Source: Akkermansia massiliensis (GTDB taxonomy: Bacteria; Verrucomicrobiota; Verrucomicrobiia; Verrucomicrobiales; Akkermansiaceae). From it: a stretch of DNA of 64,000 nt. The DNA lies in assembly GCF_023516715.1 (NCBI RefSeq), contig NZ_JAMGSI010000002.1, positions 1,116,001 to 1,180,000 of the forward strand, read 5' to 3'. The position numbers and the translations under genes were made by a program. The number at the start of each line of letters is the position of its first letter. The stretch's first letter is position 1. The notes under the pieces are model-generated. The model made no database searches. It was not told the DNA's origin and saw only the letters and a program-made list of their open reading frames with translations. Of this stretch, positions 1 through 64,000 are shown in pieces.

Positions 1-62
1 GGTCCATTGAGGACTGCAAGCTGGAAAATACTCCCGCGGACCAGGTGCGCATAGAGAATTGA
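1..62 (+). CDS. C-terminal end of an unidentified upstream gene (partial)
   Basis: The third forward frame is open from the window edge to a TGA at 60-62 and encodes SIEDCKLENTPADQVRIEN. The composition looks like an ordinary soluble-protein tail. Nineteen residues are too few to assign a family, and the start lies outside the window. It would be co-directional with the PPK2 gene that follows. Confidence 0.3.
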   Translation, partial: SIEDCKLENTPADQVRIEN

Positions 63-190
63 CGTTTCCCTGCGCCATTCCGCCTTTTGCGGATTTTTCA
101 TGCTGCAGGGGCCGGACGGCCGTCCGGGAGGAAGGCGGAGTTTTTTACGGTTATTTCAACGTCTTGACGCAGAACGGTGTCATTACCGGA

Positions 191-1117
191 ATGATAGATA
201 TTCCTTCCCGTCTGGTCAAACGCTGCAAAAAGTTCATTGAGCCGTACCGGGTGACGGACGGCAAGGGGTTCAAGTTATCCCACTATGATCCGGGCGATCT
301 GGGCAAGCTGGACAAGGACAGCAAGAAGGAAGCCGTGGACAAGCTGGAGAAGGGCATTGAGCTGCTGGAACAGCTTCAGGAGGTGCTTTATGCCAGCGAA
401 TCCTATGCGCTGCTGGTGGTGCTGCAGGCGATGGATAGCGCGGGCAAGGACGGCATTGTGAAGCATGTGATGGGCGGAGTCAATCCGCAGGGGTGCGTGG
501 TCAGCAGCTTCAAGCCGCCCTCCACGCTGGAACGGAGCCATGATTTCCTGTGGCGGTGCGTGGCCCGTCTTCCCCGGCGGGGAATGATCGGCATTTTCAA
601 CCGTTCCTACTATGAAGAAGTGCTGAGCGTGCGCGTGCATCCGGAATTTCTGGCGGGGGAGGGGTTTGATCCCGTCCATGCCAAGGGAGCCTTCTGGAAG
701 GAGAGGTACAGATCCATCAATAATCTGGAACGCCATCTGCTCGCCAACAAGACGCGCATCGTGAAGATATTCCTTAACCTTTCCAGTGAGGAACAGAGAA
801 AGCGCCTTCTGGCGCGGCTGGACACCCCGCACAAGAACTGGAAGTTTTCAGAGGGGGACATCCACGAACGCGAGTTCTGGGACCAGTACCAGAAGGCGTA
901 TGAGGAAATGATACGTCATACTTCTTCCCGGGACGCGCCGTGGTATGTGGTGCCGGCGGACAACAAGTGGTATTCCAGGCTTGTCTGCATGTGCGCCATT
1001 GTGGAGGCACTGGCGGAAATGAAACTGGAATACCCTAAGGTGTCCGGGGAATTGAAGGCGTTCTTCCCTGAATTCCGGGAGGAACTGGAACGCCCCCTGT
1101 CCGGGGACAGGGATTGA
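191..1117 (+). CDS. ppk2: PPK2-family polyphosphate:nucleotide phosphotransferase
   Basis: This enzyme should transfer phosphate between inorganic polyphosphate and nucleoside mono- or diphosphates in the cytoplasm. The 308-residue product has the PPK2 Walker A motif MDSAGKDG at about residues 81-88 and the Walker B/lid motif NRSYYEE at about 137-143. It also has the family signatures GVNPQGC and HDFLWR. The length matches stand-alone single-domain PPK2 proteins. An upstream ATG at 59 would add 44 residues with no family resemblance, so I use the ATG at 191, where MIDIPSRL begins the alignable part. A second PPK2 domain lies at 13766-15109 in a Nudix fusion. The sequence resembles the AMP/ADP-phosphorylating subgroup, but substrate preference cannot be fixed by eye. 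Confidence 0.9.
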   Translation: MIDIPSRLVKRCKKFIEPYRVTDGKGFKLSHYDPGDLGKLDKDSKKEAVDKLEKGIELLEQLQEVLYASESYALLVVLQAMDSAGKDGIVKHVMGGVNPQGCVVSSFKPPSTLERSHDFLWRCVARLPRRGMIGIFNRSYYEEVLSVRVHPEFLAGEGFDPVHAKGAFWKERYRSINNLERHLLANKTRIVKIFLNLSSEEQRKRLLARLDTPHKNWKFSEGDIHEREFWDQYQKAYEEMIRHTSSRDAPWYVVPADNKWYSRLVCMCAIVEALAEMKLEYPKVSGELKAFFPEFREELERPLSGDRD

Positions 1118-1171
1118 ACGAAGAGTCCGGGAACGGAAGGGAAAGAAAAAAGGCCGCGGAAGAATGGCAAA

Positions 1172-1219
1172 AAGAAAAACGGCGCATCATGCGGAAGCTT
1201 CCCTCCGTCTGCTGCGCCG
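1172..1219 (-). terminator. Rho-independent terminator of the 1257-1700 lipoprotein gene
   Basis: On the minus strand CGGCGCA (1219-1213) pairs with TGCGCCG (1186-1180). The enclosed sequence contains a palindromic GGAAGCTTCC. The stem is followed by TTTTTCTTTTT. It lies directly downstream of the minus-strand lipoprotein gene. Confidence 0.6.
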
Positions 1220-1256
1220 CCGCATTCCATCCCGTGCGGGCCTGCCGGTTCTTTAA

Positions 1257-1700
1257 TCAGCGCCTGCGTTCCCAGGATTTCACCTTGCCGTTGATGAACA
1301 GCACGTAGCCGGTATCCACCGGGACGTAGGTGACGTCATTGTAATACGGGTAATAGGGACGGTAGAACCCCGGTCCCCAATAGGGGCCTCCCCAGTAGGG
1401 CCCGGCCCAGAAGGAGGGCGGCGGGGTGTAAACCGGCTGGAGGGAAGAGTAAATCCAGCGGGTGGCGGATTTTCCGTTAAGGTTGCCTTCCGCGACGGCG
1501 GAGGGGTCTCCCCAGGCCAGGAAGACGGCGGGCGGCGACATGCCTTCCGCAATCTGTCCGGCTTCCACCAGCGTTTTCTGGCTGGGCGGAAGGGAATTGA
1601 AAAGGGCTGGGTTTTTCTGGATGCGGGATGCCGGGGTGGACACGCAGGAAGCAAGGCTCAGAGCGGCGGCCAGGGTAGTGAAAAGTAACTTCCAGTTCAT
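1257..1700 (-). CDS. Small Tyr/Pro/Gly-rich lipoprotein
   Basis: The 147-residue product starts MNWKLLFTTLAAALSLASC, a lipoprotein signal with lipobox LASC, so it should be exported and lipidated. The middle part (GQIAEGMSPPAVFLAWGDPS) resembles small bacterial lipoproteins with an SmpA/OmlA-like pattern, in which a helix is followed by a W-G-x-P segment. The C-terminus has aromatic repeats of the GPYWGGPYWGP type. The frame stays open upstream to 1883, but only the start at 1700 (or MYIM at 1709) gives a signal peptide. It is divergent from the secreted-protein gene at 1774. The function is unknown. Confidence 0.75.
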   Translation of the reverse strand: MNWKLLFTTLAAALSLASCVSTPASRIQKNPALFNSLPPSQKTLVEAGQIAEGMSPPAVFLAWGDPSAVAEGNLNGKSATRWIYSSLQPVYTPPPSFWAGPYWGGPYWGPGFYRPYYPYYNDVTYVPVDTGYVLFINGKVKSWERRR

Positions 1701-1732
1701 GATGTACATACGGATAACACTCACTTTGACTC

Positions 1733-1760
1733 TTGCCAAGGGTGTTTTGTTGAGTAAAAT
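1733..1760 (+). promoter_or_regulatory. Candidate sigma70-type promoter for the 1774 gene
   Basis: TTGCCA (1733-1738) and TAAAAT (1755-1760) are separated by 16 bp in the 73-bp divergent intergenic region. Transcription would begin only a few bases before the ATG at 1774, giving a nearly leaderless mRNA. This is judged by eye only. Confidence 0.35.
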
Positions 1761-1773
1761 GTACGAACACGTT

Positions 1774-2535
1774 ATGAAAGCGCTCCGCAATCTGGCTTTA
1801 ACACTGATGGTCCCCGTTCTGGTTTCTTCCCTGTCCGCAGCAGAAAAGCCGGAAATAATCGATGAATATCTCCCGGTCGGCAAAATGGCGGAAGCTTCCG
1901 CCGTCAGCGTTGTGCTTGATGAAAGCCTTCAGCCATTCATGGAAAAGATTGACGGCGTTTTTGCCTCCCTGCCCGACAAGGACAAGAAGGAGCTCGTCAG
2001 CCAGATCGTTCCCGGTCAGCCCGTTCCGTATGACGAACGTCTGGGCTGGACCAAGGATGAGTATGCCAAGTATCTGGAATGCTGGAAGCTGAAGCAGGTG
2101 CAGGAAGTGGCCCCCGTAGCTGTGGGCATTTTCGCCTCCGGGGAACGCGGCATCTGGACTCTGGCCGCGGTGGCCCAGCAGGGACCGCTGCCGATGAGCA
2201 CCCTGAAGTATGACTCCAATACCAAATCCTGGATTTCCCCCAACGGCGCCCTGGCCCTGAAAGGGGACGTTTCCTATGACGATCTGAACGTGTACGGCGC
2301 ATGGAGCGGCAAGGAATGGACCATGGAAAAGAAGACCATTCTTTCCACCCTGACGGAGACCATTATCGCGGGCAAGACCAAGGACGGCAAATATACCTAT
2401 TTCGTTTACAACATGTCCGAGAAGAATCCGGATAATATTGCCATTGCCAACCAGTCCATCGTGCTGCGCATCCCCATCACCCGCATTACGGGAGACCCCC
2501 TGCTGGAAAAGGCCAAGGCCAAGGCGCGCCAGTAG
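1774..2535 (+). CDS. Secreted protein of unknown function
   Basis: The 253-residue product begins MKALRNLALTLMVPVLVSS and has a likely signal-peptidase I site after SLSAA, so it is predicted to be periplasmic or secreted. The rest is a soluble, mixed-composition domain with no catalytic motif I recognise. An in-frame ATG at 1759 (MYEHV) would place a charged stretch before the signal, so 1774 is preferred. There is no Shine-Dalgarno sequence. It is followed by rsmD after 35 bp. Confidence 0.75.
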   Translation: MKALRNLALTLMVPVLVSSLSAAEKPEIIDEYLPVGKMAEASAVSVVLDESLQPFMEKIDGVFASLPDKDKKELVSQIVPGQPVPYDERLGWTKDEYAKYLECWKLKQVQEVAPVAVGIFASGERGIWTLAAVAQQGPLPMSTLKYDSNTKSWISPNGALALKGDVSYDDLNVYGAWSGKEWTMEKKTILSTLTETIIAGKTKDGKYTYFVYNMSEKNPDNIAIANQSIVLRIPITRITGDPLLEKAKAKARQ

Positions 2536-2570
2536 GGACAACAAGACGTTCCTTTCATTCCGGTAAAAAC

Positions 2571-3146
2571 ATGCGTATCATCAGCGGAAAGGCCGGCGGC
2601 ATAGCACTGTCTGTTCCCAAAGGGGAAGTGCGGCCCACGACCGACCGGGTCAGGGAGGCCCTTTTTTCCATCCTGAACCCGCTGATTGACCATGCCGACG
2701 TGCTGGATTTGTTCACCGGCTCCGGAGCCTTCGGCCTGGAAGCCCTCAGCCGCGGGGCAGGGAGCTCCCGCATGGTGGATTTTTCCCGGCTTTCCTGCGC
2801 GACGGCCAAGGCCAATCTTGCCAAAACCGGCCTGGAGGGCGGCGCCGTCATCCAGGGAGACGCCGTGCAGTTTGTGAAAAGGGAGCTGCTGGCCGGCAGG
2901 AAGTACGACATTGTTTTTGCAGATCCCCCCTACTGCAAGGGCCCGGCGGACCGGGATTTTATTGTGGAGCTGGCGGAGGCCGGAATTGCCGGACTGTTGA
3001 AGGACGGCGGCGTGTTTATTGCGGAAGTGCAGGAAGGCTGGGGAACCGGCATGGAAGGCGCCGCGGAGTTTGACGGCCTGGACCTGGTGGATACCCGCCG
3101 GTACGGGAAAAATATGCTGTTGTTCTATCGATTGCCTGAGAAGTAA
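2571..3146 (+). CDS. rsmD: 16S rRNA (guanine966-N2)-methyltransferase
   Basis: RsmD makes m2G966 in 16S rRNA of the 30S subunit using S-adenosylmethionine. The 191-residue product starts MRIISGKAGGIAL and continues with RPTTDRVREALFSIL. It then has the SAM-binding LDLFTGSGAFGLEALSRGA and the catalytic FADPPY motif, all diagnostic and in the correct order. The length is normal for the family. Its TAA is one base before the waaA ATG, so the two genes are probably translationally coupled. Confidence 0.93.
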   Translation: MRIISGKAGGIALSVPKGEVRPTTDRVREALFSILNPLIDHADVLDLFTGSGAFGLEALSRGAGSSRMVDFSRLSCATAKANLAKTGLEGGAVIQGDAVQFVKRELLAGRKYDIVFADPPYCKGPADRDFIVELAEAGIAGLLKDGGVFIAEVQEGWGTGMEGAAEFDGLDLVDTRRYGKNMLLFYRLPEK

Positions 3147-3147
3147 G

Positions 3148-4434
3148 ATGAAAGCCTTCCTGTTCTCTTTCTGTTACAATGTCCTGTACACCCTCGGGTG
3201 GCTGGTGACGCTGCCTTCCTACCTGCTCAAGCAGAAGAGGCGCGGCGGCTTCGGCACGGGGTTGATGGAGCGCTTCGGCCTGTACCGGGTTTCCTACAAC
3301 CGGGAGCCGAAGGGGGTGCTGTACGTGCATGCCGTGAGTGTGGGTGAAGTGGTGCTGGCCCTCAAATTTCTCCGGGCGTGGCTCCGGGAGCGCGGCGGTT
3401 CCGCGGTGCTGGCCACCAGCACGGCTACGGGGCATGATACGGCGGTGAATGCCCAGGTGTCCGGCGTGCGCGTAATTTATGCCCCCTTTGACCTGCTGGG
3501 CCTGCCGGGGAGGTGCTTTGACCGTTTTGAACCGGAAGCCATTGTGTTGGTAGAGGCGGAATTATGGCCGAACTTTGCCCGCGCCGCCAAGGTGCGGGGC
3601 ATTCCCATGGCGATGATCAATGCCCGAATGTCCGCCAGGTCCGAGAGCCGCTACCGCGCTTTTAAATGGGTGTCACGATATTATTTTTCCACGCTGGACG
3701 CCATGGGCGTGCAGGACAAGGGAGACGTCCGGAGGTTTGAATCCGTGGGGGTGCGCCCCTCCATCATCCATGTGACGGGCAGCATCAAGTTTGACCAGCA
3801 GATGGCGGAGCGCAAGGAAACCAATGCGGAGTTTGCCGCCATTCTGGACAAGCTGAAGCGCGGCAAGCCCGTGGTGCTGGCCGCCAGCACGCATGACGGG
3901 GAGGAAGTGCTGATTGCGGAGGCCGTGCGCAAGGCGGGAGGCTTCCCCTTGATAGTTCCCCGGCATGCGGAACGCCGCCATACGGTGGTGCGTGAGTTGG
4001 AGGCCCGCGGCTGGCAGTGCGTGCTGCGGACGGATGGCGAGCTTCCGGAAACCCTGAAGGACAATGTCTGCTACATTGCGGATACGACCGGAGAATTGAG
4101 GGATTGGACCGCGCTGGCGGATGTGGCCGTGATCGGCAAGAGCTTTCTGGCGGACGGCGGCCAGAATCCGGCGGAGGCCGTTGCCTGCGGCGTGCCCGTG
4201 CTGACGGGGCCGCACATGGAGAATTTCGATGCGCTGGTCCAGCTGCTTGAGGGCGTGGACGGCATTACCCGGTGCGATGAGGAGCGTCTGGCGGACGTGC
4301 TCAAGGAGATGCTGGACAATCCGCTGCTGGCCCATGCCCAGTCCTCCCGCGCGCAGGTGGCGTTGAAAGCCCATTTCGGCGCTACGGCCCGCACCATCCG
4401 CATGATCTGCATCATGCTCAAGATTCCCGTTTAA
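3148..4434 (+). CDS. waaA: 3-deoxy-D-manno-octulosonic acid (Kdo) transferase
   Basis: WaaA adds Kdo from CMP-Kdo to lipid A precursor at the inner membrane, so the cell makes LPS. The 428-residue product has an N-terminal membrane anchor (MKAFLFSFCYNVLYTLGWLV) and the GT30 N-terminal signature HAVSVGEV. It also has LVEAELWPNF, AASTHDGEE, LIVPRHAERR and the C-terminal GGQNPAEA sugar-nucleotide site. The reading frame extends upstream inside rsmD, but 3148 is the start that gives the anchor. The last 17 bases overlap the convergent gene at 4418-5389. Confidence 0.93.
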   Translation: MKAFLFSFCYNVLYTLGWLVTLPSYLLKQKRRGGFGTGLMERFGLYRVSYNREPKGVLYVHAVSVGEVVLALKFLRAWLRERGGSAVLATSTATGHDTAVNAQVSGVRVIYAPFDLLGLPGRCFDRFEPEAIVLVEAELWPNFARAAKVRGIPMAMINARMSARSESRYRAFKWVSRYYFSTLDAMGVQDKGDVRRFESVGVRPSIIHVTGSIKFDQQMAERKETNAEFAAILDKLKRGKPVVLAASTHDGEEVLIAEAVRKAGGFPLIVPRHAERRHTVVRELEARGWQCVLRTDGELPETLKDNVCYIADTTGELRDWTALADVAVIGKSFLADGGQNPAEAVACGVPVLTGPHMENFDALVQLLEGVDGITRCDEERLADVLKEMLDNPLLAHAQSSRAQVALKAHFGATARTIRMICIMLKIPV

Positions 4435-5389
4435 CGGCGGGAGCCTTTTGTCCGCGGGCCTCCGGCTTGGAATGGAGCGGCAGGGCGAAGACTTCCCCCT
4501 GCGGCGCGTCAATGATGATGTCAAAGTGCTGGAGGGTGTCCACGCCTATCTGGCATCTGCCGCCTGTTCCCGTCACGGCGAAGGAAAGGCCGTCCATCTG
4601 GAAGTCCGGCCCCATGCGGAGGGTGGAGGGTATGCCCAGCTTCATGACGTTGCGGTCCCCGCTGTGTCCGTTGATGTCGGAGGCCTTGGCCGTGAGCTGG
4701 TTTCCATTTGGGTCCGCGGGCCACTGTTCCAGCGGGGCCAGGGAAAGGGAAGAACCGGAATCAAGGGCCAGCAGGAAGGCGTCTCCTCCCCGGGAGCAGC
4801 GGACATAGAAAATTCCGGATGGGTGGCGTTCCACTTCCAGCGGCTTCATGTTCTGGGAGGGAAAGCGGGAGCGTTCCAGAAATTGGAGGGAAGCATCCCT
4901 GACGGACAGCAGGAACGGGGAGAAGCCCAGGTAGTTGATTCCCAGAATGCCGTCCACCCTGACCTGCATATCTTTTTGAAGGGGGGTGAGGTCCATGGCG
5001 AGGCCGAAGAAGTTTTTAATGTGAAGCCCTCCGATGGAGAAGGACTTCATGGCGAAAAGCTGGGGAACGGTGTTGACGTTGGAGCCGGGGGCGATCTGCG
5101 CGTTTTCAAGCGGCAGGCCGGGGAAATTCTTCTTGATGAATTTGATGTCAAACGTGGTGTGGGAGGCCGCCGTGTCCACAATGAGATTGCATGGAACGCC
5201 GTTAATGGTGCATTGCGCCACAAGAAGTTTGCTGTGGGCGTCTCTCGTCAGCCGGACGGGGTTCAGGTCCGTGATGGAAACGACGGGCCTGGCTTGGGCG
5301 GGGTCCGGCTGTTCCGCTGCGGAGAGAGGAAGCGCGCCCAATGCCAGAAGGGCCGCGGAAGCGCGGAAAAGGCTGCATGGGAAGAGCAT
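4418..5389 (-). CDS. Secreted aspartic-protease-like (retropepsin/pepsin fold) protein
   Basis: The 323-residue product has a signal peptide (MLFPCSLFRASAALLALGA, cleavage near SAAEQ). It carries two aspartyl-protease-like active-site loops, VDTAASHT at about residues 70-77 and ALDSGSSLS in the second half. Each is followed by hydrophobic psi-loop-like segments (VDGILGINYLG, CQIGVDTL). This suggests a two-lobed acid-protease fold in the periplasm. The first loop reads D-T-A rather than D-T-G, which is tolerated in retropepsins, so activity is plausible but not proven. It is convergent with waaA. Confidence 0.7.
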   Translation of the reverse strand: MLFPCSLFRASAALLALGALPLSAAEQPDPAQARPVVSITDLNPVRLTRDAHSKLLVAQCTINGVPCNLIVDTAASHTTFDIKFIKKNFPGLPLENAQIAPGSNVNTVPQLFAMKSFSIGGLHIKNFFGLAMDLTPLQKDMQVRVDGILGINYLGFSPFLLSVRDASLQFLERSRFPSQNMKPLEVERHPSGIFYVRCSRGGDAFLLALDSGSSLSLAPLEQWPADPNGNQLTAKASDINGHSGDRNVMKLGIPSTLRMGPDFQMDGLSFAVTGTGGRCQIGVDTLQHFDIIIDAPQGEVFALPLHSKPEARGQKAPAVKRES

Positions 5390-5441
5390 CCCTTACTGGT
5401 AAGCGCGCCTCTGCGGTTTGACAAGCCAATTTGACGGAGAA

Positions 5442-6563
5442 TCAGTCATGGCTGCGGTGGTTGGGCTTGTGGCGGCGTTCCAGTTCCACGCGGTCCTCAT
5501 AATTCCGGGCCTGTACCTTCCGGTCTCTCTTCCCGGCCCGTTCCACGTTCATCTGCCTTTTTTTCTGGCGTTTGGCAAGCCGCGCGATTTCATCTTCCAG
5601 ATTCAGGAAATTCAAGTACCGCTCCCTGTCCAACGTTCCTTCCTCCACGGCTTTCCTGATGGCGCAGCCGGAATCCGTGCCGTGGCTGCAATCCGCAAAT
5701 TTGCATTCCTGGGCCAGCTCCGTCAAATCCGCAAAGCTTTCCCGCAGGGTATGTTCATCCGTCCACATCTGGATTTCACGGATTCCGGGATTGTCAATCA
5801 GCAGGCCGCCGTGTTTGAGGAGCACCAGTTCGCGCGCCACGGTCGTATGGCGTCCCTTGCCGGTCACCTCATTCACTTCCCCCGTCCAGAGCCATTCGTC
5901 CCCCAGCAGGGTATTGACCAGCGTGGATTTTCCCACTCCGGAGGAACCGACGATGCAGATGGTTTTTCCCCTGGAAAGGCATTTGCGGAATTCCTTGATT
6001 CCCTTGTTGTGCAGGGCGCTGATGCCGATGATGGAGCATTCCGGGGAGAGTTCCCGCAGGGCCTGCACGGCTTCGTCCACTTCCTCCCTGGAGAAAAGGT
6101 CCGTTTTATTGAGCAGGATGAGAGGTGCGGCGCCGCTGCGGCGGATGAGCGTAAAGTAGCGCTCCATGCGCCTGGGGTTGAAGTCCGTTCCCGGCTCCGT
6201 CACCACGGCTACGGTGTCCACATTGGTTCCCAGAACCTGTTCCGCGCTGCTTTTTCCCGGAGCTTTGCGGGAAAAACAGGTCTGGCGGGGGAGAATGGCG
6301 CGTATGACGGCTTCGTCTCCCGCTTCCCCCGGGTCAATCGCCACCCAGTCTCCTACGGCGGGCAGTTCCGCATCCGTGGCGGCGTCATGCCAGAGCTTGC
6401 CGCTGACGACCGCGTCCACGTCTTCCCCGCCGTCCAGCAGGGCGGTGAAGTTGATTTTCGTTTCCCGGATGAGGCGTCCCGGAACCCAGCCGGGTTTGGC
6501 GACGGCGTTGAAAGCGCGTTGAAAGTGGTCGTTCCAGCCTAAATCCTGAAGAGTGACGGGCAT
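5442..6563 (-). CDS. rsgA: Ribosome small subunit-dependent GTPase A
   Basis: RsgA is a circularly permuted GTPase that checks late 30S assembly. The product has an OB-fold N-terminus (LPAVGDWVAIDPGE). The G motifs come in permuted order: LLNKTDLF (G4), GSSGVGKSTLVN (G1), GRHTTVARE (G2) and DNPGIRE (G3). A zinc-finger region with CKFADCSH and a downstream Cys follows, and the C-terminus is basic. I use the start MPVTLQDLGW at 6563 (373 residues); an ATG at 6602 would add 13 residues. Neither has a clear ribosome-binding site. coaB lies 81 bp upstream on the same strand. Confidence 0.93.
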   Translation of the reverse strand: MPVTLQDLGWNDHFQRAFNAVAKPGWVPGRLIRETKINFTALLDGGEDVDAVVSGKLWHDAATDAELPAVGDWVAIDPGEAGDEAVIRAILPRQTCFSRKAPGKSSAEQVLGTNVDTVAVVTEPGTDFNPRRMERYFTLIRRSGAAPLILLNKTDLFSREEVDEAVQALRELSPECSIIGISALHNKGIKEFRKCLSRGKTICIVGSSGVGKSTLVNTLLGDEWLWTGEVNEVTGKGRHTTVARELVLLKHGGLLIDNPGIREIQMWTDEHTLRESFADLTELAQECKFADCSHGTDSGCAIRKAVEEGTLDRERYLNFLNLEDEIARLAKRQKKRQMNVERAGKRDRKVQARNYEDRVELERRHKPNHRSHD

Positions 6564-6644
6564 GAAAATGGAAAATGTAGTTTTGGGAAAGGCCGCCGGC
6601 ATTTACATGCCGACATCGGATCGTGGGGCAAACCTTCTTCCGGT

Positions 6645-7328
6645 TCAAGCGTGGAACGGGTCTGCCGTGCGCCATGACGGAGCTTTTCCCTGTGCGAGAC
6701 GGCATGCGCGCTCAATGATTTGAAAGGCAATTTGCGTTTTAGGCGCTTTTTCCAAAAGCTCCGTCCGGTCCGGGTAAACGAGCAGCACTTCATTTTCAGA
6801 GGAGTTAAAACCAATGTCACTGCGGGAAACGTCGTTGGCCACAATCATGTCGCACCGCTTGCGTTCCAGTTTGCCGCGCGCGTAATTTTCCACGTCATGG
6901 GTTTCCGCCGCGAAGCCTACCAGAATGCCTCTGAAGCCGAATTCCGCGCGCATGGAGCCAAGAATATCCGCAGTACGTTCCAGTTCCAAAATCATGCGCT
7001 CCCCCGTTTTCTTGATTTTGCGGTCCGGAACGGAAACGGGGCGATAATCCGCTACGGCGGCGCTGAGGATGGCGGCGTCGGCGTAGGGAGCCTGGTTTTT
7101 GACAGCATCATACATTTCCCGTGCACATTCAACCGGCAGGAAGTCCACGCCGTGCGGGATGTCCAGGGAAGTGGGGCCGGAGATGAGAAGGACGCTGTGG
7201 CCTTCGTGAACAGCCGCTTCCGCCAGGCAATACCCCATTTTTCCGGAGGAGTGGTTGGTGAGGTATCTGACGGGGTCAATAGCTTCTCTGGTGGGGCCTG
7301 CCGTGATAAGAAAACGCATGAGAGGCAT
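6645..7328 (-). CDS. coaB: Stand-alone phosphopantothenate-cysteine ligase (CoaB)
   Basis: CoaB joins cysteine to 4'-phosphopantothenate with CTP in CoA synthesis. The 227-residue product is only the C-terminal half of a usual CoaBC. It has LITAGPTREAIDPVRYLTN, HSSGKMG, SAAVADYRP, the catalytic KIKK segment, GFAAET and IVANDVS. The CoaC half is absent here and is encoded at 19511-20050 on the same strand. The start is MPLM at 7328, or M4 at 7319. rsgA follows downstream. Confidence 0.9.
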   Translation of the reverse strand: MPLMRFLITAGPTREAIDPVRYLTNHSSGKMGYCLAEAAVHEGHSVLLISGPTSLDIPHGVDFLPVECAREMYDAVKNQAPYADAAILSAAVADYRPVSVPDRKIKKTGERMILELERTADILGSMRAEFGFRGILVGFAAETHDVENYARGKLERKRCDMIVANDVSRSDIGFNSSENEVLLVYPDRTELLEKAPKTQIAFQIIERACRLAQGKAPSWRTADPFHA

Positions 7329-7425
7329 TATGCGGAATCACGGGTAAAAGTGAAGAGTGATCTTGTGCAGCTGCGCATTATGTTCCGGCTTGACTCCTTC
7401 CCGCGATTGGGGGAGTTATGAAGGC

Positions 7426-8592
7426 GTGATTTATTGGGATAATAACGCTACCACACCGCTGGCCCCGGAGGTTTACGAGGCCATGGAGCCGTTTTTAAAA
7501 GAACGGTTTTTCAACCCGTCCGCCGGTTACGGCTGCGCCAGGAGCGTGCGCGAGGCGGTGGAGGAAGCCCGTGCGGCCGTTGCCGCCCTGTTGGGCGCAT
7601 TTCCTTCGGAAATTGTATTTACTTCCGGCGGAACGGAGGCGTCTAATATGGCTTTCCGCCAGATGGCCGGGGAGCGGGAGGGAGGGATAGGCGTTTTGTC
7701 CACGGACCATGACGCCTCCTTGAAGACGGCCCTGGCCCTGGGCAGCGGCTGTGTCTGCCCCGTGGACAGGGAAGGGCGAGCGGTTCCGGAAAAATGGGAG
7801 TCCATGTGCGCAGGGGGCGTGTCCGGCGTTTCTTTTGCCTGGGCCAATAATGAGACAGGCGCATTGCAGGATGCGGCGGTTTTGTGTTCCTCCGCCGGGA
7901 AACATGGAGTTCCCGTGCATTTGGATATAGTGCAGTGCGCCGGAAAAATTCCCGTGGATTTGCATGGAATGGAAGTGGATTATGCTTCCGTATCCGCACA
8001 CAAATTCCATGGCCCCAAAGGGATTGGATGTCTGTACAGGAGAGCGGGGGCTCCTTTTTCCCCTTTGCTGTTCGGGGGGGGGCAGGAGTACGGTTTGAGG
8101 TCCGGCACGGAGAATGTTCCGGGAATCATTGGTTTTGGTGCGGCGGCGCGGGCGGCATTGAGGCACTTGGAGGAGGACGCCGGACGGCTGTCCCGGATGC
8201 GGGATTCTTTTGAGTCTCTCCTGCGGGCACAGGTGGGCGGCGTGACGGTGCATTCCGGCGGAACGGAACGTATTCCCAATACTTCCAATCTGGCGTTTGA
8301 CGGATGTACGGCGGAAGCGCTGATGCTGTTGCTGGAACCTGCCGGCCTGCTGTGTTCGGCTGGGTCTGCCTGCCACACGCTGCAGCCGATGCCTTCCCAC
8401 GTGCTGACGGCCATGGGATTGTCTGATGAGGCGGTACGTTCCTCCCTGCGTTTTTCCCTGTCTTTCATGACGACGCAGGAGGAGGTGGAACAGGCTGCCG
8501 CCCTGGTGGGCTCCGCCGTTCGGAAGGTGCGCGGCGTTCAGTCTTCGCGTACCGGCCCGGTGCTCGTGTACAGGCCAGAATGGAAGGGCTGA
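7426..8592 (+). CDS. Cysteine desulfurase (NifS/IscS family)
   Basis: This PLP enzyme should remove sulfur from cysteine for Fe-S clusters or thiolation. From the GTG at 7426 the product is 388 residues and begins with the family N-terminus IYWDNNATTPLAPEV. An upstream ATG at 7357 adds 23 unrelated residues, and the GTG is preceded by GGGGAG and AAGG, so 7426 is favoured. Diagnostic features are FTSGGTEASN, NNETGALQD, the PLP lysine in SAHKFHGPKG and the catalytic cysteine in SAGSACHTLQ. No iscU or tRNA-thiolation partner is adjacent, so the exact role is undetermined. Confidence 0.9.
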   Translation: MIYWDNNATTPLAPEVYEAMEPFLKERFFNPSAGYGCARSVREAVEEARAAVAALLGAFPSEIVFTSGGTEASNMAFRQMAGEREGGIGVLSTDHDASLKTALALGSGCVCPVDREGRAVPEKWESMCAGGVSGVSFAWANNETGALQDAAVLCSSAGKHGVPVHLDIVQCAGKIPVDLHGMEVDYASVSAHKFHGPKGIGCLYRRAGAPFSPLLFGGGQEYGLRSGTENVPGIIGFGAAARAALRHLEEDAGRLSRMRDSFESLLRAQVGGVTVHSGGTERIPNTSNLAFDGCTAEALMLLLEPAGLLCSAGSACHTLQPMPSHVLTAMGLSDEAVRSSLRFSLSFMTTQEEVEQAAALVGSAVRKVRGVQSSRTGPVLVYRPEWKG

Positions 8593-8753
8593 GAGGCTGG
8601 GGCGCTTTTACAGAAAGCCGTTTGTGTTCCATGACACCGGAGCTCAGTAACAGCGGCTCCCTCCCTATCAATGCTTTTACAGATGTTTATGAGGCGATTC
8701 TATTGCGGCAGAAATATATTGCAGATTTTTTGCTCATTCGCGAATCGACTTAA
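8580..8753 (+). other. Short open frame after the desulfurase, doubtful
   Basis: An ATG overlapping the desulfurase stop region opens a 57-codon frame (MEGLRGWGAFTESRL...) that ends TAA at 8751-8753, running into the end of the autotransporter gene on the other strand. I recognise no motif and there is no good ribosome-binding site. It is listed because it is the only possible content of the 157-bp gap at 8593-8749. It may not be expressed. Confidence 0.15.
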
Positions 8754-11700
8754 AATTTAAACGTGACGCCCATATTGACGTTGTGGCGCACTTTGTCCGA
8801 AACGTCCGCGGCATAGTCGGCATAGACGCTCCACTGTTCCGTGATGCTGTATCCGATGCCTGCGCCGAATACGCCAGCGTCCCTGTCCATTTTCCAGCCC
8901 CTTACCCTTATGAAGGAAGAGCCGAGCATGGCATTTACTCCGTAGCGGTCGTCGCAAAATTCGTGCGTGTAGAACATTCTGCCCGTAAAGTAGAAGCCGT
9001 TTGAAAACGCGTAAGTGCCCTCAATTCCCACAAGCGACTTCACGCTTGTATAGTTTTCTGATTCCGCGCTCATGCGTTCTTCCCCGCTTTTTTCCGTGAA
9101 CGACGGGTTCATCAGGAAGTCCGCGTTTACGCCGATTGTGGGTTTCAGGTAAAATCCGGTGTCGGCAAAAGGCTTCCACGCGTATCGAACGCCCGTGAAG
9201 ACACCGATGAGGTTTGAATTCCAATCGGCTTTGCTTTTGTTCAGGATGTTCATCCTTTCGGCTTTGTTCATGCCGAAAGCATAGGTTGCACCGAAGTACC
9301 AGTCAAAGTTGCCGAAGAACCGCCAGTCGGTGTAGGCGTTGACCGCAAGGCTTTGGGTTTCCGCCTTGCCGCAGTTGCCCTTGCCTGACGATTTTGCCTG
9401 AAAACCGCCGAAGCCGAAGCCCGCAAGAAACGTGTTACCCGCCGTGTATTCAAAATTCACCAAGCCGCCCGAAATATAGTCGCTCGACCCATCCATGTTT
9501 TCATCGCCGCCGTAGGTGGCAAACCTGTTTATGTTGCGGACGGTAATGCCTGAAAAACGCCCCCCCGAAACTTCCGTGCCGCTGCTTTTTGCGCCGAGGC
9601 CGTCGATTGCCGCGCTCGTGCGGTTGAGCGTGTCGAGGTGGATTATGTCGGCAAGATCCATGTTCATGCGCACGCTGTGCACTACCGACTGCGGAAGTAT
9701 CGCACCCAGTGTGCCGCTTTTTACCATTGCGGCGAAATTACGTTTTTTGGTAACTGCCGCCTCGTTCGCCGCGTCGTCGCCGTCGATGTATTCAAGATCG
9801 TCGTAGGTTTTTGCCAACGCCTTTTCGAATTCGTTTGTCGCAACTGCTTCGGCAAGATAGGTGTTCTTCTTGATTTCGTAGCCGACATTGCTGCCGACGT
9901 TGACGTACTTCACGGTGATGTAGGTGTTTTCAAAAGGATCCAAGTCGCCGTCGATCATGCCCGAAATGTTGTTCGAGACGACGTCGTGCGTGCCTTTCAA
10001 GGCGGTTGCGGCGGTGAGGCTTCCCGAAGAGTCGTCGGTTGCGGAGAAACCGAAGATGTTGTCGTAGTGGTTGTTGATGGTGCCGCGCAAGCCCGCGCCC
10101 CCGAGTGTCCCCGCGCTGATTACGGTCGCGGCTGAAGAGTTTATGCCGAAGACACTGTTTATCGTAAGTCTGTTCCCGCCCGCCGAAACTGAACCCGTGA
10201 GTGTTGCCGAACCTTCGTTTGACAGTATGAGGTCTGTCGTCGAAACGATGTCGCCGCTCACAGTTTTGCCGTCAAGCACATTGACATTCGTACCGCTTAC
10301 GCGGATGTTGCCGACATCGCCGACGTTCAGTCCGTTAGTGACATTTGTTGCTGAGATGTCGCCAACGGCGTTGTTTACCGTCGCCGAATTAACCGAGTTG
10401 AACGAGACGTTGCCGTTTGCGTTTTCGATTGTCACCAAAACGGCGTTTGAAATGTTTGCTGATGTCTCGACTGTGTTGACTTTAATATACCCCGAATCCT
10501 CGCCCGACGTACCGATTTCGAGCGAACCCACTGATGCGGTAATGTTCAGGCCGGCAACCGAGTCGAATTTCATTTTGCCTGAAACCGTGCCGATTGTTGA
10601 TTCTGCGGCAAGATGTTTACCCTCGATATTGCCGTTGACGACTACATTGCCTCCGTTGTTTAGCTCCATGCCGGCGTCCGCCATGAGGTCGCCATTTATC
10701 GTCGCGCTGCCGTCGAATGTCAGATAGAGGTTTTTCGAGCGGATTGCCTGGGCGCTGGAGTTTTCGTTTGCAGCGATTGCCGAGATTTCCGAACCATCGA
10801 GCATTTTTAAGAAAAGGTCGTTTTCCGTCCAAATTCCGTAGGCGTTGGAGTTTTCGCTTGAGGATAGGATTTTGCCGCCGAGGGTGATGTCAGCGTTGTC
10901 GGCGAAAATACCGTTTGCCAATCCGTTTTCAGACGAAACCGTAATGTTGCCTATGATGTTTTCATTTTGGCCCGATTTTGTAATGGAGTTTGCAAAGATA
11001 CCCGTGGCATCTGCGCCGCCTGAAACCTCCAAATTATCTATCCTGATGTTTTCGAGGTTTCCGGCTGTGGAAACAGGGTTATCTCTGCCTGGCGCGGCGA
11101 TTATGCCTGCTGCGTTGCCGCTGATTCCCGCGCTTACTTGCATATCGGATATGGTGAGGTTGCGGCCGCCTTCCGTCAGATGGATACCGGTTGCATTGGT
11201 GTACCCCTTTACTGTGATTGCATTTGCTGTCAAATCGCGCTTGACGCTTTTTGCGTATATACCCGTTGCTTCACCCTGCGTGCTGCCCGAAGTGATTGTG
11301 CTTTCGATGTCGAGTTCGCCCACGGAAAGCGAGTAGATGTCGCCCGCAGCAGAGGGGTCCTTGGCCGCGTTTTTACCAACTTTTACACCGAAGGCGTCTT
11401 TTGCTGTCACGTAAATTTGGCCCGAATAGTTATTTTTGAGCGAAACGTCGTCGCTGCCGAGCTGGTTGGCCAGTATACCTATCCCCGTGCCTTGTTTTGC
11501 ATTGATTGTAAGTGAACCCGAAATCGTCATCGCCTGCCCGTCAGAACTGCTCGACGTGTTCACACCCACGATGTAGGAGTCGTCGTCGATTGTTTTTGCG
11601 GAATTCCCGTCCACAGTGTAAATTCCCGAAATTTCGAGGTCTGTAATTTGACCGCTGGTCTTGATGAGTCCGAAATCTTTATTAGTCTCGATAGAGGAAA

Positions 11701-12241
11701 CGTTCCCGAAGCTATAATATCCACTTCCGCCCAGAACGCCTGAAGAACCTGTGGTTGTCTTGTTGTCCCACAAATACGAGCTTGCACTTACAGTGCCGTT
11801 TGTGCATCTTATGTTGCCTTGGTTTTCGATTCTGATTGTGTTGGTGAGCCGGTTCCCGTATAGTTCAAGACTGGATTGGGAATCCAAAATAAGGATTAAC
11901 CCCGTGCCGCCTTTATCAAAGTCCCCCGATGCGCCCAAACGCGAATTTTCTAATTTCAGCGTCGTGTTGTTTCCCTCAGAAGTCGGCTCCACATATTTAA
12001 TGCGGATCGAATCGGGAGATGTCCAAACGTCTTTTAAGATAATTTCTTTTGTGTCTCCGAATATTTCCGAAGTCCCAGGGACTGTGCTCCCGGGGGTTAT
12101 TGGTCCTTCCAGAGTAATGCGGTCGGCAACCGTATTGCCCTTGCCTGTTATCACAAGCGTTTCAGAGGAGGAATCGTAGTTGTATGTTTGGGCGCAGGCA
12201 ATACCAGCTGTCGCCAACAGGGAAGCAGCAATCTTTTCCAT
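8750..12241 (-). CDS. Autotransporter (type Va secretion) with beta-helix passenger
   Basis: The 1,163-residue product begins with a signal peptide (MEKIAASLLATAGIACAQ). A long Asn/Ser/Gly/Val-rich passenger follows with many short beta-strand repeats of the ITVKGYTNATGIHL kind, expected to fold as a right-handed beta-helix. The last ~280 residues (from about NRTSAAIDGLGAKSSG) form an autotransporter barrel with alternating aromatic strands. They end in NMGVTFKF with a terminal Phe, the classic Bam signal. The passenger should reach the cell surface. Base composition is clearly less GC-rich than the flanking genes and codon choice is more AT-tolerant, which suggests recent acquisition or surface-gene drift. 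The passenger gives no specific ligand. Confidence 0.85.
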   Translation of the reverse strand: MEKIAASLLATAGIACAQTYNYDSSSETLVITGKGNTVADRITLEGPITPGSTVPGTSEIFGDTKEIILKDVWTSPDSIRIKYVEPTSEGNNTTLKLENSRLGASGDFDKGGTGLILILDSQSSLELYGNRLTNTIRIENQGNIRCTNGTVSASSYLWDNKTTTGSSGVLGGSGYYSFGNVSSIETNKDFGLIKTSGQITDLEISGIYTVDGNSAKTIDDDSYIVGVNTSSSSDGQAMTISGSLTINAKQGTGIGILANQLGSDDVSLKNNYSGQIYVTAKDAFGVKVGKNAAKDPSAAGDIYSLSVGELDIESTITSGSTQGEATGIYAKSVKRDLTANAITVKGYTNATGIHLTEGGRNLTISDMQVSAGISGNAAGIIAAPGRDNPVSTAGNLENIRIDNLEVSGGADATGIFANSITKSGQNENIIGNITVSSENGLANGIFADNADITLGGKILSSSENSNAYGIWTENDLFLKMLDGSEISAIAANENSSAQAIRSKNLYLTFDGSATINGDLMADAGMELNNGGNVVVNGNIEGKHLAAESTIGTVSGKMKFDSVAGLNITASVGSLEIGTSGEDSGYIKVNTVETSANISNAVLVTIENANGNVSFNSVNSATVNNAVGDISATNVTNGLNVGDVGNIRVSGTNVNVLDGKTVSGDIVSTTDLILSNEGSATLTGSVSAGGNRLTINSVFGINSSAATVISAGTLGGAGLRGTINNHYDNIFGFSATDDSSGSLTAATALKGTHDVVSNNISGMIDGDLDPFENTYITVKYVNVGSNVGYEIKKNTYLAEAVATNEFEKALAKTYDDLEYIDGDDAANEAAVTKKRNFAAMVKSGTLGAILPQSVVHSVRMNMDLADIIHLDTLNRTSAAIDGLGAKSSGTEVSGGRFSGITVRNINRFATYGGDENMDGSSDYISGGLVNFEYTAGNTFLAGFGFGGFQAKSSGKGNCGKAETQSLAVNAYTDWRFFGNFDWYFGATYAFGMNKAERMNILNKSKADWNSNLIGVFTGVRYAWKPFADTGFYLKPTIGVNADFLMNPSFTEKSGEERMSAESENYTSVKSLVGIEGTYAFSNGFYFTGRMFYTHEFCDDRYGVNAMLGSSFIRVRGWKMDRDAGVFGAGIGYSITEQWSVYADYAADVSDKVRHNVNMGVTFKF

Positions 12242-12453
12242 GTTTATTGCAGAAAATCTATGGTGTTTTTCGTTTATTTATACAATTCTGAAACAAGCCT
12301 ACCTTTACTCATTTCCAAATACTAAATAAGCGATTTTTCTTTTCAGATAAATTCAGGGGATGGTCAAGTATAAACTGTTATCAGCTCAAAAATGGTGTGA
12401 CCGGCCATAAATCACGGTAAGGGTGCATCCCTAAGTAATCGTAAGGGTCATGG

Positions 12454-12741
12454 ATGTGCAGGGACGGCGGCCGTGTTGTCGGGTTTGCCTGCCTGGTGGG
12501 GGAAGGGGAAGAAGCCGCTCTGTTTGTGGCGCCGGAGCGTCAGTGCGAGGGAATAGGCACGGCTCTGCTGGACTGGGTGAAGGAGCACAGCAAGGGGATG
12601 CTGACGGTGGGCGTTTACGAGGAGAACGCCCGTGCCCGCGCGTTCTACAGGCGTGGAGGATTTGAGGAGATCGGCTCCAGGGATGACGAGCTGACAGGAA
12701 GCCGGGAGTACTGGACGGAATGGAAAGGAGAGAGTATATGA
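12454..12741 (+). pseudogene. N-terminally truncated GNAT acetyltransferase (YjaB-like remnant)
   Basis: The 95-residue frame matches the C-terminal two thirds of a GNAT N-acetyltransferase. It has RVVGFACLVG (beta strand), ALFVAPERQCEGIGTALL (acetyl-CoA P-loop, Q/RxxGxG/A) and VYEENARARAFYRRGGFEE. The usual N-terminal ~50 residues of this ~145-residue family are missing. A TAA four codons before the ATG (12442-12444) blocks any extension. The truncation point lies near the boundary with the lower-GC autotransporter region, so the gene was probably cut by a rearrangement there. The AcCoA site is intact, so a residual protein could be made, but full activity is unlikely. Confidence 0.65.
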
Positions 12742-12748
12742 TCATCAT

Positions 12749-12780
12749 AAAAAAGGCGGAAGTTCCGAAGAACTTCCGCC
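12749..12780 (-). terminator. Rho-independent terminator downstream of the DeoR gene
   Basis: A perfect 11-bp stem, GGCGGAAGTTC with GAACTTCCGCC (12755-12765 and 12770-12780), has a 4-base loop. On the minus strand it is followed by TTTTTT. It ends the deoR-family transcript and could also stop plus-strand transcription of the GNAT remnant. Confidence 0.85.
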
Positions 12781-12800
12781 CCCTGTAAAGCAGGCCGGCG

Positions 12801-13550
12801 TCAGGCGAGCTCCACCTTGACGCCGCTCTTTTCAATCTGGTCAGCCATTTCAGGAGAAAGGGCTTCATCAGTGATGAGCATGGAGATCTGTGAGGGCGCA
12901 ACGGTATAGAATGCCGGGTTGTTCGCTACGCTGGTGGAAGGCATGGCGATGATCACCTTGGCATCCGGGGGAATGACGCTCTTGATGAATTCGGATTGAA
13001 GCATGTTCTTGTATCCGGCGCCATGCTTGGGGGAGTAGCAGTCCGGCGTCAGTACAACCATGTCAATGCTCAGGGAACCTGCGGCCTTGGCGGCTTCCTG
13101 TCCCACATAGACCAGGGCTTCGCGGTCGAAGCGTCCGCCCGTGCAGTAGAAGCTCAGGTTCGGAATGCCTTCAAGCCGGGTCAGCAGCGTGGGGTTGTTG
13201 GAAACCACGTGCGTATCCCTGGAATTAATGTGGTTGCAGATCTGGTAGCCCATGGTGCTGCTGTCAATGAACATGACCACGGAAGCGGGGATGTTCTGGA
13301 CGGCTTTTTTTGCAATCCTTATGGAAACATCGTCTTGAGTGACAATGTCTTCATGGAGGGATTTATGGGTAAGGGCCAGAGCGCCGCCGTGGACGCGCTT
13401 GAGAAAGCCGCGTTTCTCAAGGTTAATCAAATCATTACGGACCGTTTCATCCGTGACCTTCATCTGTTTGGCCAGAGCAATGGTTCTTGCGGCTCCATGT
13501 TCGGCCAGCGTTTTCAGAATGAACTCTTTACGTTGGGATGCTAAATACAT
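12801..13550 (-). CDS. DeoR-family transcriptional regulator
   Basis: The 249-residue product has the N-terminal DeoR winged helix: SQRKEFILKTLAEHG, then VTDETVRNDLINLEKRGFLKRVHGGAL at about residues 32-58. A C-terminal DeoRC sugar-phosphate sensor domain follows (MFIDSSTMGYQIC, VSNNPTLL, FYCTGGRFD, MVVLTPDCYSPKHG). Members usually repress sugar-phosphate or nucleoside catabolism and are relieved by a phosphorylated sugar. No sugar operon is adjacent, so the target is unknown. The upstream AT-rich region holds palindromes that could be autoregulatory operators. Confidence 0.9.
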   Translation of the reverse strand: MYLASQRKEFILKTLAEHGAARTIALAKQMKVTDETVRNDLINLEKRGFLKRVHGGALALTHKSLHEDIVTQDDVSIRIAKKAVQNIPASVVMFIDSSTMGYQICNHINSRDTHVVSNNPTLLTRLEGIPNLSFYCTGGRFDREALVYVGQEAAKAAGSLSIDMVVLTPDCYSPKHGAGYKNMLQSEFIKSVIPPDAKVIIAMPSTSVANNPAFYTVAPSQISMLITDEALSPEMADQIEKSGVKVELA

Positions 13551-13562
13551 TGGGTTCTGTTT

Positions 13563-13671
13563 TTCTATATAGAATGTTTACACGTTCTAGGTGTTAAGTT
13601 GTTTTCTAACAATTTTTCACTGTCCCAGTCAAGCGTTAGAAATTCTAAGTTTTGATTGTTATTGTGAATAA
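13563..13671. promoter_or_regulatory. AT-rich palindromes upstream of deoR, candidate operators
   Basis: Within the 215-bp gap 13551-13765 there are three perfect short palindromes: TTCTATATAGAA (13563-13574), TTAGAAATTCTAA (13636-13648) and TTATTGTGAATAA (13659-13671). The first two share the inverted element TTCTA/TAGAA. Position and symmetry fit a DeoR autoregulatory operator, but this is inference. Confidence 0.4.
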
Positions 13672-13765
13672 TGCAGATTTTGTAATAATGGGACAATTGA
13701 ATACCGAGAAATGTACAAAAATAATTTTATGATGCACAAACTAGTTATCGGTATGACAGAGTTTA

Positions 13766-15109
13766 TCAATCTGGAATGATAATGGACGCCGGATCGAAGT
13801 TGGGAGTGGGGAACGTGAGCTGGAGATGGCGCAGTTTTTCCACCATCAGGCGGGCGACGACGAGGTTCCTGTACCATTTCCGGTCTGCCGGAATGATGTA
13901 CCAGGGAGCATCCGGAGTGGACGTTTTTTCAATGAGATCCTGATAGGCCGTCTGGAATTCGTCCCAGCGGTTCCGGTCATCCAGGTCGTCCATGCAGAAC
14001 TTCCAAAGTTTGTCCGGATCCTGGAGCCTGGATTCCAGCCGTCTTTTCTGTTCCGCCTTGGAAATATTCAGGAACAGCTTGATGATGACGGTGCCTTCTT
14101 CCGCAAGCATGGATTCAAAATCCAGAACGTGCTTGTAACGTCGCTTCCAGACGGGGTCCGGGAAGATTTTTTTCACGCGGACGGCGATGATGTCCTCGTA
14201 ATGGGAACGGTTGAAGATGGCGATCTGCCCCTTGGCGGGCACTTCCTTGTGCACGCGCCACAGGAAGTCGTGGTCCAGTTCTTCAATAGTGGGTTTTTTA
14301 AAGGGAACCACGTGCAGCCCCTGCGGGTCCACCCGGGAAAAGACGTGCTTGACGCATCCGTCCTTGCCGCCTGCGTCCATGGCCTGCAGAATGACGAGAA
14401 CCCTGTGCTTGTGCTGGGCGAAGAGTTTTTTCTGCAGTTCCTGCAGTTCTTCCCTCAGCTTGTCGAATTCAACCAGGGATTCTTCCTTGGTTCCGGAGAA
14501 GAGAGATTTGTCATCCGGAGAGTAATCCTTTAAACGCAGTTTTTTGCCCGGAGGCACCAGGTAACGGTTCATTGTATGCGAAGTTAACGTTGAAGAAGCG
14601 GGAGAGGAGGTGGAAGAGGTTTTCATGGCGGCGGGTTTGGCCGGAAAATCCGGCCCGAAGAATTGCTGAAGGGCGTCCTTGATGACTTTCCTTTTGAATT
14701 TGGGGAACATCTCCAGCTTGAGGTCCTGGAGGGGTATCCATTTCGTTTTTGAGAATTCAGGGCTGCGGTGCAGGTCCGTCTTGGGGCGCCTGGCCTTGCA
14801 GCGCACCAGGAAGTAGGTTTGCTCCTGGCCTATCCAGCGCGTGACTTTGCGGTTGCCGGAGGGGTATTTGTACCGCAGGCCGGGGAGGCGACTGACAATG
14901 GTGTATTCCGTGGGACGCAGGCCCACTTCCTCCCATACCTCCCGCGCGAGCGCCCGTTCAATGCTTTCATTTTTAATGACGCCTCCCTGCGGGAAGTGCC
15001 AGTACGGGTTGCGGCCGTTGTCCTTGCCCAGCAGCACGTAGCCGTCGGCGTCCATGATGACGGCTGCTGCGTTGAGTCTCCAGTTTTTGGCTGTAGATGG
15101 AGTGTCCAT
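13766..15109 (-). CDS. Nudix hydrolase (RppH/Ap4A type) fused to PPK2 polyphosphate kinase
   Basis: One uninterrupted 447-residue frame carries two enzymes. Residues ~10-150 are an RppH-like Nudix domain with WHFPQGGVIKNE and a complete Nudix box at 42-64 (G42, E48, R56, E57, E60, E61, G63). Residues 155-180 are a Ser/Thr/Pro-rich linker. Residues ~180-447 are a PPK2 domain with MDAGGKDG at ~244-251, DHDFLWR and NRSHYED at ~300-306. The product could hydrolyse nucleoside polyphosphates or RNA 5' ends and transfer polyphosphate phosphate to nucleotides. An internal Met at codon 180 (14572) could start a separate PPK2, but there is no stop between the domains. The gene is last in an operon, 16 bp after the TPR gene, and has no Shine-Dalgarno sequence. 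Confidence 0.85.
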   Translation of the reverse strand: MDTPSTAKNWRLNAAAVIMDADGYVLLGKDNGRNPYWHFPQGGVIKNESIERALAREVWEEVGLRPTEYTIVSRLPGLRYKYPSGNRKVTRWIGQEQTYFLVRCKARRPKTDLHRSPEFSKTKWIPLQDLKLEMFPKFKRKVIKDALQQFFGPDFPAKPAAMKTSSTSSPASSTLTSHTMNRYLVPPGKKLRLKDYSPDDKSLFSGTKEESLVEFDKLREELQELQKKLFAQHKHRVLVILQAMDAGGKDGCVKHVFSRVDPQGLHVVPFKKPTIEELDHDFLWRVHKEVPAKGQIAIFNRSHYEDIIAVRVKKIFPDPVWKRRYKHVLDFESMLAEEGTVIIKLFLNISKAEQKRRLESRLQDPDKLWKFCMDDLDDRNRWDEFQTAYQDLIEKTSTPDAPWYIIPADRKWYRNLVVARLMVEKLRHLQLTFPTPNFDPASIIIPD

Positions 15110-15125
15110 GACGGGAGGGGGCGGC

Positions 15126-17789
15126 TTAACTGGCGGTTTGAGCCGGCGTTTCCGGCTTTCCGGTTTCTGGAGCGGCATTTTCCGGTTCATCCTGCCAGAT
15201 GAAGTGTTCCAGCTGGATGCGGCGCGCGTAGGCCGCCGCTTCCCTGGCTCTGGGACCGGAGGTCTGCGCCAGTTTTTTAGCCAGCGCCAGGGCGCCGTCC
15301 CAGTCCTGGAGCTGGCCCAGCAGGCGGATGGAGGCGAAACCGGCATTGTAGAACCAGTGCCAGTCCCGGCGCTTGTTGGCGGAACTGCCGCTGGGCGTAT
15401 GGGCCAGGATGGAGGCGTAGTCATCCAGCGCCTTTTTCTGGTCGTTCATCCGTTCGTAGAATTGGGCCCGCTGGGTGAGGGCCTTGAATTTCCAGGCCAG
15501 GCCCAGGTTGGGGGTGTCCAGAATTTCCGTGCACAGGTTGATGGCCTTGCGGAGGGTGTCCGAATGGGTGTCTTCCTTCGTCACCCAGGCGTCCGCCTGG
15601 ATGGAGAGGGCCAGCAGGCGCATGTAGCGCGGAAGGGGGGAGGAAAGCAGGTTTTCCAGAGCGGCGATGCATTGGTCCGCTTCTCCCATGCGCAGCAGGA
15701 CGGAGGCTTCTTCTATCCTGGCGGGCTGCGCAAAGGGGGTGTCCCCCGCGCCCAGGGTTTTGAAGATGTTCAGGGCGGCTTTCAGCGTATTGCCGGTGTT
15801 GCTTTGCTGGGCGGCTTTTCCGGCCAGGAAGAGGGCCGCCGCCTGGAGGGGGCTGCCAGGGTATTTGGAGGGGAAGGGCTGGAGGACAAGCTGCGCTTCA
15901 TGGAAATCCCCGTTCTTGTACAGGAGTTCCCCCAGCTTGAGATAGAGCATGTCCGCCTGTTTGCCTTCCGAATCCAGGGCGATGGCCTGGCGGCAGGCTT
16001 GGATGGCGCTGGGCCATTCCTGCCGGCTTTCCGCCTCCAGGATGTTCAGCCGCGCAAGCTGCATGGTCTGTTCCGGAGTCAGCTGTTCTTTTTCCAGCGG
16101 CGGAAGAATGGCCTGCACGGTTTCAAGGTCCGGCGGGTTGAGGTTCAGGGCCACTTCCGCCTGGTCCAGCCGGGCCTGGGTTTTCAGGGCCGGGTCTGTC
16201 GCCAGTGCCACGAAGGACGCCAGCAGTTCGGGAGCCTGGGGGTTCATTCTTTTGGCGGCGTAATGGGCCTGTTCAAAGAGGATGTGTTCCCGGAGCTGGG
16301 CAGAGCCGGCGGCTTCCTTGACCAGGGCGGCGGCTCCAGCGGCGTCATTGGCGTTCAGCGCAGCCAGATTTTCATTGAACAGGGCGCTTTCCGCCGTTTT
16401 TTCAGAGGCGCGCCGGGCTGCTTCCCGGAAGAGGCTCTGCGCCAGAGGGTAGTCTCCCTTGCGGAAGGCCAGGGCTCCCTGCTGGAAGACGAGGCCGGGG
16501 GACGTTCCGGGATATTTGGAGATAAGGCGTTCCGCGTCTTCCACGCGGTTTTTGTCCAGCAGAGTGGTGATGGTATTCAGGGAAAGGGTCTGGACGGGAA
16601 GGCTCTGAGGATATTTGGAGAGGCCGTCCTCCGCCATTTTGACAGCTCCCGCCAGGTCGTCCTTTGCCAGAAGCAGGCTTCCCATGGCATACATGGCTGC
16701 CGGCTGGCGGCCCGCATCCCTGGCATTCACCCAGCCGGTGAGTTTTTCCAGCGCCTGGGGATTGGTGCGGAAGATGTCCTCCTCCAGCAGGATGTTGAAG
16801 GCGTCCATCAGCAGGGAGGATTCCGATTTGCCGCCAATGAACGCCAGCAGGCGTTCTTCCGCCGTTCCGGCAGTGTGTGGGGCTTCCTCTTCCTGAGGCT
16901 GGGCGCGCGTTTCCTCTTCCGCCTGTTCCGGGTTGTTTTTCTCCCGGACGATTTCCGCCCTGGCGAGGGCCAGACGGCCCAGATCCCGGATTTTCCCCGG
17001 ATAGGCCTTGTTGTCCATGACGGCGGCGAAGATTTTTATGGCCTGGTCCAGGTTCCCCTGTTTGTCGGCCAGTTTGCCTTCCACGAGTTCGGCATAAGAG
17101 CGCATGGGCAGGTCCCTGGCCGTGCCGTCGTCCATTCCCGTCTTGAATTGTTCAAGAATGGCGGCGGCCTCCGCATAGCGCCCCAGGTTCACCAGAACGT
17201 CCGCCAGAAGGACGTGCGCGGTCCGGGAGATGGCGGTGGATTCCGCCTGCCCCAGCCTGGTGAGGGCATCCAGTAAAAGCTGCCGGTCCTGAAGCTGGCG
17301 CGCGAGCTGGGCTTTCAGCTGGAAGCCGTAGAGGGAGAGCGGGTCCGTTTCAGGAATGGAGGAGAGTTTTTCCAGGGCCCTGGTAAAGGAGCCTTTGTTA
17401 AAGAGGCCCGCCGCCATCCAGTATGATTTCATGGAGGAGTCCGGAAGTTGTTCCCAGGCAGTCAGCCCTTCTTCCGTTTTTCTGGCGCGGATCAGGGCTT
17501 CCGCCAGGAAGGGGCGGATGATGGCTTTCTGGGATTCCGGAAGATTTTTGGAGTTCAGGCATTCCTGAAAATGCTTGCTGGCTTCCAGGGGCAGGCGGTC
17601 TTCCAGGGCTTTCAGACCCTGCTGGTATTTTTTATTTTTCAGGAGGGCCTGCCTGTCCTGCGAGAGGGGAGCCTCCGGAGGAGGTGTTGCCGCGGCTGCA
17701 GGGGGAGTGCCCCCCATGGTGAGCAGAAAAGCCGCGCAGGACGTAAGAACGGCAAGGGAAAAACGGGGACTGAAGAAGGTGTGCATCAT
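15126..17789 (-). CDS. Large secreted TPR-repeat protein
   Basis: The 887-residue product has a signal peptide (MMHTFFSPRFSLAVLTSCAAF, Ala-rich cleavage region) and is then almost entirely helical. It shows many degenerate tetratricopeptide repeats, for example LSKYPQSLPVQTLSLN, GALAFRKGDYPLAQSLFREA and LGELLYKNGDFHEAQLVLQP. It should act as a periplasmic or outer-membrane-associated scaffold. No enzyme motif is visible. It starts 7 bp after the M23 peptidase gene, which suggests a shared envelope role. The exact partner is unknown. Confidence 0.8.
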   Translation of the reverse strand: MMHTFFSPRFSLAVLTSCAAFLLTMGGTPPAAAATPPPEAPLSQDRQALLKNKKYQQGLKALEDRLPLEASKHFQECLNSKNLPESQKAIIRPFLAEALIRARKTEEGLTAWEQLPDSSMKSYWMAAGLFNKGSFTRALEKLSSIPETDPLSLYGFQLKAQLARQLQDRQLLLDALTRLGQAESTAISRTAHVLLADVLVNLGRYAEAAAILEQFKTGMDDGTARDLPMRSYAELVEGKLADKQGNLDQAIKIFAAVMDNKAYPGKIRDLGRLALARAEIVREKNNPEQAEEETRAQPQEEEAPHTAGTAEERLLAFIGGKSESSLLMDAFNILLEEDIFRTNPQALEKLTGWVNARDAGRQPAAMYAMGSLLLAKDDLAGAVKMAEDGLSKYPQSLPVQTLSLNTITTLLDKNRVEDAERLISKYPGTSPGLVFQQGALAFRKGDYPLAQSLFREAARRASEKTAESALFNENLAALNANDAAGAAALVKEAAGSAQLREHILFEQAHYAAKRMNPQAPELLASFVALATDPALKTQARLDQAEVALNLNPPDLETVQAILPPLEKEQLTPEQTMQLARLNILEAESRQEWPSAIQACRQAIALDSEGKQADMLYLKLGELLYKNGDFHEAQLVLQPFPSKYPGSPLQAAALFLAGKAAQQSNTGNTLKAALNIFKTLGAGDTPFAQPARIEEASVLLRMGEADQCIAALENLLSSPLPRYMRLLALSIQADAWVTKEDTHSDTLRKAINLCTEILDTPNLGLAWKFKALTQRAQFYERMNDQKKALDDYASILAHTPSGSSANKRRDWHWFYNAGFASIRLLGQLQDWDGALALAKKLAQTSGPRAREAAAYARRIQLEHFIWQDEPENAAPETGKPETPAQTAS

Positions 17790-17796
17790 CGTAGGA

Positions 17797-18846
17797 TTAT
17801 GATTCAGGCCCCATGAAGATGAGCCGGATGTAGCGTTTGCCGGAGGCGGTCAGCTTCGGATCTTTGCTGGAGCCGGAAACGCGGTTGCAGGTCCTGTACA
17901 GTTGGGAGAAGGGATGGGGAACAGCCCGGATGACGGAGGGTTCCGTGCAGGGTTGGTCGGAGGGAGTCACGGAAACGGGAACTCCCGTTCCCGTAAAGCT
18001 GATTTCCCAGGACTTGGGATTGGCCGGTCCCGGTTTCAGCAGGAAGGGGTAGCGTTTGACAAGATTGGGCAGGCTTCCGGTAGATGGAGCGCGTACGACG
18101 TACTGAACGGGCAGGGAGGAGATATGGCGGGAGAGGGAGAATTCCGCGCCGTCCTTGCACTGCATGAGGGCGGGGGCCGGGTCAAAACCGGCCAGATTCA
18201 GGCCGTTGTAGGCGCCATGGCGGTTGGGGGTACCCAGTTTCAGGCTGGAATACCAGTTTTCAAAGTCGTCCTGGAGCTTGAGGCAAAGTTCCAGATGCAC
18301 ATGGGCGCGTGTTTTGTTCAGGCCCACTCCGGAGTAGCCCAGTTTTCCGATGACGTTTCCGGTGCCTACCCGGTCCCCCTCCTTGCAGGAGACGGAAGCC
18401 AGATGGGCGTACAGGCTGTAAAGCGGGCCGTCCGCCAATTGGTGTTCGATGACCACATAGCGGCCGTAGTTGCTGTGGGTGGGGTTGGCGGAAGCGTGGA
18501 CCACGGTGCCTCCGGCTACGGGATGCACGTCGTCCAGCGGAATGCCGGAGGCGTCGCGCCTGAGCGGCTTGATATCGATTCCTTCATGGAATTTGACGGC
18601 TACGGGGCCTGCCTGGGTTCTGACGAGGGTCCGGGTAAAGCCGTAGGCTCCCGCCTCCCAGGGCTGGGATTTCTTCCCTTCAAAGTTCCGGTCCACGTAC
18701 ATGTAGAAGTCCTGCGGACGGTTGTCCAGCAAGGCCGTGTTTTCCGTGGGGAAGCGCACGACAATATCCGCCATCAGGAATGGCATGCTCCAGAAGAACA
18801 AGAGGATGCCGATCAGGGAAGGGAAGAACTTGCCGTGCATGCTCAT
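17797..18846 (-). CDS. M23-family (LytM-type) metallopeptidase
   Basis: The 349-residue product has an N-terminal signal/anchor (PSLIGILLFFWSMPFLMA) and a peptidase M23 domain. The zinc ligands are visible as FHEGIDI (H-x3-D), SLYAHLASVSC and AHVHLEL (HxH). Such enzymes cleave peptidoglycan cross-bridges or stems in the periplasm, and the set of ligands suggests it is active. The C-terminal ~120 residues are a beta-rich extension with no motif I can name. It sits between a lipoprotein and a TPR protein in a tight operon. Confidence 0.85.
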   Translation of the reverse strand: MSMHGKFFPSLIGILLFFWSMPFLMADIVVRFPTENTALLDNRPQDFYMYVDRNFEGKKSQPWEAGAYGFTRTLVRTQAGPVAVKFHEGIDIKPLRRDASGIPLDDVHPVAGGTVVHASANPTHSNYGRYVVIEHQLADGPLYSLYAHLASVSCKEGDRVGTGNVIGKLGYSGVGLNKTRAHVHLELCLKLQDDFENWYSSLKLGTPNRHGAYNGLNLAGFDPAPALMQCKDGAEFSLSRHISSLPVQYVVRAPSTGSLPNLVKRYPFLLKPGPANPKSWEISFTGTGVPVSVTPSDQPCTEPSVIRAVPHPFSQLYRTCNRVSGSSKDPKLTASGKRYIRLIFMGPES

Positions 18847-18861
18847 ACAAGGGGTGCTGGA

Positions 18862-19446
18862 TCAGATCCGCCCCCGGCGGGTGCTGACCACGGTGCGGTC
18901 CTTATGTTCTTCGGGCTCCTTGGCTTCCTTCTTTTCCTGGGTGGGGTCCTTGATGGGAAGAAGGGGCTTGGTGACGGCGGCCAGCTTGTTGATGGGCTCT
19001 TCCCTCTTGGGGTCCGCCGGAGGAATGAATTCCGCCATGGCGGCAAGGTCCGCCGGGGAGAAGCCGCCCATGACGGCCAGTTTGCCGGAGGTAACGGGTT
19101 TGTTGTAAAGGCGCAGAGGCTGCATGGCATGACCGTTGACGACCGGCAGTATCTGCTTGCCGAGGTTGGCGGCGGTTACTCCTTCTACCCGGCTGTCCAG
19201 GCCTTTTCTGACATTGACCACAATGCCGTAGGTATTGTCCTCTGCCGGGAAGGAGTAGTAGGATTCAATGTCCTTCTGGGAAATGAAGGGAGCCTTGCTG
19301 TAGTAATGCCCGTCCCGCTCAAAGGCGAATTTTTTGCTGTCCGTCGCTCCCGTCTCCATGTGGAAGCTGACGGGATACTTGTCCGGGCCGCAGGAGCAGA
19401 GCATGAGGGAGCCAAGGAAGAACAGGAGCATTTTCATAATGTCCAT
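18862..19446 (-). CDS. Lipoprotein of unknown function
   Basis: The 194-residue product begins MDIMKMLLFFLGSLMLCSCG, a lipoprotein signal with a cysteine in LCSC. The mature part has EWD-like aromatic/charged stretches and a Pro/Lys/Glu-rich C-terminus, possibly a flexible periplasmic tail. I see no enzymatic motif. An alternative start is 19437. The frame stays open to 19542, but those residues do not form a signal. It is 15 bp upstream of the M23 peptidase gene. Confidence 0.7.
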   Translation of the reverse strand: MDIMKMLLFFLGSLMLCSCGPDKYPVSFHMETGATDSKKFAFERDGHYYSKAPFISQKDIESYYSFPAEDNTYGIVVNVRKGLDSRVEGVTAANLGKQILPVVNGHAMQPLRLYNKPVTSGKLAVMGGFSPADLAAMAEFIPPADPKREEPINKLAAVTKPLLPIKDPTQEKKEAKEPEEHKDRTVVSTRRGRI

Positions 19447-19510
19447 GATAAAAGATTTAGTTCTCCCGGGGCAAACCAATAAACAGGCATGGAGTAATTT
19501 TATGCCGCCG

Positions 19511-20050
19511 TTACGGCAGGAGGGAGAGCGTTTTTTGAACAATCAGGTCTACTGGCATCAGTTTTCCCGCTCCTTCCGCTCCGCAGGCCAGCACGCCGGA
19601 TTCACAGGGCCCCAGAATGCAGTGGCCCTTTCTTTGTTTCAGGACGGCCGCATTTTGCTGCGTGGCCGTGTGTTCCCACATGTGGACGTTCATGGCCGGA
19701 CAGATGAGCACCGGGGCCTGGCAGGCCAGATAGAGGGAGCTGAGCATGTCCGGGGCGAAGCCGTGGGCGAAGTTGGCCATGGTGTTGGCCGTGGCGGGGG
19801 CCACGAGCAGAAGGTCCGCCCGCTGGGCCAGTTGGATGTGCGGGGGAACCCAGTCCGCCTTTTCATCCTCAAAGGAGGAGAAGACGGGATTGCGGGAGAT
19901 CGTGTGCAGGGTGAGGGCTGTAACGAATTCCAGGGCCTTGGCCGTGCAGACGCAGTGCACCTCATGCCCGCTTTTGACGAGGGCGGAAGCGATGTCCGCC
20001 GCCTTGTACGCGGCAATGGAGCCGGTGATGCCCAGAATGATGCAGGCCAT
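19511..20050 (-). CDS. coaC: Stand-alone phosphopantothenoylcysteine decarboxylase (CoaC)
   Basis: CoaC decarboxylates 4'-phosphopantothenoylcysteine with FMN in CoA synthesis. The 179-residue product has the flavoprotein signatures ILGITGSIAAYKAADI, the catalytic His in PHIQLAQRADLLLVAPATAN, the PAMN loop in ICPAMNVHMW and the active-site Cys in GVLACGAEGAGKL. It ends after this domain, so the ligase half is separate (coaB, 6645-7328). The start MACIILG at 20050 fits better than 20095, which adds a Lys/Pro-rich stretch. The RelE-like gene is 13 bp upstream. Confidence 0.9.
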   Translation of the reverse strand: MACIILGITGSIAAYKAADIASALVKSGHEVHCVCTAKALEFVTALTLHTISRNPVFSSFEDEKADWVPPHIQLAQRADLLLVAPATANTMANFAHGFAPDMLSSLYLACQAPVLICPAMNVHMWEHTATQQNAAVLKQRKGHCILGPCESGVLACGAEGAGKLMPVDLIVQKTLSLLP

Positions 20051-20063
20051 GGGTGGGGAGGGG

Positions 20064-20432
20064 TCAGGCTTTGGAGGCTTTTTTGCCTTCGTCAATGAGT
20101 TTCCAGAAGTGTTTGGACTGGCTCAGGATTTCATCTTCCCCTGCGGTCGGGGAGATGTTGGTGCGGAACAGAAAGTCGTTCAGGCTGTTGGCGTGCAGAA
20201 CGCGGTGGACGACCACTTTGCCTTCAATGACTTCAAAGTAGATGCGGTAGTCCCTGGCTACGTAGCGGTAAAGAATTTTGCCATCCTTTTCCATCTTGCC
20301 GAAGCGGGCGTCATCAAGGGTTTGGAGGGTGGATTCAGAGACCTGGAAGTCCCCGAGCAGGTCCAGTTGTTCCAGGGTGGGGATGCTGGATACTTCCGCA
20401 GCGCTGATTTTATTGAAGACGATTTGAAGCAC
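20064..20432 (-). CDS. RelE/ParE-fold small protein, no antitoxin seen
   Basis: The 122-residue product has a RelE/ParE-superfamily-like core in residues ~35-85: DDARFGKMEKDGKILYRY, then VARDYRIYFEVIEGKVVV and HRVLHANSLNDFLFR. This fits the basic-strand/YRI/YEV...VLRV pattern of that fold. An extra N-terminal segment and a charged C-terminal helix flank it. No antitoxin-like gene is next to it; it is the first gene before coaC. It may be a domesticated RelE-fold protein and not an active toxin. The family assignment is by pattern only. Confidence 0.55.
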   Translation of the reverse strand: MLQIVFNKISAAEVSSIPTLEQLDLLGDFQVSESTLQTLDDARFGKMEKDGKILYRYVARDYRIYFEVIEGKVVVHRVLHANSLNDFLFRTNISPTAGEDEILSQSKHFWKLIDEGKKASKA

Positions 20433-20508
20433 GCCCTTTTTTAAGTGCGCCGGCGGGTTAGTTCAAGCCTGAAACAAGGCACGGGCCGATTTTGAGAAGG
20501 ACCGTTCC

Positions 20509-20540
20509 GAACCCCGGCATTCCCTTGGGAGCCGGGGTTC
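20509..20540 (-). terminator. Stem-loop downstream of the PDZ-protein gene
   Basis: GAACCCCGGC (20509-20518) pairs perfectly with GCCGGGGTTC (20531-20540). It begins 4 bp past the stop of the minus-strand gene at 20545. No T-run follows, so it could be a terminator needing help or an mRNA 3'-end stabiliser. Confidence 0.5.
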
Positions 20541-20544
20541 CGGA

Positions 20545-21420
20545 TTAACGGGAGTCCTGCGTGGGGATGATGCCCCTGCTTTTTACCACCTGGGTGCCGC
20601 GAATGACTTCAACGGTCAGAGGCTTTTCCCCCGTGAGGTAATAGGTGGCATCCAGCATGTCCCCGTAGTTGTTAATGGTCGTGCCGTTGATGCTGATGAG
20701 GATGTCTCCTGTCTGGATGCCTCCCCGCGCGAGAGGGCCTCCGTTAATGAGGCCTTCAATGACGGGAGTGGAGGCGTTGATATCCAGCAGGCATCCCAGG
20801 CGCACCCTCTTGGCTTCCGGATGGGCTGCCAGGAAGGAGATGGCCTGGGCGGGCAGCAGGTGGCAGGTTCCCTTGCGGGAAACTCCCAGCACGATGCCGA
20901 CCAGACGGTTTTCAGCGTCATAGCACGGCTGGCCGATGGGCGGCGCAGCCAGTTTGGGGAATTGGGCGCGGACAAGACGCAGCGGGAAGCTGGTGTCTCC
21001 TATGGAGTGCTCCATGCCCACGTAAATTCCCAGGGTGGTTTCATTCCGGCTGCTGGCAAAGGCCAGCTTGTCGCCGCGCTTGAGAAGGCCGGAGGGCGTC
21101 ACAACCGCCTGCCCGTCGTGTATGCGGGCAGCGTCCACCTTGAAAATCGTCAGGCCCGTGAGCTTTTCCTGGGCCCATACCTGAAGGGGAGGGGTGTCCT
21201 TGTCCCCAAGGTAGTAGGTCACACCGCCGTTTTTAAAGACCCGGTAGGGAATCAGGGAGGCGAGCATGTCTTTTCCGACCTGCGCCGCCATGGCCGTGTA
21301 CGGCTCTCCTTCCGCCTGGTGGGGAATGGCTTCTACCTTAAAAGGGGCAGGCACGGCCGCCGCTTGATAAATCAAGCCTGCAACGGCTATGCCCGCCAAT
21401 ATCGGAGCCAGGTTCATCAT
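20545..21420 (-). CDS. Periplasmic PDZ protein with degenerate HtrA-like protease domain
   Basis: The 291-residue product has an N-terminal signal/anchor (ILAGIAVAGLIYQAAA). A trypsin-like domain at ~80-200 shows the HtrA layout (GLTIFKVD, KRGDKLAFAS, ENRLVGIVLG, HLLPAQAISFL), but the catalytic Ser motif GNSGG is replaced by PIGQPC at 161-166. The catalytic His and Asp are also not evident. A PDZ domain follows at ~205-278 (GLINGGPLARGGIQTGDILISINGTTINN, ligand loop plus carboxylate site). It is therefore probably a non-proteolytic sensor or adaptor. It lies 6 bp after the probable anti-sigma gene and downstream of the ECF sigma factor. Confidence 0.75.
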   Translation of the reverse strand: MMNLAPILAGIAVAGLIYQAAAVPAPFKVEAIPHQAEGEPYTAMAAQVGKDMLASLIPYRVFKNGGVTYYLGDKDTPPLQVWAQEKLTGLTIFKVDAARIHDGQAVVTPSGLLKRGDKLAFASSRNETTLGIYVGMEHSIGDTSFPLRLVRAQFPKLAAPPIGQPCYDAENRLVGIVLGVSRKGTCHLLPAQAISFLAAHPEAKRVRLGCLLDINASTPVIEGLINGGPLARGGIQTGDILISINGTTINNYGDMLDATYYLTGEKPLTVEVIRGTQVVKSRGIIPTQDSR

Positions 21421-21426
21421 GGATTG

Positions 21427-21948
21427 TTACATCTCGATGAGAACTCGGGATACCGGTTTTTTATCGGTATTGGAATCAGTTTTCAGCTGATTGTCGTTGG
21501 CCGATGTTTCATATGAAGGCGCTCCCGTGGTGAATTCGGGTTTTTCCGCAGGGGCGACTTCGGTTGAGGGTTGTTCAATAGTTTCCTTACTTACGGGAAC
21601 CGCTTTTTCCTTCAGGAGAATCTCTTCCTTATCCTTGGTGGAGGATGCGTAAGAGTCGGAAGGATCATCCATGTTCCCGGATGCGATAATAACGCCTACC
21701 GCAGCCAATGTCACGATGGACATGGAAGCATAGACCCACTGCCAGCCACGAAAGTTCTGCAGATAGTTGTCCAGGCGTTCGAGTAACAATTTCCAAGCAG
21801 AGTGGGTAGCCGGATCGGTTTCCTTTCTAAGATGAAAATTGCGGAGGAAATCTTCTTCAAAGTTGTCATGGTAACAAGCTTCCTTACGGAAAGATGCCAG
21901 CATGGCAACCAGAGTTTCCTCGTTATGTTCTGTGGATTGTTTATCCAT
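21427..21948 (-). CDS. Single-pass membrane protein, probable anti-sigma factor
   Basis: The 173-residue product has a cytoplasmic-like acidic N-terminus (~1-68) and one transmembrane helix around residues 70-92 (WVYASMSIVTLAAVGVIIAS). The C-terminal ~80 residues are a low-complexity Glu/Lys/Pro/Thr-rich periplasmic tail. No HxxxCxxC zinc anti-sigma motif is present. Position directly after an ECF sigma gene and before a PDZ protein is the main reason to call it an anti-sigma factor; this is inference from topology and synteny. Confidence 0.6.
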   Translation of the reverse strand: MDKQSTEHNEETLVAMLASFRKEACYHDNFEEDFLRNFHLRKETDPATHSAWKLLLERLDNYLQNFRGWQWVYASMSIVTLAAVGVIIASGNMDDPSDSYASSTKDKEEILLKEKAVPVSKETIEQPSTEVAPAEKPEFTTGAPSYETSANDNQLKTDSNTDKKPVSRVLIEM

Positions 21949-22054
21949 CGTCGTTGATGTTAAGTGTAATAAAGGTTAGGGTGTTTTAGTCCCGAATCTG
22001 GGACTATGCGTTTGACAGGGCGGAGGGAACCGATGTTCAATATTTTTTCCACCG

Positions 22055-22654
22055 TTAACTCAGATATTCCGCCAGCAGGCCTTGCAGCTCCTTGTGGGCA
22101 TAATGCAGACGTGATCTGAGCGTTCCTTCAGAGATGCCCAGAAGGGCGGATATTTCCGTGTGGTTGAGTCCTTTTACATCATGAAGCACAACGACTTCTC
22201 TGTGCTTGGTGGATAGTTTTTTCAATGCTTCATTAATCTTGAGCTGAAGTTCGTTCAGATGGGTGCGTCGTTCAGGGTCCGCTCCGTCCGTTTCGTCAGC
22301 CATGTTCATGTCCTTTTCCGTATGGTCGCCGTACTCGTCGTCGTCCAGGCTGTAGGTCATCCTGCGGTTGCGTTTTTTCAGGAAGTTTCTGGCATGGTTG
22401 ACGGCAATGGAGTGCAGCCATGTATAAAAGGCGCTTTGTCCGTTGAAGTAGCGCAAGGCCCGGTAGGCTTTGGAGAACGCTTCCTGGGCGATGTCATAGG
22501 CATCGTCGTAGTTGTCCGTCATCTGGTACAGGGTGGCATGGAGCTTGCGGCTGTGGCGAATGACAAGTTCGTCAAAAGCTCGCGAATCTCCCTCCCGCGC
22601 CCTGGCGACCAGTTCAGTGTCTTCCAAGGTCGTATATGCAATGGGTCCCGACAT
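22055..22654 (-). CDS. ECF-type RNA polymerase sigma factor
   Basis: The 199-residue product has sigma region 2 at ~12-95 (DTELVARAREGDSRAFDELV, DDAYDIAQEAFSKAYRAL, FYTWLHSIAVNHARNFL). An acidic linker follows, then region 4 at ~130-190 (LSTKHREVVVLHDVKGLNHT and ISALLGISEGTLRSRLHYA). It should direct RNA polymerase to envelope- or stress-type promoters. It begins 33 bp after the purF stop and is followed by a single-pass membrane protein and a PDZ protein, which suggests an anti-sigma-controlled circuit. Confidence 0.93.
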   Translation of the reverse strand: MSGPIAYTTLEDTELVARAREGDSRAFDELVIRHSRKLHATLYQMTDNYDDAYDIAQEAFSKAYRALRYFNGQSAFYTWLHSIAVNHARNFLKKRNRRMTYSLDDDEYGDHTEKDMNMADETDGADPERRTHLNELQLKINEALKKLSTKHREVVVLHDVKGLNHTEISALLGISEGTLRSRLHYAHKELQGLLAEYLS

Positions 22655-22687
22655 ATTAGCAGCAGAATACCCAAAAATAGGGACCCG

Positions 22688-24607
22688 CTACAAGGGCAAA
22701 TCGTATGCACGCCCCCCTTTACCCTCAAACCAGCGCATGTATGCCACATTAACTGTGGTATATCCGCCCGGAGTCGGGTAGTCTCCGGTGAAATACCAGT
22801 CGCCGCAGGGGCCTTCTATGGATTCGTGCAGGTTTTCGATGGTCTGGAAGATGACTTCCACGGGGCACGGGGCGTCGTGCGGAGTGACCAGGCGGGTGAT
22901 TTCACGGGAGATTTCAGCGTCCGTCAAGCCTTCGTAAATGGCCTTGACGCAGTTGCGCCGTTCTTCCCTGGGCTTGGTCAGTTCCTCCTTGCATGCCTTG
23001 TATACTTCTTCCAGCAACCGGGCCTGCCCGTGCTGCTTGATCAGGGAGACTGCCGCCTGGAAGGCGATGAAGTTCCCCAGTTCGGACATGTCAATGCCGT
23101 AGCAGTCCGGATACCGGATTTGCGGAGCGGTGGAGGCGACGACGATTTTCCGCGGATTGGTGCGGCCCAGGATGCGGAGGATGGACCTTCTCAGCGTGGT
23201 GCCGCGGACGATGGAGTCGTCAATGGCGACGAGCACGTCTTCCGGTCCCACGGCCCCGTAGGTGAGGTCATATACGTGGGAGACAAGCTGCGCGCGGCTC
23301 TTTTCCTGCGTGATGAAGGTGCGCATCTTGATGTCCTTGTGGGCGATTTTTTCACCGCGCGGCCACCGTTTCAGGATGGCGCTGTCCAGCATGTTTTCAT
23401 CCAGGGTCCCGTTTCTCAGGGCTTCCAGTAGCTGGGCGTGCACGCGCTTGCGGCGGTAGACGCGCAGGCCTTCCAGCAGGCCGTAGTAGGCGGTTTCCGC
23501 CGTGTTGGGAATGTAGGTGATGGCAGATTTGTCAAAGCGGTCTTCCAGGGAGTCCACGATCTGCGGGGTCAGCGCCGCGCCCAGGGCCTTGCGTTCCCGG
23601 TACACGATGGGGTCGTTCCCGCGGGAGAAGTATATCTTTTCAAAGGAACACGGCGTGGGTTTCAGGGGCGTGGTGAATTCCGTGATGACGTGCGTGCCGT
23701 CCGCCTTGATGGAAAGCATGTTGGCCGGCGGCAGTTCCTGCACCTGTTCGCTTTCCACTTCAAAGACGGTCATCAGCGGGACGCGTTCAGAGGCCACGGC
23801 AATGAATTCATCCGTAATCAGGTAGTGGCAGGGGCGGATGCCGTGCGGGTCCCGCAGGCAGAAGTAGTCCCCGTTGCCGATGGCGCCCATGATGGCGTAG
23901 CCGCCGTCCCACTGCCTGGCTGAGTTGTGAATGATTTCCTGGATGTTGAGCCGGGAGGAGATGGCATGGGGGATTTCCGGGCCGGGCATGCCGCTGTCCC
24001 GCAGGGCGCGGTAAAGGTCCGTATGGGCTTCATCCAGATGGTAGCCGATTTCTTCAAGGACGGTCTGCGTGTCCGTGCCGAAGACGGGATGCTGGCCGCG
24101 CTCAATCATGCGCTGGTTCAGTTCCGGCGTGTTGGTCATGTTGAAGTTGCCCAGCACCATCAGGGTGCGCGTCGGCCAGTTGGTGCGGCGCAGGTAGGGA
24201 TGGCAGGAGCCTTCGTCAAAGAGGCCGGAGGTGCCGTAGCGGAGGTGCCCCATCAGGATTTCCCCGCCGTAGTCAAAGTTGTTTTTAATGTCTTCAGCGT
24301 CTTTCAGGTTGACCTGACCGCGGCGGACTTTTTTGTTAAGCTTCTTGATTTGCCCGTTGAAGATGGTGGTGAGGGCGTCCTTGCTGGCGTCCCGGGTGCG
24401 GAACAGGTAGGGCTGGCCGAGGGGCATGTTCAGTTTCACGCAGCCGATGCCCGCGCCATCCTGGCCGCGGTTGTACTGCTTTTCCATCAGGATGAGCAGC
24501 TTGTTGAACGCCCAGAGGGTGGAGCCGTATTTATCCTGAAAATAAGAGAGAGGCTTAAGCAGACGAATGGCGGCTACGCCGCACTCGTGTTTAAGAAAAT
24601 CGCTCAT
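22688..24607 (-). CDS. purF: Amidophosphoribosyltransferase, long (Bacteroidetes-type) form
   Basis: PurF makes 5-phosphoribosylamine from PRPP and glutamine, the first step of purine synthesis. The 639-residue product has the N-terminal nucleophile after a short propeptide (KHECGVAAI, Cys9). It also has Ntn-glutaminase signatures (NRGQDGAGIG, MGHLRYGTSG, NFNMTN) and the PRPP-binding motif VLVAIDDSIVRGTT. It is longer than the ~470-residue enteric PurF and resembles the extended form seen in Bacteroidetes. purM lies 66 bp upstream on the same strand. An adjacent paralogue would be needed to exclude a second function; none is in the window. Confidence 0.9.
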   Translation of the reverse strand: MSDFLKHECGVAAIRLLKPLSYFQDKYGSTLWAFNKLLILMEKQYNRGQDGAGIGCVKLNMPLGQPYLFRTRDASKDALTTIFNGQIKKLNKKVRRGQVNLKDAEDIKNNFDYGGEILMGHLRYGTSGLFDEGSCHPYLRRTNWPTRTLMVLGNFNMTNTPELNQRMIERGQHPVFGTDTQTVLEEIGYHLDEAHTDLYRALRDSGMPGPEIPHAISSRLNIQEIIHNSARQWDGGYAIMGAIGNGDYFCLRDPHGIRPCHYLITDEFIAVASERVPLMTVFEVESEQVQELPPANMLSIKADGTHVITEFTTPLKPTPCSFEKIYFSRGNDPIVYRERKALGAALTPQIVDSLEDRFDKSAITYIPNTAETAYYGLLEGLRVYRRKRVHAQLLEALRNGTLDENMLDSAILKRWPRGEKIAHKDIKMRTFITQEKSRAQLVSHVYDLTYGAVGPEDVLVAIDDSIVRGTTLRRSILRILGRTNPRKIVVASTAPQIRYPDCYGIDMSELGNFIAFQAAVSLIKQHGQARLLEEVYKACKEELTKPREERRNCVKAIYEGLTDAEISREITRLVTPHDAPCPVEVIFQTIENLHESIEGPCGDWYFTGDYPTPGGYTTVNVAYMRWFEGKGGRAYDLPL

Positions 24608-24672
24608 GGGATTGTGATGAAAAGATTGTCCTGTAAGTGTGGTGTATCCGCTGCAAGGAGATGGTGCCTTCT

Positions 24673-25674
24673 CTATTCGCCCTGTACCTTGACATGAATG
24701 CCGCGGCCTTCTCTCAACGTGCCGATGACGGTGCCGCCGGGGCCTGCCTTCAGCGCGGCTTCCACGTCCTCCGGCTTCACGATGGCTACCCAGCCGATGC
24801 CCATGTTAAAGGTGTTGAAGCGGTCCTGCGGGTCCACATGCTTCAGGATTTTCTGGGCTGCGGTGTTGTCCCAGCAGGGAATGGTGAGGTCCGCGCCGTA
24901 GTCGCCCAGGAAGCGTTCCAGGTTTTCCGGAAGGCCGCCCCCCGTGATGTGGGCGTATGCCTTCGGGATGACGTTGAAGCGGCGCATGTCCGCCACCACG
25001 TCATGGTACAGGCGGGTGGGCTGTAGCAGGGAACGGAGTTCCTCTTCATCAACCACGTCCGGGTTTTCCTCCAGAATGCGGCGGATAAGGCTCCAGCCGT
25101 TGGCATGGAAGCTGTCGGATTTGTAGCCGATGAATACGTCTCCGGGGCGAACGGTCTTGGGGTCGATCAGCTTGCTTTTTTCACAGCATCCGATGCAGAA
25201 GCCGGAGAGTTCCACGATGGATTCCGGAACCACGCCGGGCATTTCCGCCGTTTCTCCGCCGGCCAGGATGCAGTTGCAGGATTCCAGATAGTCGCACATG
25301 CCGGCCACCAGGCGGGTGATGCGGGTACGTTCCTGTTCCAGATTGGAGATGCCCAGGTAGTCCAGGAAAAGAAGAGGGTCTCCGCCCGTGGTAAGGATGT
25401 CGTTGACGTTCATGGCCACCAGGTCCTTGCCGGCGGTTTCCACCATGTCCAGTTCGAAAAGGATTTCCGTCTTGGTGCCTACGCCGTCGCATCCGGTGAC
25501 GATGACCGGTTCCTTGTAGGAGCTCAGGTCATAGGCGGCGGCAAAAAGACCGAAGGCCTGGTGCAGGGATCTCTGCTTTTGCGTTCTTTTAACGTGAGAG
25601 CTGATGTCGGATACGAAAGCGGCTGCTTCTTTGGTATCGACCCCCGATTGCTTGTAGGTTAGTTTGCCGGACAT
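24673..25674 (-). CDS. purM: Phosphoribosylformylglycinamidine cyclo-ligase
   Basis: PurM closes the imidazole ring to give AIR with ATP. The 333-residue product starts LTYKQSGVDTKEAAAFV and has VTGCDGVGTKTEI, AMNVNDILTTGGDPLLFLDY, LAGGETAEMPG and HITGGGLPENLER, all PurM signatures. The length is normal. It is the first gene of a purM-purF pair on the minus strand, and the ECF sigma factor follows purF. Confidence 0.93.
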   Translation of the reverse strand: MSGKLTYKQSGVDTKEAAAFVSDISSHVKRTQKQRSLHQAFGLFAAAYDLSSYKEPVIVTGCDGVGTKTEILFELDMVETAGKDLVAMNVNDILTTGGDPLLFLDYLGISNLEQERTRITRLVAGMCDYLESCNCILAGGETAEMPGVVPESIVELSGFCIGCCEKSKLIDPKTVRPGDVFIGYKSDSFHANGWSLIRRILEENPDVVDEEELRSLLQPTRLYHDVVADMRRFNVIPKAYAHITGGGLPENLERFLGDYGADLTIPCWDNTAAQKILKHVDPQDRFNTFNMGIGWVAIVKPEDVEAALKAGPGGTVIGTLREGRGIHVKVQGE

Positions 25675-25777
25675 TGAACGGATGGACTGGGTGTGCCAGC
25701 ATCCTAAAGGAAGGCTCCTGCCGCGGCGAGTGAAAAAAGAAGTATTTTTGCCATAGGCCGCGCAGGAGGAAGCCTTT

Positions 25778-26239
25778 TTATTCCACTTCTATCTTGCAGT
25801 CGCGCCAGAGCCACCAGGCATCCAGCGAGAATTTGCCCGGTCCCGTGTAGAAGAGGGTCAGGTAAATCAGCAGATAGATGGCGGCGAGCTCCTGTGCGCC
25901 CCAGCCGGAGAGGCCCAGGACGAGGAAGAGAGCCACGCACATGTTGATGATCAGGAGAAGGGAGGCCAGGCGGGTGAAGAGCCCCAGGAAGATGAGGATG
26001 GAACATCCGAATTCCGCGCCTACGCACAGCAGCAGGGACAGGAAGTTGCCGATTCCCAGCGGGTCCTGGAAAGCCGCCCAGTTTCCGCTGATGAGCATTC
26101 CCAGCTTGGGGATGCCGTGCACAAGCATCATCGCGCCTACGCCCAGGCGCAGCAATAGGACGCCGAAGTCCATGCTGGTGTTGGTGGAGAAAGAGCCCAG
26201 CAGGCAGCACGCGGATGATTTGCATTTATTCTGTTCCAT
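25778..26239 (-). CDS. DoxX-family membrane protein
   Basis: From the ATG at 26239 the product is 153 residues with four predicted transmembrane helices. It shows DoxX features: LLLRLGVGAMMLVHGIPKL, FLSLLLCVGAEFGCSILIFLG and LFTRLASLLLIINM. The DoxX family is linked to redox and quinone-related membrane functions, but the substrate is usually unknown. The frame is open to 26467, but those residues look non-coding. An alternative start at 26173 (MDFGVLL) also fits. It follows the SGNH hydrolase by 235 bp. Confidence 0.8.
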   Translation of the reverse strand: MEQNKCKSSACCLLGSFSTNTSMDFGVLLLRLGVGAMMLVHGIPKLGMLISGNWAAFQDPLGIGNFLSLLLCVGAEFGCSILIFLGLFTRLASLLLIINMCVALFLVLGLSGWGAQELAAIYLLIYLTLFYTGPGKFSLDAWWLWRDCKIEVE

Positions 26240-26474
26240 GCACTGTAGACCGTTCGTGCGGCAGAAATGCTCAAATAAAATAGGATGAAATGAAATATCC
26301 GGAACCAGGAGGAAGCGGCCTGCTGCGCGGACGTTCCGTTTGAGGAGAAGCCGGGCACTTTCCGCAGTTTCCGGCCTGCCGGCAGACACTGCCGCGCGCG
26401 GGTGGAGAAGGAGATAATGTTTCTTATTGAAGAGGCTGGCAGACAGCCTCTTCAATAGGTTTTTCAAGGGGTGT

Positions 26475-27452
26475 TCAATGCTTTTTTGCGGGAATCAGGC
26501 GGAAGGCGGAGGGGGATTTGGCGGATTTGATTTCCAGGGGCTTGGTCGGGTCCTTTTGAGTTTCCGCGCCTATGGTGATGATAAGCCTGTCTTTGGGGTG
26601 GATGACGGTAGCGTTTTCAAAGACGAGCGTATTGGAGCCGTCCGTCAGCTTCCAGCCGTCCAGCAGGATGCCGGAGTCTCCGGAATTGTTGATAATCACG
26701 TTGCCGATGCCAGGTTCCAGCTTGGGGGCGGGCTGCTTGAGCTTCATGCTTTTTGCCAGCTTGGCGAAGGTGATTTCAGCAATGCGCCGCGCGCCCGGCT
26801 CCGTGGGGTGCAGGCCGTCCACATACCATTCCGGATGATCGGAAAGGGGGTGCAGCGCGTCAAAAAGGCCGACCTTGTGCTTGCGCGCCACGGTGGCGAT
26901 CAGTTTTTCCGCTTCCGGACGGTTGGCCGCGGAGCCGTTGTCCGAGCCTGCGTATTTGCGCACATCCGGGTAGCAGTTGCCGGGGAACGCCTTTTTGTTG
27001 AGCGGGCCGCGGTAGTCCGGACCCAGCAGGCCCCAGGCGAAGAATCTGGCCTTGGGATTGGCGGATTTCCAGGCATTGAACAGGTCGTCATAACCCTTGG
27101 CGAACAGCTTGGGGTCCCACCAGCGGCCCGTATCGTTGATGCCCAGGTTGCAGATGTAAACGTCCGCCTTGAATTCCAGGGATTGCTTGTGTTCCTTGGT
27201 GCTGCCGTACCAGCGGCCCACTTGGCCCGGATAGTCGCCCGCCGTTTTTCCGGGGTTGCCGAATCCCCGGACGTCAAAGTCCGGGCCCATCAGCGTGCCG
27301 AGCACCTGCGGATACCGGGCATCTCCGGGTTGGAGGCCGGAGCCGAAGGTGATGCTGTCCCCCACGCAGGCTACTTTGGTGGGGACGGCCTGTGCCGCGG
27401 TGCCCAGGGAAAGGGCCGCGGCCAGGGAAGCGAAGAGAAGATGAAGGTTCAT
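26475..27452 (-). CDS. Secreted SGNH/GDSL hydrolase
   Basis: The 325-residue product has a signal peptide (MNLHLLFASLAAALSLGTAA) and an SGNH esterase domain. Block I is VGDSITFGSG (Ser33), block III includes NLGINDTG (~102-109), and block V is DGLHPTEPG with Asp212 and His215. The full catalytic triad is present. Members remove acyl groups from carbohydrates, so it may de-acetylate host or bacterial glycans. The C-terminal ~70 residues form a beta-rich add-on. It is 21 bp after the sialate O-acetylesterase gene, which suggests co-expression. Confidence 0.88.
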   Translation of the reverse strand: MNLHLLFASLAAALSLGTAAQAVPTKVACVGDSITFGSGLQPGDARYPQVLGTLMGPDFDVRGFGNPGKTAGDYPGQVGRWYGSTKEHKQSLEFKADVYICNLGINDTGRWWDPKLFAKGYDDLFNAWKSANPKARFFAWGLLGPDYRGPLNKKAFPGNCYPDVRKYAGSDNGSAANRPEAEKLIATVARKHKVGLFDALHPLSDHPEWYVDGLHPTEPGARRIAEITFAKLAKSMKLKQPAPKLEPGIGNVIINNSGDSGILLDGWKLTDGSNTLVFENATVIHPKDRLIITIGAETQKDPTKPLEIKSAKSPSAFRLIPAKKH

Positions 27453-27473
27453 GGTATGGTGGAGTGAGAAGGG

Positions 27474-29012
27474 TTATTTTTTAGGAGTGGGCGCATCCGT
27501 GCGGAAGGGGCGGGCGGGGAGCTGGTCGCCGTTGACCAGGTTGGGGGTCACGAAGCGGTTCCAGCAGTACCGTGCGTGTTTGGGGGATTTGACCTCCGGG
27601 GAGGTGAGGCGGATGACAGCGGTGCTGCCTTTCCTGTTCGTGATTTCCGCCGTGGCGGGATGGTAAGCGCCGTCCGCCCCGGCAATTTCAAACTGGGCCG
27701 GTTCCTTGCCGTCCGTCGTGGTCAGGTCTTTGGCGTGTTCCAGTTGGATCAGAAGGGCGCTGCCGGAGGGTTTGAAGGCTTTGAAGGAGGGGCCTTCACA
27801 GGGAACCTTTTTGCCGTAAACCTTGTTGAGTGCCGTGTTCCCCGCGCGTTCTCCCACGGGACGCTTGAAGGGGGGGTGGACATCGGCGTTGGTGGAACCC
27901 AGGTCAATGGTGTTGACGCTGTAGACCTGCGGGACGGTTTTGGCTACCGTGTCCTGCATTTCCCGGAATTCCGGCCAGCCGGCACGGATTTTTGACGGAT
28001 CGTTGATGCGGGGGAGCTGAATCATGACGAAGGGCATTTCCGGATTGCGGAAGGCTTTTCTCCAGGAGGAGATCATGGTTTTCAGCAGCATGCCGTTCTG
28101 TTCGTTGTCAATGATTTCAGCGTCGGATTCGCCCTGGTACCAGATGACGCCCGTGATGGGGAGGGCTGTCATCCACGCGATGCCGGATTCATAAAGGAAC
28201 GCCGGTTTGTAGGGATGGTCCGGAGACCCCTGGTCCAGACGCGGGGAGATGTTTTTTCTGGCGCGTCCCCTTACCCAGTCGGAGATGAGGGGTGAGTCCA
28301 GCCAGTGGTTGCCGCGCAGGGTGCGGAAGCTGCTGTTGGCATTGATGACCTGCCGGGGAATCCACGCCGCTATTTCCGAGCCGCCCAGGGAGGAATGGAT
28401 GATGCCTACCGGAATGCCGAGCCCTTCACGGAGTTTTTTGCCGAAGTAGTAGCCGACGGCCGCCATCGGGCCCGAGGCGGCGGGGGAACTGACGGCCCAC
28501 TGCCCCTTATAGAATTTGTCCGTAGTGACGGCGTCAAAATCCTTGTCGGAATAGGGGGCGTTGTTCGTGTGGGCCTGTGGGACGTTGTTGAACAAGCGGA
28601 GCTGCTCGTCCGCGGAGGCGGCTATGTCTTCCTTGGCCGTGGAGGTCTGGTTCAGGCGGAACAGCATGTTGGACTGCCCGGAGGCCAGCCACACTTCTCC
28701 CACCAGCACGTCGTCCAGCTTGGAAGAGTCTCCGTTCTGGGTGGCCGTCAGCGTTTGTCCCTCTGCGCTGGGTTTCATGGGGGGCAGGGTGACGCTCCAT
28801 TTTCCCTTGGAATCCGCCTTTGTTTTCAGGGAGGAGCTTCCGAAGGTGACGGTCACTTCCTTGTTGGGATCAGCCGTGCCGGAGACGGGCACGTTTTTCC
28901 CGTGGGGAAGGACCATGTGGGAACCGAATACCCGGTCGAATTGGGGAGCGGCCGCCCAAGCCGCATTCAGGGCGATGGCGGCAGCCAGGATGCATGGAGT
29001 ATGGAGATGCAT
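27474..29012 (-). CDS. Sialate O-acetylesterase-like enzyme (SGNH type)
   Basis: The 512-residue product has a signal peptide (ILAAAIALNAAWAA) and an N-terminal beta-sandwich (GSHMVLPHGKNVPVSGTADP). The sialate O-acetylesterase catalytic domain has the nucleophile in GQSNM (Ser114), IWYQGESDA (~290-298) and NADVHPP (Asp377, His379). Such enzymes remove 9-O-acetyl groups from sialic acid, which opens mucin chains to sialidases. The layout matches the known ~500-residue family. It is co-directional with a membrane protein 11 bp upstream and the SGNH hydrolase 21 bp downstream. Confidence 0.88.
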   Translation of the reverse strand: MHLHTPCILAAAIALNAAWAAAPQFDRVFGSHMVLPHGKNVPVSGTADPNKEVTVTFGSSSLKTKADSKGKWSVTLPPMKPSAEGQTLTATQNGDSSKLDDVLVGEVWLASGQSNMLFRLNQTSTAKEDIAASADEQLRLFNNVPQAHTNNAPYSDKDFDAVTTDKFYKGQWAVSSPAASGPMAAVGYYFGKKLREGLGIPVGIIHSSLGGSEIAAWIPRQVINANSSFRTLRGNHWLDSPLISDWVRGRARKNISPRLDQGSPDHPYKPAFLYESGIAWMTALPITGVIWYQGESDAEIIDNEQNGMLLKTMISSWRKAFRNPEMPFVMIQLPRINDPSKIRAGWPEFREMQDTVAKTVPQVYSVNTIDLGSTNADVHPPFKRPVGERAGNTALNKVYGKKVPCEGPSFKAFKPSGSALLIQLEHAKDLTTTDGKEPAQFEIAGADGAYHPATAEITNRKGSTAVIRLTSPEVKSPKHARYCWNRFVTPNLVNGDQLPARPFRTDAPTPKK

Positions 29013-29023
29013 GATTTAACAGG

Positions 29024-29800
29024 TTATTTGAGAAGGAGTTCGTCCCGTGTGAGGCCGGTCAGCCGTCCGAGCCGTTTGATCAGGCGCGTCATGATGAAGA
29101 CGAGGGCGACCAGGATGGGCACCCCGATGATCAGGAAGCCCCACCAGGTGATGCTGCCGATGGCCACGTTGTAGGCCACCTGCTGTTCCGCCTCAGGCTG
29201 GCGCATGACGGAGGACATGAAGGAGAGGCTCAGGAAGAAGTTGCCGATGGAGGAGGCAACCAGCGTGCCCGCCAGAATCCAGGACGAGTTTGCCAGCAGG
29301 CGCTGGTAGGTCTGTTCCTCGCCGTTGGCGGCCACCGCCTGTTCTATCCTGCGCACGTCAAACAGCTTCGGCGTGTAAATGAACATGTTGAGAAGGGGGG
29401 AGCCGGTGGAGCGGGAGACGACGACCGCCGCCGCCAGGATGAGGGGAATCAGGGCCTCCTTTCCGGCAAACAGCCAGGGAGTGGCGCTGTGGATGCGCCC
29501 CTCCGGCCCGATGACGAAGATGCTGATGACGCCCGTCAGCAGCACGCCGGCCATGCCTACGCCGGACATCAGGTCAAATTTCCTGGTGACGACCAGGGAA
29601 CGGATTCCATAGACCAGGGGAAGGGAAAGGGCGAAAACGAGCGCCCATACCGGGCCGATGTGCCAGAAGCTTTCCCCCGCCGGACGTTCCAGGGGATTGG
29701 CGGGGCCCGCGCTGCAGTAGTCCAGAATCAATACCGGGAGCAGGATGTTGATGAAAATTCCCAGCAGGGAGGAACGTGAGTTGTTTTGCGTTTTATCCAT
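29024..29800 (-). CDS. Polytopic inner-membrane protein (VC0807-like pattern)
   Basis: From the ATG at 29800 the 258-residue product has about six transmembrane segments (near 11-27, 48-66, 77-97, 113-130, 178-196 and 218-238). A conserved-looking TRKFDLMSG loop lies between two of them. The pattern resembles VC0807-type membrane proteins, but I hold this loosely. The frame is open to 30034, but upstream residues are not membrane-like. A start at 29827 (MIQVPASEF) is also possible. It is 11 bp upstream of the sialate O-acetylesterase gene. Confidence 0.7.
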   Translation of the reverse strand: MDKTQNNSRSSLLGIFINILLPVLILDYCSAGPANPLERPAGESFWHIGPVWALVFALSLPLVYGIRSLVVTRKFDLMSGVGMAGVLLTGVISIFVIGPEGRIHSATPWLFAGKEALIPLILAAAVVVSRSTGSPLLNMFIYTPKLFDVRRIEQAVAANGEEQTYQRLLANSSWILAGTLVASSIGNFFLSLSFMSSVMRQPEAEQQVAYNVAIGSITWWGFLIIGVPILVALVFIMTRLIKRLGRLTGLTRDELLLK

Positions 29801-30021
29801 GAATTCGGAGGCAGGTACTTGTATCATACGCAGATGCGTCCCCGCAAGTTGCAACCCCGTGTGTGAATGTAAAGACCAGAAGCGGGGGGAGGCGGTTTTT
29901 TCCTCCGCAGGCGGCCCCGCGGAAATCGTGGCATCTAACGGCATCTTCCGTTCTTTTGGCTGGACACAGGTGTGAATAATGTTCAGCTTCTCCCGTGACT
30001 CTGACAGATCATTTTTCCCCC

Positions 30022-31836
30022 ATGACTCAAACATCTTCTTTTTCGACGCTTGGCATTTCGCCGGAGATTCTGGAAGCCATTGAAGTGCTCGGCTTCGATA
30101 CTCCTTCCGCCATTCAGGAGCAGGCGATTCCCGCTGCGATCGGAGGGTCCGATATCGTGGGGCTGTCCCATACGGGTTCCGGAAAGACGCTTGCCTTTGC
30201 CATTCCGGCCCTGGAGTGCATTGATCCCGAGGAGCGGAATGTCCAGGTGCTGGCCCTTTGCCCCACGCGGGAACTGGCCGTCCAGATTTGCCGGGAGGTG
30301 GACAAGCTGGCCCTGTTCATGGACGGCGTTTCCGCCGTTCCCATTTATGGCGGTTCCTCCTTCCGCCCGCAATTGGACGCCCTGCGGCGCGGGGTCCAGT
30401 TCGTGGTGGGAACGCCCGGCCGCGTCATGGACCTGATGGAGTCCGGTGCGCTGAAGCTGGACAATCTCCGCATGCTGATTCTGGATGAAGCGGACGAGAT
30501 GCTGGACATGGGCTTTCTGGAAGATATTGAACGTATTGCGGAGTTCATGCCGGAAACGAAGCAGACCCTGTTTTTCTCCGCCACCATGTCTCCGGAAATC
30601 AACCGGCTGGTGAACCGGTTCATGAAGGACCCCGTCCAGATCACCATTGAGCGGCCCACGCTGACGGTGCCCACCATTGAACAGTCTTATTATGAGGTGG
30701 TATTTTCTTCCCGGATTGAGGTGCTCAGCCGCTTGCTGGACACGGGGAAGATCAAGATGGGCCTGGTTTTTGCCAATACCAAGAAAGTGGTGGACGACAT
30801 CGTGGACGGCCTGACGGCCCGGGGTTATCCCGTGGACCGTCTCCACGGGGACATGCCCCAGATCATGCGGGAGCGCGTGATGGATTCCTTCCGCAAGGGG
30901 AGCCTGCGTCTGCTGGTGGCTACGGATATTGCCGCCCGCGGCCTGGATGTGGACGATGTGGATGCCGTGGTGAATTTTGAACTGCCGCGTGATCCGGAGG
31001 ATTACGTGCACCGCATCGGCCGCACGGCGCGCGCCGGGCGCAAGGGGAAGGCCATCACTTTTATGGGGCGCCGTGATTTTTCCCTGATGAGCCGCATTGA
31101 ACGCTTCATCGGCGTCAAGCTGACTCCGGAACCCGTGCTGACCGCCGTTCAGGTGGACCAGCTCCGGACGGAATCCCTGGTGGATGATATTCTGGAACGC
31201 CTCAAGCCGGATGCCGTTCTGCCGGAGGAATTGAAGGAAGTGGAAGCCGCTCCGGAAGCCATGGCCGCCGCCCTGTTTGATTTGCTCCGGGAGCGCACGC
31301 ACCGGGAAGTACAGCCCATTCCGGAGGACAAGCCCGCCCGCAGGACGCGCCATGTATCCCAGCCCGGAGAAGAGGCGGAGAGCCCGCAAAAGGGAGATTC
31401 CTGGCAGCACAAGGGGGATACGGTCACGCTGTTCATGAACGGCGGCAAGATGATCGGCCTGCGGCCCAAGGACATCGCCGGATTGTTTTACAATACGGTG
31501 GAAATGGAGAAGGGCGCCGTGGGCGATATCCGGATTTTCCCCAAGCATTCCCTGATTGAGGTGGACGCTTCCGTAGCTCCCCAGCTCCTGGACGCCCTGG
31601 CTACGGCCACCGTCTGCGGGTATGAGGTCAACGTCCGCGAGGACAAGGGCACGCCGGAATATTCCGACGGGCCGCGTCCACCCCGCCGCAGCGGAGGTTT
31701 CCGCGGCGGCTACCGCGGAGACCGGGACCGGAGCGACCGCGGCGGATTCAGGGGAAACCGCGGAGGCTTCCGCAGTGACCGTGGTGAACGCTGGGGCGAC
31801 CGCCCCCGCAGGGACGACAGGAAGAAGCGGTTCTGA
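30022..31836 (+). CDS. deaD: DEAD-box RNA helicase, DeaD/CsdA type
   Basis: DeaD unwinds RNA during ribosome assembly and cold adaptation. The product (604 residues from ATG 30022; an ATG at 29995 adds 9) has the Q motif (GFDTPSAIQEQAI), SHTGSGKT, PTRELAVQ, LDEADEMLDMG, FFSATMS, ATDIAARGLDVDDVDAV and HRIGRTARAG in order. A DbpA-like RNA-binding domain (RPKDIAGLFYN, VEVNVRE region) precedes an Arg/Gly-rich tail with repeats of GGFRG and GDRPRR type. The gene is divergent from the membrane protein at 29800, and a terminator hairpin follows. Confidence 0.93.
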   Translation: MTQTSSFSTLGISPEILEAIEVLGFDTPSAIQEQAIPAAIGGSDIVGLSHTGSGKTLAFAIPALECIDPEERNVQVLALCPTRELAVQICREVDKLALFMDGVSAVPIYGGSSFRPQLDALRRGVQFVVGTPGRVMDLMESGALKLDNLRMLILDEADEMLDMGFLEDIERIAEFMPETKQTLFFSATMSPEINRLVNRFMKDPVQITIERPTLTVPTIEQSYYEVVFSSRIEVLSRLLDTGKIKMGLVFANTKKVVDDIVDGLTARGYPVDRLHGDMPQIMRERVMDSFRKGSLRLLVATDIAARGLDVDDVDAVVNFELPRDPEDYVHRIGRTARAGRKGKAITFMGRRDFSLMSRIERFIGVKLTPEPVLTAVQVDQLRTESLVDDILERLKPDAVLPEELKEVEAAPEAMAAALFDLLRERTHREVQPIPEDKPARRTRHVSQPGEEAESPQKGDSWQHKGDTVTLFMNGGKMIGLRPKDIAGLFYNTVEMEKGAVGDIRIFPKHSLIEVDASVAPQLLDALATATVCGYEVNVREDKGTPEYSDGPRPPRRSGGFRGGYRGDRDRSDRGGFRGNRGGFRSDRGERWGDRPRRDDRKKRF

Positions 31837-31845
31837 CGCTTCCGC

Positions 31846-31888
31846 GGTTCCGGACACGTTACTTGCGTCCTTCCGGAAACGGTTTTTT
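31846..31888 (+). terminator. Terminator of the DEAD-box helicase gene
   Basis: GTTCCGGA (31847-31854) pairs with TCCGGAAAC (31872-31880) with one bulged A. It is followed by TTTTTT at 31883-31888, 10 bp after the deaD stop. Confidence 0.55.
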
Positions 31889-31905
31889 CCACGGGAGCGG
31901 CTGCT

Positions 31906-32365
31906 TTACTGGAGTTTCAGTTCCATGGGCACGGGGTCCGGATTCAGGAGGATGCCTTTCCGGTAGGCGGTCCCCGCCTCCTCGGCGCCGTTTTTGTACT
32001 GCTTCCACAGCCTATGCAGCGTATCCCGGTTGCCTGGGATGCGCAGGAAATCGGTGTGGGCCTTGTTGGCGTGTTTGCTCCATGGAGCCATGCCCCTGGC
32101 GGATTTCAGCATTTCCAGTCCGGCAGACAGTTCCTTTTTTTAAATGGCGCCCTGCCATGCAGATTTGGAAGATCTGCCGTTCCGGCACGCCGTATGCCTC
32201 CGGATTCCAGGCGCCCCCCCTGTAAACGATGAACAGGTCCTTATTCTCTTTTTCGGCTTGTGCGGCGGCTTTTTCCAGGTCAGCCATTCACACGTCCAGC
32301 CCGCAGAGCGTACCGGAGGGAAGCAGAAGGGCGGATGCAATCAATAGAGTATGGGGCAGTTTCAT
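31906..32365 (-). pseudogene. Decayed secreted thioredoxin-fold-like protein
   Basis: The minus strand reads as one gene with two lesions. It starts ATG at 32365 with signal peptide MKLPHTLLIASALLLPSG. A TGA at 32290-32288 interrupts it (normally perhaps Trp), and the same frame then continues as MADLEKAAAQAEKENKDLF and VYRGGAWNPEAYG, the N-terminal half of a thioredoxin-like fold without CxxC. Near a seven-A run (complement of T7 at 32135-32141) the open frame switches to one reading KELSAGLEMLKSARG and continuing to ILLNPDPVPMEL. Both the stop and the shift are needed to explain it, so it is probably a pseudogene. The A-run shift could alternatively be a phase switch or sequence error. Confidence 0.65.
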
Positions 32366-32498
32366 AGTTTTTTCACTATAGGCCTGATACAGCAATCATC
32401 AATTCCCTTTCCGTTTAATTATCTTGAGAGATGGGAGAATTCATGTAAGATCGCGCTCTGTTTTAACGTTTCCCCTAGAGTCTATTTTCATCTGAATC

Positions 32499-34658
32499 AT
32501 GAAGCTGGTATCTTTCCTATCCGTTCTTCTGACTGCCCTGGTTCCGTGCATGAGCGCTTCCGGGCAGGCTGCGAAGCCCGCCGCCCGGGCCGTCAAGAAT
32601 TCAAAACCCAATGTTATTTTTATTCTGGTAGACGATATGGGCTGGGGCGATCTGGATTCCAACTGGAGCCAGCAGAAGCTGAACGGGCGGACGGTGGACA
32701 GGAAGAACGAGTTCAAGACCCCGGCTTTGTCCGCGCTGGCCCGGGAGGGAATTCAACTGCGCCGGCATTATTCCGCCGCTCCGGTCTGCGCTCCGGCGCG
32801 CGCCTCCCTGCTGCTGGGGGTGCACCAGGGGAATTCCCGCGTGGTGAGGAACAACCGCTTTGACCATCCCATTGAAGATTCCCATACGCTGGGCACCGTG
32901 ATGCGTGACGCCGGTTATGATACCGCCGCCATCGGCAAGTGGGGCGTGGGCGGCGGCGGCGAAAGCCATGGTCCGGTGACGGGCGGTCCCCACCAGCGCG
33001 GCTTCAATTATTTTTACGGCATCCTGGACCATCTGGCCGGGCATTTCCATTATCCTTCCGAGTCCCGCGACATTTTCGAGTACAACGGTTACGCCTCCAA
33101 TCCCGAATGGAAGAATATCAAGGACAAGGTTCCCCAGACCGCCTATTCCACGGATTTGTTTGCCGCCCGCGCCAAGCAATGGATTGTGGACCAGCGCAAG
33201 TCCGCCCGCAAGACCGGCAAGCCGTTTTTCCTGTACCTGGCTTTTCCGGCCCCTCACGGCAACCTGGTGGTTCCCGGAACGCCCTATCCTTCCGGCGGCG
33301 GTTTGAAAGGCGGCCTGCAGTGGGTGAAGAAGAACGGCACGGAATCCGTAAATACGGCTTTTGACGCCAAGGCGGAAAAAGACAAGGACACGTACATTTA
33401 TCCGGACAATGCCCGCTTCCCGAATGAGGTGGCCAAACGGCATTCCACGATGATCCGCCGCGTGGATGATGCCGTGGCGGATTTGATTCATCTGCTGAAG
33501 GATTTGAAGATCGACAACGATACGATGATTGTCTTTACCTCCGACAATGGCCCCCACAATGAAGGCGGCGCCGACCCCAAGCACAGGCATGGGGCGCAGA
33601 ATCCGCAGTTTTTCAAGAGTTACGGCATGATGGACGGCATCAAGCGCGACTGCTGGGAAGGCGGAATGCGCGTTCCCACGCTGGTACGCTGGCCCGCCCG
33701 CATTCCCAAGGGCCAGATCAGCCTCCAGCCCGGACAGTTCCATGACTGGCTGGCTACGCTGGCGGATGCCGCCGGAGTGCCGGTTCCCGCCCGCAGCGAC
33801 GGCGTTTCCCTGCTGCCGACGCTGACAGGCCATGCGGACCAGCAGAAGCCCGGCATTATTTATTCCGAATATAACGTCGGCGGCAAGACGCCCGGCTACA
33901 AGGATTTCCTGGGCGAACACAAGGGAGCGGAACGGGGCCAGCAGCAGATCGTCTTTGTGGACGGCCTGAAAGGCCTGCGCATGGGGGTGAAGGACGCGGA
34001 CAAGGATTTCATGATTTTCGATACCCTGAATGATCCGCAGGAAAGCAAGGACCTTGCTTCCTCCAAGCCGGAGCTTCAGGCCCGCATGAAGGCCGCTGCC
34101 CTGTCCAATCGGCGTGCCTCCCTTCCTTCCAAGACGGTGTTTGATACGGCGCTGGTCCCGGCAGTGGAGACAAAAGGGGCTGCCTCCCCCGGCTTGAAGT
34201 GGTCCCTCTATGAAGGAGAGTTCCCCTGGGTTCCGGATTTCCGCCAGCTCAAGAAGCAGGCTGCCGCGCATGGCGTGGCCCCGTCTCCGTCCGTCAAGAT
34301 GAACGGGCCCCGGAAGCGCGGGGTGGAATTGACGGGGTACGTGAAGGTGCCCGCTGACGGGGAGTATACTTTTTATCTGTCCACGGATGCGAATAAGGGA
34401 AGCAAGGCTTTTGTCCGCCTGCACGGCATGGAATTGATTGATGCGGACAAGACTTACGAACCGGGCTCCGAAGTTTCCTCCGATTTGGGCGACCGGAAGA
34501 ATCCCGTTTATTTAAAGGCCGGGTTGCATCCCATCCGCATCGGCTATGTGGGCAATGCCGGTCCCGCCTCCAAGCTGGTCTTGAAGTGGCAAGGCCCCGG
34601 CTTGTCCAAGCAGGAGATTCCCGCGTCCGCGTTCAGCCATGACGGCGGGGCCGAATAA
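32499..34658 (+). CDS. Secreted S1-family sulfatase with C-terminal PA14-like domain
   Basis: The 719-residue product has a signal peptide (MKLVSFLSVLLTALVPCMSA) and a type I sulfatase domain. It has PNVIFILVDDMGWGD (Asp metal ligands), the formylglycine motif CAPAR at 97-101, IGKWG (Lys) and FTSDNGPH (~340). These allow a Cys-type, Ca-dependent sulfatase that needs an FGE or anSME maturase. Residues ~600-710 look like a PA14 beta-barrel (GEYTFYLSTDANKGSKAFV, YLKAGLHPIRIGYV), a carbohydrate-binding module. Sulfated mucin glycans are a sensible target but the position specificity is unknown. A 132-bp gap separates it from the pseudogene. Confidence 0.92.
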   Translation: MKLVSFLSVLLTALVPCMSASGQAAKPAARAVKNSKPNVIFILVDDMGWGDLDSNWSQQKLNGRTVDRKNEFKTPALSALAREGIQLRRHYSAAPVCAPARASLLLGVHQGNSRVVRNNRFDHPIEDSHTLGTVMRDAGYDTAAIGKWGVGGGGESHGPVTGGPHQRGFNYFYGILDHLAGHFHYPSESRDIFEYNGYASNPEWKNIKDKVPQTAYSTDLFAARAKQWIVDQRKSARKTGKPFFLYLAFPAPHGNLVVPGTPYPSGGGLKGGLQWVKKNGTESVNTAFDAKAEKDKDTYIYPDNARFPNEVAKRHSTMIRRVDDAVADLIHLLKDLKIDNDTMIVFTSDNGPHNEGGADPKHRHGAQNPQFFKSYGMMDGIKRDCWEGGMRVPTLVRWPARIPKGQISLQPGQFHDWLATLADAAGVPVPARSDGVSLLPTLTGHADQQKPGIIYSEYNVGGKTPGYKDFLGEHKGAERGQQQIVFVDGLKGLRMGVKDADKDFMIFDTLNDPQESKDLASSKPELQARMKAAALSNRRASLPSKTVFDTALVPAVETKGAASPGLKWSLYEGEFPWVPDFRQLKKQAAAHGVAPSPSVKMNGPRKRGVELTGYVKVPADGEYTFYLSTDANKGSKAFVRLHGMELIDADKTYEPGSEVSSDLGDRKNPVYLKAGLHPIRIGYVGNAGPASKLVLKWQGPGLSKQEIPASAFSHDGGAE

Positions 34659-34667
34659 GAACCTCCG

Positions 34668-35297
34668 ATGAGCGACCTTTACGAGTACCAGGCGATTGAC
34701 GGTTCCTCCAAGGGACCCGTCTCTCTGGTGCTTCTGATTCAGGCTCGCAACCATGGGCGGCTGTCCAACCGTACCCTGGTGAGGAAGCTTCCCGACGGGG
34801 GCTGGCAGCCGCTGTCTTCCTTCATTCCCTCCATGACCGTCATGGATGCCGATATGGAGGAATCAGCCATGCCGGAGCTCGAAACCGGGGGAGAGCCCGC
34901 CATTCCCGCCTGGACGCGGAAGAAGTATTGGACGCGCATCATTAAGGGATGGTGCAGTTTTGAAGGACGCGCCGGAAAACAGGAGATGCGCGAGGTTTAT
35001 TCCACCATGGGCATCGCGTGGCTGGTCGTGGCAGGGGTTCCGTCCATCATGAAAAGCGGTTTTTTTTCCGTGTCCCCCCTGTTGGAGCTGCTTTTTCCCC
35101 TGGCTTACGTGGTGCTTCCCGTGTTGTTTCTCCCCCTGGCGGCTACGATGGTGCGGCGCCTGCATGATGTGGGGAAAAGCGGCCTTTTCCTGATATGGCT
35201 GGCCGTGCCCGTAGTGGGCTGGCTGCTGTTGATGTATTTGTGTTATGGGGAGAGCCTGCCGGGAGAGAACAAGTACGGTGATCCGCCCTGGAGTTGA
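34668..35297 (+). CDS. GYF_2-like plus DUF805 membrane protein
   Basis: The 209-residue product has an N-terminal GYF_2-like domain (YEYQAIDGSSKGPVSLVLLI, then GRLSNRTLVRKLPDGGWQPL) of ~60 residues, expected to bind proline-rich peptides. A DUF805 domain with about three or four transmembrane helices follows, with the family signature VRRLHDVGKSG and C-terminal GENKYGDPP. The function is unknown. It begins 9 bp after the sulfatase stop. Confidence 0.8.
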   Translation: MSDLYEYQAIDGSSKGPVSLVLLIQARNHGRLSNRTLVRKLPDGGWQPLSSFIPSMTVMDADMEESAMPELETGGEPAIPAWTRKKYWTRIIKGWCSFEGRAGKQEMREVYSTMGIAWLVVAGVPSIMKSGFFSVSPLLELLFPLAYVVLPVLFLPLAATMVRRLHDVGKSGLFLIWLAVPVVGWLLLMYLCYGESLPGENKYGDPPWS

Positions 35298-35371
35298 AGA
35301 ATGAAGCCGGAAGCTGGACGCATTGAAGGAGAACAGGCCGGGATGGAACGTCCGGTTAAGGGAATTTCTGC

Positions 35372-36121
35372 ATGATTGCAGCATTGAAAATGAACAGTTT
35401 TTTTGTTATACTGGTTGTGCTGGTTCAAAGCGCTGCCCATGGCTTCTCCCAGATGGAATTCACCATTGGCCTTTTTGATGGCGGCAGGAACAGAGTGGTT
35501 CCGGTAACCGTTTATCAGCCGGAGAAGGAAAGCTCCGAGACAAAGGTAATCATTTTCAATCATGGCTATGACGGAAACAGGAACGTCAAATCCAGCCAGG
35601 CATATTCCTATTTGAACCGTTTTCTTGCAGGAAAGGGGTATTATGTAATCAGCATACAGCATGAATTGCCCCAGGATCCGCTTCTGGCAATGGAAGGGAA
35701 TTTGATGGAGGCCCGCATGCCGAATTGGGAAAGGGGAGTGGAAAATATCCTGTTTGCCATTCAGGAGTTCAGGAAGCTGAAACCGGGATTGGATTGGGGA
35801 AAGCTTATTCTCATAGGGCACTCAAACGGAGGGGACATGGTCATGCTTTTTGCGGCCAGGCATCCCCTTTTGGTCGATAAGGCCATTTCCCTGGATCACC
35901 GCAGGATGAAGATGCCGAGAATCCGGAAACCGCGGCTGTATACCTTGAGGGGATGTGATTATGAGGCGGACGAGGGAGTGCTGCCCGGTATAAAGGAGCA
36001 GGAGGAGTTTCATATGAGGGTGGTGAAGCTGGAGGGAGTTACGCATAGCGGCATGGGAGGGGGCGGAACGGAGAAACAGCACGAGCTGGTCAATCGGTTT
36101 GTACTTGAGTTTATCAAGTGA
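35372..36121 (+). CDS. Secreted alpha/beta hydrolase
   Basis: The 249-residue product has a signal peptide (MNSFFVILVVLVQSAAHG) and an alpha/beta-hydrolase core. IIFNHGYDGN is the oxyanion region and GHSNGGDMV is the nucleophile elbow with Ser at ~151. A conserved His in VTHSGMG lies near the end, and an Asp in the expected late strand is plausible but not certain. It is probably an esterase or lipase-like enzyme of unknown substrate. An alternative start is 35390. Confidence 0.75.
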   Translation: MIAALKMNSFFVILVVLVQSAAHGFSQMEFTIGLFDGGRNRVVPVTVYQPEKESSETKVIIFNHGYDGNRNVKSSQAYSYLNRFLAGKGYYVISIQHELPQDPLLAMEGNLMEARMPNWERGVENILFAIQEFRKLKPGLDWGKLILIGHSNGGDMVMLFAARHPLLVDKAISLDHRRMKMPRIRKPRLYTLRGCDYEADEGVLPGIKEQEEFHMRVVKLEGVTHSGMGGGGTEKQHELVNRFVLEFIK

Positions 36122-36201
36122 GGTCCGGGTTGCCCGTTGGTGGCGCGATGCCCAGGGAAGAGATTTTCCTCGAAGGAGCGGTCTTGTTCTGTGGAAATAG
36201 A

Positions 36202-36234
36202 AAGGGCCGTCCCCAATGAATGGAACAGCCCCTT
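36202..36234 (-). terminator. Terminator at the end of the gcv operon
   Basis: On the minus strand GGGCUGUUCC-type and GGGGACGGCCC-type arms (36234-36224 and 36212-36202) pair with G-U pairs and one bulge, loop ATTCATT, followed by TTTC. It lies 25 bp past the gcvP stop and may also end the alpha/beta-hydrolase gene from the other side. Confidence 0.45.
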
Positions 36235-36258
36235 CTAGGTTAAAAGTTATATTTGGCG

Positions 36259-39105
<2,847 letters not shown>

Positions 39106-39202
39106 GTGGTATCTGGCAGGTAATGGAGCCCGGCCGCGGGGGCCGGGTTAAATTCAAAATGCCCCGGGATGGAATCACCGGGGCGGGGGAGGGAGGAACG
39201 GG

Positions 39203-39583
39203 TCAGGAACAGTATTCCTCGTAGTCCGTGGCGTTCATCATGTCTTCCGTTTCCGTGGGAACGTCCAGGCGGATTTTGTACAGCCAGCCTGCTCCGTAGG
39301 GATCGGAGTTGATGAGGGAGGGATCATTGGAAAGTTCTTCATTCACTTCCAGGATTTCACCGGAAACCGGGGTGTACACGTCACTGGCGGCCTTGACGGA
39401 TTCCACGACGGCGACGGGGTCGCCGGCGGCAACGGTGGCGCCTACTTCGGGAAGGTCTACAAAGACTACATCGGAGAGTTCGGCCTGTGCATGGTCTGAG
39501 ATGCCGATGGTGCCGATGTCCCCGTCAATTTCAATCCATTCGTGATCCTTGGAATACAGCAGATTTTCTGGTACGTCGTGCAT
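39203..39583 (-). CDS. gcvH: Glycine cleavage system H protein
   Basis: GcvH carries the lipoyl-bound aminomethyl group between P, T and L proteins. The 126-residue product has [30 protein letters not shown] and the lipoylated Lys in [10 protein letters not shown], then YGAGWLYKI. The length is normal. It sits between gcvT (70 bp upstream) and gcvP (97 bp downstream). Confidence 0.95.
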
Positions 39584-39653
39584 AAGATGTAATTGTTTGA
39601 GGTGAGAGTGTAGTAAAATGCAGTGTTTGTCAGTTTATTTTTGCGCCGTAGTG

Positions 39654-40739
39654 TCAACCTTTCTTATAAAAGGGTTTTTTAACTACCACGGCAGGGAATT
39701 TCCTTCCCCTTACGTCAATTTCCAGCTCGGTGCCGACCTTGGCATGGGCGACAGGCAGGTAGGCCAGGGCAATGCCCTTCATCAGTGAAGGAGAGAGCAC
39801 GCCGCTGGTAAGTTCTCCGATGGCTTCTCCTCCGGGAACGTGAACGGCATAGTGGGCGCGGGGAGGAGCTCCCTTGCCGGTGTATTCAATAGCCACCAGG
39901 CGCTGGGTGAGGCCGTTGGCTTTCTGTTCACGAAGAATGTCGGCGCCGGTGAAGTCCGTATCCAGCGCGCAGAAGAAGCCGAGCCCGGCTTCCAGAGGCG
40001 TTTTGTCCGGAGCGAGGTCGGAACCGTTCAGAGGATAGCACATTTCCAGGCGCAGGCTGTCGCGCGCGCCCAGGCCGCAGGGCTTGGCGCCTGCGTCAAG
40101 GAAGGCTTCAAACCATTTGACGCCTTCCCGGGCCGGACAGAAGAATTCAAAGCCGTCTTCCCCGGTATAGCCGGTGCGGCAGACGAGGAGGTCCGTTCCG
40201 TCCACCGTGATGCGGGAGATGCCGTTGCGGGGGGGGAGCTCCACGCCGGGAATGACGCGGGCGAAGATTTCTCCGCATTTGGGGCCCTGGACGGCCAGGC
40301 CCACATATTCGTCGGAATGGTTTTCCAGGACCACGTCCGCGGGCTTGTGGGCGGAGAGCCACGCGAAGTCTTCGTCAATCTTGGAGGCGTTCACCACCAC
40401 GAAGAAGGTTTCCGGCTCCATCCGGTACAGGATGAGGTCATCAATGACTCCGGCCCGGTCATTGAGCATGATGGAGTATTGCCCCTGGCCGATGTCCAGT
40501 TTATTGATGTCATTGGTCAGCATGGAGTTCAGCCATGCAGCCGCTGCGGCGCCGGCCACCGTGAACTGGCCCATGTGGGAGATGTCAAAGATGCCGCAGG
40601 CTTCGCGCACGGCTTTGTGTTCGTCCAGGATGCCGGTGTACTGCACCGGCATGTTCCAGCCGGCGAAGGGAACCATTCTGGCTCCCAGTTCAACGTGCTT
40701 GGCTGCCAAAGGGGTGGATTTGACGTCGGGATCAGTCAT
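39654..40739 (-). CDS. gcvT: Glycine cleavage system T protein (aminomethyltransferase)
   Basis: GcvT releases ammonia and passes the methylene group to tetrahydrofolate. The 361-residue product has MVPFAGWNMPVQY, GIFDISHMGQF, LTNDINKLDIGQGQYSIML, DDLILYRM and CRTGYTGEDGFEFF. The C-terminal barrel carries GELTSGVLSPSL. It opens the gcv operon. The 75-bp gap to ychF is too small for a glycine riboswitch, and none is visible. Confidence 0.94.
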   Translation of the reverse strand: MTDPDVKSTPLAAKHVELGARMVPFAGWNMPVQYTGILDEHKAVREACGIFDISHMGQFTVAGAAAAAWLNSMLTNDINKLDIGQGQYSIMLNDRAGVIDDLILYRMEPETFFVVVNASKIDEDFAWLSAHKPADVVLENHSDEYVGLAVQGPKCGEIFARVIPGVELPPRNGISRITVDGTDLLVCRTGYTGEDGFEFFCPAREGVKWFEAFLDAGAKPCGLGARDSLRLEMCYPLNGSDLAPDKTPLEAGLGFFCALDTDFTGADILREQKANGLTQRLVAIEYTGKGAPPRAHYAVHVPGGEAIGELTSGVLSPSLMKGIALAYLPVAHAKVGTELEIDVRGRKFPAVVVKKPFYKKG

Positions 40740-40814
40740 GAGGCGATGTGAAGGTTATGAGCAATCTGCTCTCTGCATCAGGAAAAGTCAATGGAATTCC
40801 GGTAAAGCTTTGGG

Positions 40815-41936
40815 CTAAACATTGAAGCGGAATTCGACCACGTCTCCGTCCTTGACGACATATTCCTTTCCTTCAATGCGCAGCTTGCCGTGCTCCCGCG
40901 CTCCGGCCTTGCCGCCGCAGGATACCAGGTCGTCGTAATGCACCACTTCCGCAGCGATGAAGCCGCGTTCAAAATCCGTGTGGATGACGCCCGCCGCCTG
41001 GGGGGCCTTGGCCCCGGCCGGGATGGTCCAGGCCCGCGTTTCCTTGACTCCTGTGGTGAGGTAGGTGCGCAGGCCCAGAAGGTGGTACACGGCGCGGATG
41101 AGGTCGGAAACGCCGGAATCCTGCACGCCCAGGGATTCCAGGAATTCGCGGGCTTCTTCATCCGAAACGTCGATGAGTTCTTCTTCAATCCGGGCGGAGA
41201 TGACAATGGCCTCCGCGTTGTGGTGTTCCGCCACGTATTTTTTCACCTGGGAGACGTAGGGGTGCGCGTCCGGATTGTTGATGGCGTCCGCCAGTTCGTC
41301 TTCATTGACGTTGCAGGCAAAGATGCTTTTTTTGTCCGAAAGGAGCTGGAAGGAATGGAGCAGCTTGCGTTCGTCGTCATCCAGTTGCGATTCAAAGGTG
41401 AGGGCCGGATTGCCCTCATTCAGGTGGGGCAGCAGCTTGGTGATGAGGGCCACCTCCGCCTTGGCTTCCTTGTCTCCGCTGCGGGCCTTGCGCTCCCGGG
41501 AGGAAAGCCTTTTGTCCATGGTGGCGATGTCCGCCAGAATGAGCTCCGAATTGATGATTTCAATGTCGCGCAGGGGGTCCACGGAACCAAGCTCGTGGAT
41601 GATGTCGTCATTGTCAAAGCAGCGCACCACCTGCACGATGGCGTCCACTTCACGGATATTCGCCAGGAACTGGTTGCCCAGTCCGGCTCCTTCCGAGGCG
41701 CCCTTGACCAGGCCGGCAATGTCCACGAATTCAATGAGCGTGGGGATGATTTTTTCAGAGCCGGACATGTCGGAAAGCACTTGCAGGCGGGAGTCCGGCA
41801 CCGTGACCATGCCCACGTTCGGATCAATGGTGCAGAAGGGATAATTGGCCGCCTGGGCCTTGCGGGTTCTGGTGACCGCGTTGAAGAGGGTGGACTTGCC
41901 GACGTTGGGGAGACCTACAATACCTGCCTGTAACAT
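40815..41936 (-). CDS. ychF: Obg-like ATPase YchF/OLA1
   Basis: YchF is a universally conserved ribosome-associated ATPase. The 373-residue product has [42 protein letters not shown] and the altered G4 ACNVNEDEL, typical of ATP rather than GTP use. The C-terminal TGS domain has [11 protein letters not shown] and YDDLVSCGG. The length is standard. Confidence 0.95.
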
Positions 41937-41994
41937 AGGCAGGACTGATAGCGGCTCACGCCGTGAAAGTCAAATACCAATTGCCGCCGTGCAT

Positions 41995-42918
41995 TTATGC
42001 GGCGTCACCCAGGGCCCATTTGAGCAGGTTTTCAGATTCCGCCCAGATGCGGGACGGATGGCAGCCGAGAACGACGACGATGACATGGCGGCCGTTGAAG
42101 CCGGCGGAGGAAACCAGGCAGCGGCCGGCGGCGTTCGTGTAGCCGGTTTTCATGCCGGTGACCCACGGGTGCTGGGTGAGCAGCTTGTTGGTGTTTCTCA
42201 GCAGAAGCGTCTTGCCGTTGGCGCGGGTGAAGGCGTACTGGCGTTTGCAGATGATGTTGCGCAGTTCCGGATTGCGGTAGACGTAATAGGCGCAGCGGGC
42301 CATGTCAATAGCGGTGGAGTACTGGTCCGCGGGGAGACCGTTGGGGTTGACGAAGCGGGAGTTGTACATGCCCATCTGGCGCGCCTTGGCGTTCATCAAC
42401 TGGGCGAAACGGGGAACGGACCCCGCCGTGTCGCGGGCCAGGGCCACGGCTACGTCATTGAAGCTGCGGATCATCAGGGCATTGAGCAGTTCCCGGCGGG
42501 AATAGACTTCTCCGGCGCGGAAGCCCAGCTTGGTGGGATCCGCCTTGGTGTCGGAAGGCTGGATAACCACCTTCCTGTCCAGGCTGCCGTGTTCAAGGAC
42601 GACCATGGCCGTCACGAGTTTCTGCGTGCTGGCTACTTGGCGGTGCTGGAGTCCGTTGTGGGAGAAAAGCACTTTTCCGGTGAGGGCGTCCATGACGCAG
42701 GCGCTGGCACAGCGGGGCGTGCGGGGGGCGCTCGGCGGAATGGCTACCGGACGCGTGGGAAAGTTGGCGGGGCGGGGAAGGGCGTTGGCTACCGGCTGGG
42801 AAAGCTGCGGGGGAACGGGCGTTGCCAGGGGGATGTAATCACTTGAATCCCCATACGATTGGCAGCTCGTGGAGCTCAGGCAAAGGGTGAATCCTGCGAG
42901 AAGGGCGAACAAACGCAT
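41995..42918 (-). CDS. dacF: D-alanyl-D-alanine carboxypeptidase lipoprotein (DacF/PBP5-like)
   Basis: This enzyme trims the terminal D-Ala of peptidoglycan stems in the periplasm. The 307-residue product has a lipobox-type signal (LCLSSTSC). The active-site motifs are STQK (SxxK), SFND (SxN) and MKTGYT (KTG), in the order and spacing of the S11 family. A proline-rich stretch at ~25-60 separates the anchor from the catalytic domain. The C-terminal PBP5 stalk domain appears absent, so the protein is compact. The leader upstream carries a terminator hairpin that may attenuate its expression. Confidence 0.88.
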   Translation of the reverse strand: MRLFALLAGFTLCLSSTSCQSYGDSSDYIPLATPVPPQLSQPVANALPRPANFPTRPVAIPPSAPRTPRCASACVMDALTGKVLFSHNGLQHRQVASTQKLVTAMVVLEHGSLDRKVVIQPSDTKADPTKLGFRAGEVYSRRELLNALMIRSFNDVAVALARDTAGSVPRFAQLMNAKARQMGMYNSRFVNPNGLPADQYSTAIDMARCAYYVYRNPELRNIICKRQYAFTRANGKTLLLRNTNKLLTQHPWVTGMKTGYTNAAGRCLVSSAGFNGRHVIVVVLGCHPSRIWAESENLLKWALGDAA

Positions 42919-42992
42919 GTCTTGTTGCTACAGTAAGAAGTTTCATTCATCAAGCCCAAACTCCGCATTTGAAAGGGAGTTGGACAAAAAAA

Positions 42993-43018
42993 GGCCGCGG
43001 GTTGTTTGATCCGCGGCC
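42993..43018 (-). terminator. Rho-independent terminator upstream of dacF
   Basis: AAGGCCGCGG and CCGCGGCCTT pair perfectly around a 10-base loop (42991-43000 and 43011-43020). On the minus strand a run of T follows at once. It lies 75-100 bp before the dacF start, so it either ends a separate small RNA or attenuates dacF. Confidence 0.75.
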
Positions 43019-43160
43019 TTTTCTCTCTATTAACTACCTATGGAACCAAAAACCACCCTGGACGGATTTTGAGTTACTTTTCCCACCCGTCGGATAGATC
43101 TTGTGAAGGGTGAGACTTTATCCCGCAAAAAGATGTTCAAAATATGTCCGTAAACGGTTA
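43019..43160 (-). ncRNA. Structured leader or small RNA upstream of dacF (candidate)
   Basis: Nested complementary segments are present: CACCCT (43054-43059) with AGGGTG (43107-43112) outside, and GACGG (43061-43065) with CCGTC (43087-43091) inside. The terminator at 42993-43018 follows on the minus strand. A structure followed by a terminator is the layout of an attenuator, riboswitch or small RNA. I do not recognise a known Rfam class. Confidence 0.35.
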
Positions 43161-43486
43161 TTTTTTTAAGAAATATTTCTGCATGTTTTTATGTTTGCAT
43201 TAATATAAACACGTTATGGGGTTTTGGCCCTGCATGTACTGTCTGTTGCAGGCATGAGAGTTCTTCCGCAGGCCTTGAAGCGCGAGGGATCTTCCCTTGT
43301 TGACATATTTAATTTCTGGAATAATAACTGTTAGGAGGTAGCTTGACGGCTGTTTTAGATGTTTGAGGGTATTTGTTTTGCATCATGAGAAGAAAGTTTT
43401 TTTTGCCGGAAGCAGCCCGGAAGCAAAGAAAAAAGTCATTGCGGAGCATAGACGATTATGGTTCCTTACCATAAATTTGAATCATC
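43161..43486. other. Intergenic stretch without recognised gene
   Basis: This AT-richer region holds a short plus-strand frame beginning 43363 (MRVFVLHHEKKVFF...) that overlaps the next gene and looks spurious. A GGAGG at ~43335 is not placed before any convincing start. Nothing else is identified. Confidence 0.4.
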
Positions 43487-44101
43487 ATGAAAGTTTCCGT
43501 CCTGTTTTTGTCACTGGTAGCCTCCTGCATGGCCTGCGCCGAAGTTCTTCCGTTCAAGACGCCCTCTTTTGATACCAAGAGATGCGCTGACAGCGCCAAG
43601 TCCTCCGTGTCCATGGAGCAGAAGGAAACGTGCGTTGAAGTGAAGCTGCTGGACGGGGAGAACAGCATGGAGGCAATGATTCCCTTCCGGGACAAGAACG
43701 ATTACAGTAACCTGGCCGTTTTTGAAAAGGCATTTGCCAAGGAGAATATTTCAAAGAAGCTTGATATTTTGAAGAAGGTGGAACCGAGGCTGGTCAAGAC
43801 CATTATCCGGGGCAAGGAGGTGAAATGCCCGGTGGTGCCGCTCGTTTCTCCGATCAAGGGAGAGGACGGCTTGATGCTGGCGCTTTTCCTGGCGTCCTAT
43901 GAAAAGATAGATTTCAAGGCCCAGCAGGAAGGCCGCTTTCAGAAGAAAAGAAACCCGGACGACATCAAGTTTGTATATGGAGTGATTTTTGAAGTTTCCG
44001 ATCCCGTGTCCAAGAAGAAGCTGGCCGCCCCAGTCAAGTGGGAGCAGGCGGAGACGATTTCCGCCTGGATTGATGCCGTGCGCAAGGAGGTTAAGCAGTA
44101 G
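43487..44101 (+). CDS. Secreted protein of unknown function
   Basis: The 204-residue product has a signal peptide (MKVSVLFLSLVASCMACAE). The predicted mature protein has paired cysteines (KRCADS, KETCVEV) that could form a disulfide in the periplasm. The remainder is alpha/beta with a Lys-rich C-terminus. I recognise no family. The gene is convergent with dprA, with ~100 bp between them. Confidence 0.7.
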   Translation: MKVSVLFLSLVASCMACAEVLPFKTPSFDTKRCADSAKSSVSMEQKETCVEVKLLDGENSMEAMIPFRDKNDYSNLAVFEKAFAKENISKKLDILKKVEPRLVKTIIRGKEVKCPVVPLVSPIKGEDGLMLALFLASYEKIDFKAQQEGRFQKKRNPDDIKFVYGVIFEVSDPVSKKKLAAPVKWEQAETISAWIDAVRKEVKQ

Positions 44102-44200
44102 GAGCTTTTTCTGTTCCTTTAACCGGGCTGACGCGGGCTGCCGCCGTCCGGGGGCGCCCTGCCTGCTGTTGAGACATTTCCGGAAAGGGAGGAGAACTGT

Positions 44201-45328
44201 TTAGTGTCCCTTGTGGTTGATGGAAAAGTATCCGCCTGCATCCGGCGTGATTTGCCCTGCAATTTGCATTCTGGACAGAAGCGGCGTAATGGCGCATGCC
44301 GGTTTCCCCAGTGAGGCGCAGAGGGTGTCAATGGTATTGAAGCCCATCCTGACGGCATGGAGGATTTCCTTTTCCTCCGCAGTGGGAGGCAGCGGAGGTG
44401 CAGCGGCGGAAAGGGAGGATGGGGAAAAAAGGGGCAGACCCTGTTCCGGGGCGGTCCATTTCATGTCATGCAGGATGTCGGAGGCTCCGGCGGCCAGCGT
44501 GGCTCCGTCCCGGATGAGGGCGTGGCAGCCGTCGGAGGAATGCCGGTCAACCGGGCCGGGAATGCAGAAGACCTCCCGTCCCTGTTCCCCTGCCGTCCGC
44601 GCCGTGATCAGGGCTCCGCTGCGTCCGGAGGCTTCCACCACCAGCGTCGCGCGGCTCCAGCCGCTCACGATGCGGTTGCGCATGGGAAAGGTGGTGCGGG
44701 AGGGGGGCAGCTCCATCGGGAATTCGGAGACTACCGCTCCATGGCCGTCCGCAATGCGCTGCGCCAGGTTTCTGTTTTCCCATGGATACAGCTTGCTGAG
44801 GCCCGCTCCGATGACGGCGACGGTGCGTCCCCCCGCATCCAGGGCTCCCGTATGGGCCTCCGTATCCACGCCGCGCGCCAGTCCGGAAATGACGGTTACC
44901 CCGGCCTCCGCCAGGTCATGAGAGACGGTTCTGGCGCATAGCCTGCCGTAGTGGGTGGCCATGCGTGAACCGACGACGGCGATGGAGCGTTCGGAATCCC
45001 CCGCGGTCCAGGATCCCCAGGAATAAAGGACGATGGGCGCGTCCGTCAGCTCGCGCAGGGCGGCGGGATAGGAGGCGTCAAAGACCGTGGTGACCGTGGC
45101 CCCCGCCTTATCCGCCAGTTCCAGCTCCCGGTACGGATTGACGATGCTCCGCCAGGATGAGATGTGGCGAGCCAGCTGTGCCCCGATGCCGGGAATATCC
45201 ATCAGCATGGAGGCCGGAGCTTCCAGAACCAGTTCCGGAGAGGCGAATACCTGCATGAGGCGCATGACCCTGACAGGGCCCAGCCCCGGTATCAGGTTCA
45301 GGGTTATGGCGGCTTCCCGGGGCGTCAT
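44201..45328 (-). CDS. dprA: DNA-processing protein DprA
   Basis: DprA loads RecA on incoming single-stranded DNA in natural transformation. The 375-residue product has an N-terminal helix-hairpin-helix (NLIPGLGPVRVMRLM). The Rossmann-like core has AVVGSRMATHYGR, VISGLARGVDTEAH, AVIGAGLSKLYPWEN and PPSRTTFPMRNRIVSG. A C-terminal winged-helix segment (~300-375) completes it. Its ATG overlaps the glycosyltransferase stop by 4 bp (ATGA-type), so it is translationally coupled to envelope-glycan genes. Confidence 0.93.
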   Translation of the reverse strand: MTPREAAITLNLIPGLGPVRVMRLMQVFASPELVLEAPASMLMDIPGIGAQLARHISSWRSIVNPYRELELADKAGATVTTVFDASYPAALRELTDAPIVLYSWGSWTAGDSERSIAVVGSRMATHYGRLCARTVSHDLAEAGVTVISGLARGVDTEAHTGALDAGGRTVAVIGAGLSKLYPWENRNLAQRIADGHGAVVSEFPMELPPSRTTFPMRNRIVSGWSRATLVVEASGRSGALITARTAGEQGREVFCIPGPVDRHSSDGCHALIRDGATLAAGASDILHDMKWTAPEQGLPLFSPSSLSAAAPPLPPTAEEKEILHAVRMGFNTIDTLCASLGKPACAITPLLSRMQIAGQITPDAGGYFSINHKGH

Positions 45329-46437
45329 GAATAAGGGGTCAGTTCCTGGTAAACGTCCAGATGGGCCTGAATCATATCCTCCATCTTGTAAGGGGAGGGT
45401 ATGTGACGGGGCAGGGGAGGGGGCTGGGCGTACCAGCGGGAAAGCAGGGCAGCCATGGAGGAAGCGTCCCCCACGGCGATGTTTCCTTCCGGCAGGAAGG
45501 CGTCCAGTTGTTCCTTGACTCCGCCGTGGGCGTACCCGGCAACGGGTCTGCCCAGGGCGAGCGCCTCAAGGGTTGATTTGCCGAAGGCCTCCGGGCTTTT
45601 GGTCAGGGAAAGAGTGACGGAACAAGTGGAAATGATGTCCCGCAGGTCCTGGCGGTGGCCGGTCCAGGTGAAGGCGTGGGAGACGCCGGCCCGCTCAATT
45701 TCCCGGAGGACTTCGTTTTTATATTCTTCCTTTCCCTTTTTGGTCTCTCCCACGATGACGGCGTGGGCCGGAATTCCCCGTTCCAGAAGCTGTCTTACAA
45801 TGGGAATCAGGTCCAGCTGCCCTTTCAGGCGCGTGATGCGGCCTGGCAGGCACAGGGTGAATTTTCCCTTGAGCTCGGGATAGGACATATGCCAGCCCGT
45901 GAGCCATTCCCGGGAAGGGGAGTAGTCCGGGTGGTGCTGGTCTGGGGAAATGGCATTGGGAATGATTCTGATATGGTCCTCGGGAGTGGACGGATAATGG
46001 GTGAGGATGTAGTCCCGGATGCAGTTGGAAACGGCAATCACCCCTTCCCCCCGGCTCATGATGGCGGAGTACCGGTTGACGGAGTAGAAGCCGTGCACGC
46101 TGGTGACGAGGCCGGGTCTGTCTTCCGGCGGCAGTTTTTTCCATGCCAGGTAGCCTACCCAGGCGGGAACGCGGGAATGAAGATGCAGGATGTCCGGCCT
46201 GACGGCCTGGAGCAAGGCGCGGAGGGCGCCGATGCGGAAGAAGGTGGCGAGGCTTTTTTTGCCGATCGGCATCAGGATGTGGCGGGAGCCTTCCTTTTCC
46301 AGCCGGGGAACCAGGCGTCCGCCGCCGGAGACGACGATGTTTTCCACGCCCCGGGCGGAAAGGCCGCTGCCCAGTTCCATGACGACTTGTTCCACGCCTC
46401 CGGATTCCATGGAGGGGACGAGATGTACTATTTTCAT
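45325..46437 (-). CDS. GT4-family glycosyltransferase
   Basis: The 370-residue product has a GT-B fold: VPSMESGGVEQVV (N-terminal donor loop), HLHSRVPAW, SVHGFYSVNRYSA, CLPGRITRLKGQLDLI and SPEAFGKSTLEALALGRPVAG with the E-x7-E signature of GT4. It should transfer a hexose to an LPS, O-antigen or glycolipid acceptor at the inner face of the membrane. The acceptor is unknown. It overlaps dprA and the ELM1-like gene by 4 bp each. Confidence 0.9.
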   Translation of the reverse strand: MKIVHLVPSMESGGVEQVVMELGSGLSARGVENIVVSGGGRLVPRLEKEGSRHILMPIGKKSLATFFRIGALRALLQAVRPDILHLHSRVPAWVGYLAWKKLPPEDRPGLVTSVHGFYSVNRYSAIMSRGEGVIAVSNCIRDYILTHYPSTPEDHIRIIPNAISPDQHHPDYSPSREWLTGWHMSYPELKGKFTLCLPGRITRLKGQLDLIPIVRQLLERGIPAHAVIVGETKKGKEEYKNEVLREIERAGVSHAFTWTGHRQDLRDIISTCSVTLSLTKSPEAFGKSTLEALALGRPVAGYAHGGVKEQLDAFLPEGNIAVGDASSMAALLSRWYAQPPPLPRHIPSPYKMEDMIQAHLDVYQELTPYS

Positions 46438-47357
46438 AAGGCGTGGAGTTGGGGAAAGAATCTGGTGAGGATGTAGTCTGCGGCGCGGTCCGCCTCCAGA
46501 AGGGGGGCTCCGGGCGCTGCCAGGCGGAAGCCCTGCTTTTTCCAGTCCCGGTATCCGGTGACCAAGCCTTCCTTTTCCAGCATTTCCAGGCCGGACAGGA
46601 TGCGGGATTTACGGTTGCCGTGGCGGCGGGGGACAGCCAGGACGCCTACGGGCGCGCCCGCGCCCAGCGCTTCATATACCATGGAGACGCTGTCCTGGCT
46701 GACCCAGGTGGCGGAGGCGTGCGCCAGATGCCGCGCTACCCACCCCGGCTGCGTTTCCTCCACTGGAACGACGGTGATCTCCGGAACGGCCGTCTGGATT
46801 TTCTCTGCAAAGCCCGTCGGCGTCCGGCGCGAGGTGGTCAGCACGATGTTGCCGGGGGTGTTGATGCTGATGTCCGAGAGCTGGTTGAGCATGGCTTCGT
46901 CATCCCAGTCAAAATCCTTGCTGGGACCTCCGATGAGGATCAGGGTGATGTCCTTCGGGATGGAGGGATCAGGCCTCATGGGGTGAAGCGCTCCATGGGT
47001 GGGAAAGATGCCCGTATCCGTATAGTCGCGCCCGGGGCGCAAGTCATGGCGGGGAATGAGGCAGAGGTCAAAAAAGGTGCAGGGAAGCGTGGGCTTCATG
47101 CAGAGGACAGCCCGGGTCTTGAAATGATGGCGGGCGCAGATGAGCGGGATGTGCGTGGCGTGTCCGGCGGAGATGAACAGGTCCGGCTGCGGCGTGTCGC
47201 TGCCGGAGACGACCTTCCGGATTTTCCCCAGAAGGGAAAGTCCCTGCAGGTCCACCGTTTCCACGGCCCCCCCTGCTTTGGCAATCAGAGCCTGCGCCAG
47301 TCCCAGGGACTGGTTGAGATGGCCCTGTTTCCCATCGCTCAGAATCCGGATGTTCAT
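46434..47357 (-). CDS. ELM1/GtrOC1-like protein (Mito_fiss_Elm1 family)
   Basis: The 307-residue product starts MNIRILSDGKQGHLNQSLGL, the family signature DGKxGHxNQ. It has FISAGHATHIPL, GGPSKDFDWD and VSQDSVSMVYEALGAGAPVGV, a GT-B-like layout. The bacterial members occur in LPS or capsule regions and are probably nucleoside-diphosphate-sugar enzymes or glycosyltransferase-like proteins; the role is not settled. Its stop overlaps the GT4 gene by 4 bp, and both are coupled to dprA. Confidence 0.82.
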   Translation of the reverse strand: MNIRILSDGKQGHLNQSLGLAQALIAKAGGAVETVDLQGLSLLGKIRKVVSGSDTPQPDLFISAGHATHIPLICARHHFKTRAVLCMKPTLPCTFFDLCLIPRHDLRPGRDYTDTGIFPTHGALHPMRPDPSIPKDITLILIGGPSKDFDWDDEAMLNQLSDISINTPGNIVLTTSRRTPTGFAEKIQTAVPEITVVPVEETQPGWVARHLAHASATWVSQDSVSMVYEALGAGAPVGVLAVPRRHGNRKSRILSGLEMLEKEGLVTGYRDWKKQGFRLAAPGAPLLEADRAADYILTRFFPQLHAL

Positions 47358-47368
47358 ATAGGTCTATT

Positions 47369-48520
47369 ATGAAGCGGCGGCAGGGTGCAGGCAATCCAAT
47401 TTCCACCGGATTGAAGAAAATTCTTGGTGGAAGGGGCGCTCTTGTCCATGATGCGGGCGTGCTGACGCCGGATCCCGCTGTTATTAAAGATTCCCTGTGC
47501 GCCGTGTCCCGGCAGCTTGGGTTTTCCGGCTGCCGGGTGGCCCGTGCGGGAAGGAGCCCGCATGCGGAAAAATTGTTCCAATGGCTGGAACGGGGCTGGC
47601 ACGCCGGGATGGAATGGATGGCGCGTTCTCCGGAGCGGAGGGCGGACCCTGCGGAGGTGCTTTCCGGCTGCCGTTCCGTCATCTGCCTGTCCTATGACTA
47701 TGACAGCCCCGCCATGCGTCCGGAGGGGGAGGGAAGCATCTGCCTTTACGCCCACGGAAGGGACTACCACGGAATTCTGGAAGAGAAGCTGGCGGATTTG
47801 CAGGAACTGCTTTCCATTTACGGTGGCGAGCAAAAGGGATATGTGGACGCCGGACCCGTCATGGAACGGGACCACGCGGAAGCGTGCGGCCTGGGATGGC
47901 GCGGAAGAAGCGGCCTGATCGTTCGCAGGAAGGGAGGCTCGCGCTTTTTCATCGCCACCCTGCTGACCACGCTGGAGCTGGAGCCGGACACTCCGGTCTC
48001 CCACGGGTGCGGAAGCTGCCGGCGCTGTGCGGACCTGTGCCCGACGGGCGCAATCATGGAAAACGGCCAGGTGGATGCCGGACGCTGCCTTTCCTACTGG
48101 ACGATTGAACACCGGGGATCCATTCCGGAGGAAATACGCCCCCTGGTAGGGACACGGCTGTACGGGTGCGACACCTGCGTGACGGTCTGCCCCTGGAACG
48201 GGAAGCCCCTGCCGGAGGCGGATGAGCGGTTCCGCATGTCCCGCCTGCTGGCCTCCATTCCGCTGCGCGATCTGCTTGCCCTGGATGCCGGCGGCTTTGC
48301 GGACCTGTTCCGGAATTCCCCCCTGAAAAGAATCAAGAGGGAGGGGCTGCTGCGCAACGGCTGCATTGTGCTGGGGAATGCGGGAACTCCGGATGACATT
48401 GATTTTCTGAAGGCGCTTTCCGGGGAGTCCCCCCTCGTGGCGGAGCATGCTTCCTGGGCGGTGGAACGCATCCTGCGCCGCCACGGGCGGCATGCATGTT
48501 CAAGCGGCGCAAGAGATTAA
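47369..48520 (+). CDS. queG: Epoxyqueuosine reductase
   Basis: QueG makes queuosine in tRNA from epoxyqueuosine, using cobalamin. The 383-residue product has GYVDAGPVMERDHAE with the catalytic Asp, GLGWRGRSG, and two [4Fe-4S] clusters (CGSCRRCADLCPTGAI and CDTCVTVCPWN). A C-terminal HEAT-like repeat (NAGTPDDIDFL) follows. The N-terminal ~30 residues are atypical; a GTG at 47459 would give a more usual start. The gene is divergent from the ELM1-like gene, 11 bp apart. Confidence 0.93.
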   Translation: MKRRQGAGNPISTGLKKILGGRGALVHDAGVLTPDPAVIKDSLCAVSRQLGFSGCRVARAGRSPHAEKLFQWLERGWHAGMEWMARSPERRADPAEVLSGCRSVICLSYDYDSPAMRPEGEGSICLYAHGRDYHGILEEKLADLQELLSIYGGEQKGYVDAGPVMERDHAEACGLGWRGRSGLIVRRKGGSRFFIATLLTTLELEPDTPVSHGCGSCRRCADLCPTGAIMENGQVDAGRCLSYWTIEHRGSIPEEIRPLVGTRLYGCDTCVTVCPWNGKPLPEADERFRMSRLLASIPLRDLLALDAGGFADLFRNSPLKRIKREGLLRNGCIVLGNAGTPDDIDFLKALSGESPLVAEHASWAVERILRRHGRHACSSGARD

Positions 48521-48545
48521 AAATAGAAAAAATGACGTTTTGCTC

Positions 48546-48608
48546 TTGTCAAAACCTCAATTTATGGTATCCATCTTGCCCCAAGCAATAGCTCTGCGCG
48601 AGGCAGAG
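48546..48608 (+). promoter_or_regulatory. Promoter and leader hairpin of the rpsM-rpsK-rpsD operon
   Basis: TTGTCA (48546-48551) and TATCCA (48568-48573) with 16-bp spacing form a plausible promoter. Downstream, CTCTGC (48592-48597) and GCAGAG (48603-48608) make a hairpin in the leader, 30 bp before the rpsM ATG. Ribosomal protein S4 commonly represses its own operon through a leader structure, so the hairpin is a candidate site, but this is inference. Confidence 0.4.
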
Positions 48609-48638
48609 AAAAATAACAGCTAGCAAATCCAATCCATT

Positions 48639-49016
48639 ATGGCACGCCTTTTCGGTACAGAAATACCCAACGAGAAGCGCATCGAGGCTTCCCTTCCGTA
48701 TATTTACGGAATCGGGCACTCGACTTCTAAGAGAATCCTGGAACAAGCAGGCATCAATCCCGACATCCGTACGGGACAGCTTACCGACGAACAACTCACG
48801 AAGATTGTTCAAGTGATCACCACTGACGGAATCCTGATTGAAGGTGACCTTCGTCGTGAAAAGCAATCCATTCTCAAGCGTCTGACCTCCATCAACTGCT
48901 ATCGCGGTCAGCGCCACCGCCGCGGCCTTCCGGTCCGTGGCCAGCGTACCCGCACGAATGCCCGCACCCGTAAAGGCAAGAAGAAGACCGTTGGCGCGCA
49001 GGCCAAGAAGAAGTAA
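48639..49016 (+). CDS. rpsM: Small-subunit ribosomal protein uS13
   Basis: uS13 sits at the head of the 30S subunit and contacts tRNA. The 125-residue product starts [19 protein letters not shown] and has [48 protein letters not shown] and a basic tail ending VGAQAKKK. The length is standard. It is the first gene of rpsM-rpsK-rpsD. There is no Shine-Dalgarno sequence; the region before ATG is AT-rich (AATCCATT). Confidence 0.97.
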
Positions 49017-49050
49017 TCCGGCAACCTGAATTTTACTATATAGCTTTACT

Positions 49051-49602
49051 ATGGCTAGCGAAGAAATCACCAACGAAACCGCCAAAAAGCCCGTGGAAGC
49101 GGCAGCTCCCGCTCCCGCTGCTGAAACTCCGGCCGCCGCTGTTTCCGCTCCTGAAGAAGTCAAGAAGCCCGAACCCCGCAAGGACATTTTTGCGGAACTC
49201 GGTCTGGGCGGCGATGATGACAAGCCCAAAATCCTGAAGGCCAAGGGCAGCAAGAACGTTTCCTCCGGCGTGGTTCATGTTTCCTCCACGTTCAACAACA
49301 CCGTCGTGACCGTCACCGACCAGCGCGGCAACGTGATCGGCTGGTCCTCCGCCGGCAAGATGGGCTTCAAGGGCTCCCGCAAGAGCACGGCTTACGCCGG
49401 CCAGGTGGTTTGCCAGGACGCCTGCCGCCAGGCCATGGGCCACGGTCTGCGTGAAGTGGAAGTGCGTGTGAAGGGACCGGGTTCCGGTCGTGAATCCGCC
49501 GTGCGTGCCGTGCAGACGATCGGTATTGAAATCACCTCCATCAAGGACGTGACCCCCATTCCCCACAACGGCTGCCGTCCCCCGAAGGCCCGCCGCGTCT
49601 AA
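49051..49602 (+). CDS. rpsK: Small-subunit ribosomal protein uS11 with N-terminal extension
   Basis: uS11 lines the 30S platform. The C-terminal ~120 residues are canonical: [36 protein letters not shown] and [15 protein letters not shown], ending RPPKARRV. The 183-residue protein carries a ~55-residue Ala/Pro/Glu-rich extension at the N-terminus ([14 protein letters not shown] and onwards) that ordinary uS11 (about 129 residues) lacks. There is no Shine-Dalgarno sequence. It lies 34 bp after rpsM and 32 bp before rpsD. Confidence 0.95.
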
Positions 49603-49634
49603 TTGAATCCTTTTACCTATAGATCAAATATATC

Positions 49635-50246
49635 ATGGCTCGTTATACCGGTCCCCGCGATAAAGTGTCCCGCCGTTTTGGCGTTGCTCTTTTCGGTTCC
49701 ACCAAGGCTCTTGAAAAGCGCCCCTTCCCCCCCGGCCAGCATGGCATGCGCGCCGGCCGCAAGAAGAAGTCCGACTACGGCGTGATGCTTGCTGAAAAGC
49801 AGAAGCTGCGTTTCCAATACGGTGTGCTTGAAGGCCAGTTCCGCAAGTATTATGCAGAAGCCGCCCGCCGCCGCGGCATTACCGGCGACATCCTGCTTCA
49901 GCTCCTTGAACTCCGTCTGGACAATGTTGTGTACCGTCTCGGTTTCAGCAACACCCGCGCCGGCGCCCGTCAGCTCGTTTCCCACGGCCATATCACCGTG
50001 AACGGCAAAAAGACGAACGTTGCGTCCTACTCCTGCCGCCCTGGCGATGTGATCGCCGTCGGTGGAAAGGCCTCCTCCCAGCAGCTGGCTACCCGTTTCC
50101 TTGACCTGACCCAGGCCACTGTGGTTCCGGATTGGCTGGAATGCGACCGTGACAAGCTCACGGGCAAGATTGCTCGCGTACCTTCCAAGGAAGAGATTGC
50201 TCCCATCGTCAATGAGCAGCTCATCGTGGAATTCTACTCCCGTTAA
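49635..50246 (+). CDS. rpsD: Small-subunit ribosomal protein uS4
   Basis: uS4 is a primary 16S-binding protein and usually the operon autoregulator. The 203-residue product starts MARYTGPRDKVSRRFG and has KRPFPPGQHGMR, LQLLELRLDNVVYRLGF and the S4 RNA-binding domain ARQLVSHGHITVNGKK, ending IVEFYSR. No zinc-binding cysteine cluster is present, so it is a C-minus form. It is the last gene of the cluster; rpoA and rplQ do not follow as they do in many bacteria. A terminator lies 26 bp downstream. Confidence 0.96.
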   Translation: MARYTGPRDKVSRRFGVALFGSTKALEKRPFPPGQHGMRAGRKKKSDYGVMLAEKQKLRFQYGVLEGQFRKYYAEAARRRGITGDILLQLLELRLDNVVYRLGFSNTRAGARQLVSHGHITVNGKKTNVASYSCRPGDVIAVGGKASSQQLATRFLDLTQATVVPDWLECDRDKLTGKIARVPSKEEIAPIVNEQLIVEFYSR

Positions 50247-50271
50247 TCTTATTTCCTTCTGGATTTGCTTC

Positions 50272-50305
50272 AAAACCCCGGTTGCCTTTTGGCGGCCGGG
50301 GTTTT
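50272..50305 (+). terminator. Rho-independent terminator of rpsM-rpsK-rpsD
   Basis: AAAACCCCGG (50272-50281) and CCGGGGTTTT (50296-50305) form a perfect 10-bp stem whose 3' arm supplies the T-run. It lies 25 bp after the rpsD stop. Confidence 0.8.
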
Positions 50306-50326
50306 GGGCGTTTAAGGGAAGAGGAT

Positions 50327-50374
50327 GGAGAGTTGAGGGTTGAGAGTTGAGGGTTGAGAGTTGAGGGTTGAGAG
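50327..50374 (+). repeat. 14-bp tandem repeat upstream of a HAD phosphatase
   Basis: The unit TGAGAGTTGAGGGT is repeated just over three times (50327-50374), ending 15 bp before the ATG at 50389. It is purine-rich on the plus strand. Slippage could change spacing to the start codon. Confidence 0.85.
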
Positions 50375-50388
50375 TATAGGATGGGGGT

Positions 50389-51156
50389 ATGACGGATGAT
50401 TTGAGCGAAAGGGGAGTGGCCCTTTTTGATATGGACGGAACATTGCTGCCCTGGGATACGCAATACGTTTTTTCCTGTTTCGTGCTGAGGCTCCATCCAT
50501 GGCGGCGCCTGCTGGTGCTTCTTTTCCTGGCCTGCATTCCTCTTTATGTTCTGAGGATATGGGATGAAAACCGGATGAAGAGGGCCTATCTCATTTATTT
50601 GTGGGGACTCCCCGCAGAAACGGTGCGGGAGTATGGAAGGAAATTCGGCTCTCTGGCACAGGAATGGATTTATCCGGAACTGAAGGAACGGCTGGAGGAA
50701 CACCGGAAGAAGGGGGATCTGTGCCTCATGGTTTCCGCCTCCCCAACCTTTTACGCGGAACCTCTGGGTGAGCTGCTGGGATTTGACGGCGTTCTGGGAA
50801 CGGACGTGCTTCTGGACGGCCGCATGCCGGCGATGCCGGAATTGCCGAACGGCAACAACAAGGGACAGATAAAGGTGGAGCGCCTGCGCGAGCGGAAGGT
50901 GCTGCCGGAGCACGGCGTTCTGGATAACGCCGCCGCCTACAGCGACAGTGGCGCGGATATGCCCATGCTGCTTTCCTGCGGACAAAGGGTCCTGGTGAAT
51001 CCTTCTCCTTCCCTGAAGGAAGACGAACGCCTGGCCGGGGCGGAATGCCTGTATCCTGCCCGGCCATGGAGAGGAAAGCTTGGCAAGATCTGGAAGATTG
51101 CTCTTTTTGTCATGGGGATGGTAAATATAAATGTTAGAAAATCAATGATTAGCTAA
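50389..51156 (+). CDS. HAD-IB family phosphatase with membrane segment
   Basis: The 255-residue product has HAD motif I FDMDGTLLPWD (~14-24), a hydrophobic stretch (LLVLLFLACIPLYVLRI, ~40-57) as a cap or membrane contact, motif II LMVSASP (~114-120) and motif III/IV YSDSGADMPML. It resembles SerB-like HAD-IB phosphatases, so it may dephosphorylate phosphoserine or lipid-linked phosphate. The hydrophobic stretch favours a membrane-associated substrate. It follows the ribosomal operon after its own short leader containing the tandem repeat. Confidence 0.85.
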   Translation: MTDDLSERGVALFDMDGTLLPWDTQYVFSCFVLRLHPWRRLLVLLFLACIPLYVLRIWDENRMKRAYLIYLWGLPAETVREYGRKFGSLAQEWIYPELKERLEEHRKKGDLCLMVSASPTFYAEPLGELLGFDGVLGTDVLLDGRMPAMPELPNGNNKGQIKVERLRERKVLPEHGVLDNAAAYSDSGADMPMLLSCGQRVLVNPSPSLKEDERLAGAECLYPARPWRGKLGKIWKIALFVMGMVNINVRKSMIS

Positions 51157-51207
51157 CTGTGGGGGAGAAAAGGCTTTACATTTGTGACGGAAATGTTTCA
51201 CTTTCCT

Positions 51208-51243
51208 TAACAAGGGGGAAAAGATACTTTTCTTTCCTTGTTA
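51208..51243 (+). promoter_or_regulatory. Long hairpin in the leader of the outer-membrane barrel gene
   Basis: The arm TAACAAGGGGGAAAAG (51208-51223) pairs with CTTTTCTTTCCTTGTTA (51227-51243). The stem has about 16 pairs including two G-U pairs, one bulged T and a 3-base loop. It ends 37 bp before the ATG at 51281 and lacks a following T-run, so it is more likely an mRNA-stabilising or regulatory hairpin than a terminator of the HAD gene. Confidence 0.55.
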
Positions 51244-51280
51244 GCAAATCAACAATTAATACCCTAACCAAGTAATAGTC

Positions 51281-52207
51281 ATGCAAACCAAGAACATCAT
51301 CAGTGTTGCGGCAGCTGTGGCATCCTTTGCCGGCGCTGCTCTTGCGGGCACTCCCGTCAAGATTGTTGCTCCGACTCCGGTTCCCACTCCCGTGGCGACT
51401 GTCAGCCCGCTGTCCGGCGATATCTACGCCGGTTATGCCTCCAATTACACCAGCCGCGGCATCGTGGCTTCCCACGCCTTGGTGGGAGGGGATAGCGTTA
51501 TCCCTGCCGGTGTAAATCTGAATTACAAGCTGAGCGACGCCAACTCCATTGTGGGTGCCGCTTCCTACACCTCCCTGACCTCCGGTCACGAGCTGCTTGG
51601 CATGAAAGATATTGCTTTCCACAATGAAACCAATTTCAACCTTGGCTGGAAGAACCAGGACGGTTTGCTGAAGAACCTGTCCACCACCCTCGGCTGGAAT
51701 CTGATTCATGGCGGTCTGCTCGGCAACTTTGCCAAGTATGATTACAGCAACCTCCTTGCAAACGGCGTCGTTGGCCAGCGTCATGCCCACTCCGTGGCTC
51801 AGGAATTCTATCTGAACCTGAACTATGACCTGTGCAGCAACTGGTTCGCCGGTGTGACCACTAGCTATGGCTTCCAGGGAATGACCGGATGGTGGTTCCA
51901 GCCGTATGTGGGCTGGAAGGCTTCCATCTGCCCCGCCACGGACATCGTGATCACGGGCGGCATGTCTGCCACTGCCGGCTACTTCGACAGCAAGTCCGCT
52001 TTCATGTCCAACGGCGCGCAAGCTTGGTGGGTGAAGGCTGAACTGCCTGTCAAGCTGGGCGTGAAGAATCTGGCCGTGGTTCCCTTCGTCAGCTTCAACT
52101 GGGCCGGCAACGGCGCCTTGAAGGCTAACAAGGGCGTGGACGCAGGTTCCAAGCCTTACAAGAACTTCGGCGTGGTGGCTGGCGCCAACCTCGTCTATTC
52201 CTTCTAA
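51281..52207 (+). CDS. Outer-membrane beta-barrel protein (paralogue A)
   Basis: The 308-residue product has a signal peptide (MQTKNIISVAAAVASFAGAA) and a long run of alternating beta-strands (YAGYASNYTSRGIVASH, FYLNLNYDLCSNWF, GVTTSYGFQGMTGWW). The C-terminus VYSF ends with aromatic Phe, as in Bam-assembled barrels. It is expected to be an abundant porin-like or structural protein. The 5' leader carries a strong hairpin and the gene is followed by a strong terminator. It is related to the protein at 52568 (shared GMTGWWF/GITGWWF and a common LVYSF ending). Confidence 0.8.
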   Translation: MQTKNIISVAAAVASFAGAALAGTPVKIVAPTPVPTPVATVSPLSGDIYAGYASNYTSRGIVASHALVGGDSVIPAGVNLNYKLSDANSIVGAASYTSLTSGHELLGMKDIAFHNETNFNLGWKNQDGLLKNLSTTLGWNLIHGGLLGNFAKYDYSNLLANGVVGQRHAHSVAQEFYLNLNYDLCSNWFAGVTTSYGFQGMTGWWFQPYVGWKASICPATDIVITGGMSATAGYFDSKSAFMSNGAQAWWVKAELPVKLGVKNLAVVPFVSFNWAGNGALKANKGVDAGSKPYKNFGVVAGANLVYSF

Positions 52208-52237
52208 GCCGTCCGGCTTACGATTGAATCATGTTTC

Positions 52238-52267
52238 AAGAGCGGCGGAGCAATCCGCCGCTCTTTT
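52238..52267 (+). terminator. Strong Rho-independent terminator after the outer-membrane barrel gene
   Basis: AGAGCGGCGGA and TCCGCCGCTCT (52238-52248 and 52253-52263) pair perfectly over a GCAA loop, followed by TTTT at 52264-52267. The GNRA-type loop adds stability. Confidence 0.9.
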
Positions 52268-52567
52268 TCTTTCATGTTCCGGATGGAGGAAGGAGAAATT
52301 GCCGATTAAGGCGGGGACTAAGATCCGGCCATTGTTCCTGTTCCGGCCGGTGATGGCTTAGGAAAAGCCGTCACGGATATGGCTGCTGCTGCACTGGCTG
52401 GAAAATTTGGGGCAGCGGCAGGGCGGATTTTTTTATTCCTTGCAGGATGAGCGGCTTGCGGAGGAATTGACTTTCCGGGGTAAAGGAGAATTGCTCCGCT
52501 CCTTTTTTGCTTGTTGCCAGAGGCAGTATTTTTATTCAGAATGCCGCGGAACAGGAGTTCCAAGTTT
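52268..52567. other. Intergenic stretch between two outer-membrane barrel genes
   Basis: There is no convincing gene. A GC stem GAGCGG/CCGCTC (52449-52454 and 52496-52501) is followed by TTTTTT at 52503-52508, resembling a second terminator or leader hairpin for the downstream gene. A short frame reading VPVPAGDGLGKAVTD (~52334-52378) has no start and may be a remnant. Nothing more is identified. Confidence 0.4.
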
Positions 52568-53389
52568 ATGAGTTTTTCCTTTTTTTCTGCTCTTGGGGCG
52601 GTTCTGGCCGTTTCCATTTCAATTTCCCTGGCGGAGTCACGCATTCCGGATGTTCCTTCCGATCCGCCTCTGAGACCCGTGAGCGGCAGCTTGAAGGCGG
52701 GCTATTCCACGAATTACGAATTCCGCGGCCTGATTCCCGGCGGCTGTAATCCCACGGCCCCCTTGCGTCTGGACTGGAGAAGCGACCTGAATGACCGGTA
52801 TTCCCTGATTCTGGCGTTGAAGGAGGAAATTTTCCTGGGGCATCCGGCGGTTGACTTGGAGAATGAGACAATGGCTGATCTTGGGCTTCAAAGGAAGTTC
52901 GGGAAGGCCACTTACGCCGCATTATCCTTCCGTGCGAATGACGGCGGTTTGGCGGGGTTTGCCTCCGAACATTTGTTCGGCAACGGTGGGACAACGTATG
53001 AAACGGCGCTGATTCTGCGCCATGATCTGGGCTTCCTGCCCGGTTTTTATGCGCAGGGAAGCGCCGCTTATTCCTTTTACGGCATTACGGGCTGGTGGTT
53101 TGACATGTGCACCGGGTCGGATTTCCGGATGACGGAAAACCTTTACATGGGTTTCAAGTTCGGCGCGGTGCTGAGTTCCTCCTACTGGCCTTCCGGCAGC
53201 AACGGTTGGCAGTCCCTGTACGTCAGGGTGACGGCGAATTACCGTTTGTTCGGGAATATTTTTGTGGAGCCGTTTGTGGGGCTGCACTGGCTCGGCAAGG
53301 GAGCCCACGGAGTGAACCGGGTGTATGGGAGAACGCTGGTGAAGGGCAATAGCTGGGTGACGGGCGTCAGCCTGGTTTATAGCTTCTGA
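52568..53389 (+). CDS. Outer-membrane beta-barrel protein (paralogue B)
   Basis: From the ATG at 52568 the product is 273 residues with a signal peptide (MSFSFFSALGAVLAVSISIS) and barrel-like alternating strands. Typical ones are GYSTNYEFRGLIPGG and ALILRHDLGFLPGFYAQGS. GITGWWFDMCTG and the terminal SLVYSF match paralogue A. An ATG at 52511 would put a basic stretch before the signal, so 52568 is preferred. The two barrels share size, order and motif, so they are probably a tandem duplication that has diverged. The last 13 bases overlap the convergent GNAT gene. Confidence 0.78.
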   Translation: MSFSFFSALGAVLAVSISISLAESRIPDVPSDPPLRPVSGSLKAGYSTNYEFRGLIPGGCNPTAPLRLDWRSDLNDRYSLILALKEEIFLGHPAVDLENETMADLGLQRKFGKATYAALSFRANDGGLAGFASEHLFGNGGTTYETALILRHDLGFLPGFYAQGSAAYSFYGITGWWFDMCTGSDFRMTENLYMGFKFGAVLSSSYWPSGSNGWQSLYVRVTANYRLFGNIFVEPFVGLHWLGKGAHGVNRVYGRTLVKGNSWVTGVSLVYSF

Positions 53390-53895
53390 CCAGTTGGAGG
53401 TGTTTCCCCCTCCTGCGGGAAGAGGTCCGCACGCATGCGGATCATGTCAATGCACTGCACGCCGTTGTCCCAGACGGGTTCCGGGTAGTTGTCCGTAAAG
53501 TGGTTTTTGACGACGCCTGAAATCCGGAAGCCACAGCTTTCATACAGGGCCATTGGGCCCGGGGAGGCATCGCACGTTCCCAGTTCCGCATATCTTGCCC
53601 CCTTGTTCCTGATGATGTGCAGGGCGTGCAGCACCAGAGCGGTTCCGCAACCGTGCCTTCTGTATTCAGGGGCTACGGAACAGTTCATGATTTCCCATGT
53701 GTCTTCCCCCGTTTGCCGGATGACGATAGCTCCGGCGGCAGCTCCGCGGCTCCGTGCGACGTAAAGTTCGCCGTGGGCCAGATGGTCCGCTACCTGCCGT
53801 TCGTCCGGATCGGCATCCAGCAGAAGTTCCCTGAGGGGAGGGGGCGGAGGCCACACGGCTGTTTCCTGCGCCACATGGAAGGCAGGGGCCATCAT
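53377..53895 (-). CDS. GNAT-family N-acetyltransferase
   Basis: The 172-residue product has the GNAT fold: AGAIVIRQTGEDTWEIMN, the acetyl-CoA loop in VAPEYRRHGCGTALV (R-x-x-G-C/x-G), LGTCDASPGPMALYESCGF and a C-terminal strand. The acetyl acceptor is unknown. The start ATG overlaps the stop of pyk by 4 bp, so it is coupled to the pyruvate kinase gene and lies convergent with the outer-membrane barrel gene. Confidence 0.85.
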   Translation of the reverse strand: MMAPAFHVAQETAVWPPPPPLRELLLDADPDERQVADHLAHGELYVARSRGAAAGAIVIRQTGEDTWEIMNCSVAPEYRRHGCGTALVLHALHIIRNKGARYAELGTCDASPGPMALYESCGFRISGVVKNHFTDNYPEPVWDNGVQCIDMIRMRADLFPQEGETPPTGQKL

Positions 53896-55313
53896 TCCGC
53901 GCGCATGAAGATGATGGAGTCCGCCAGCAGTTCCCCTTGCAGGCTGTCCCCCTGGATGACGACGGGCTGGCCGGAGGTGATAAGCCCTTTTTCCTTCAGC
54001 AGGTTCAGAGCGGTGGAGATCATGCGGGCCGGGTCTTTCAGGAAGGGGGATTCAAAGGCGGTCACGTCGCGTGCCAGCGCGAGCTGCCGGACGACAACGG
54101 GGTCATTGCTGAAGGCGAAGATGGGGGCCCGTTCCGGCCTGAGGACGGCTGCCTGCGTGGCGGCCAGGCCGCGGCGGGTGAAGATGACCATGCAGGCGTT
54201 TTCCACGGAGTCCGCCAGGGAGATGGCTGCCTTGGTGGCCTTCTGCCTGTCTCCGTTCAGGATGGCGGAGGCGGCAAAGTTAAGGTTGCCGGAGCGCTCC
54301 ATGCGGTGCGCGATGGAGTCCAGGACCTCCACGCAGCGCACGGGATAATGGCCTACGGAGGTTTCTCCGGAGAGCATGACGGCGTCCGCCTGTTCAAAGA
54401 TGGCGTTGGAAACGTCCGTGACTTCCGCACGGGTGGGGGTGGGCTGCGTGATCATGGATTCCAGCATGTGCGTGGCGACGATGCAGCGGCGCCCCAGCCT
54501 GTGGCAGTGGCGAATAATGCGGCGCTGGATGATGGGAAGTTCCTCAATGCTGACTTCAATGCCCAGATCGCCGCGCGCGACCATGATGACGTCTGCAGCC
54601 AGGATGATGTCGTCAATGTGGCGGATGGCCTGCTGGTCCTCGATTTTGGCGACAATCTGGGCCCTTCCTCCAAGGTTGTCGATATGCTCCCGGAGCTGGG
54701 CAATGTGGGCGGCGTCCCGGACGAAGGACATGGCTACGTAGTCCGTCTCGCATTCCACGGCTACGGCCAGGTCCGCCAGGTCTTTTTCCGTCAGGGCGGG
54801 GAGCCGCAGGGCCACGCCGGGGAGGTTGATGTGGCGGCGGGAGCCGAATACTCCTTCCGTGAGCACCTTGCAGATGAGCCTGTCCGGGCGCACTTCCTCA
54901 ATGCGCATGAGAATGCCTCCGTTGTCCACCACCATCGTATGGCCTACCTGGACGTCCTGCAGGAGCCCGTCATAGTTCACCGTGGTGGAGAAGGGGAGTT
55001 CCGGCTTGGCCGTGCTCAGGCGGATTTCCAGCGTGTCCCCTTTTTTCAGATGGTAGGGTTCGGGCAGGTCCCCGGTGCGGATGGACGGCCCCTGGAGGTC
55101 AAAGAGAATGGCTATGTTCGCCTGCAGCTCTGCGGCTTTCCGGCGGATGCGGAAGACGACTTCCCGGACCCAGTCGTGTTTGGAGTGGCTCATGTTGAGC
55201 CGGAAAACGTTGGCTCCGGCTTCAATAAGCTGGCCCAGCATGTCGGAAGTGTCTGTTGCTGGTCCAATGGTGCAGATGATTTTGGTGGCGCGGGGCCGGG
55301 AAGGTGTGCTCAT
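53892..55313 (-). CDS. pyk: Pyruvate kinase
   Basis: Pyruvate kinase makes pyruvate and ATP from phosphoenolpyruvate. The 473-residue product has TKIICTIGPATDTSD, VFRLNMSHSKHDW, the catalytic Lys in IVAKIEDQQAI and MVARGDLGIE. ATHMLESMITQPTPTRAEV and MLSGETSVGHYPV follow. The C-terminal domain is of standard length. The four-base overlap with the GNAT gene suggests a short operon. Confidence 0.95.
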   Translation of the reverse strand: MSTPSRPRATKIICTIGPATDTSDMLGQLIEAGANVFRLNMSHSKHDWVREVVFRIRRKAAELQANIAILFDLQGPSIRTGDLPEPYHLKKGDTLEIRLSTAKPELPFSTTVNYDGLLQDVQVGHTMVVDNGGILMRIEEVRPDRLICKVLTEGVFGSRRHINLPGVALRLPALTEKDLADLAVAVECETDYVAMSFVRDAAHIAQLREHIDNLGGRAQIVAKIEDQQAIRHIDDIILAADVIMVARGDLGIEVSIEELPIIQRRIIRHCHRLGRRCIVATHMLESMITQPTPTRAEVTDVSNAIFEQADAVMLSGETSVGHYPVRCVEVLDSIAHRMERSGNLNFAASAILNGDRQKATKAAISLADSVENACMVIFTRRGLAATQAAVLRPERAPIFAFSNDPVVVRQLALARDVTAFESPFLKDPARMISTALNLLKEKGLITSGQPVVIQGDSLQGELLADSIIFMRAE

Positions 55314-55425
55314 GGTCTTTGTCAGTGCCCATACTGTATCTTACGGGACGTTCAAATGAAGTTTTTTGTGGTACATGGCAGGATTGTTGCATGTCACGGA
55401 GCGGATGCGGGAGCATACTGGCGGC

Positions 55426-56670
55426 ATGAAGCAGATCAGGGTTGAATTGATCAACACCGGGACGGAAATTTTACTGGGGAGCATTGTGAATACGAATGCC
55501 GCGTGGCTGGGCAACAGGCTGTTTGAGGCCGGATTCCGTGTGGAGAGGGAGACCGTGGTTCCCGATGGCTATGCCATTAACGAGGCCATGAGGGAGAGCG
55601 CCCGGCGGGCGGATATCGTGATTGTGAGCGGAGGCCTGGGACCGACGAGCGACGATGTGACCAGAGAAGCCCTGTGCGACGTGTGCGGCGTGGACATGCA
55701 TCGTGACGAGCAGGTGGCGGAGAGGTTGAAGAGCTATTTTGAACGCAGGGGGATTTCCATTGCGGAATGCAATTTCAAACAGGCCATGGTTCCGGACGGC
55801 GCCGCGGTGCTGGAGAATTCCAACGGCACGGCGCCCGGCCTGGTGATGCCTGCCAGCGGTTCCCTTCCCATGTTCATCCTGCTGCCCGGACCTCCGTCGG
55901 AGTTGAAACCGATGGTGGAGCAGTCAGTGATGCCGCTTCTGGAAGATCTGGCGGATGAGGATATTCCACATCTGCGCGTTTTCCGGCTGGTAGGAATCGG
56001 GGAGAGCGACCTTCAGGAGCTGGTGGATGATTCCCTGCACCAGGTGGAGGGACTGGAGGTGGCGTATTGCGCGCGCATCGGAGAGGTGGATGTGCGCCTG
56101 GTGGGCAGTGAAGTGGCGCTGAAACAGGGGGAGGCGCGCCTGCGCATCCTGGCAGGAGCGTATATGCTGACTCCCGCGGGAGTATCCCTGGAGAAGGCGG
56201 TGGTGCTCCATCTGGCGGAACAGGGGTTGAAGGTGGCGACGGCGGAAAGCTGCACCGGCGGCCTGATTGCCAAGAGGATTACGGATGTGCCGGGTTCCTC
56301 CGGCGTTTTTGAGTTCGGCTGGGTGACTTACGCCGACCGGGCAAAGACGAAGATGCTGGGGGTGCCGGAGGATATCCTGAAGCTTCACGGAGCGGTAAGC
56401 GAACCCGTGGTGAAAGCGATGGCGAAGGGGGCCCTGGACCGTTCCGGTGCCGGTGTGGCGGTTGCCGTCAGCGGCATTGCGGGGCCGGGAGGCGGCACGC
56501 CGGAAAAACCTGTGGGTACCGTATGGCTCGCCTGGGCTTTCCGGGGGGGAGAGACGCGGACGGAGATGATGCTTTATCCGCGGGACCGAGGGTCTTTCCG
56601 GCAGATGGTTTCCCAGAAGGCCCTGGCGGGGCTTCTGGACGCCAGAAGAAGGGAGCAGGTTACGGAATGA
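55426..56670 (+). CDS. cinA: CinA-like protein (NMN deamidase / competence-damage family)
   Basis: The 414-residue product has the MoaB/CinA N-terminal domain (ELINTGTEILLGSIVNTNAA, VIVSGGLGPTSDD, LPGPPSELKPM) and the C-terminal CinA_C deamidase domain (VATAESCTGGLIAKRI, VSGIAGPGGGTPEKPVG). It probably recycles nicotinamide mononucleotide and may be competence-linked; dprA is ~10 kb away on the other strand. The ATG at 55426 is chosen over 55366 because it starts at the conserved domain. The 3' end overlaps the next gene by 11 bp. Confidence 0.92.
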   Translation: MKQIRVELINTGTEILLGSIVNTNAAWLGNRLFEAGFRVERETVVPDGYAINEAMRESARRADIVIVSGGLGPTSDDVTREALCDVCGVDMHRDEQVAERLKSYFERRGISIAECNFKQAMVPDGAAVLENSNGTAPGLVMPASGSLPMFILLPGPPSELKPMVEQSVMPLLEDLADEDIPHLRVFRLVGIGESDLQELVDDSLHQVEGLEVAYCARIGEVDVRLVGSEVALKQGEARLRILAGAYMLTPAGVSLEKAVVLHLAEQGLKVATAESCTGGLIAKRITDVPGSSGVFEFGWVTYADRAKTKMLGVPEDILKLHGAVSEPVVKAMAKGALDRSGAGVAVAVSGIAGPGGGTPEKPVGTVWLAWAFRGGETRTEMMLYPRDRGSFRQMVSQKALAGLLDARRREQVTE

Positions 56671-57280
56671 GGAACCACACAGGGAGCACTCCGGCTTCAT
56701 GTAGCCCGCTGATGAATTCAAAGATGCCGATGAACCAGATGAACCACAGCGCGTCCACGATGTTGTGCGTGAAGGTGGCAGGATTAACGGAGTAGGTTGC
56801 GGGCGGCGGCTTCAGCCGCGATAGGGAGGGAATGAAGGAGGGGACGCTCCGGCAGTAGTTCCGGTAGGCGTCTCCGAAGAGTGAGATGAGCCGTTCCTGT
56901 TCCTTCCTGATGATGGACGGGTAGTAAATGCCGAAGGCCAATGCCGTCAGCAGGGGGACCGTGAAGGTTTCCGTGGCGCACGCTACGCCTATGCCGCCGA
57001 TGAAGCTGAAGAAGTAAAGCGGGTTGCGGCACATGGAGTACGGCCCTTCAATGACAAGGACGTTGTTTTTATAACCAGCAATGTAGAGGGAGCACCAGAT
57101 GCGCCCGAAGGCGCCTATGCCGGCCATGAAACAGGCCAGGAGCATGAGGCTTTCTTCTATGAGCGGGGACATTTCCCACCGGGATTCTCCAAAGAGCAGG
57201 GCGCAGCCGATAGCCAGGCCGAAGAGGAGTGAGATGAGTGTGCGGAAGCGCTCGTTGAGTGATTTTGCGTGAGCTTGCAT
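56660..57280 (-). CDS. Isoprenylcysteine methyltransferase-like membrane protein
   Basis: From the ATG at 57280 the 206-residue product has about five transmembrane segments. It also has the ICMT/PEMT-like region NVLVIEGPYSMCRNPLYFFS (~75-95) followed by RKEQERLISLFGDAYRNYCRSVP, a typical SAM-dependent membrane methyltransferase pattern. The substrate is unknown. The upstream frame to 57325 lacks a membrane-type start. Confidence 0.75.
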   Translation of the reverse strand: MQAHAKSLNERFRTLISLLFGLAIGCALLFGESRWEMSPLIEESLMLLACFMAGIGAFGRIWCSLYIAGYKNNVLVIEGPYSMCRNPLYFFSFIGGIGVACATETFTVPLLTALAFGIYYPSIIRKEQERLISLFGDAYRNYCRSVPSFIPSLSRLKPPPATYSVNPATFTHNIVDALWFIWFIGIFEFISGLHEAGVLPVWFLIP

Positions 57281-57377
57281 AATGCTGAATAAAGGGTAAT
57301 GGAAAGATGTTACGGCCTCCGGCAATGGCGTGAAGATATTTTCCGTGACGTTTCCGTCACCCGCCCGGCGAATGCAA

Positions 57378-57409
57378 AAGAGGCTGTACGCATTAGCGTA
57401 CAGCCTCTT
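57378..57409 (-). terminator. Perfect 14-bp terminator hairpin for the PEP-CTERM gene
   Basis: AAGAGGCTGTACGC and GCGTACAGCCTCTT (57378-57391 and 57396-57409) form a perfect stem with a 4-base loop. On the minus strand TTTTGC follows. It lies 24 bp after the stop of the PEP-CTERM gene. Confidence 0.8.
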
Positions 57410-57433
57410 GAAGAAAAAATGGGATTCCGGAAA

Positions 57434-58261
57434 TCAGGCGCGCCTGCGGCGCAGCATCAGAGCTGCCAGCCCCAGCAGGCTGAGGGTAGCCGTGGCGGGT
57501 TCCGGCACGACGCCCGCTACTACGTATTGCACCTTGACGTCTCCGTTTTCCGTGTAGAGGTAGTATTGGCCCTGATAGTCCGCTGCATTTCCTTCCATGA
57601 GGCCGGAGGCCTTGGTCAGCGCGCTGCCGTCTTCAGCGGTAAAGTCCCCCAGGGAGATGGACCCGCCGTCAAAACCGGCGGAGGTGACCAGCGTGCGGGT
57701 AACGAACTGGAATTCTCCCACAGTCAGGTCCGTGGATGTGGTGGCCAGCAGTCCGGAGACGGAGAAGCTGGACGCGCCCCAGATTTTCTGGTTGACGTTC
57801 ATGATGCCTCCAATACCGAAGACAAGCCGTGCGCCATTGCCGCCGGGATCAATGCCGCAGACGGTGAGGTTGAGGGTTCCGTCAAGGGTGATGTCACTGC
57901 TTTTGAAGTCCACTTGCCCGAGGTTCAGGGTGGAACCGGAGCCGACCGTTACATTCCCCGTATAGCGGGTGCCGCCGACGGTAACGTTGCTGTTGCCCGT
58001 AACGGTGATGCCGCCGCCGTCGGAGGTGTCCACCATGGCGCCGTTGACGTTGACGGTTCCGGCATTGTTGAAGATGACATCCGGGCCCTGGCCGTTGCCG
58101 CGGCTGGGAATGCCGTTGCTCCAGTTGCCCGCGTTGCCCAGTTCATAGGTGTTGCCTTCCGTAGGGCCGGCCCCACCGGTCCATTCCGTGACCATGCTGG
58201 CGGCATTGGCGCAAACGCACAATCCGCAGAGCAGGGCGGCGATAGATAAGGTTTTTTTCAT
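57434..58261 (-). CDS. PEP-CTERM domain protein with beta-rich repeats
   Basis: The 275-residue product has a signal peptide (MKKTLSIAALLCGLCVCANA) and a Gly/Asn/Thr-rich beta-solenoid-like body (GTVNVNGAMVDTSDGGGIT, GNVTVGSGSTLNLGQVDF). The C-terminus VPEPATATLSLLGLAALM plus an Arg-rich tail is a PEP-CTERM sorting signal: PEP motif, hydrophobic helix, basic end. Export and an exosortase/archaeosortase-like sorting step are expected, but no exosortase is in the window. It is preceded by a 390-bp region without a gene. Confidence 0.88.
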   Translation of the reverse strand: MKKTLSIAALLCGLCVCANAASMVTEWTGGAGPTEGNTYELGNAGNWSNGIPSRGNGQGPDVIFNNAGTVNVNGAMVDTSDGGGITVTGNSNVTVGGTRYTGNVTVGSGSTLNLGQVDFKSSDITLDGTLNLTVCGIDPGGNGARLVFGIGGIMNVNQKIWGASSFSVSGLLATTSTDLTVGEFQFVTRTLVTSAGFDGGSISLGDFTAEDGSALTKASGLMEGNAADYQGQYYLYTENGDVKVQYVVAGVVPEPATATLSLLGLAALMLRRRRA

Positions 58262-58652
58262 ATTAAAACAGAAATGACTTGATAAGTAAGCCCAGAAGAG
58301 ACGCTGGCGCTGCAATGAGGCTACCGGATTTACAATCCGTCACGGTCTGAAACCGGAGAAATGTCCATCTCCTTACAGGGAGTACCGCATACCTTGCGGC
58401 AATTGAAATACGTGTGCCCGTCAGGACGTACCGGCTTCCAGGAAAGAGAGTTCGCTAACGCTCCCTTTCAAATTCAAATGCCGCAGAAGCCTGCGGCATT
58501 CCTCGCCCCAGTCCGACAGCTCCCGACGGGTCCCCATCTCTTATAAACAGCTCCTCATAGGCGGAGGGGCGTCATCGCAAGTTCTTTTCCCTTAGAATCA
58601 CAGCTTGACTCCGGATTGTAAATCCGCAGAAATTTGAAGCTCGGAAGGGATT
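58262..58652. other. Hairpin-rich stretch without gene, between dnaB and the PEP-CTERM gene
   Basis: A 15-bp inverted repeat CGGATTTACAATCCG occurs at 58325-58339 and, in the opposite orientation, at 58612-58626, enclosing about 300 bp. Within it are many short stems: CTCC/GGAG (~58371-58383), CCGCA/TGCGG, AATGCCGCA/TGCGGCATT (58486-58507 area) and CTCCTC/GGAGG types. A 61-codon plus-strand frame (58361-58546) is not convincing. It may be a small repeat element, a structured RNA or a gene remnant. Confidence 0.45.
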
Positions 58653-60107
58653 TTATTCGTTTTCCTGGTCGTGTTCATCCGCTTCACGGGTGGAGAAGCG
58701 CATGAGTTCCGCTTCAAAGTGGAGCGGCACGTCCCCGGTGGGGCCGTTGCGGTTTTTAGCCAGGTGCAGGTTGGCCCGTCCGGCCATCTGCTGGCGTTTT
58801 TCCTCATCTTCCGCATAGTAGGCGGAGCGGTAGAGTAGCCCGATCATGTCGGCATCCTGTTCGATGGAGCCGGATTCACGCAGGTCGGAGATGCGGGGCA
58901 CGCCCAGGCTGGCGCCCGTACGGCTTTCCGGTCCGCGGTTGAGCTGGGCCAGGACGATGACGGGCACTTTGAGTTCCTTCGCCAGGGCCTTGAGGCCGGC
59001 GGAGATTTCCGCCACTTCTCGTTCGCGGCTGTTGGCGGCCTGCTTGGAGTGGGAGCGCATGAGCTGGAGGTAGTCCACGCCGATGGCGGCCAGGCCGCCC
59101 TGGTCCCGCATGACGCGGCGCGCCTTGGCCCGGAGTTCGTTGATGGAGATGGCAGCCGTGTCGTCAATGACAAGCTGGGAGGCCCCCACTTCCTTGACCG
59201 CCTGCTTGAAGTGCTTCATTTCAAGCTGGGTGAGGTTGCCCCTCTTGATGATTTCCCGGCTGCGGACCCCGGAGCGGGCGAAGAGAAGGCGTTCCACGAT
59301 CTGGACCGCGGGCATTTCACAGGAGAAGAGCAGAGTGGGCTTTTTTTCATTCAGCGCAATGTGCTCGACGATGTTGAGCAGGAAGGAGGTTTTACCCATG
59401 GAGGGACGGGCGGCGATGATGAACATGTCCCCAGGCTTGAGGCCGTTGCTTTTTTTGTCCAGTTCTTCAAAACCCGTGGTCAGCCCCTGGATCTGTCCCT
59501 TGCTGGCAATGAATTTTTCAAAGTTGGTGACAGCCTGCTTGAGGATGCTTGCCAGGCTTTGTTCGTCCTTGGCGCTGTTGTAGCGTTCCCGTATCTGGAA
59601 GATGTGGGTTTCCACGGAGTCCAGCAGTTCCGCCACGTCGTCCGGATTGTCAAAGGCCTGGGTGGTGGACCGGGTGGCGATGTCAATGATGGAGCGGAGA
59701 ATGAATTTGTCCTTCAGGACGTTGAGGTAGTGCTCAAAGTAGGCTCCGGTGGTGGTGAAGGTGTAGATTTCTGCCAGGCCCGCGCTTCCGCCCACCGCTT
59801 CCAATTGGTGCATGTCTTCCAGGGCCTGGGTGATGGAAACGATGTCGATGGGCTCGTTTTTATTGTAACGGGTCTGGAAGAGGCGCCAGAGCAGTTTATG
59901 CGCGGGCAGGTAGAAGTAGTCCTCCGTCATGCCGATGGTCACGCACTGGCCCACGTAGGTGGCGGGGTCCATGGCCATGAGGGCCAGCACGCCTTTTTCC
60001 GGGCCAGGAGCCTGCGGAATGTCCCTGAGGTCCAGGGCCGGGGCTTTGCGGGGGGCCTTGGTCAGTTCCAGCGGGGAGGCGGCGGTGATGGTTTCCGTAG
60101 TTTCCAT
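58653..60107 (-). CDS. dnaB: Replicative DNA helicase
   Basis: DnaB unwinds the fork ahead of the polymerase as a ring hexamer. The 484-residue product has the N-terminal DnaB domain (~35-135, GVLALMAMDPATYVGQC and KLLWRLFQTRY). The RecA-like core follows: TGFEELDKKSNGLKPGD, ARPSMGKTSFLLNI (Walker A), IGVDYLQLMRS (Walker B), ISAGLKALAKELKVPVIVL and SDLRESGSIEQDAD. No intein is present. The ATG at 60107 (METTETIT) is preferred to 60179. It is last in the operon ribA-ribH-nusB-ftsY-rlmN-dnaB. Confidence 0.95.
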   Translation of the reverse strand: METTETITAASPLELTKAPRKAPALDLRDIPQAPGPEKGVLALMAMDPATYVGQCVTIGMTEDYFYLPAHKLLWRLFQTRYNKNEPIDIVSITQALEDMHQLEAVGGSAGLAEIYTFTTTGAYFEHYLNVLKDKFILRSIIDIATRSTTQAFDNPDDVAELLDSVETHIFQIRERYNSAKDEQSLASILKQAVTNFEKFIASKGQIQGLTTGFEELDKKSNGLKPGDMFIIAARPSMGKTSFLLNIVEHIALNEKKPTLLFSCEMPAVQIVERLLFARSGVRSREIIKRGNLTQLEMKHFKQAVKEVGASQLVIDDTAAISINELRAKARRVMRDQGGLAAIGVDYLQLMRSHSKQAANSREREVAEISAGLKALAKELKVPVIVLAQLNRGPESRTGASLGVPRISDLRESGSIEQDADMIGLLYRSAYYAEDEEKRQQMAGRANLHLAKNRNGPTGDVPLHFEAELMRFSTREADEHDQENE

Positions 60108-60208
60108 GATGCGGCGGCGGGATGGGTGGCATCCGGCTGGAAAGGAATAGCACAACGAAGGGCGGCGGGCAATAGGCAACGTCGTAAATTCAGAAAAGCC
60201 TCGTTCCG

Positions 60209-61288
60209 TCAGAGGGACGTTCCACCGTTGTTTTCCCGTTCCTTCCTCAGTCTCAACTGGCCGCAGGCGGCGTTGATGTCATGGCCTTTTTCATACCGCA
60301 TGGTAACGGGGATGCGCGCCTTGTGGACGGCGTCCCGGAAGGCGCGGCAGCGGCTCTCCGCAGGGCGTTCCCATGGGAGCCCCTCCACAGTGTTGTATGG
60401 AATGAGGTTGACCTTGGCATGCAGGCGCTTGGCGATCCGGACGAGATGGGATGCGTCGTTCAGGGAGTCGTTCACGTCCCGGATGAGGATGTATTCCAGC
60501 GTGGGCATCTGGTTCCTGTCCTTCCCCCATTCCTCCAACGCGGGAATGAGCTGGGAGAGGGGCCATTTTTTGTTGACTGGCATGATCTGGTCGCGCACCT
60601 CGTCCGTGGCTCCGTGCAGGGAGACGGCCAGACGGATTTGCCTGGGATAGGCGGCCAGTTTTTTCAGGCCGGGAACAAAGCCTGACGTGGAGATGGTGAT
60701 GTGGCGCGCGCCTATTTCCAGCCCGCGGTGGGAGGTGATGATTTCCAGGGCGTCCTCCAGGTTGTCGAAGTTGGAGAGCGGTTCCCCCATGCCCATGAAG
60801 ACGAGGTTGTTGACCCGTTTTCCGGCGATGGTTTCCGCAGAGAGGATTTGCCCGATGATTTCCCCGGTCGTGAGGTTGCGTTTGAGGCCCAGCAGGCCGG
60901 AGGCGCAGAATTTGCAGCCGAAGGCGCAGCCCACCTGGGAGGAAACGCAGAGGGTGATGCGGTCCGCCTGTTCCCCGTTTTCCGCAGCGGCGGCGGGAAT
61001 GATGACGGATTCCACCAGACTGCCGTCTTCCATTCTGGTCAGGAATTTCCGTGTGGTGTCCGCAGAGCCGTGGACTTCCACGATTTCCGGTGTGTGGAAA
61101 CGGAAGTTTTCCGACAGCAGGTTTCTGAGCGCCGGGGGAAGGTTGGTCATCGCGTCAAAGGAGGTGACGCGTTTGCGCCATACCCAGTCCAGGACCTGCT
61201 GGGCACGGAATTTGGTGTGGCCGCGTTCCGTCAGGAAGGCGAGCAGCTTTTCCTCCGTCTGGGCAGTAATGAGGGGAAGAGAGGGCAT
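60209..61288 (-). CDS. rlmN: Dual-specificity rRNA/tRNA adenine-C2 methyltransferase
   Basis: RlmN makes m2A2503 in 23S rRNA and m2A37 in some tRNAs by radical SAM chemistry. The 359-residue product has RAQQVLDWVWRK, QVGCAFGCKFCASG (the radical SAM CxxxCxxC), NLTTGEIIGQIL, LVFMGMGEPLSNFDN, the catalytic Cys region near LIPYNTVEG, and SLHGATDEVRD. The length matches the family. It lies 17 bp after ftsY. Confidence 0.95.
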   Translation of the reverse strand: MPSLPLITAQTEEKLLAFLTERGHTKFRAQQVLDWVWRKRVTSFDAMTNLPPALRNLLSENFRFHTPEIVEVHGSADTTRKFLTRMEDGSLVESVIIPAAAAENGEQADRITLCVSSQVGCAFGCKFCASGLLGLKRNLTTGEIIGQILSAETIAGKRVNNLVFMGMGEPLSNFDNLEDALEIITSHRGLEIGARHITISTSGFVPGLKKLAAYPRQIRLAVSLHGATDEVRDQIMPVNKKWPLSQLIPALEEWGKDRNQMPTLEYILIRDVNDSLNDASHLVRIAKRLHAKVNLIPYNTVEGLPWERPAESRCRAFRDAVHKARIPVTMRYEKGHDINAACGQLRLRKERENNGGTSL

Positions 61289-61305
61289 GGGGTTGAACGG
61301 ACCCG

Positions 61306-62154
61306 TTACAGCAGGGAATCCACGTAGCGGTCCCGGTTGAAGGGTTCAAAGTCTTCAGCTCCTTCCCCGGTTCCCAGAAAGGCAGGGGAGATGTGCATTT
61401 CATCCATGATGGCTACGGCCACGCCGCCTTTTCCGGAGCCATCCATCTTGGTGATAATGACGGAGTCCAGGGGAGTGGCCTTGTGGAATTCCCTGGCCTG
61501 GGCCAGGGCGTTCGCGCCCGTGGTGGCGTCCACCACCAGCAGGGTGCGGTGGGGGGCCGCTGCATCTTGCTTGGCGAGGGTGCGGCGGATTTTGGAGAGT
61601 TCCTCCATAAGGTTGTGGCGCGTGTGCAGGCGCCCCGCGGTATCGCAGATAAGGTATTGGAAGCCTTCCCGGATGGCCTGAGTGTGAGCCTCATAGCAAA
61701 CGGAGGCCGGGTCCTGGTTGGGCGCTCCCTTGTAGATGGGAATTCCCAGCTTGTCCGCCCAGCTCTGGAGCTGTTCCACGGCGGCGGCACGGAAGGTGTC
61801 CGCCGCGGCCAGGAGAACGCGGGAGCCCTGTTTTTGCAGCAGGTGGCCCAGTTTGGCGGCGGAGGTGGTTTTTCCCGTGCCGTTGACGCCTACGACCAGA
61901 ATGACCAGCGGCTTTCCCTCCGGAGGAGCGGGCAGGGACGGAGCGGTAGCAGGAAAGGCCTGGCGGAGGACTTCACGGGTGGCTTCCACCAGGTTTTCCG
62001 CATCCAGTCCCTTGCTTTCCCTCAGTTGGTCCGCAATGTTCATGGCGCGCCGGATGCCGATGTCCGCAGTAACCAGGTCCGCTTCCAGTTCATCCCAGTC
62101 TATCCGGGAACCGCGGGAGAATTTGGTGAAGAGTTTTTTAAAGAATCCAGCCAT
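61306..62154 (-). CDS. ftsY: Signal recognition particle receptor FtsY (short form, no acidic A domain)
   Basis: FtsY docks SRP-ribosome complexes at the membrane through its GTPase. The 282-residue product has the N domain (IDWDELEADLVTADIGI) and the G domain (VVGVNGTGKTTSAAKL, LAAADTFRAAAVEQL and CDTAGRLHTRHNLM, then ITKMDGSGKGG). It lacks the long acidic N-terminal A domain of enteric FtsY, as many short bacterial forms do. The gene follows nusB by 15 bp. Confidence 0.94.
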   Translation of the reverse strand: MAGFFKKLFTKFSRGSRIDWDELEADLVTADIGIRRAMNIADQLRESKGLDAENLVEATREVLRQAFPATAPSLPAPPEGKPLVILVVGVNGTGKTTSAAKLGHLLQKQGSRVLLAAADTFRAAAVEQLQSWADKLGIPIYKGAPNQDPASVCYEAHTQAIREGFQYLICDTAGRLHTRHNLMEELSKIRRTLAKQDAAAPHRTLLVVDATTGANALAQAREFHKATPLDSVIITKMDGSGKGGVAVAIMDEMHISPAFLGTGEGAEDFEPFNRDRYVDSLL

Positions 62155-62169
62155 GGTACAGGGTAGTGG

Positions 62170-63063
62170 TTACGCCGGGCGTTCCGTTTTTGAGATGCCG
62201 GCCAGCACGCCGTTGACGAAGCGGGGGGATTCCGCGGAGGAGAAGCGTTCCGCCAGGCGGATGGCTTCCGAGATGACGATGGGGGCGGCCAGGTCTTTGC
62301 GGTGAAGGAGTTCGTAGGCGCCCAGGCGCAGGATGGCGCGGTCAATGGCGCTGACGCGTTCCGGAGAGTAGTTTTCCAGGGTGCCGTTGATGGCGGCGTC
62401 CAGTTCGTCCCGGCGGCGCAGAATGTCTTCTCCCAGGGCTTTGGCTTCACGGTAGAGTTCATCCGCATCCTTTCCGGCTTCCACCACTTTTTTCATTTCC
62501 GCCAGGGAGGGGCGGCCGTCCGGGTGGATGAGGCAGTTGATGCGGTCGTTGATTTCCTGGAGCTTGTTGCAGGAGGAAACAAGGGGAGCCCAGATGCCGT
62601 TGTAGGCAGGGAAGTCCTTGAGGGCATCCAGCAGGCGGCGGCGCATCTGCATCAGGGTGGTGTTGAGTTCCTGCGCGGCGTCACAGGCGGCGGAAAGCGC
62701 GCCTTTGTCATTGGAGGGGTCTTCGTACAGGTTTTTTTTCAGTTGGAGCAGGGAGGCGTTGAATTCCCCTTCCTTGACCAGCAGGTCCTGGAGCAGGTCG
62801 CGGACGGGCAGGGTGAGGGGGTCGTGCTGAAGCTTGTCCGCCGTTTCCCGCGCACGGGTGACGAAGAGGCGCAGCTTGTCCGGATAGTCCCGGGTCAGGT
62901 GGCCGGAGACGGCCTTGGCCCTGAGCTTGCAGTAGTCCCCGCGGAAGGGTTCCATCAGGATGTCCCAGATGCCTTCGTCCTGTTCCTGCTCCTCTTCCGG
63001 AGTCTGGGAGGTGGCGTAGAGGTATTGGAGGGCTGCTTGTCTGATTTGGTTGCGTGAGAGCAT
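62170..63063 (-). CDS. nusB: NusB-like antitermination factor with large internal insert
   Basis: The start MLSRNQIRQAALQYLYAT and the C-terminal ~85 residues (AINGTLENYSPERVSAIDRA, LRLGAYELLHRKDL, PIVISEAIRLAERFSSAESP, RFVNGVLAGISK) are classic NusB, which binds boxA with S10 for rRNA antitermination. The 297-residue protein is about twice the usual 140. Residues ~30-205 are a helical, coiled-coil-like charged insert. The frame reaches 63210 upstream, but those residues overlap ribH and do not fit. It lies 31 bp after ribH. Confidence 0.88.
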   Translation of the reverse strand: MLSRNQIRQAALQYLYATSQTPEEEQEQDEGIWDILMEPFRGDYCKLRAKAVSGHLTRDYPDKLRLFVTRARETADKLQHDPLTLPVRDLLQDLLVKEGEFNASLLQLKKNLYEDPSNDKGALSAACDAAQELNTTLMQMRRRLLDALKDFPAYNGIWAPLVSSCNKLQEINDRINCLIHPDGRPSLAEMKKVVEAGKDADELYREAKALGEDILRRRDELDAAINGTLENYSPERVSAIDRAILRLGAYELLHRKDLAAPIVISEAIRLAERFSSAESPRFVNGVLAGISKTERPA

Positions 63064-63094
63064 GGCGGTAGAGAAGAGAGAGGGAGGATGTGCC

Positions 63095-63583
63095 TTATTG
63101 CCGGGAGAGGGAGTTGAGGAAGAGTTCCGCCATGCGGGCTGCGGTGCGGGCCGCTTCCCGGCCGCGGTTGAGCTGGGAGGCGATGCAGCGGGCAAAGGCC
63201 TGCTTTTCATCGTTCAGGAGAAGGACTTCATGAATGACGGGCGTGGTGAATTCCAGCGCGAGCCGCATCAGGGCCTGCGTGATGGTGGACCCGATGAGGT
63301 CCGCGTGGTCCGTGCTGCCGCGCAGGATGACTCCCAGGGCCACCACGGCGTCCGGGCGTTTTTCCGGAGAGCGGGAGAGAACGGATTTGATGGTGACCGG
63401 GATTTCAAAGGCTCCCGGTACGCGGATGATTTCCAGCCGGACTGCGGGGAGCACGGCTTCCAGTTCTTCCGAGCAGTTGTCTACCAGGGCCTGGGTGTAT
63501 TGCTCATTGTATTCCGAGGCGACGATGCTGATTTTGGCGCGCGTGCCCGTGGCGCGCTGGCGGCGTGGAAGTTCCGTGGACAT
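63095..63583 (-). CDS. ribH: 6,7-dimethyl-8-ribityllumazine synthase
   Basis: RibH condenses a dihydroxybutanone phosphate with the ribityl-aminopyrimidine in riboflavin synthesis. The 162-residue product has ISIVASEYNEQYTQALVDNC, RVPGAFEIP, ALGVILRGSTDHADLI and TTPVIHEVLLLNDEKQAF. The conserved His of the substrate site is visible. ribA lies 24 bp upstream on the same strand. Confidence 0.94.
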   Translation of the reverse strand: MSTELPRRQRATGTRAKISIVASEYNEQYTQALVDNCSEELEAVLPAVRLEIIRVPGAFEIPVTIKSVLSRSPEKRPDAVVALGVILRGSTDHADLIGSTITQALMRLALEFTTPVIHEVLLLNDEKQAFARCIASQLNRGREAARTAARMAELFLNSLSRQ

Positions 63584-63607
63584 GGAGGGATGGGATGGAG
63601 TGGGAGT

Positions 63608-64000
63608 TTACAGGATGTGGCCCAGCTTGCATTTTTTGGTAGCCAGGTATTTGCTGTTTTGTTCGTTGGGGGGGATGACGAGGGGAACCTGTTCCGTGAT
63701 TTTAATGCCGAAGCCTTCCAGCCCCACGATTTTCCGGGGGTTGTTGGTGAGCAGGCGCAATTGGTCCGCTCCCAGGTCATGCAGAATCTGGGCGCCGATG
63801 CCGTAGTCGCGAAGGTCGTCCGGGTAGCCGAGCTTGAGGTTGGCTTCCACAGTGTCCAGCCCCTGTTCCTGGAGCTTGTAGGCCTTGAGTTTTGCCGCCA
63901 GGCCGATGCCGCGGCCTTCCTGGCGCAGGTAGAGGAGCACGCCGCCTTCCTGCGCAATGCGGCGCATGGCGGTGTGGAGCTGGCTGCCGCAGTCGCACCG
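63608..64000 (-). CDS. ribA: GTP cyclohydrolase II domain (partial, 5' end beyond the window)
   Basis: The visible ~130 residues read [15 protein letters not shown] (zinc-binding Cys pair), [57 protein letters not shown] and a short C-terminal end. This is the GTP cyclohydrolase II module that begins riboflavin synthesis. Its start, and whether a RibB domain precedes it (RibBA), lie outside the window. It is followed by ribH, so it heads or belongs to a riboflavin/replication/translation operon. Confidence 0.92.

Follow-up and report, generated by a model that had tools for sequence, protein, structure and literature searches.

Enzymes of known structure are related to each half of the protein described here. 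E. coli RppH, a Nudix hydrolase, bonds the 5' phosphates of pppGpp through R8, N10, R27, Q37, Y77, Q95 and K140, and the residues that hold the base include S32, V137 and F139 (excerpts of PMC7144940); this native numbering equals the chain number of 4s2v minus one, and the chain of 2kdv starts at 6 instead of 7. The solved class III polyphosphate kinases 2 (PPK2) of M. ruber and D. radiodurans (5lc9, 5o6k, 6aqe; family TIGR03709) are stand-alone proteins of 260-310 amino acids. Class III is recognised by an RSxY motif followed by Glu and by a Gln preceding Walker A (rules given in excerpts of PMC8776046 and PMC11641546). The nearest precedent that we saw for an inactive PPK2 domain retained in one chain is PPK2C of P. 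aeruginosa (PA3455), a class II protein with two fused PPK2 domains, the N-terminal one of which is inactive (PMC8776046, in excerpt).

In the stretch of 64,000 nucleotides from Akkermansia massiliensis that we analysed, hereafter the window, a Nudix domain and a class III PPK2 domain are encoded by one gene. The features referred to below are the following.

13766..15109, minus strand: Nudix-PPK2 fusion gene of 447 amino acids, with its ATG at 15109 and its stop codon at 13766-13768
14675..15079, minus strand: Nudix domain, residues 11-145, with the Nudix box at residues 42-63 (GGVIKNESIERALAREVWEEVG)
14570..14650, minus strand: Ser/Thr/Pro-rich linker, about residues 154-180, with a pLDDT below 50 at 157-180
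13787..14569, minus strand: class III PPK2 domain, residues 181-441, with Q242, D245-AGGK249, R301-SHY304, Glu305 and a lid around 357-379
15126..17789, minus strand: TPR-repeat protein, directly upstream of the fusion gene
17797..18846, minus strand: M23 peptidase, a neighbour
12801..13550, minus strand: DeoR-type regulator, the downstream neighbour
59..1117, plus strand: second, stand-alone PPK2 of class III type (RSYYE at Walker B), with a likely ATG at 191, about 13 kb from the fusion

The fusion shares Walker A (DxxGK), RSxY with Glu, the Gln and the lid with the solved class III enzymes, but here a Nudix domain and a linker precede the start, and sister Akkermansia species carry a fusion in which the active-site motifs have been erased. 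The partner also differs from that in PPK2C: there an active PPK2, here a Nudix hydrolase; PPK2 activity may be missing altogether from the degenerate chains.

The plus strand of positions 13766-15109 is interrupted by stop codons; the minus strand encodes 447 amino acids followed by a stop codon from the ATG at 15109. The single frame with both domains that an earlier note on this DNA had described, naming no strand, is thus found on the minus strand. The open frame runs on upstream to 15424, into the TPR gene on the same strand. Nevertheless, the ATG at 15109 is likely to be the start of the fusion gene, because an ATG stands in the same register in most intact relatives (GTG in the G027 fusion) and because its position lies just past the TPR stop codon. 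The same two-domain frame recurs with 87-99% identity in the A. muciniphila group and with about 60-72% identity in A. glycaniphila and other species, and it is therefore not due to chance. A stop codon or frameshift at 14575-14660, which the earlier note had named as counter-evidence, is absent, and the linker, 28-33 codons long, is open in all 16 intact loci examined. The fusion gene is genuine and not an artefact.

Profile matches and motif checks agreed with the initial view that one chain contains both a Nudix box and a PPK2 domain in complete form. Pfam placed a NUDIX domain at residues 11-145 (72.5 bits, cut-off 21.1) and a PPK2 domain at residues 210-427 (239.1 bits, cut-off 22.3), and the NCBIfam model TIGR03709 matched residues 181-441 (362.3 bits, cut-off 247.2). 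The PPK2 half missed the cut-off of the equivalog NF042973, ADP-polyphosphate phosphotransferase (284.6 versus 450 bits). The Nudix box, Walker A (DxxGK, with DASGK in two loci) and Walker B (RSxY followed by the class residue Glu) were complete in 16/16 intact loci; the lid aligned to that of M. ruber PPK2 without gaps, and its K-x-W-K-(F/L) pattern was likewise present in 16/16. Judged by these residues, the PPK2 half carries the signature of class III, the class that uses nucleoside mono- and diphosphates. The solved relatives were E. coli RppH over residues 9-152 and, over residues 179-445, M. ruber PPK2-III (5lc9), besides the D. radiodurans class III enzyme. A structure model of the fusion, based on 10 sequences (mean pLDDT 65.7, pTM 0.51) and used for domain limits and fold match only, has two folded parts, and pLDDT values below 50 also occur in stretches inside both domains. 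With this model, Foldseek returned PPK2-III 5o6k (TMt 0.86) and RppH 4s2y (TMt 0.75). Both halves are under purifying selection in the A. muciniphila group (dN/dS of 0.02-0.05 for PPK2 and 0.03-0.14 for Nudix in 10 pairs). The sequence of the linker varies freely, with a pooled pN/pS of 0.65 in 11 linkers of the same length; this fast evolution, together with the low model confidence, argues against a rigid substrate channel.

The Nudix half matched RppH more strongly than the Ap4A hydrolase 1f3y (57.6 versus 40.7 bits). In the alignment, RppH residues R8, N10, Q37, Y77, Q95 and K140 are retained as R11, N13, Q41, Y80, Q95 and K139, and F139 is retained as F138, while Tyr36 and Pro136 take the places of S32 and V137. 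R27 aligns with Asp30, but this pairing hinges on where the gap is set in a variable loop, with K29 and R33 close by. The fusion therefore has the same complete Nudix box as RppH and the asymmetric Ap4A hydrolases (4s2v, 1f3y) and most of the residues that hold the 5' phosphates, yet it differs from RppH in having WHxPQGG instead of WQFPQGG, in S32 and probably R27, and in its C-terminal PPK2. These residues suggest that catalysis has been kept and that base recognition has changed. The fused Nudix domain missed the NCBIfam RppH cut-offs (at best 84.1 versus 118 bits), although this is a weak test, as the stand-alone RppH-like gene located elsewhere in the same genome (G000:C1:914668) also falls short (105.8 versus 139 bits). 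Given this stand-alone gene, the fused Nudix domain need not be the RNA 5'-end enzyme. We placed 78 Nudix domains in an unrooted tree (14 from intact fusions, 28 from degenerate fusions, 13 stand-alone from Akkermansia and 23 stand-alone from others). A branch with 100/100 support separates the 42 fused rows from the 36 stand-alone RppH-like rows, including the stand-alone copies of the same genomes, and the degenerate-fusion rows form one group (99/97). The RppH/Ap4A type that had been proposed was right, and can be refined: the fused domain is related to, but diverged from, an RppH-like gene that the genome also carries on its own.

The same two-domain order is found far beyond the window, a spread that the earlier note, which had suggested such a search, had missed. 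Among the 76 genomes of the genus, 17 have an intact fusion, and in 28 the PPK2 half of the fused frame is degenerate (the G028 frame lacks its first residues, at a contig end). The total is therefore 45/76, or 46 when one further fusion in G090, cut by a contig end within the Nudix half, is counted, and the named records include A. muciniphila and A. glycaniphila. No fusion was detected in 30/76 genomes, several of which are incomplete MAGs, so that some absences may be gaps. In the other genera of the family, 20/21 genomes have a PPK2 without a Nudix half, 54-68% identical to the fused one, and the 21st (G337) gave a weaker PPK2 match only. An RppH-like Nudix match was found once in 97/103 other-genus genomes and not at all in 6/103. 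No Nudix-PPK2 fusion was seen outside the genus among the matches listed for 285 genomes of the class, a list from which weak or degenerate fusions may have escaped, and a pattern-based scan of GTDB, which reaches close relatives only, gave 9 loci, 7 of them fusions, all in Akkermansia or Akkermansiaceae records. We infer that the fusion arose a single time, at the root of Akkermansia or within it, by the in-frame joining of an RppH-type Nudix gene to the class III PPK2 gene of this lineage. In the sister genome G248 (L080), a Nudix gene is located ~2.4 kb upstream of a stand-alone PPK2; as there was none near the PPK2 in the other 11 sister loci fetched, this arrangement is not taken as a pre-fusion state. 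Two long PPK2 frames, in G174 (838 amino acids) and G208 (826 amino acids), were considered as other fusions and rejected: Pfam showed no second domain in either, and the extra part of the G174 frame is antisense to the gene of a PLP-dependent enzyme.

The genetic context of the fusion is not uniform. On the A. muciniphila side it is flanked by the TPR and DeoR genes. In A. glycaniphila and G027, both with intact fusions, and in 27/28 degenerate loci it lies behind LplA-like and pseudopilin-like genes, the 28th locus being at a contig end, and the TPR gene is not beside it in these genomes. This shared synteny agrees with the Nudix tree. The genes that precede the fusion there are an LplA-like gene and three pseudopilin-like genes, two of the three recognised by Pfam (L093 6570-10070, L091 1243-4554, and others). 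The LplA gene was sought in 14 genomes and found in 12 (nine without a fusion and three with an intact fusion elsewhere); within about 1.5 kb on each side of it in these 12 loci there was no Nudix-PPK2 match (best E 0.24). The neighbourhood was rejected as a guide to function because A. muciniphila and A. glycaniphila do not share it, and the coaC, M23 and TPR genes around the fusion in the window are indeed as uninformative as had been thought. Further features of the window may be mentioned. The two CoaBC halves look split, with a frame read from its sequence as CoaB-like at 6645-7328 (minus) and a flavoprotein that is CoaC-like by family profile matches at 19511-20095 (minus), about 12 kb apart. 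Between the downstream DeoR gene and a NifS-like gene lies a gene for an autotransporter-like protein of 1163 amino acids (8750-12241, minus), both labels being readings of the sequence. The second PPK2 is present in 14/17 intact-fusion genomes, in 12 of them within about 15 kb of the fusion, and in 0/28 degenerate-fusion genomes at the Pfam threshold.

In the degenerate fusions, the Nudix box is complete in 28/28, and Walker A and the lid pattern are each found in 0/28. RSxY is present in one PPK2 half (L063), where it is followed by Tyr and where Cys replaces the Walker Lys; five other RSxY matches sit in the Nudix half and were excluded from this count. The length and motifs of the PPK2 half vary widely within this sister clade, and a C-terminal WYR(N/D) motif is found in 28/28. 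In hhalign comparisons with stand-alone PPK2, 10 rows of the 28 degenerate halves gave 99.9% and 8 rows gave 97.5%, and by this measure homology of the degenerate halves to PPK2 is clear. Loss of polyphosphate synthesis was rejected as a cause of the dead PPK2 halves: PPK1 (PF02503) is present in 72/76 genus genomes (absent from G066, G017, G079 and G011) and in 27/28 degenerate-fusion genomes (all but G079, with a partial match in G029). Ppx/GppA (PF02541), detected in 60/76 genomes with many matches near the cut-off, gave no usable pattern.

All 28 degenerate PPK2 halves have remained in frame. In a clade of seven species (L069, L071, L067, L068, L070, L043 and L072), the dN/dS of the PPK2 half is 0.011-0.065 (pairwise NG86, 18/21 pairs with computable dS) and its dN is below that of the Nudix half in 21/21 pairs, although it should be noted that many dS values are saturated or undefined and that the ratios are therefore rough. 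In the alignment of these species, 81% of third and 11% of second positions are variable in the PPK2 part, versus 89% and 22% in the Nudix part. The low dN/dS indicates that the pseudo-PPK2 of this clade is kept by selection. Here the pseudo-PPK2 is the more conserved of the two halves of the gene at the protein level. In 6/7 members the gene is overlapped by an antisense open frame of at least 150 codons; such frames are taken as a by-product of base composition, though they are a possible constraint. In other degenerate groups, the dN/dS of the PPK2 half is 0.115-0.19, with one distant pair at 0.25, compared with 0.02-0.05 in the intact A. muciniphila group, and outside the seven-species clade its dN is higher than the Nudix dN in 11/12 pairs. 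There, the PPK2 half is less constrained than the Nudix half, which counts against a uniform strong role.

The reading that we favour, at a probability of roughly 0.4, is that the chain would combine Nudix cleavage of (di)nucleoside polyphosphates with polyphosphate-driven rephosphorylation of AMP and ADP. The Nudix domain would hydrolyse dinucleoside or nucleoside polyphosphates (Ap4A-type alarmones, p4A/p5A) and would not be the main RppH of the cell. Its reaction would release AMP or ADP, which the tethered PPK2-III could turn into ADP or ATP using polyphosphate, so that the net outcome would be the conversion of an alarmone and polyphosphate into usable ATP. PPK1 is present in the genome of the window, and polyphosphate can therefore be made. 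The substrate step is proposed from family membership, and the cleavage of Ap4A to AMP and ATP is a listed Nudix reaction (PMC5389931, in excerpt), but RppH is a nearer solved relative than the Ap4A hydrolase. The Nudix domain is kept where PPK2 is dead, which implies that the Nudix reaction matters alone and that the PPK2 body probably acts without catalysis. The Nudix reaction would then be the indispensable part, and the PPK2 body would have a further task that needs no catalysis, be it assembly, ligand sensing or control of the Nudix domain; this task is what would remain in the pseudo-PPK2 species. The retention of the Nudix domain in 28 species with a dead PPK2 also argues against the feeding of PPK2 as the point of the fusion. 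With the PPK2 active site lost in 28 fusions, the coupling to polyphosphate-dependent phosphorylation that the earlier note had proposed cannot be the sole function throughout the family.

An alternative that we regard as a tentative candidate, less probable than the favoured reading, is that the PPK2 half is chiefly an allosteric or assembly module. The PPK2 body would then read polyphosphate and the nucleotide state and so control the Nudix domain, whose substrates would be alarmones or RNA 5' ends. The PPK2 half would still be a kinase as well in the window species, and in the sister clade the pseudo-PPK2 would be kept by selection to serve control alone. If true, polyphosphate would be linked directly, at the molecular level, to nucleotide alarmones or RNA decay, and the pseudo-PPK2 would be a regulatory domain on a different enzyme, of which we found no earlier case.

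It is unlikely, but conceivable, that the substrates of the Nudix domain are RNA 5' ends with a triphosphate, a diphosphate or an NpnN cap, and that PPK2 is a partner which responds to polyphosphate or nucleotides and sets the activity of the Nudix domain. E. coli RppH removes NpnN caps (abstract of PMC7044304) and is stimulated by the metabolic enzyme DapF (PMC7144940), a role into which a selected, non-catalytic PPK2 body would fit, and RppH proteins are the closest solved relatives, with most phosphate contacts retained. However, the nucleobase-holding S32 and, probably, R27 of E. coli RppH are not retained, the genome also has a stand-alone RppH-like gene, and the fused domain, like that stand-alone copy, is below all NCBIfam RppH cut-offs.

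We are rather doubtful of the view that two unrelated activities are merely tethered and co-expressed through an accidental fusion, leaving the PPK2 half free to go. The fast-evolving linker of low model confidence, the variable length and motifs of the PPK2 half in the sister clade, its higher dN in 11 of the 12 pairs outside the seven-species clade and the 30 genomes without a fusion would all fit this view. Against it stand the preserved frame of every degenerate PPK2 half, purifying selection on these halves (dN/dS 0.01-0.25 where computable) and, in the seven-species clade, a PPK2 dN below the Nudix dN in every pair.

Proof-reading, in which class III PPK2 would overshoot to nucleoside tetra- or higher phosphates and the Nudix domain would trim these to NTP or NDP, seems improbable to us. 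PPK2 enzymes can form oligophosphorylated nucleotides (title of PMC7595981; excerpt of PMC11641546) and the cleavage of adenosine pentaphosphate is a listed Nudix reaction (PMC5389931), but the Nudix box is complete in 28/28 species whose PPK2 half has no active-site motifs, and the second PPK2 of the genome has no fused Nudix domain. Finally, Met180 matches the start of stand-alone PPK2 and was probably the start codon of the ancestral enzyme. That Met180 is an additional or the sole start of PPK2 translation, giving a separate product, is nevertheless most improbable: the codon is ATG in 15/16 intact loci and AAAGG lies six bases ahead of its equivalent in L034, but it is ATC (Ile) in A. glycaniphila, no Shine-Dalgarno-like stretch precedes it in the window (nor does one precede the ATG at 15109), the linker is open throughout the intact loci, and 10/12 degenerate rows have no Met within about five residues before the equivalent point.

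Each half of the protein belongs to a known family. In the open-access full-text literature that we searched, we recognised no description of Nudix paired with PPK2, nor of any other enzyme with a pseudo-PPK2 attached, in keeping with the earlier note, which knew of no characterised enzyme with this pairing. The excerpt of a bile acid study (PMC7671984) mentions the NUDIX hydrolase AMUC_RS00015, which could not be tied to the fusion gene, and that of PMC11717052 contains no more than a citation of a Nudix paper. The literature searched describes neither the architecture nor its pseudo-PPK2 offshoot, nor the restriction of the fusion to a single genus within the range of our searches.

Polyphosphate, dinucleoside polyphosphates and RNA 5' ends are stress-linked pools of phosphate chains that are poorly connected with one another. 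One protein that joins enzymes of two of these pools allows their connection to be tested in a gut bacterium that can be cultured, and class III PPK2 also serves ATP regeneration. Moreover, Akkermansia and its relatives offer a natural series (stand-alone PPK2, active fusion, fusion with a dead PPK2, and no fusion), the comparison of which may separate catalytic from non-catalytic roles of the PPK2 fold.
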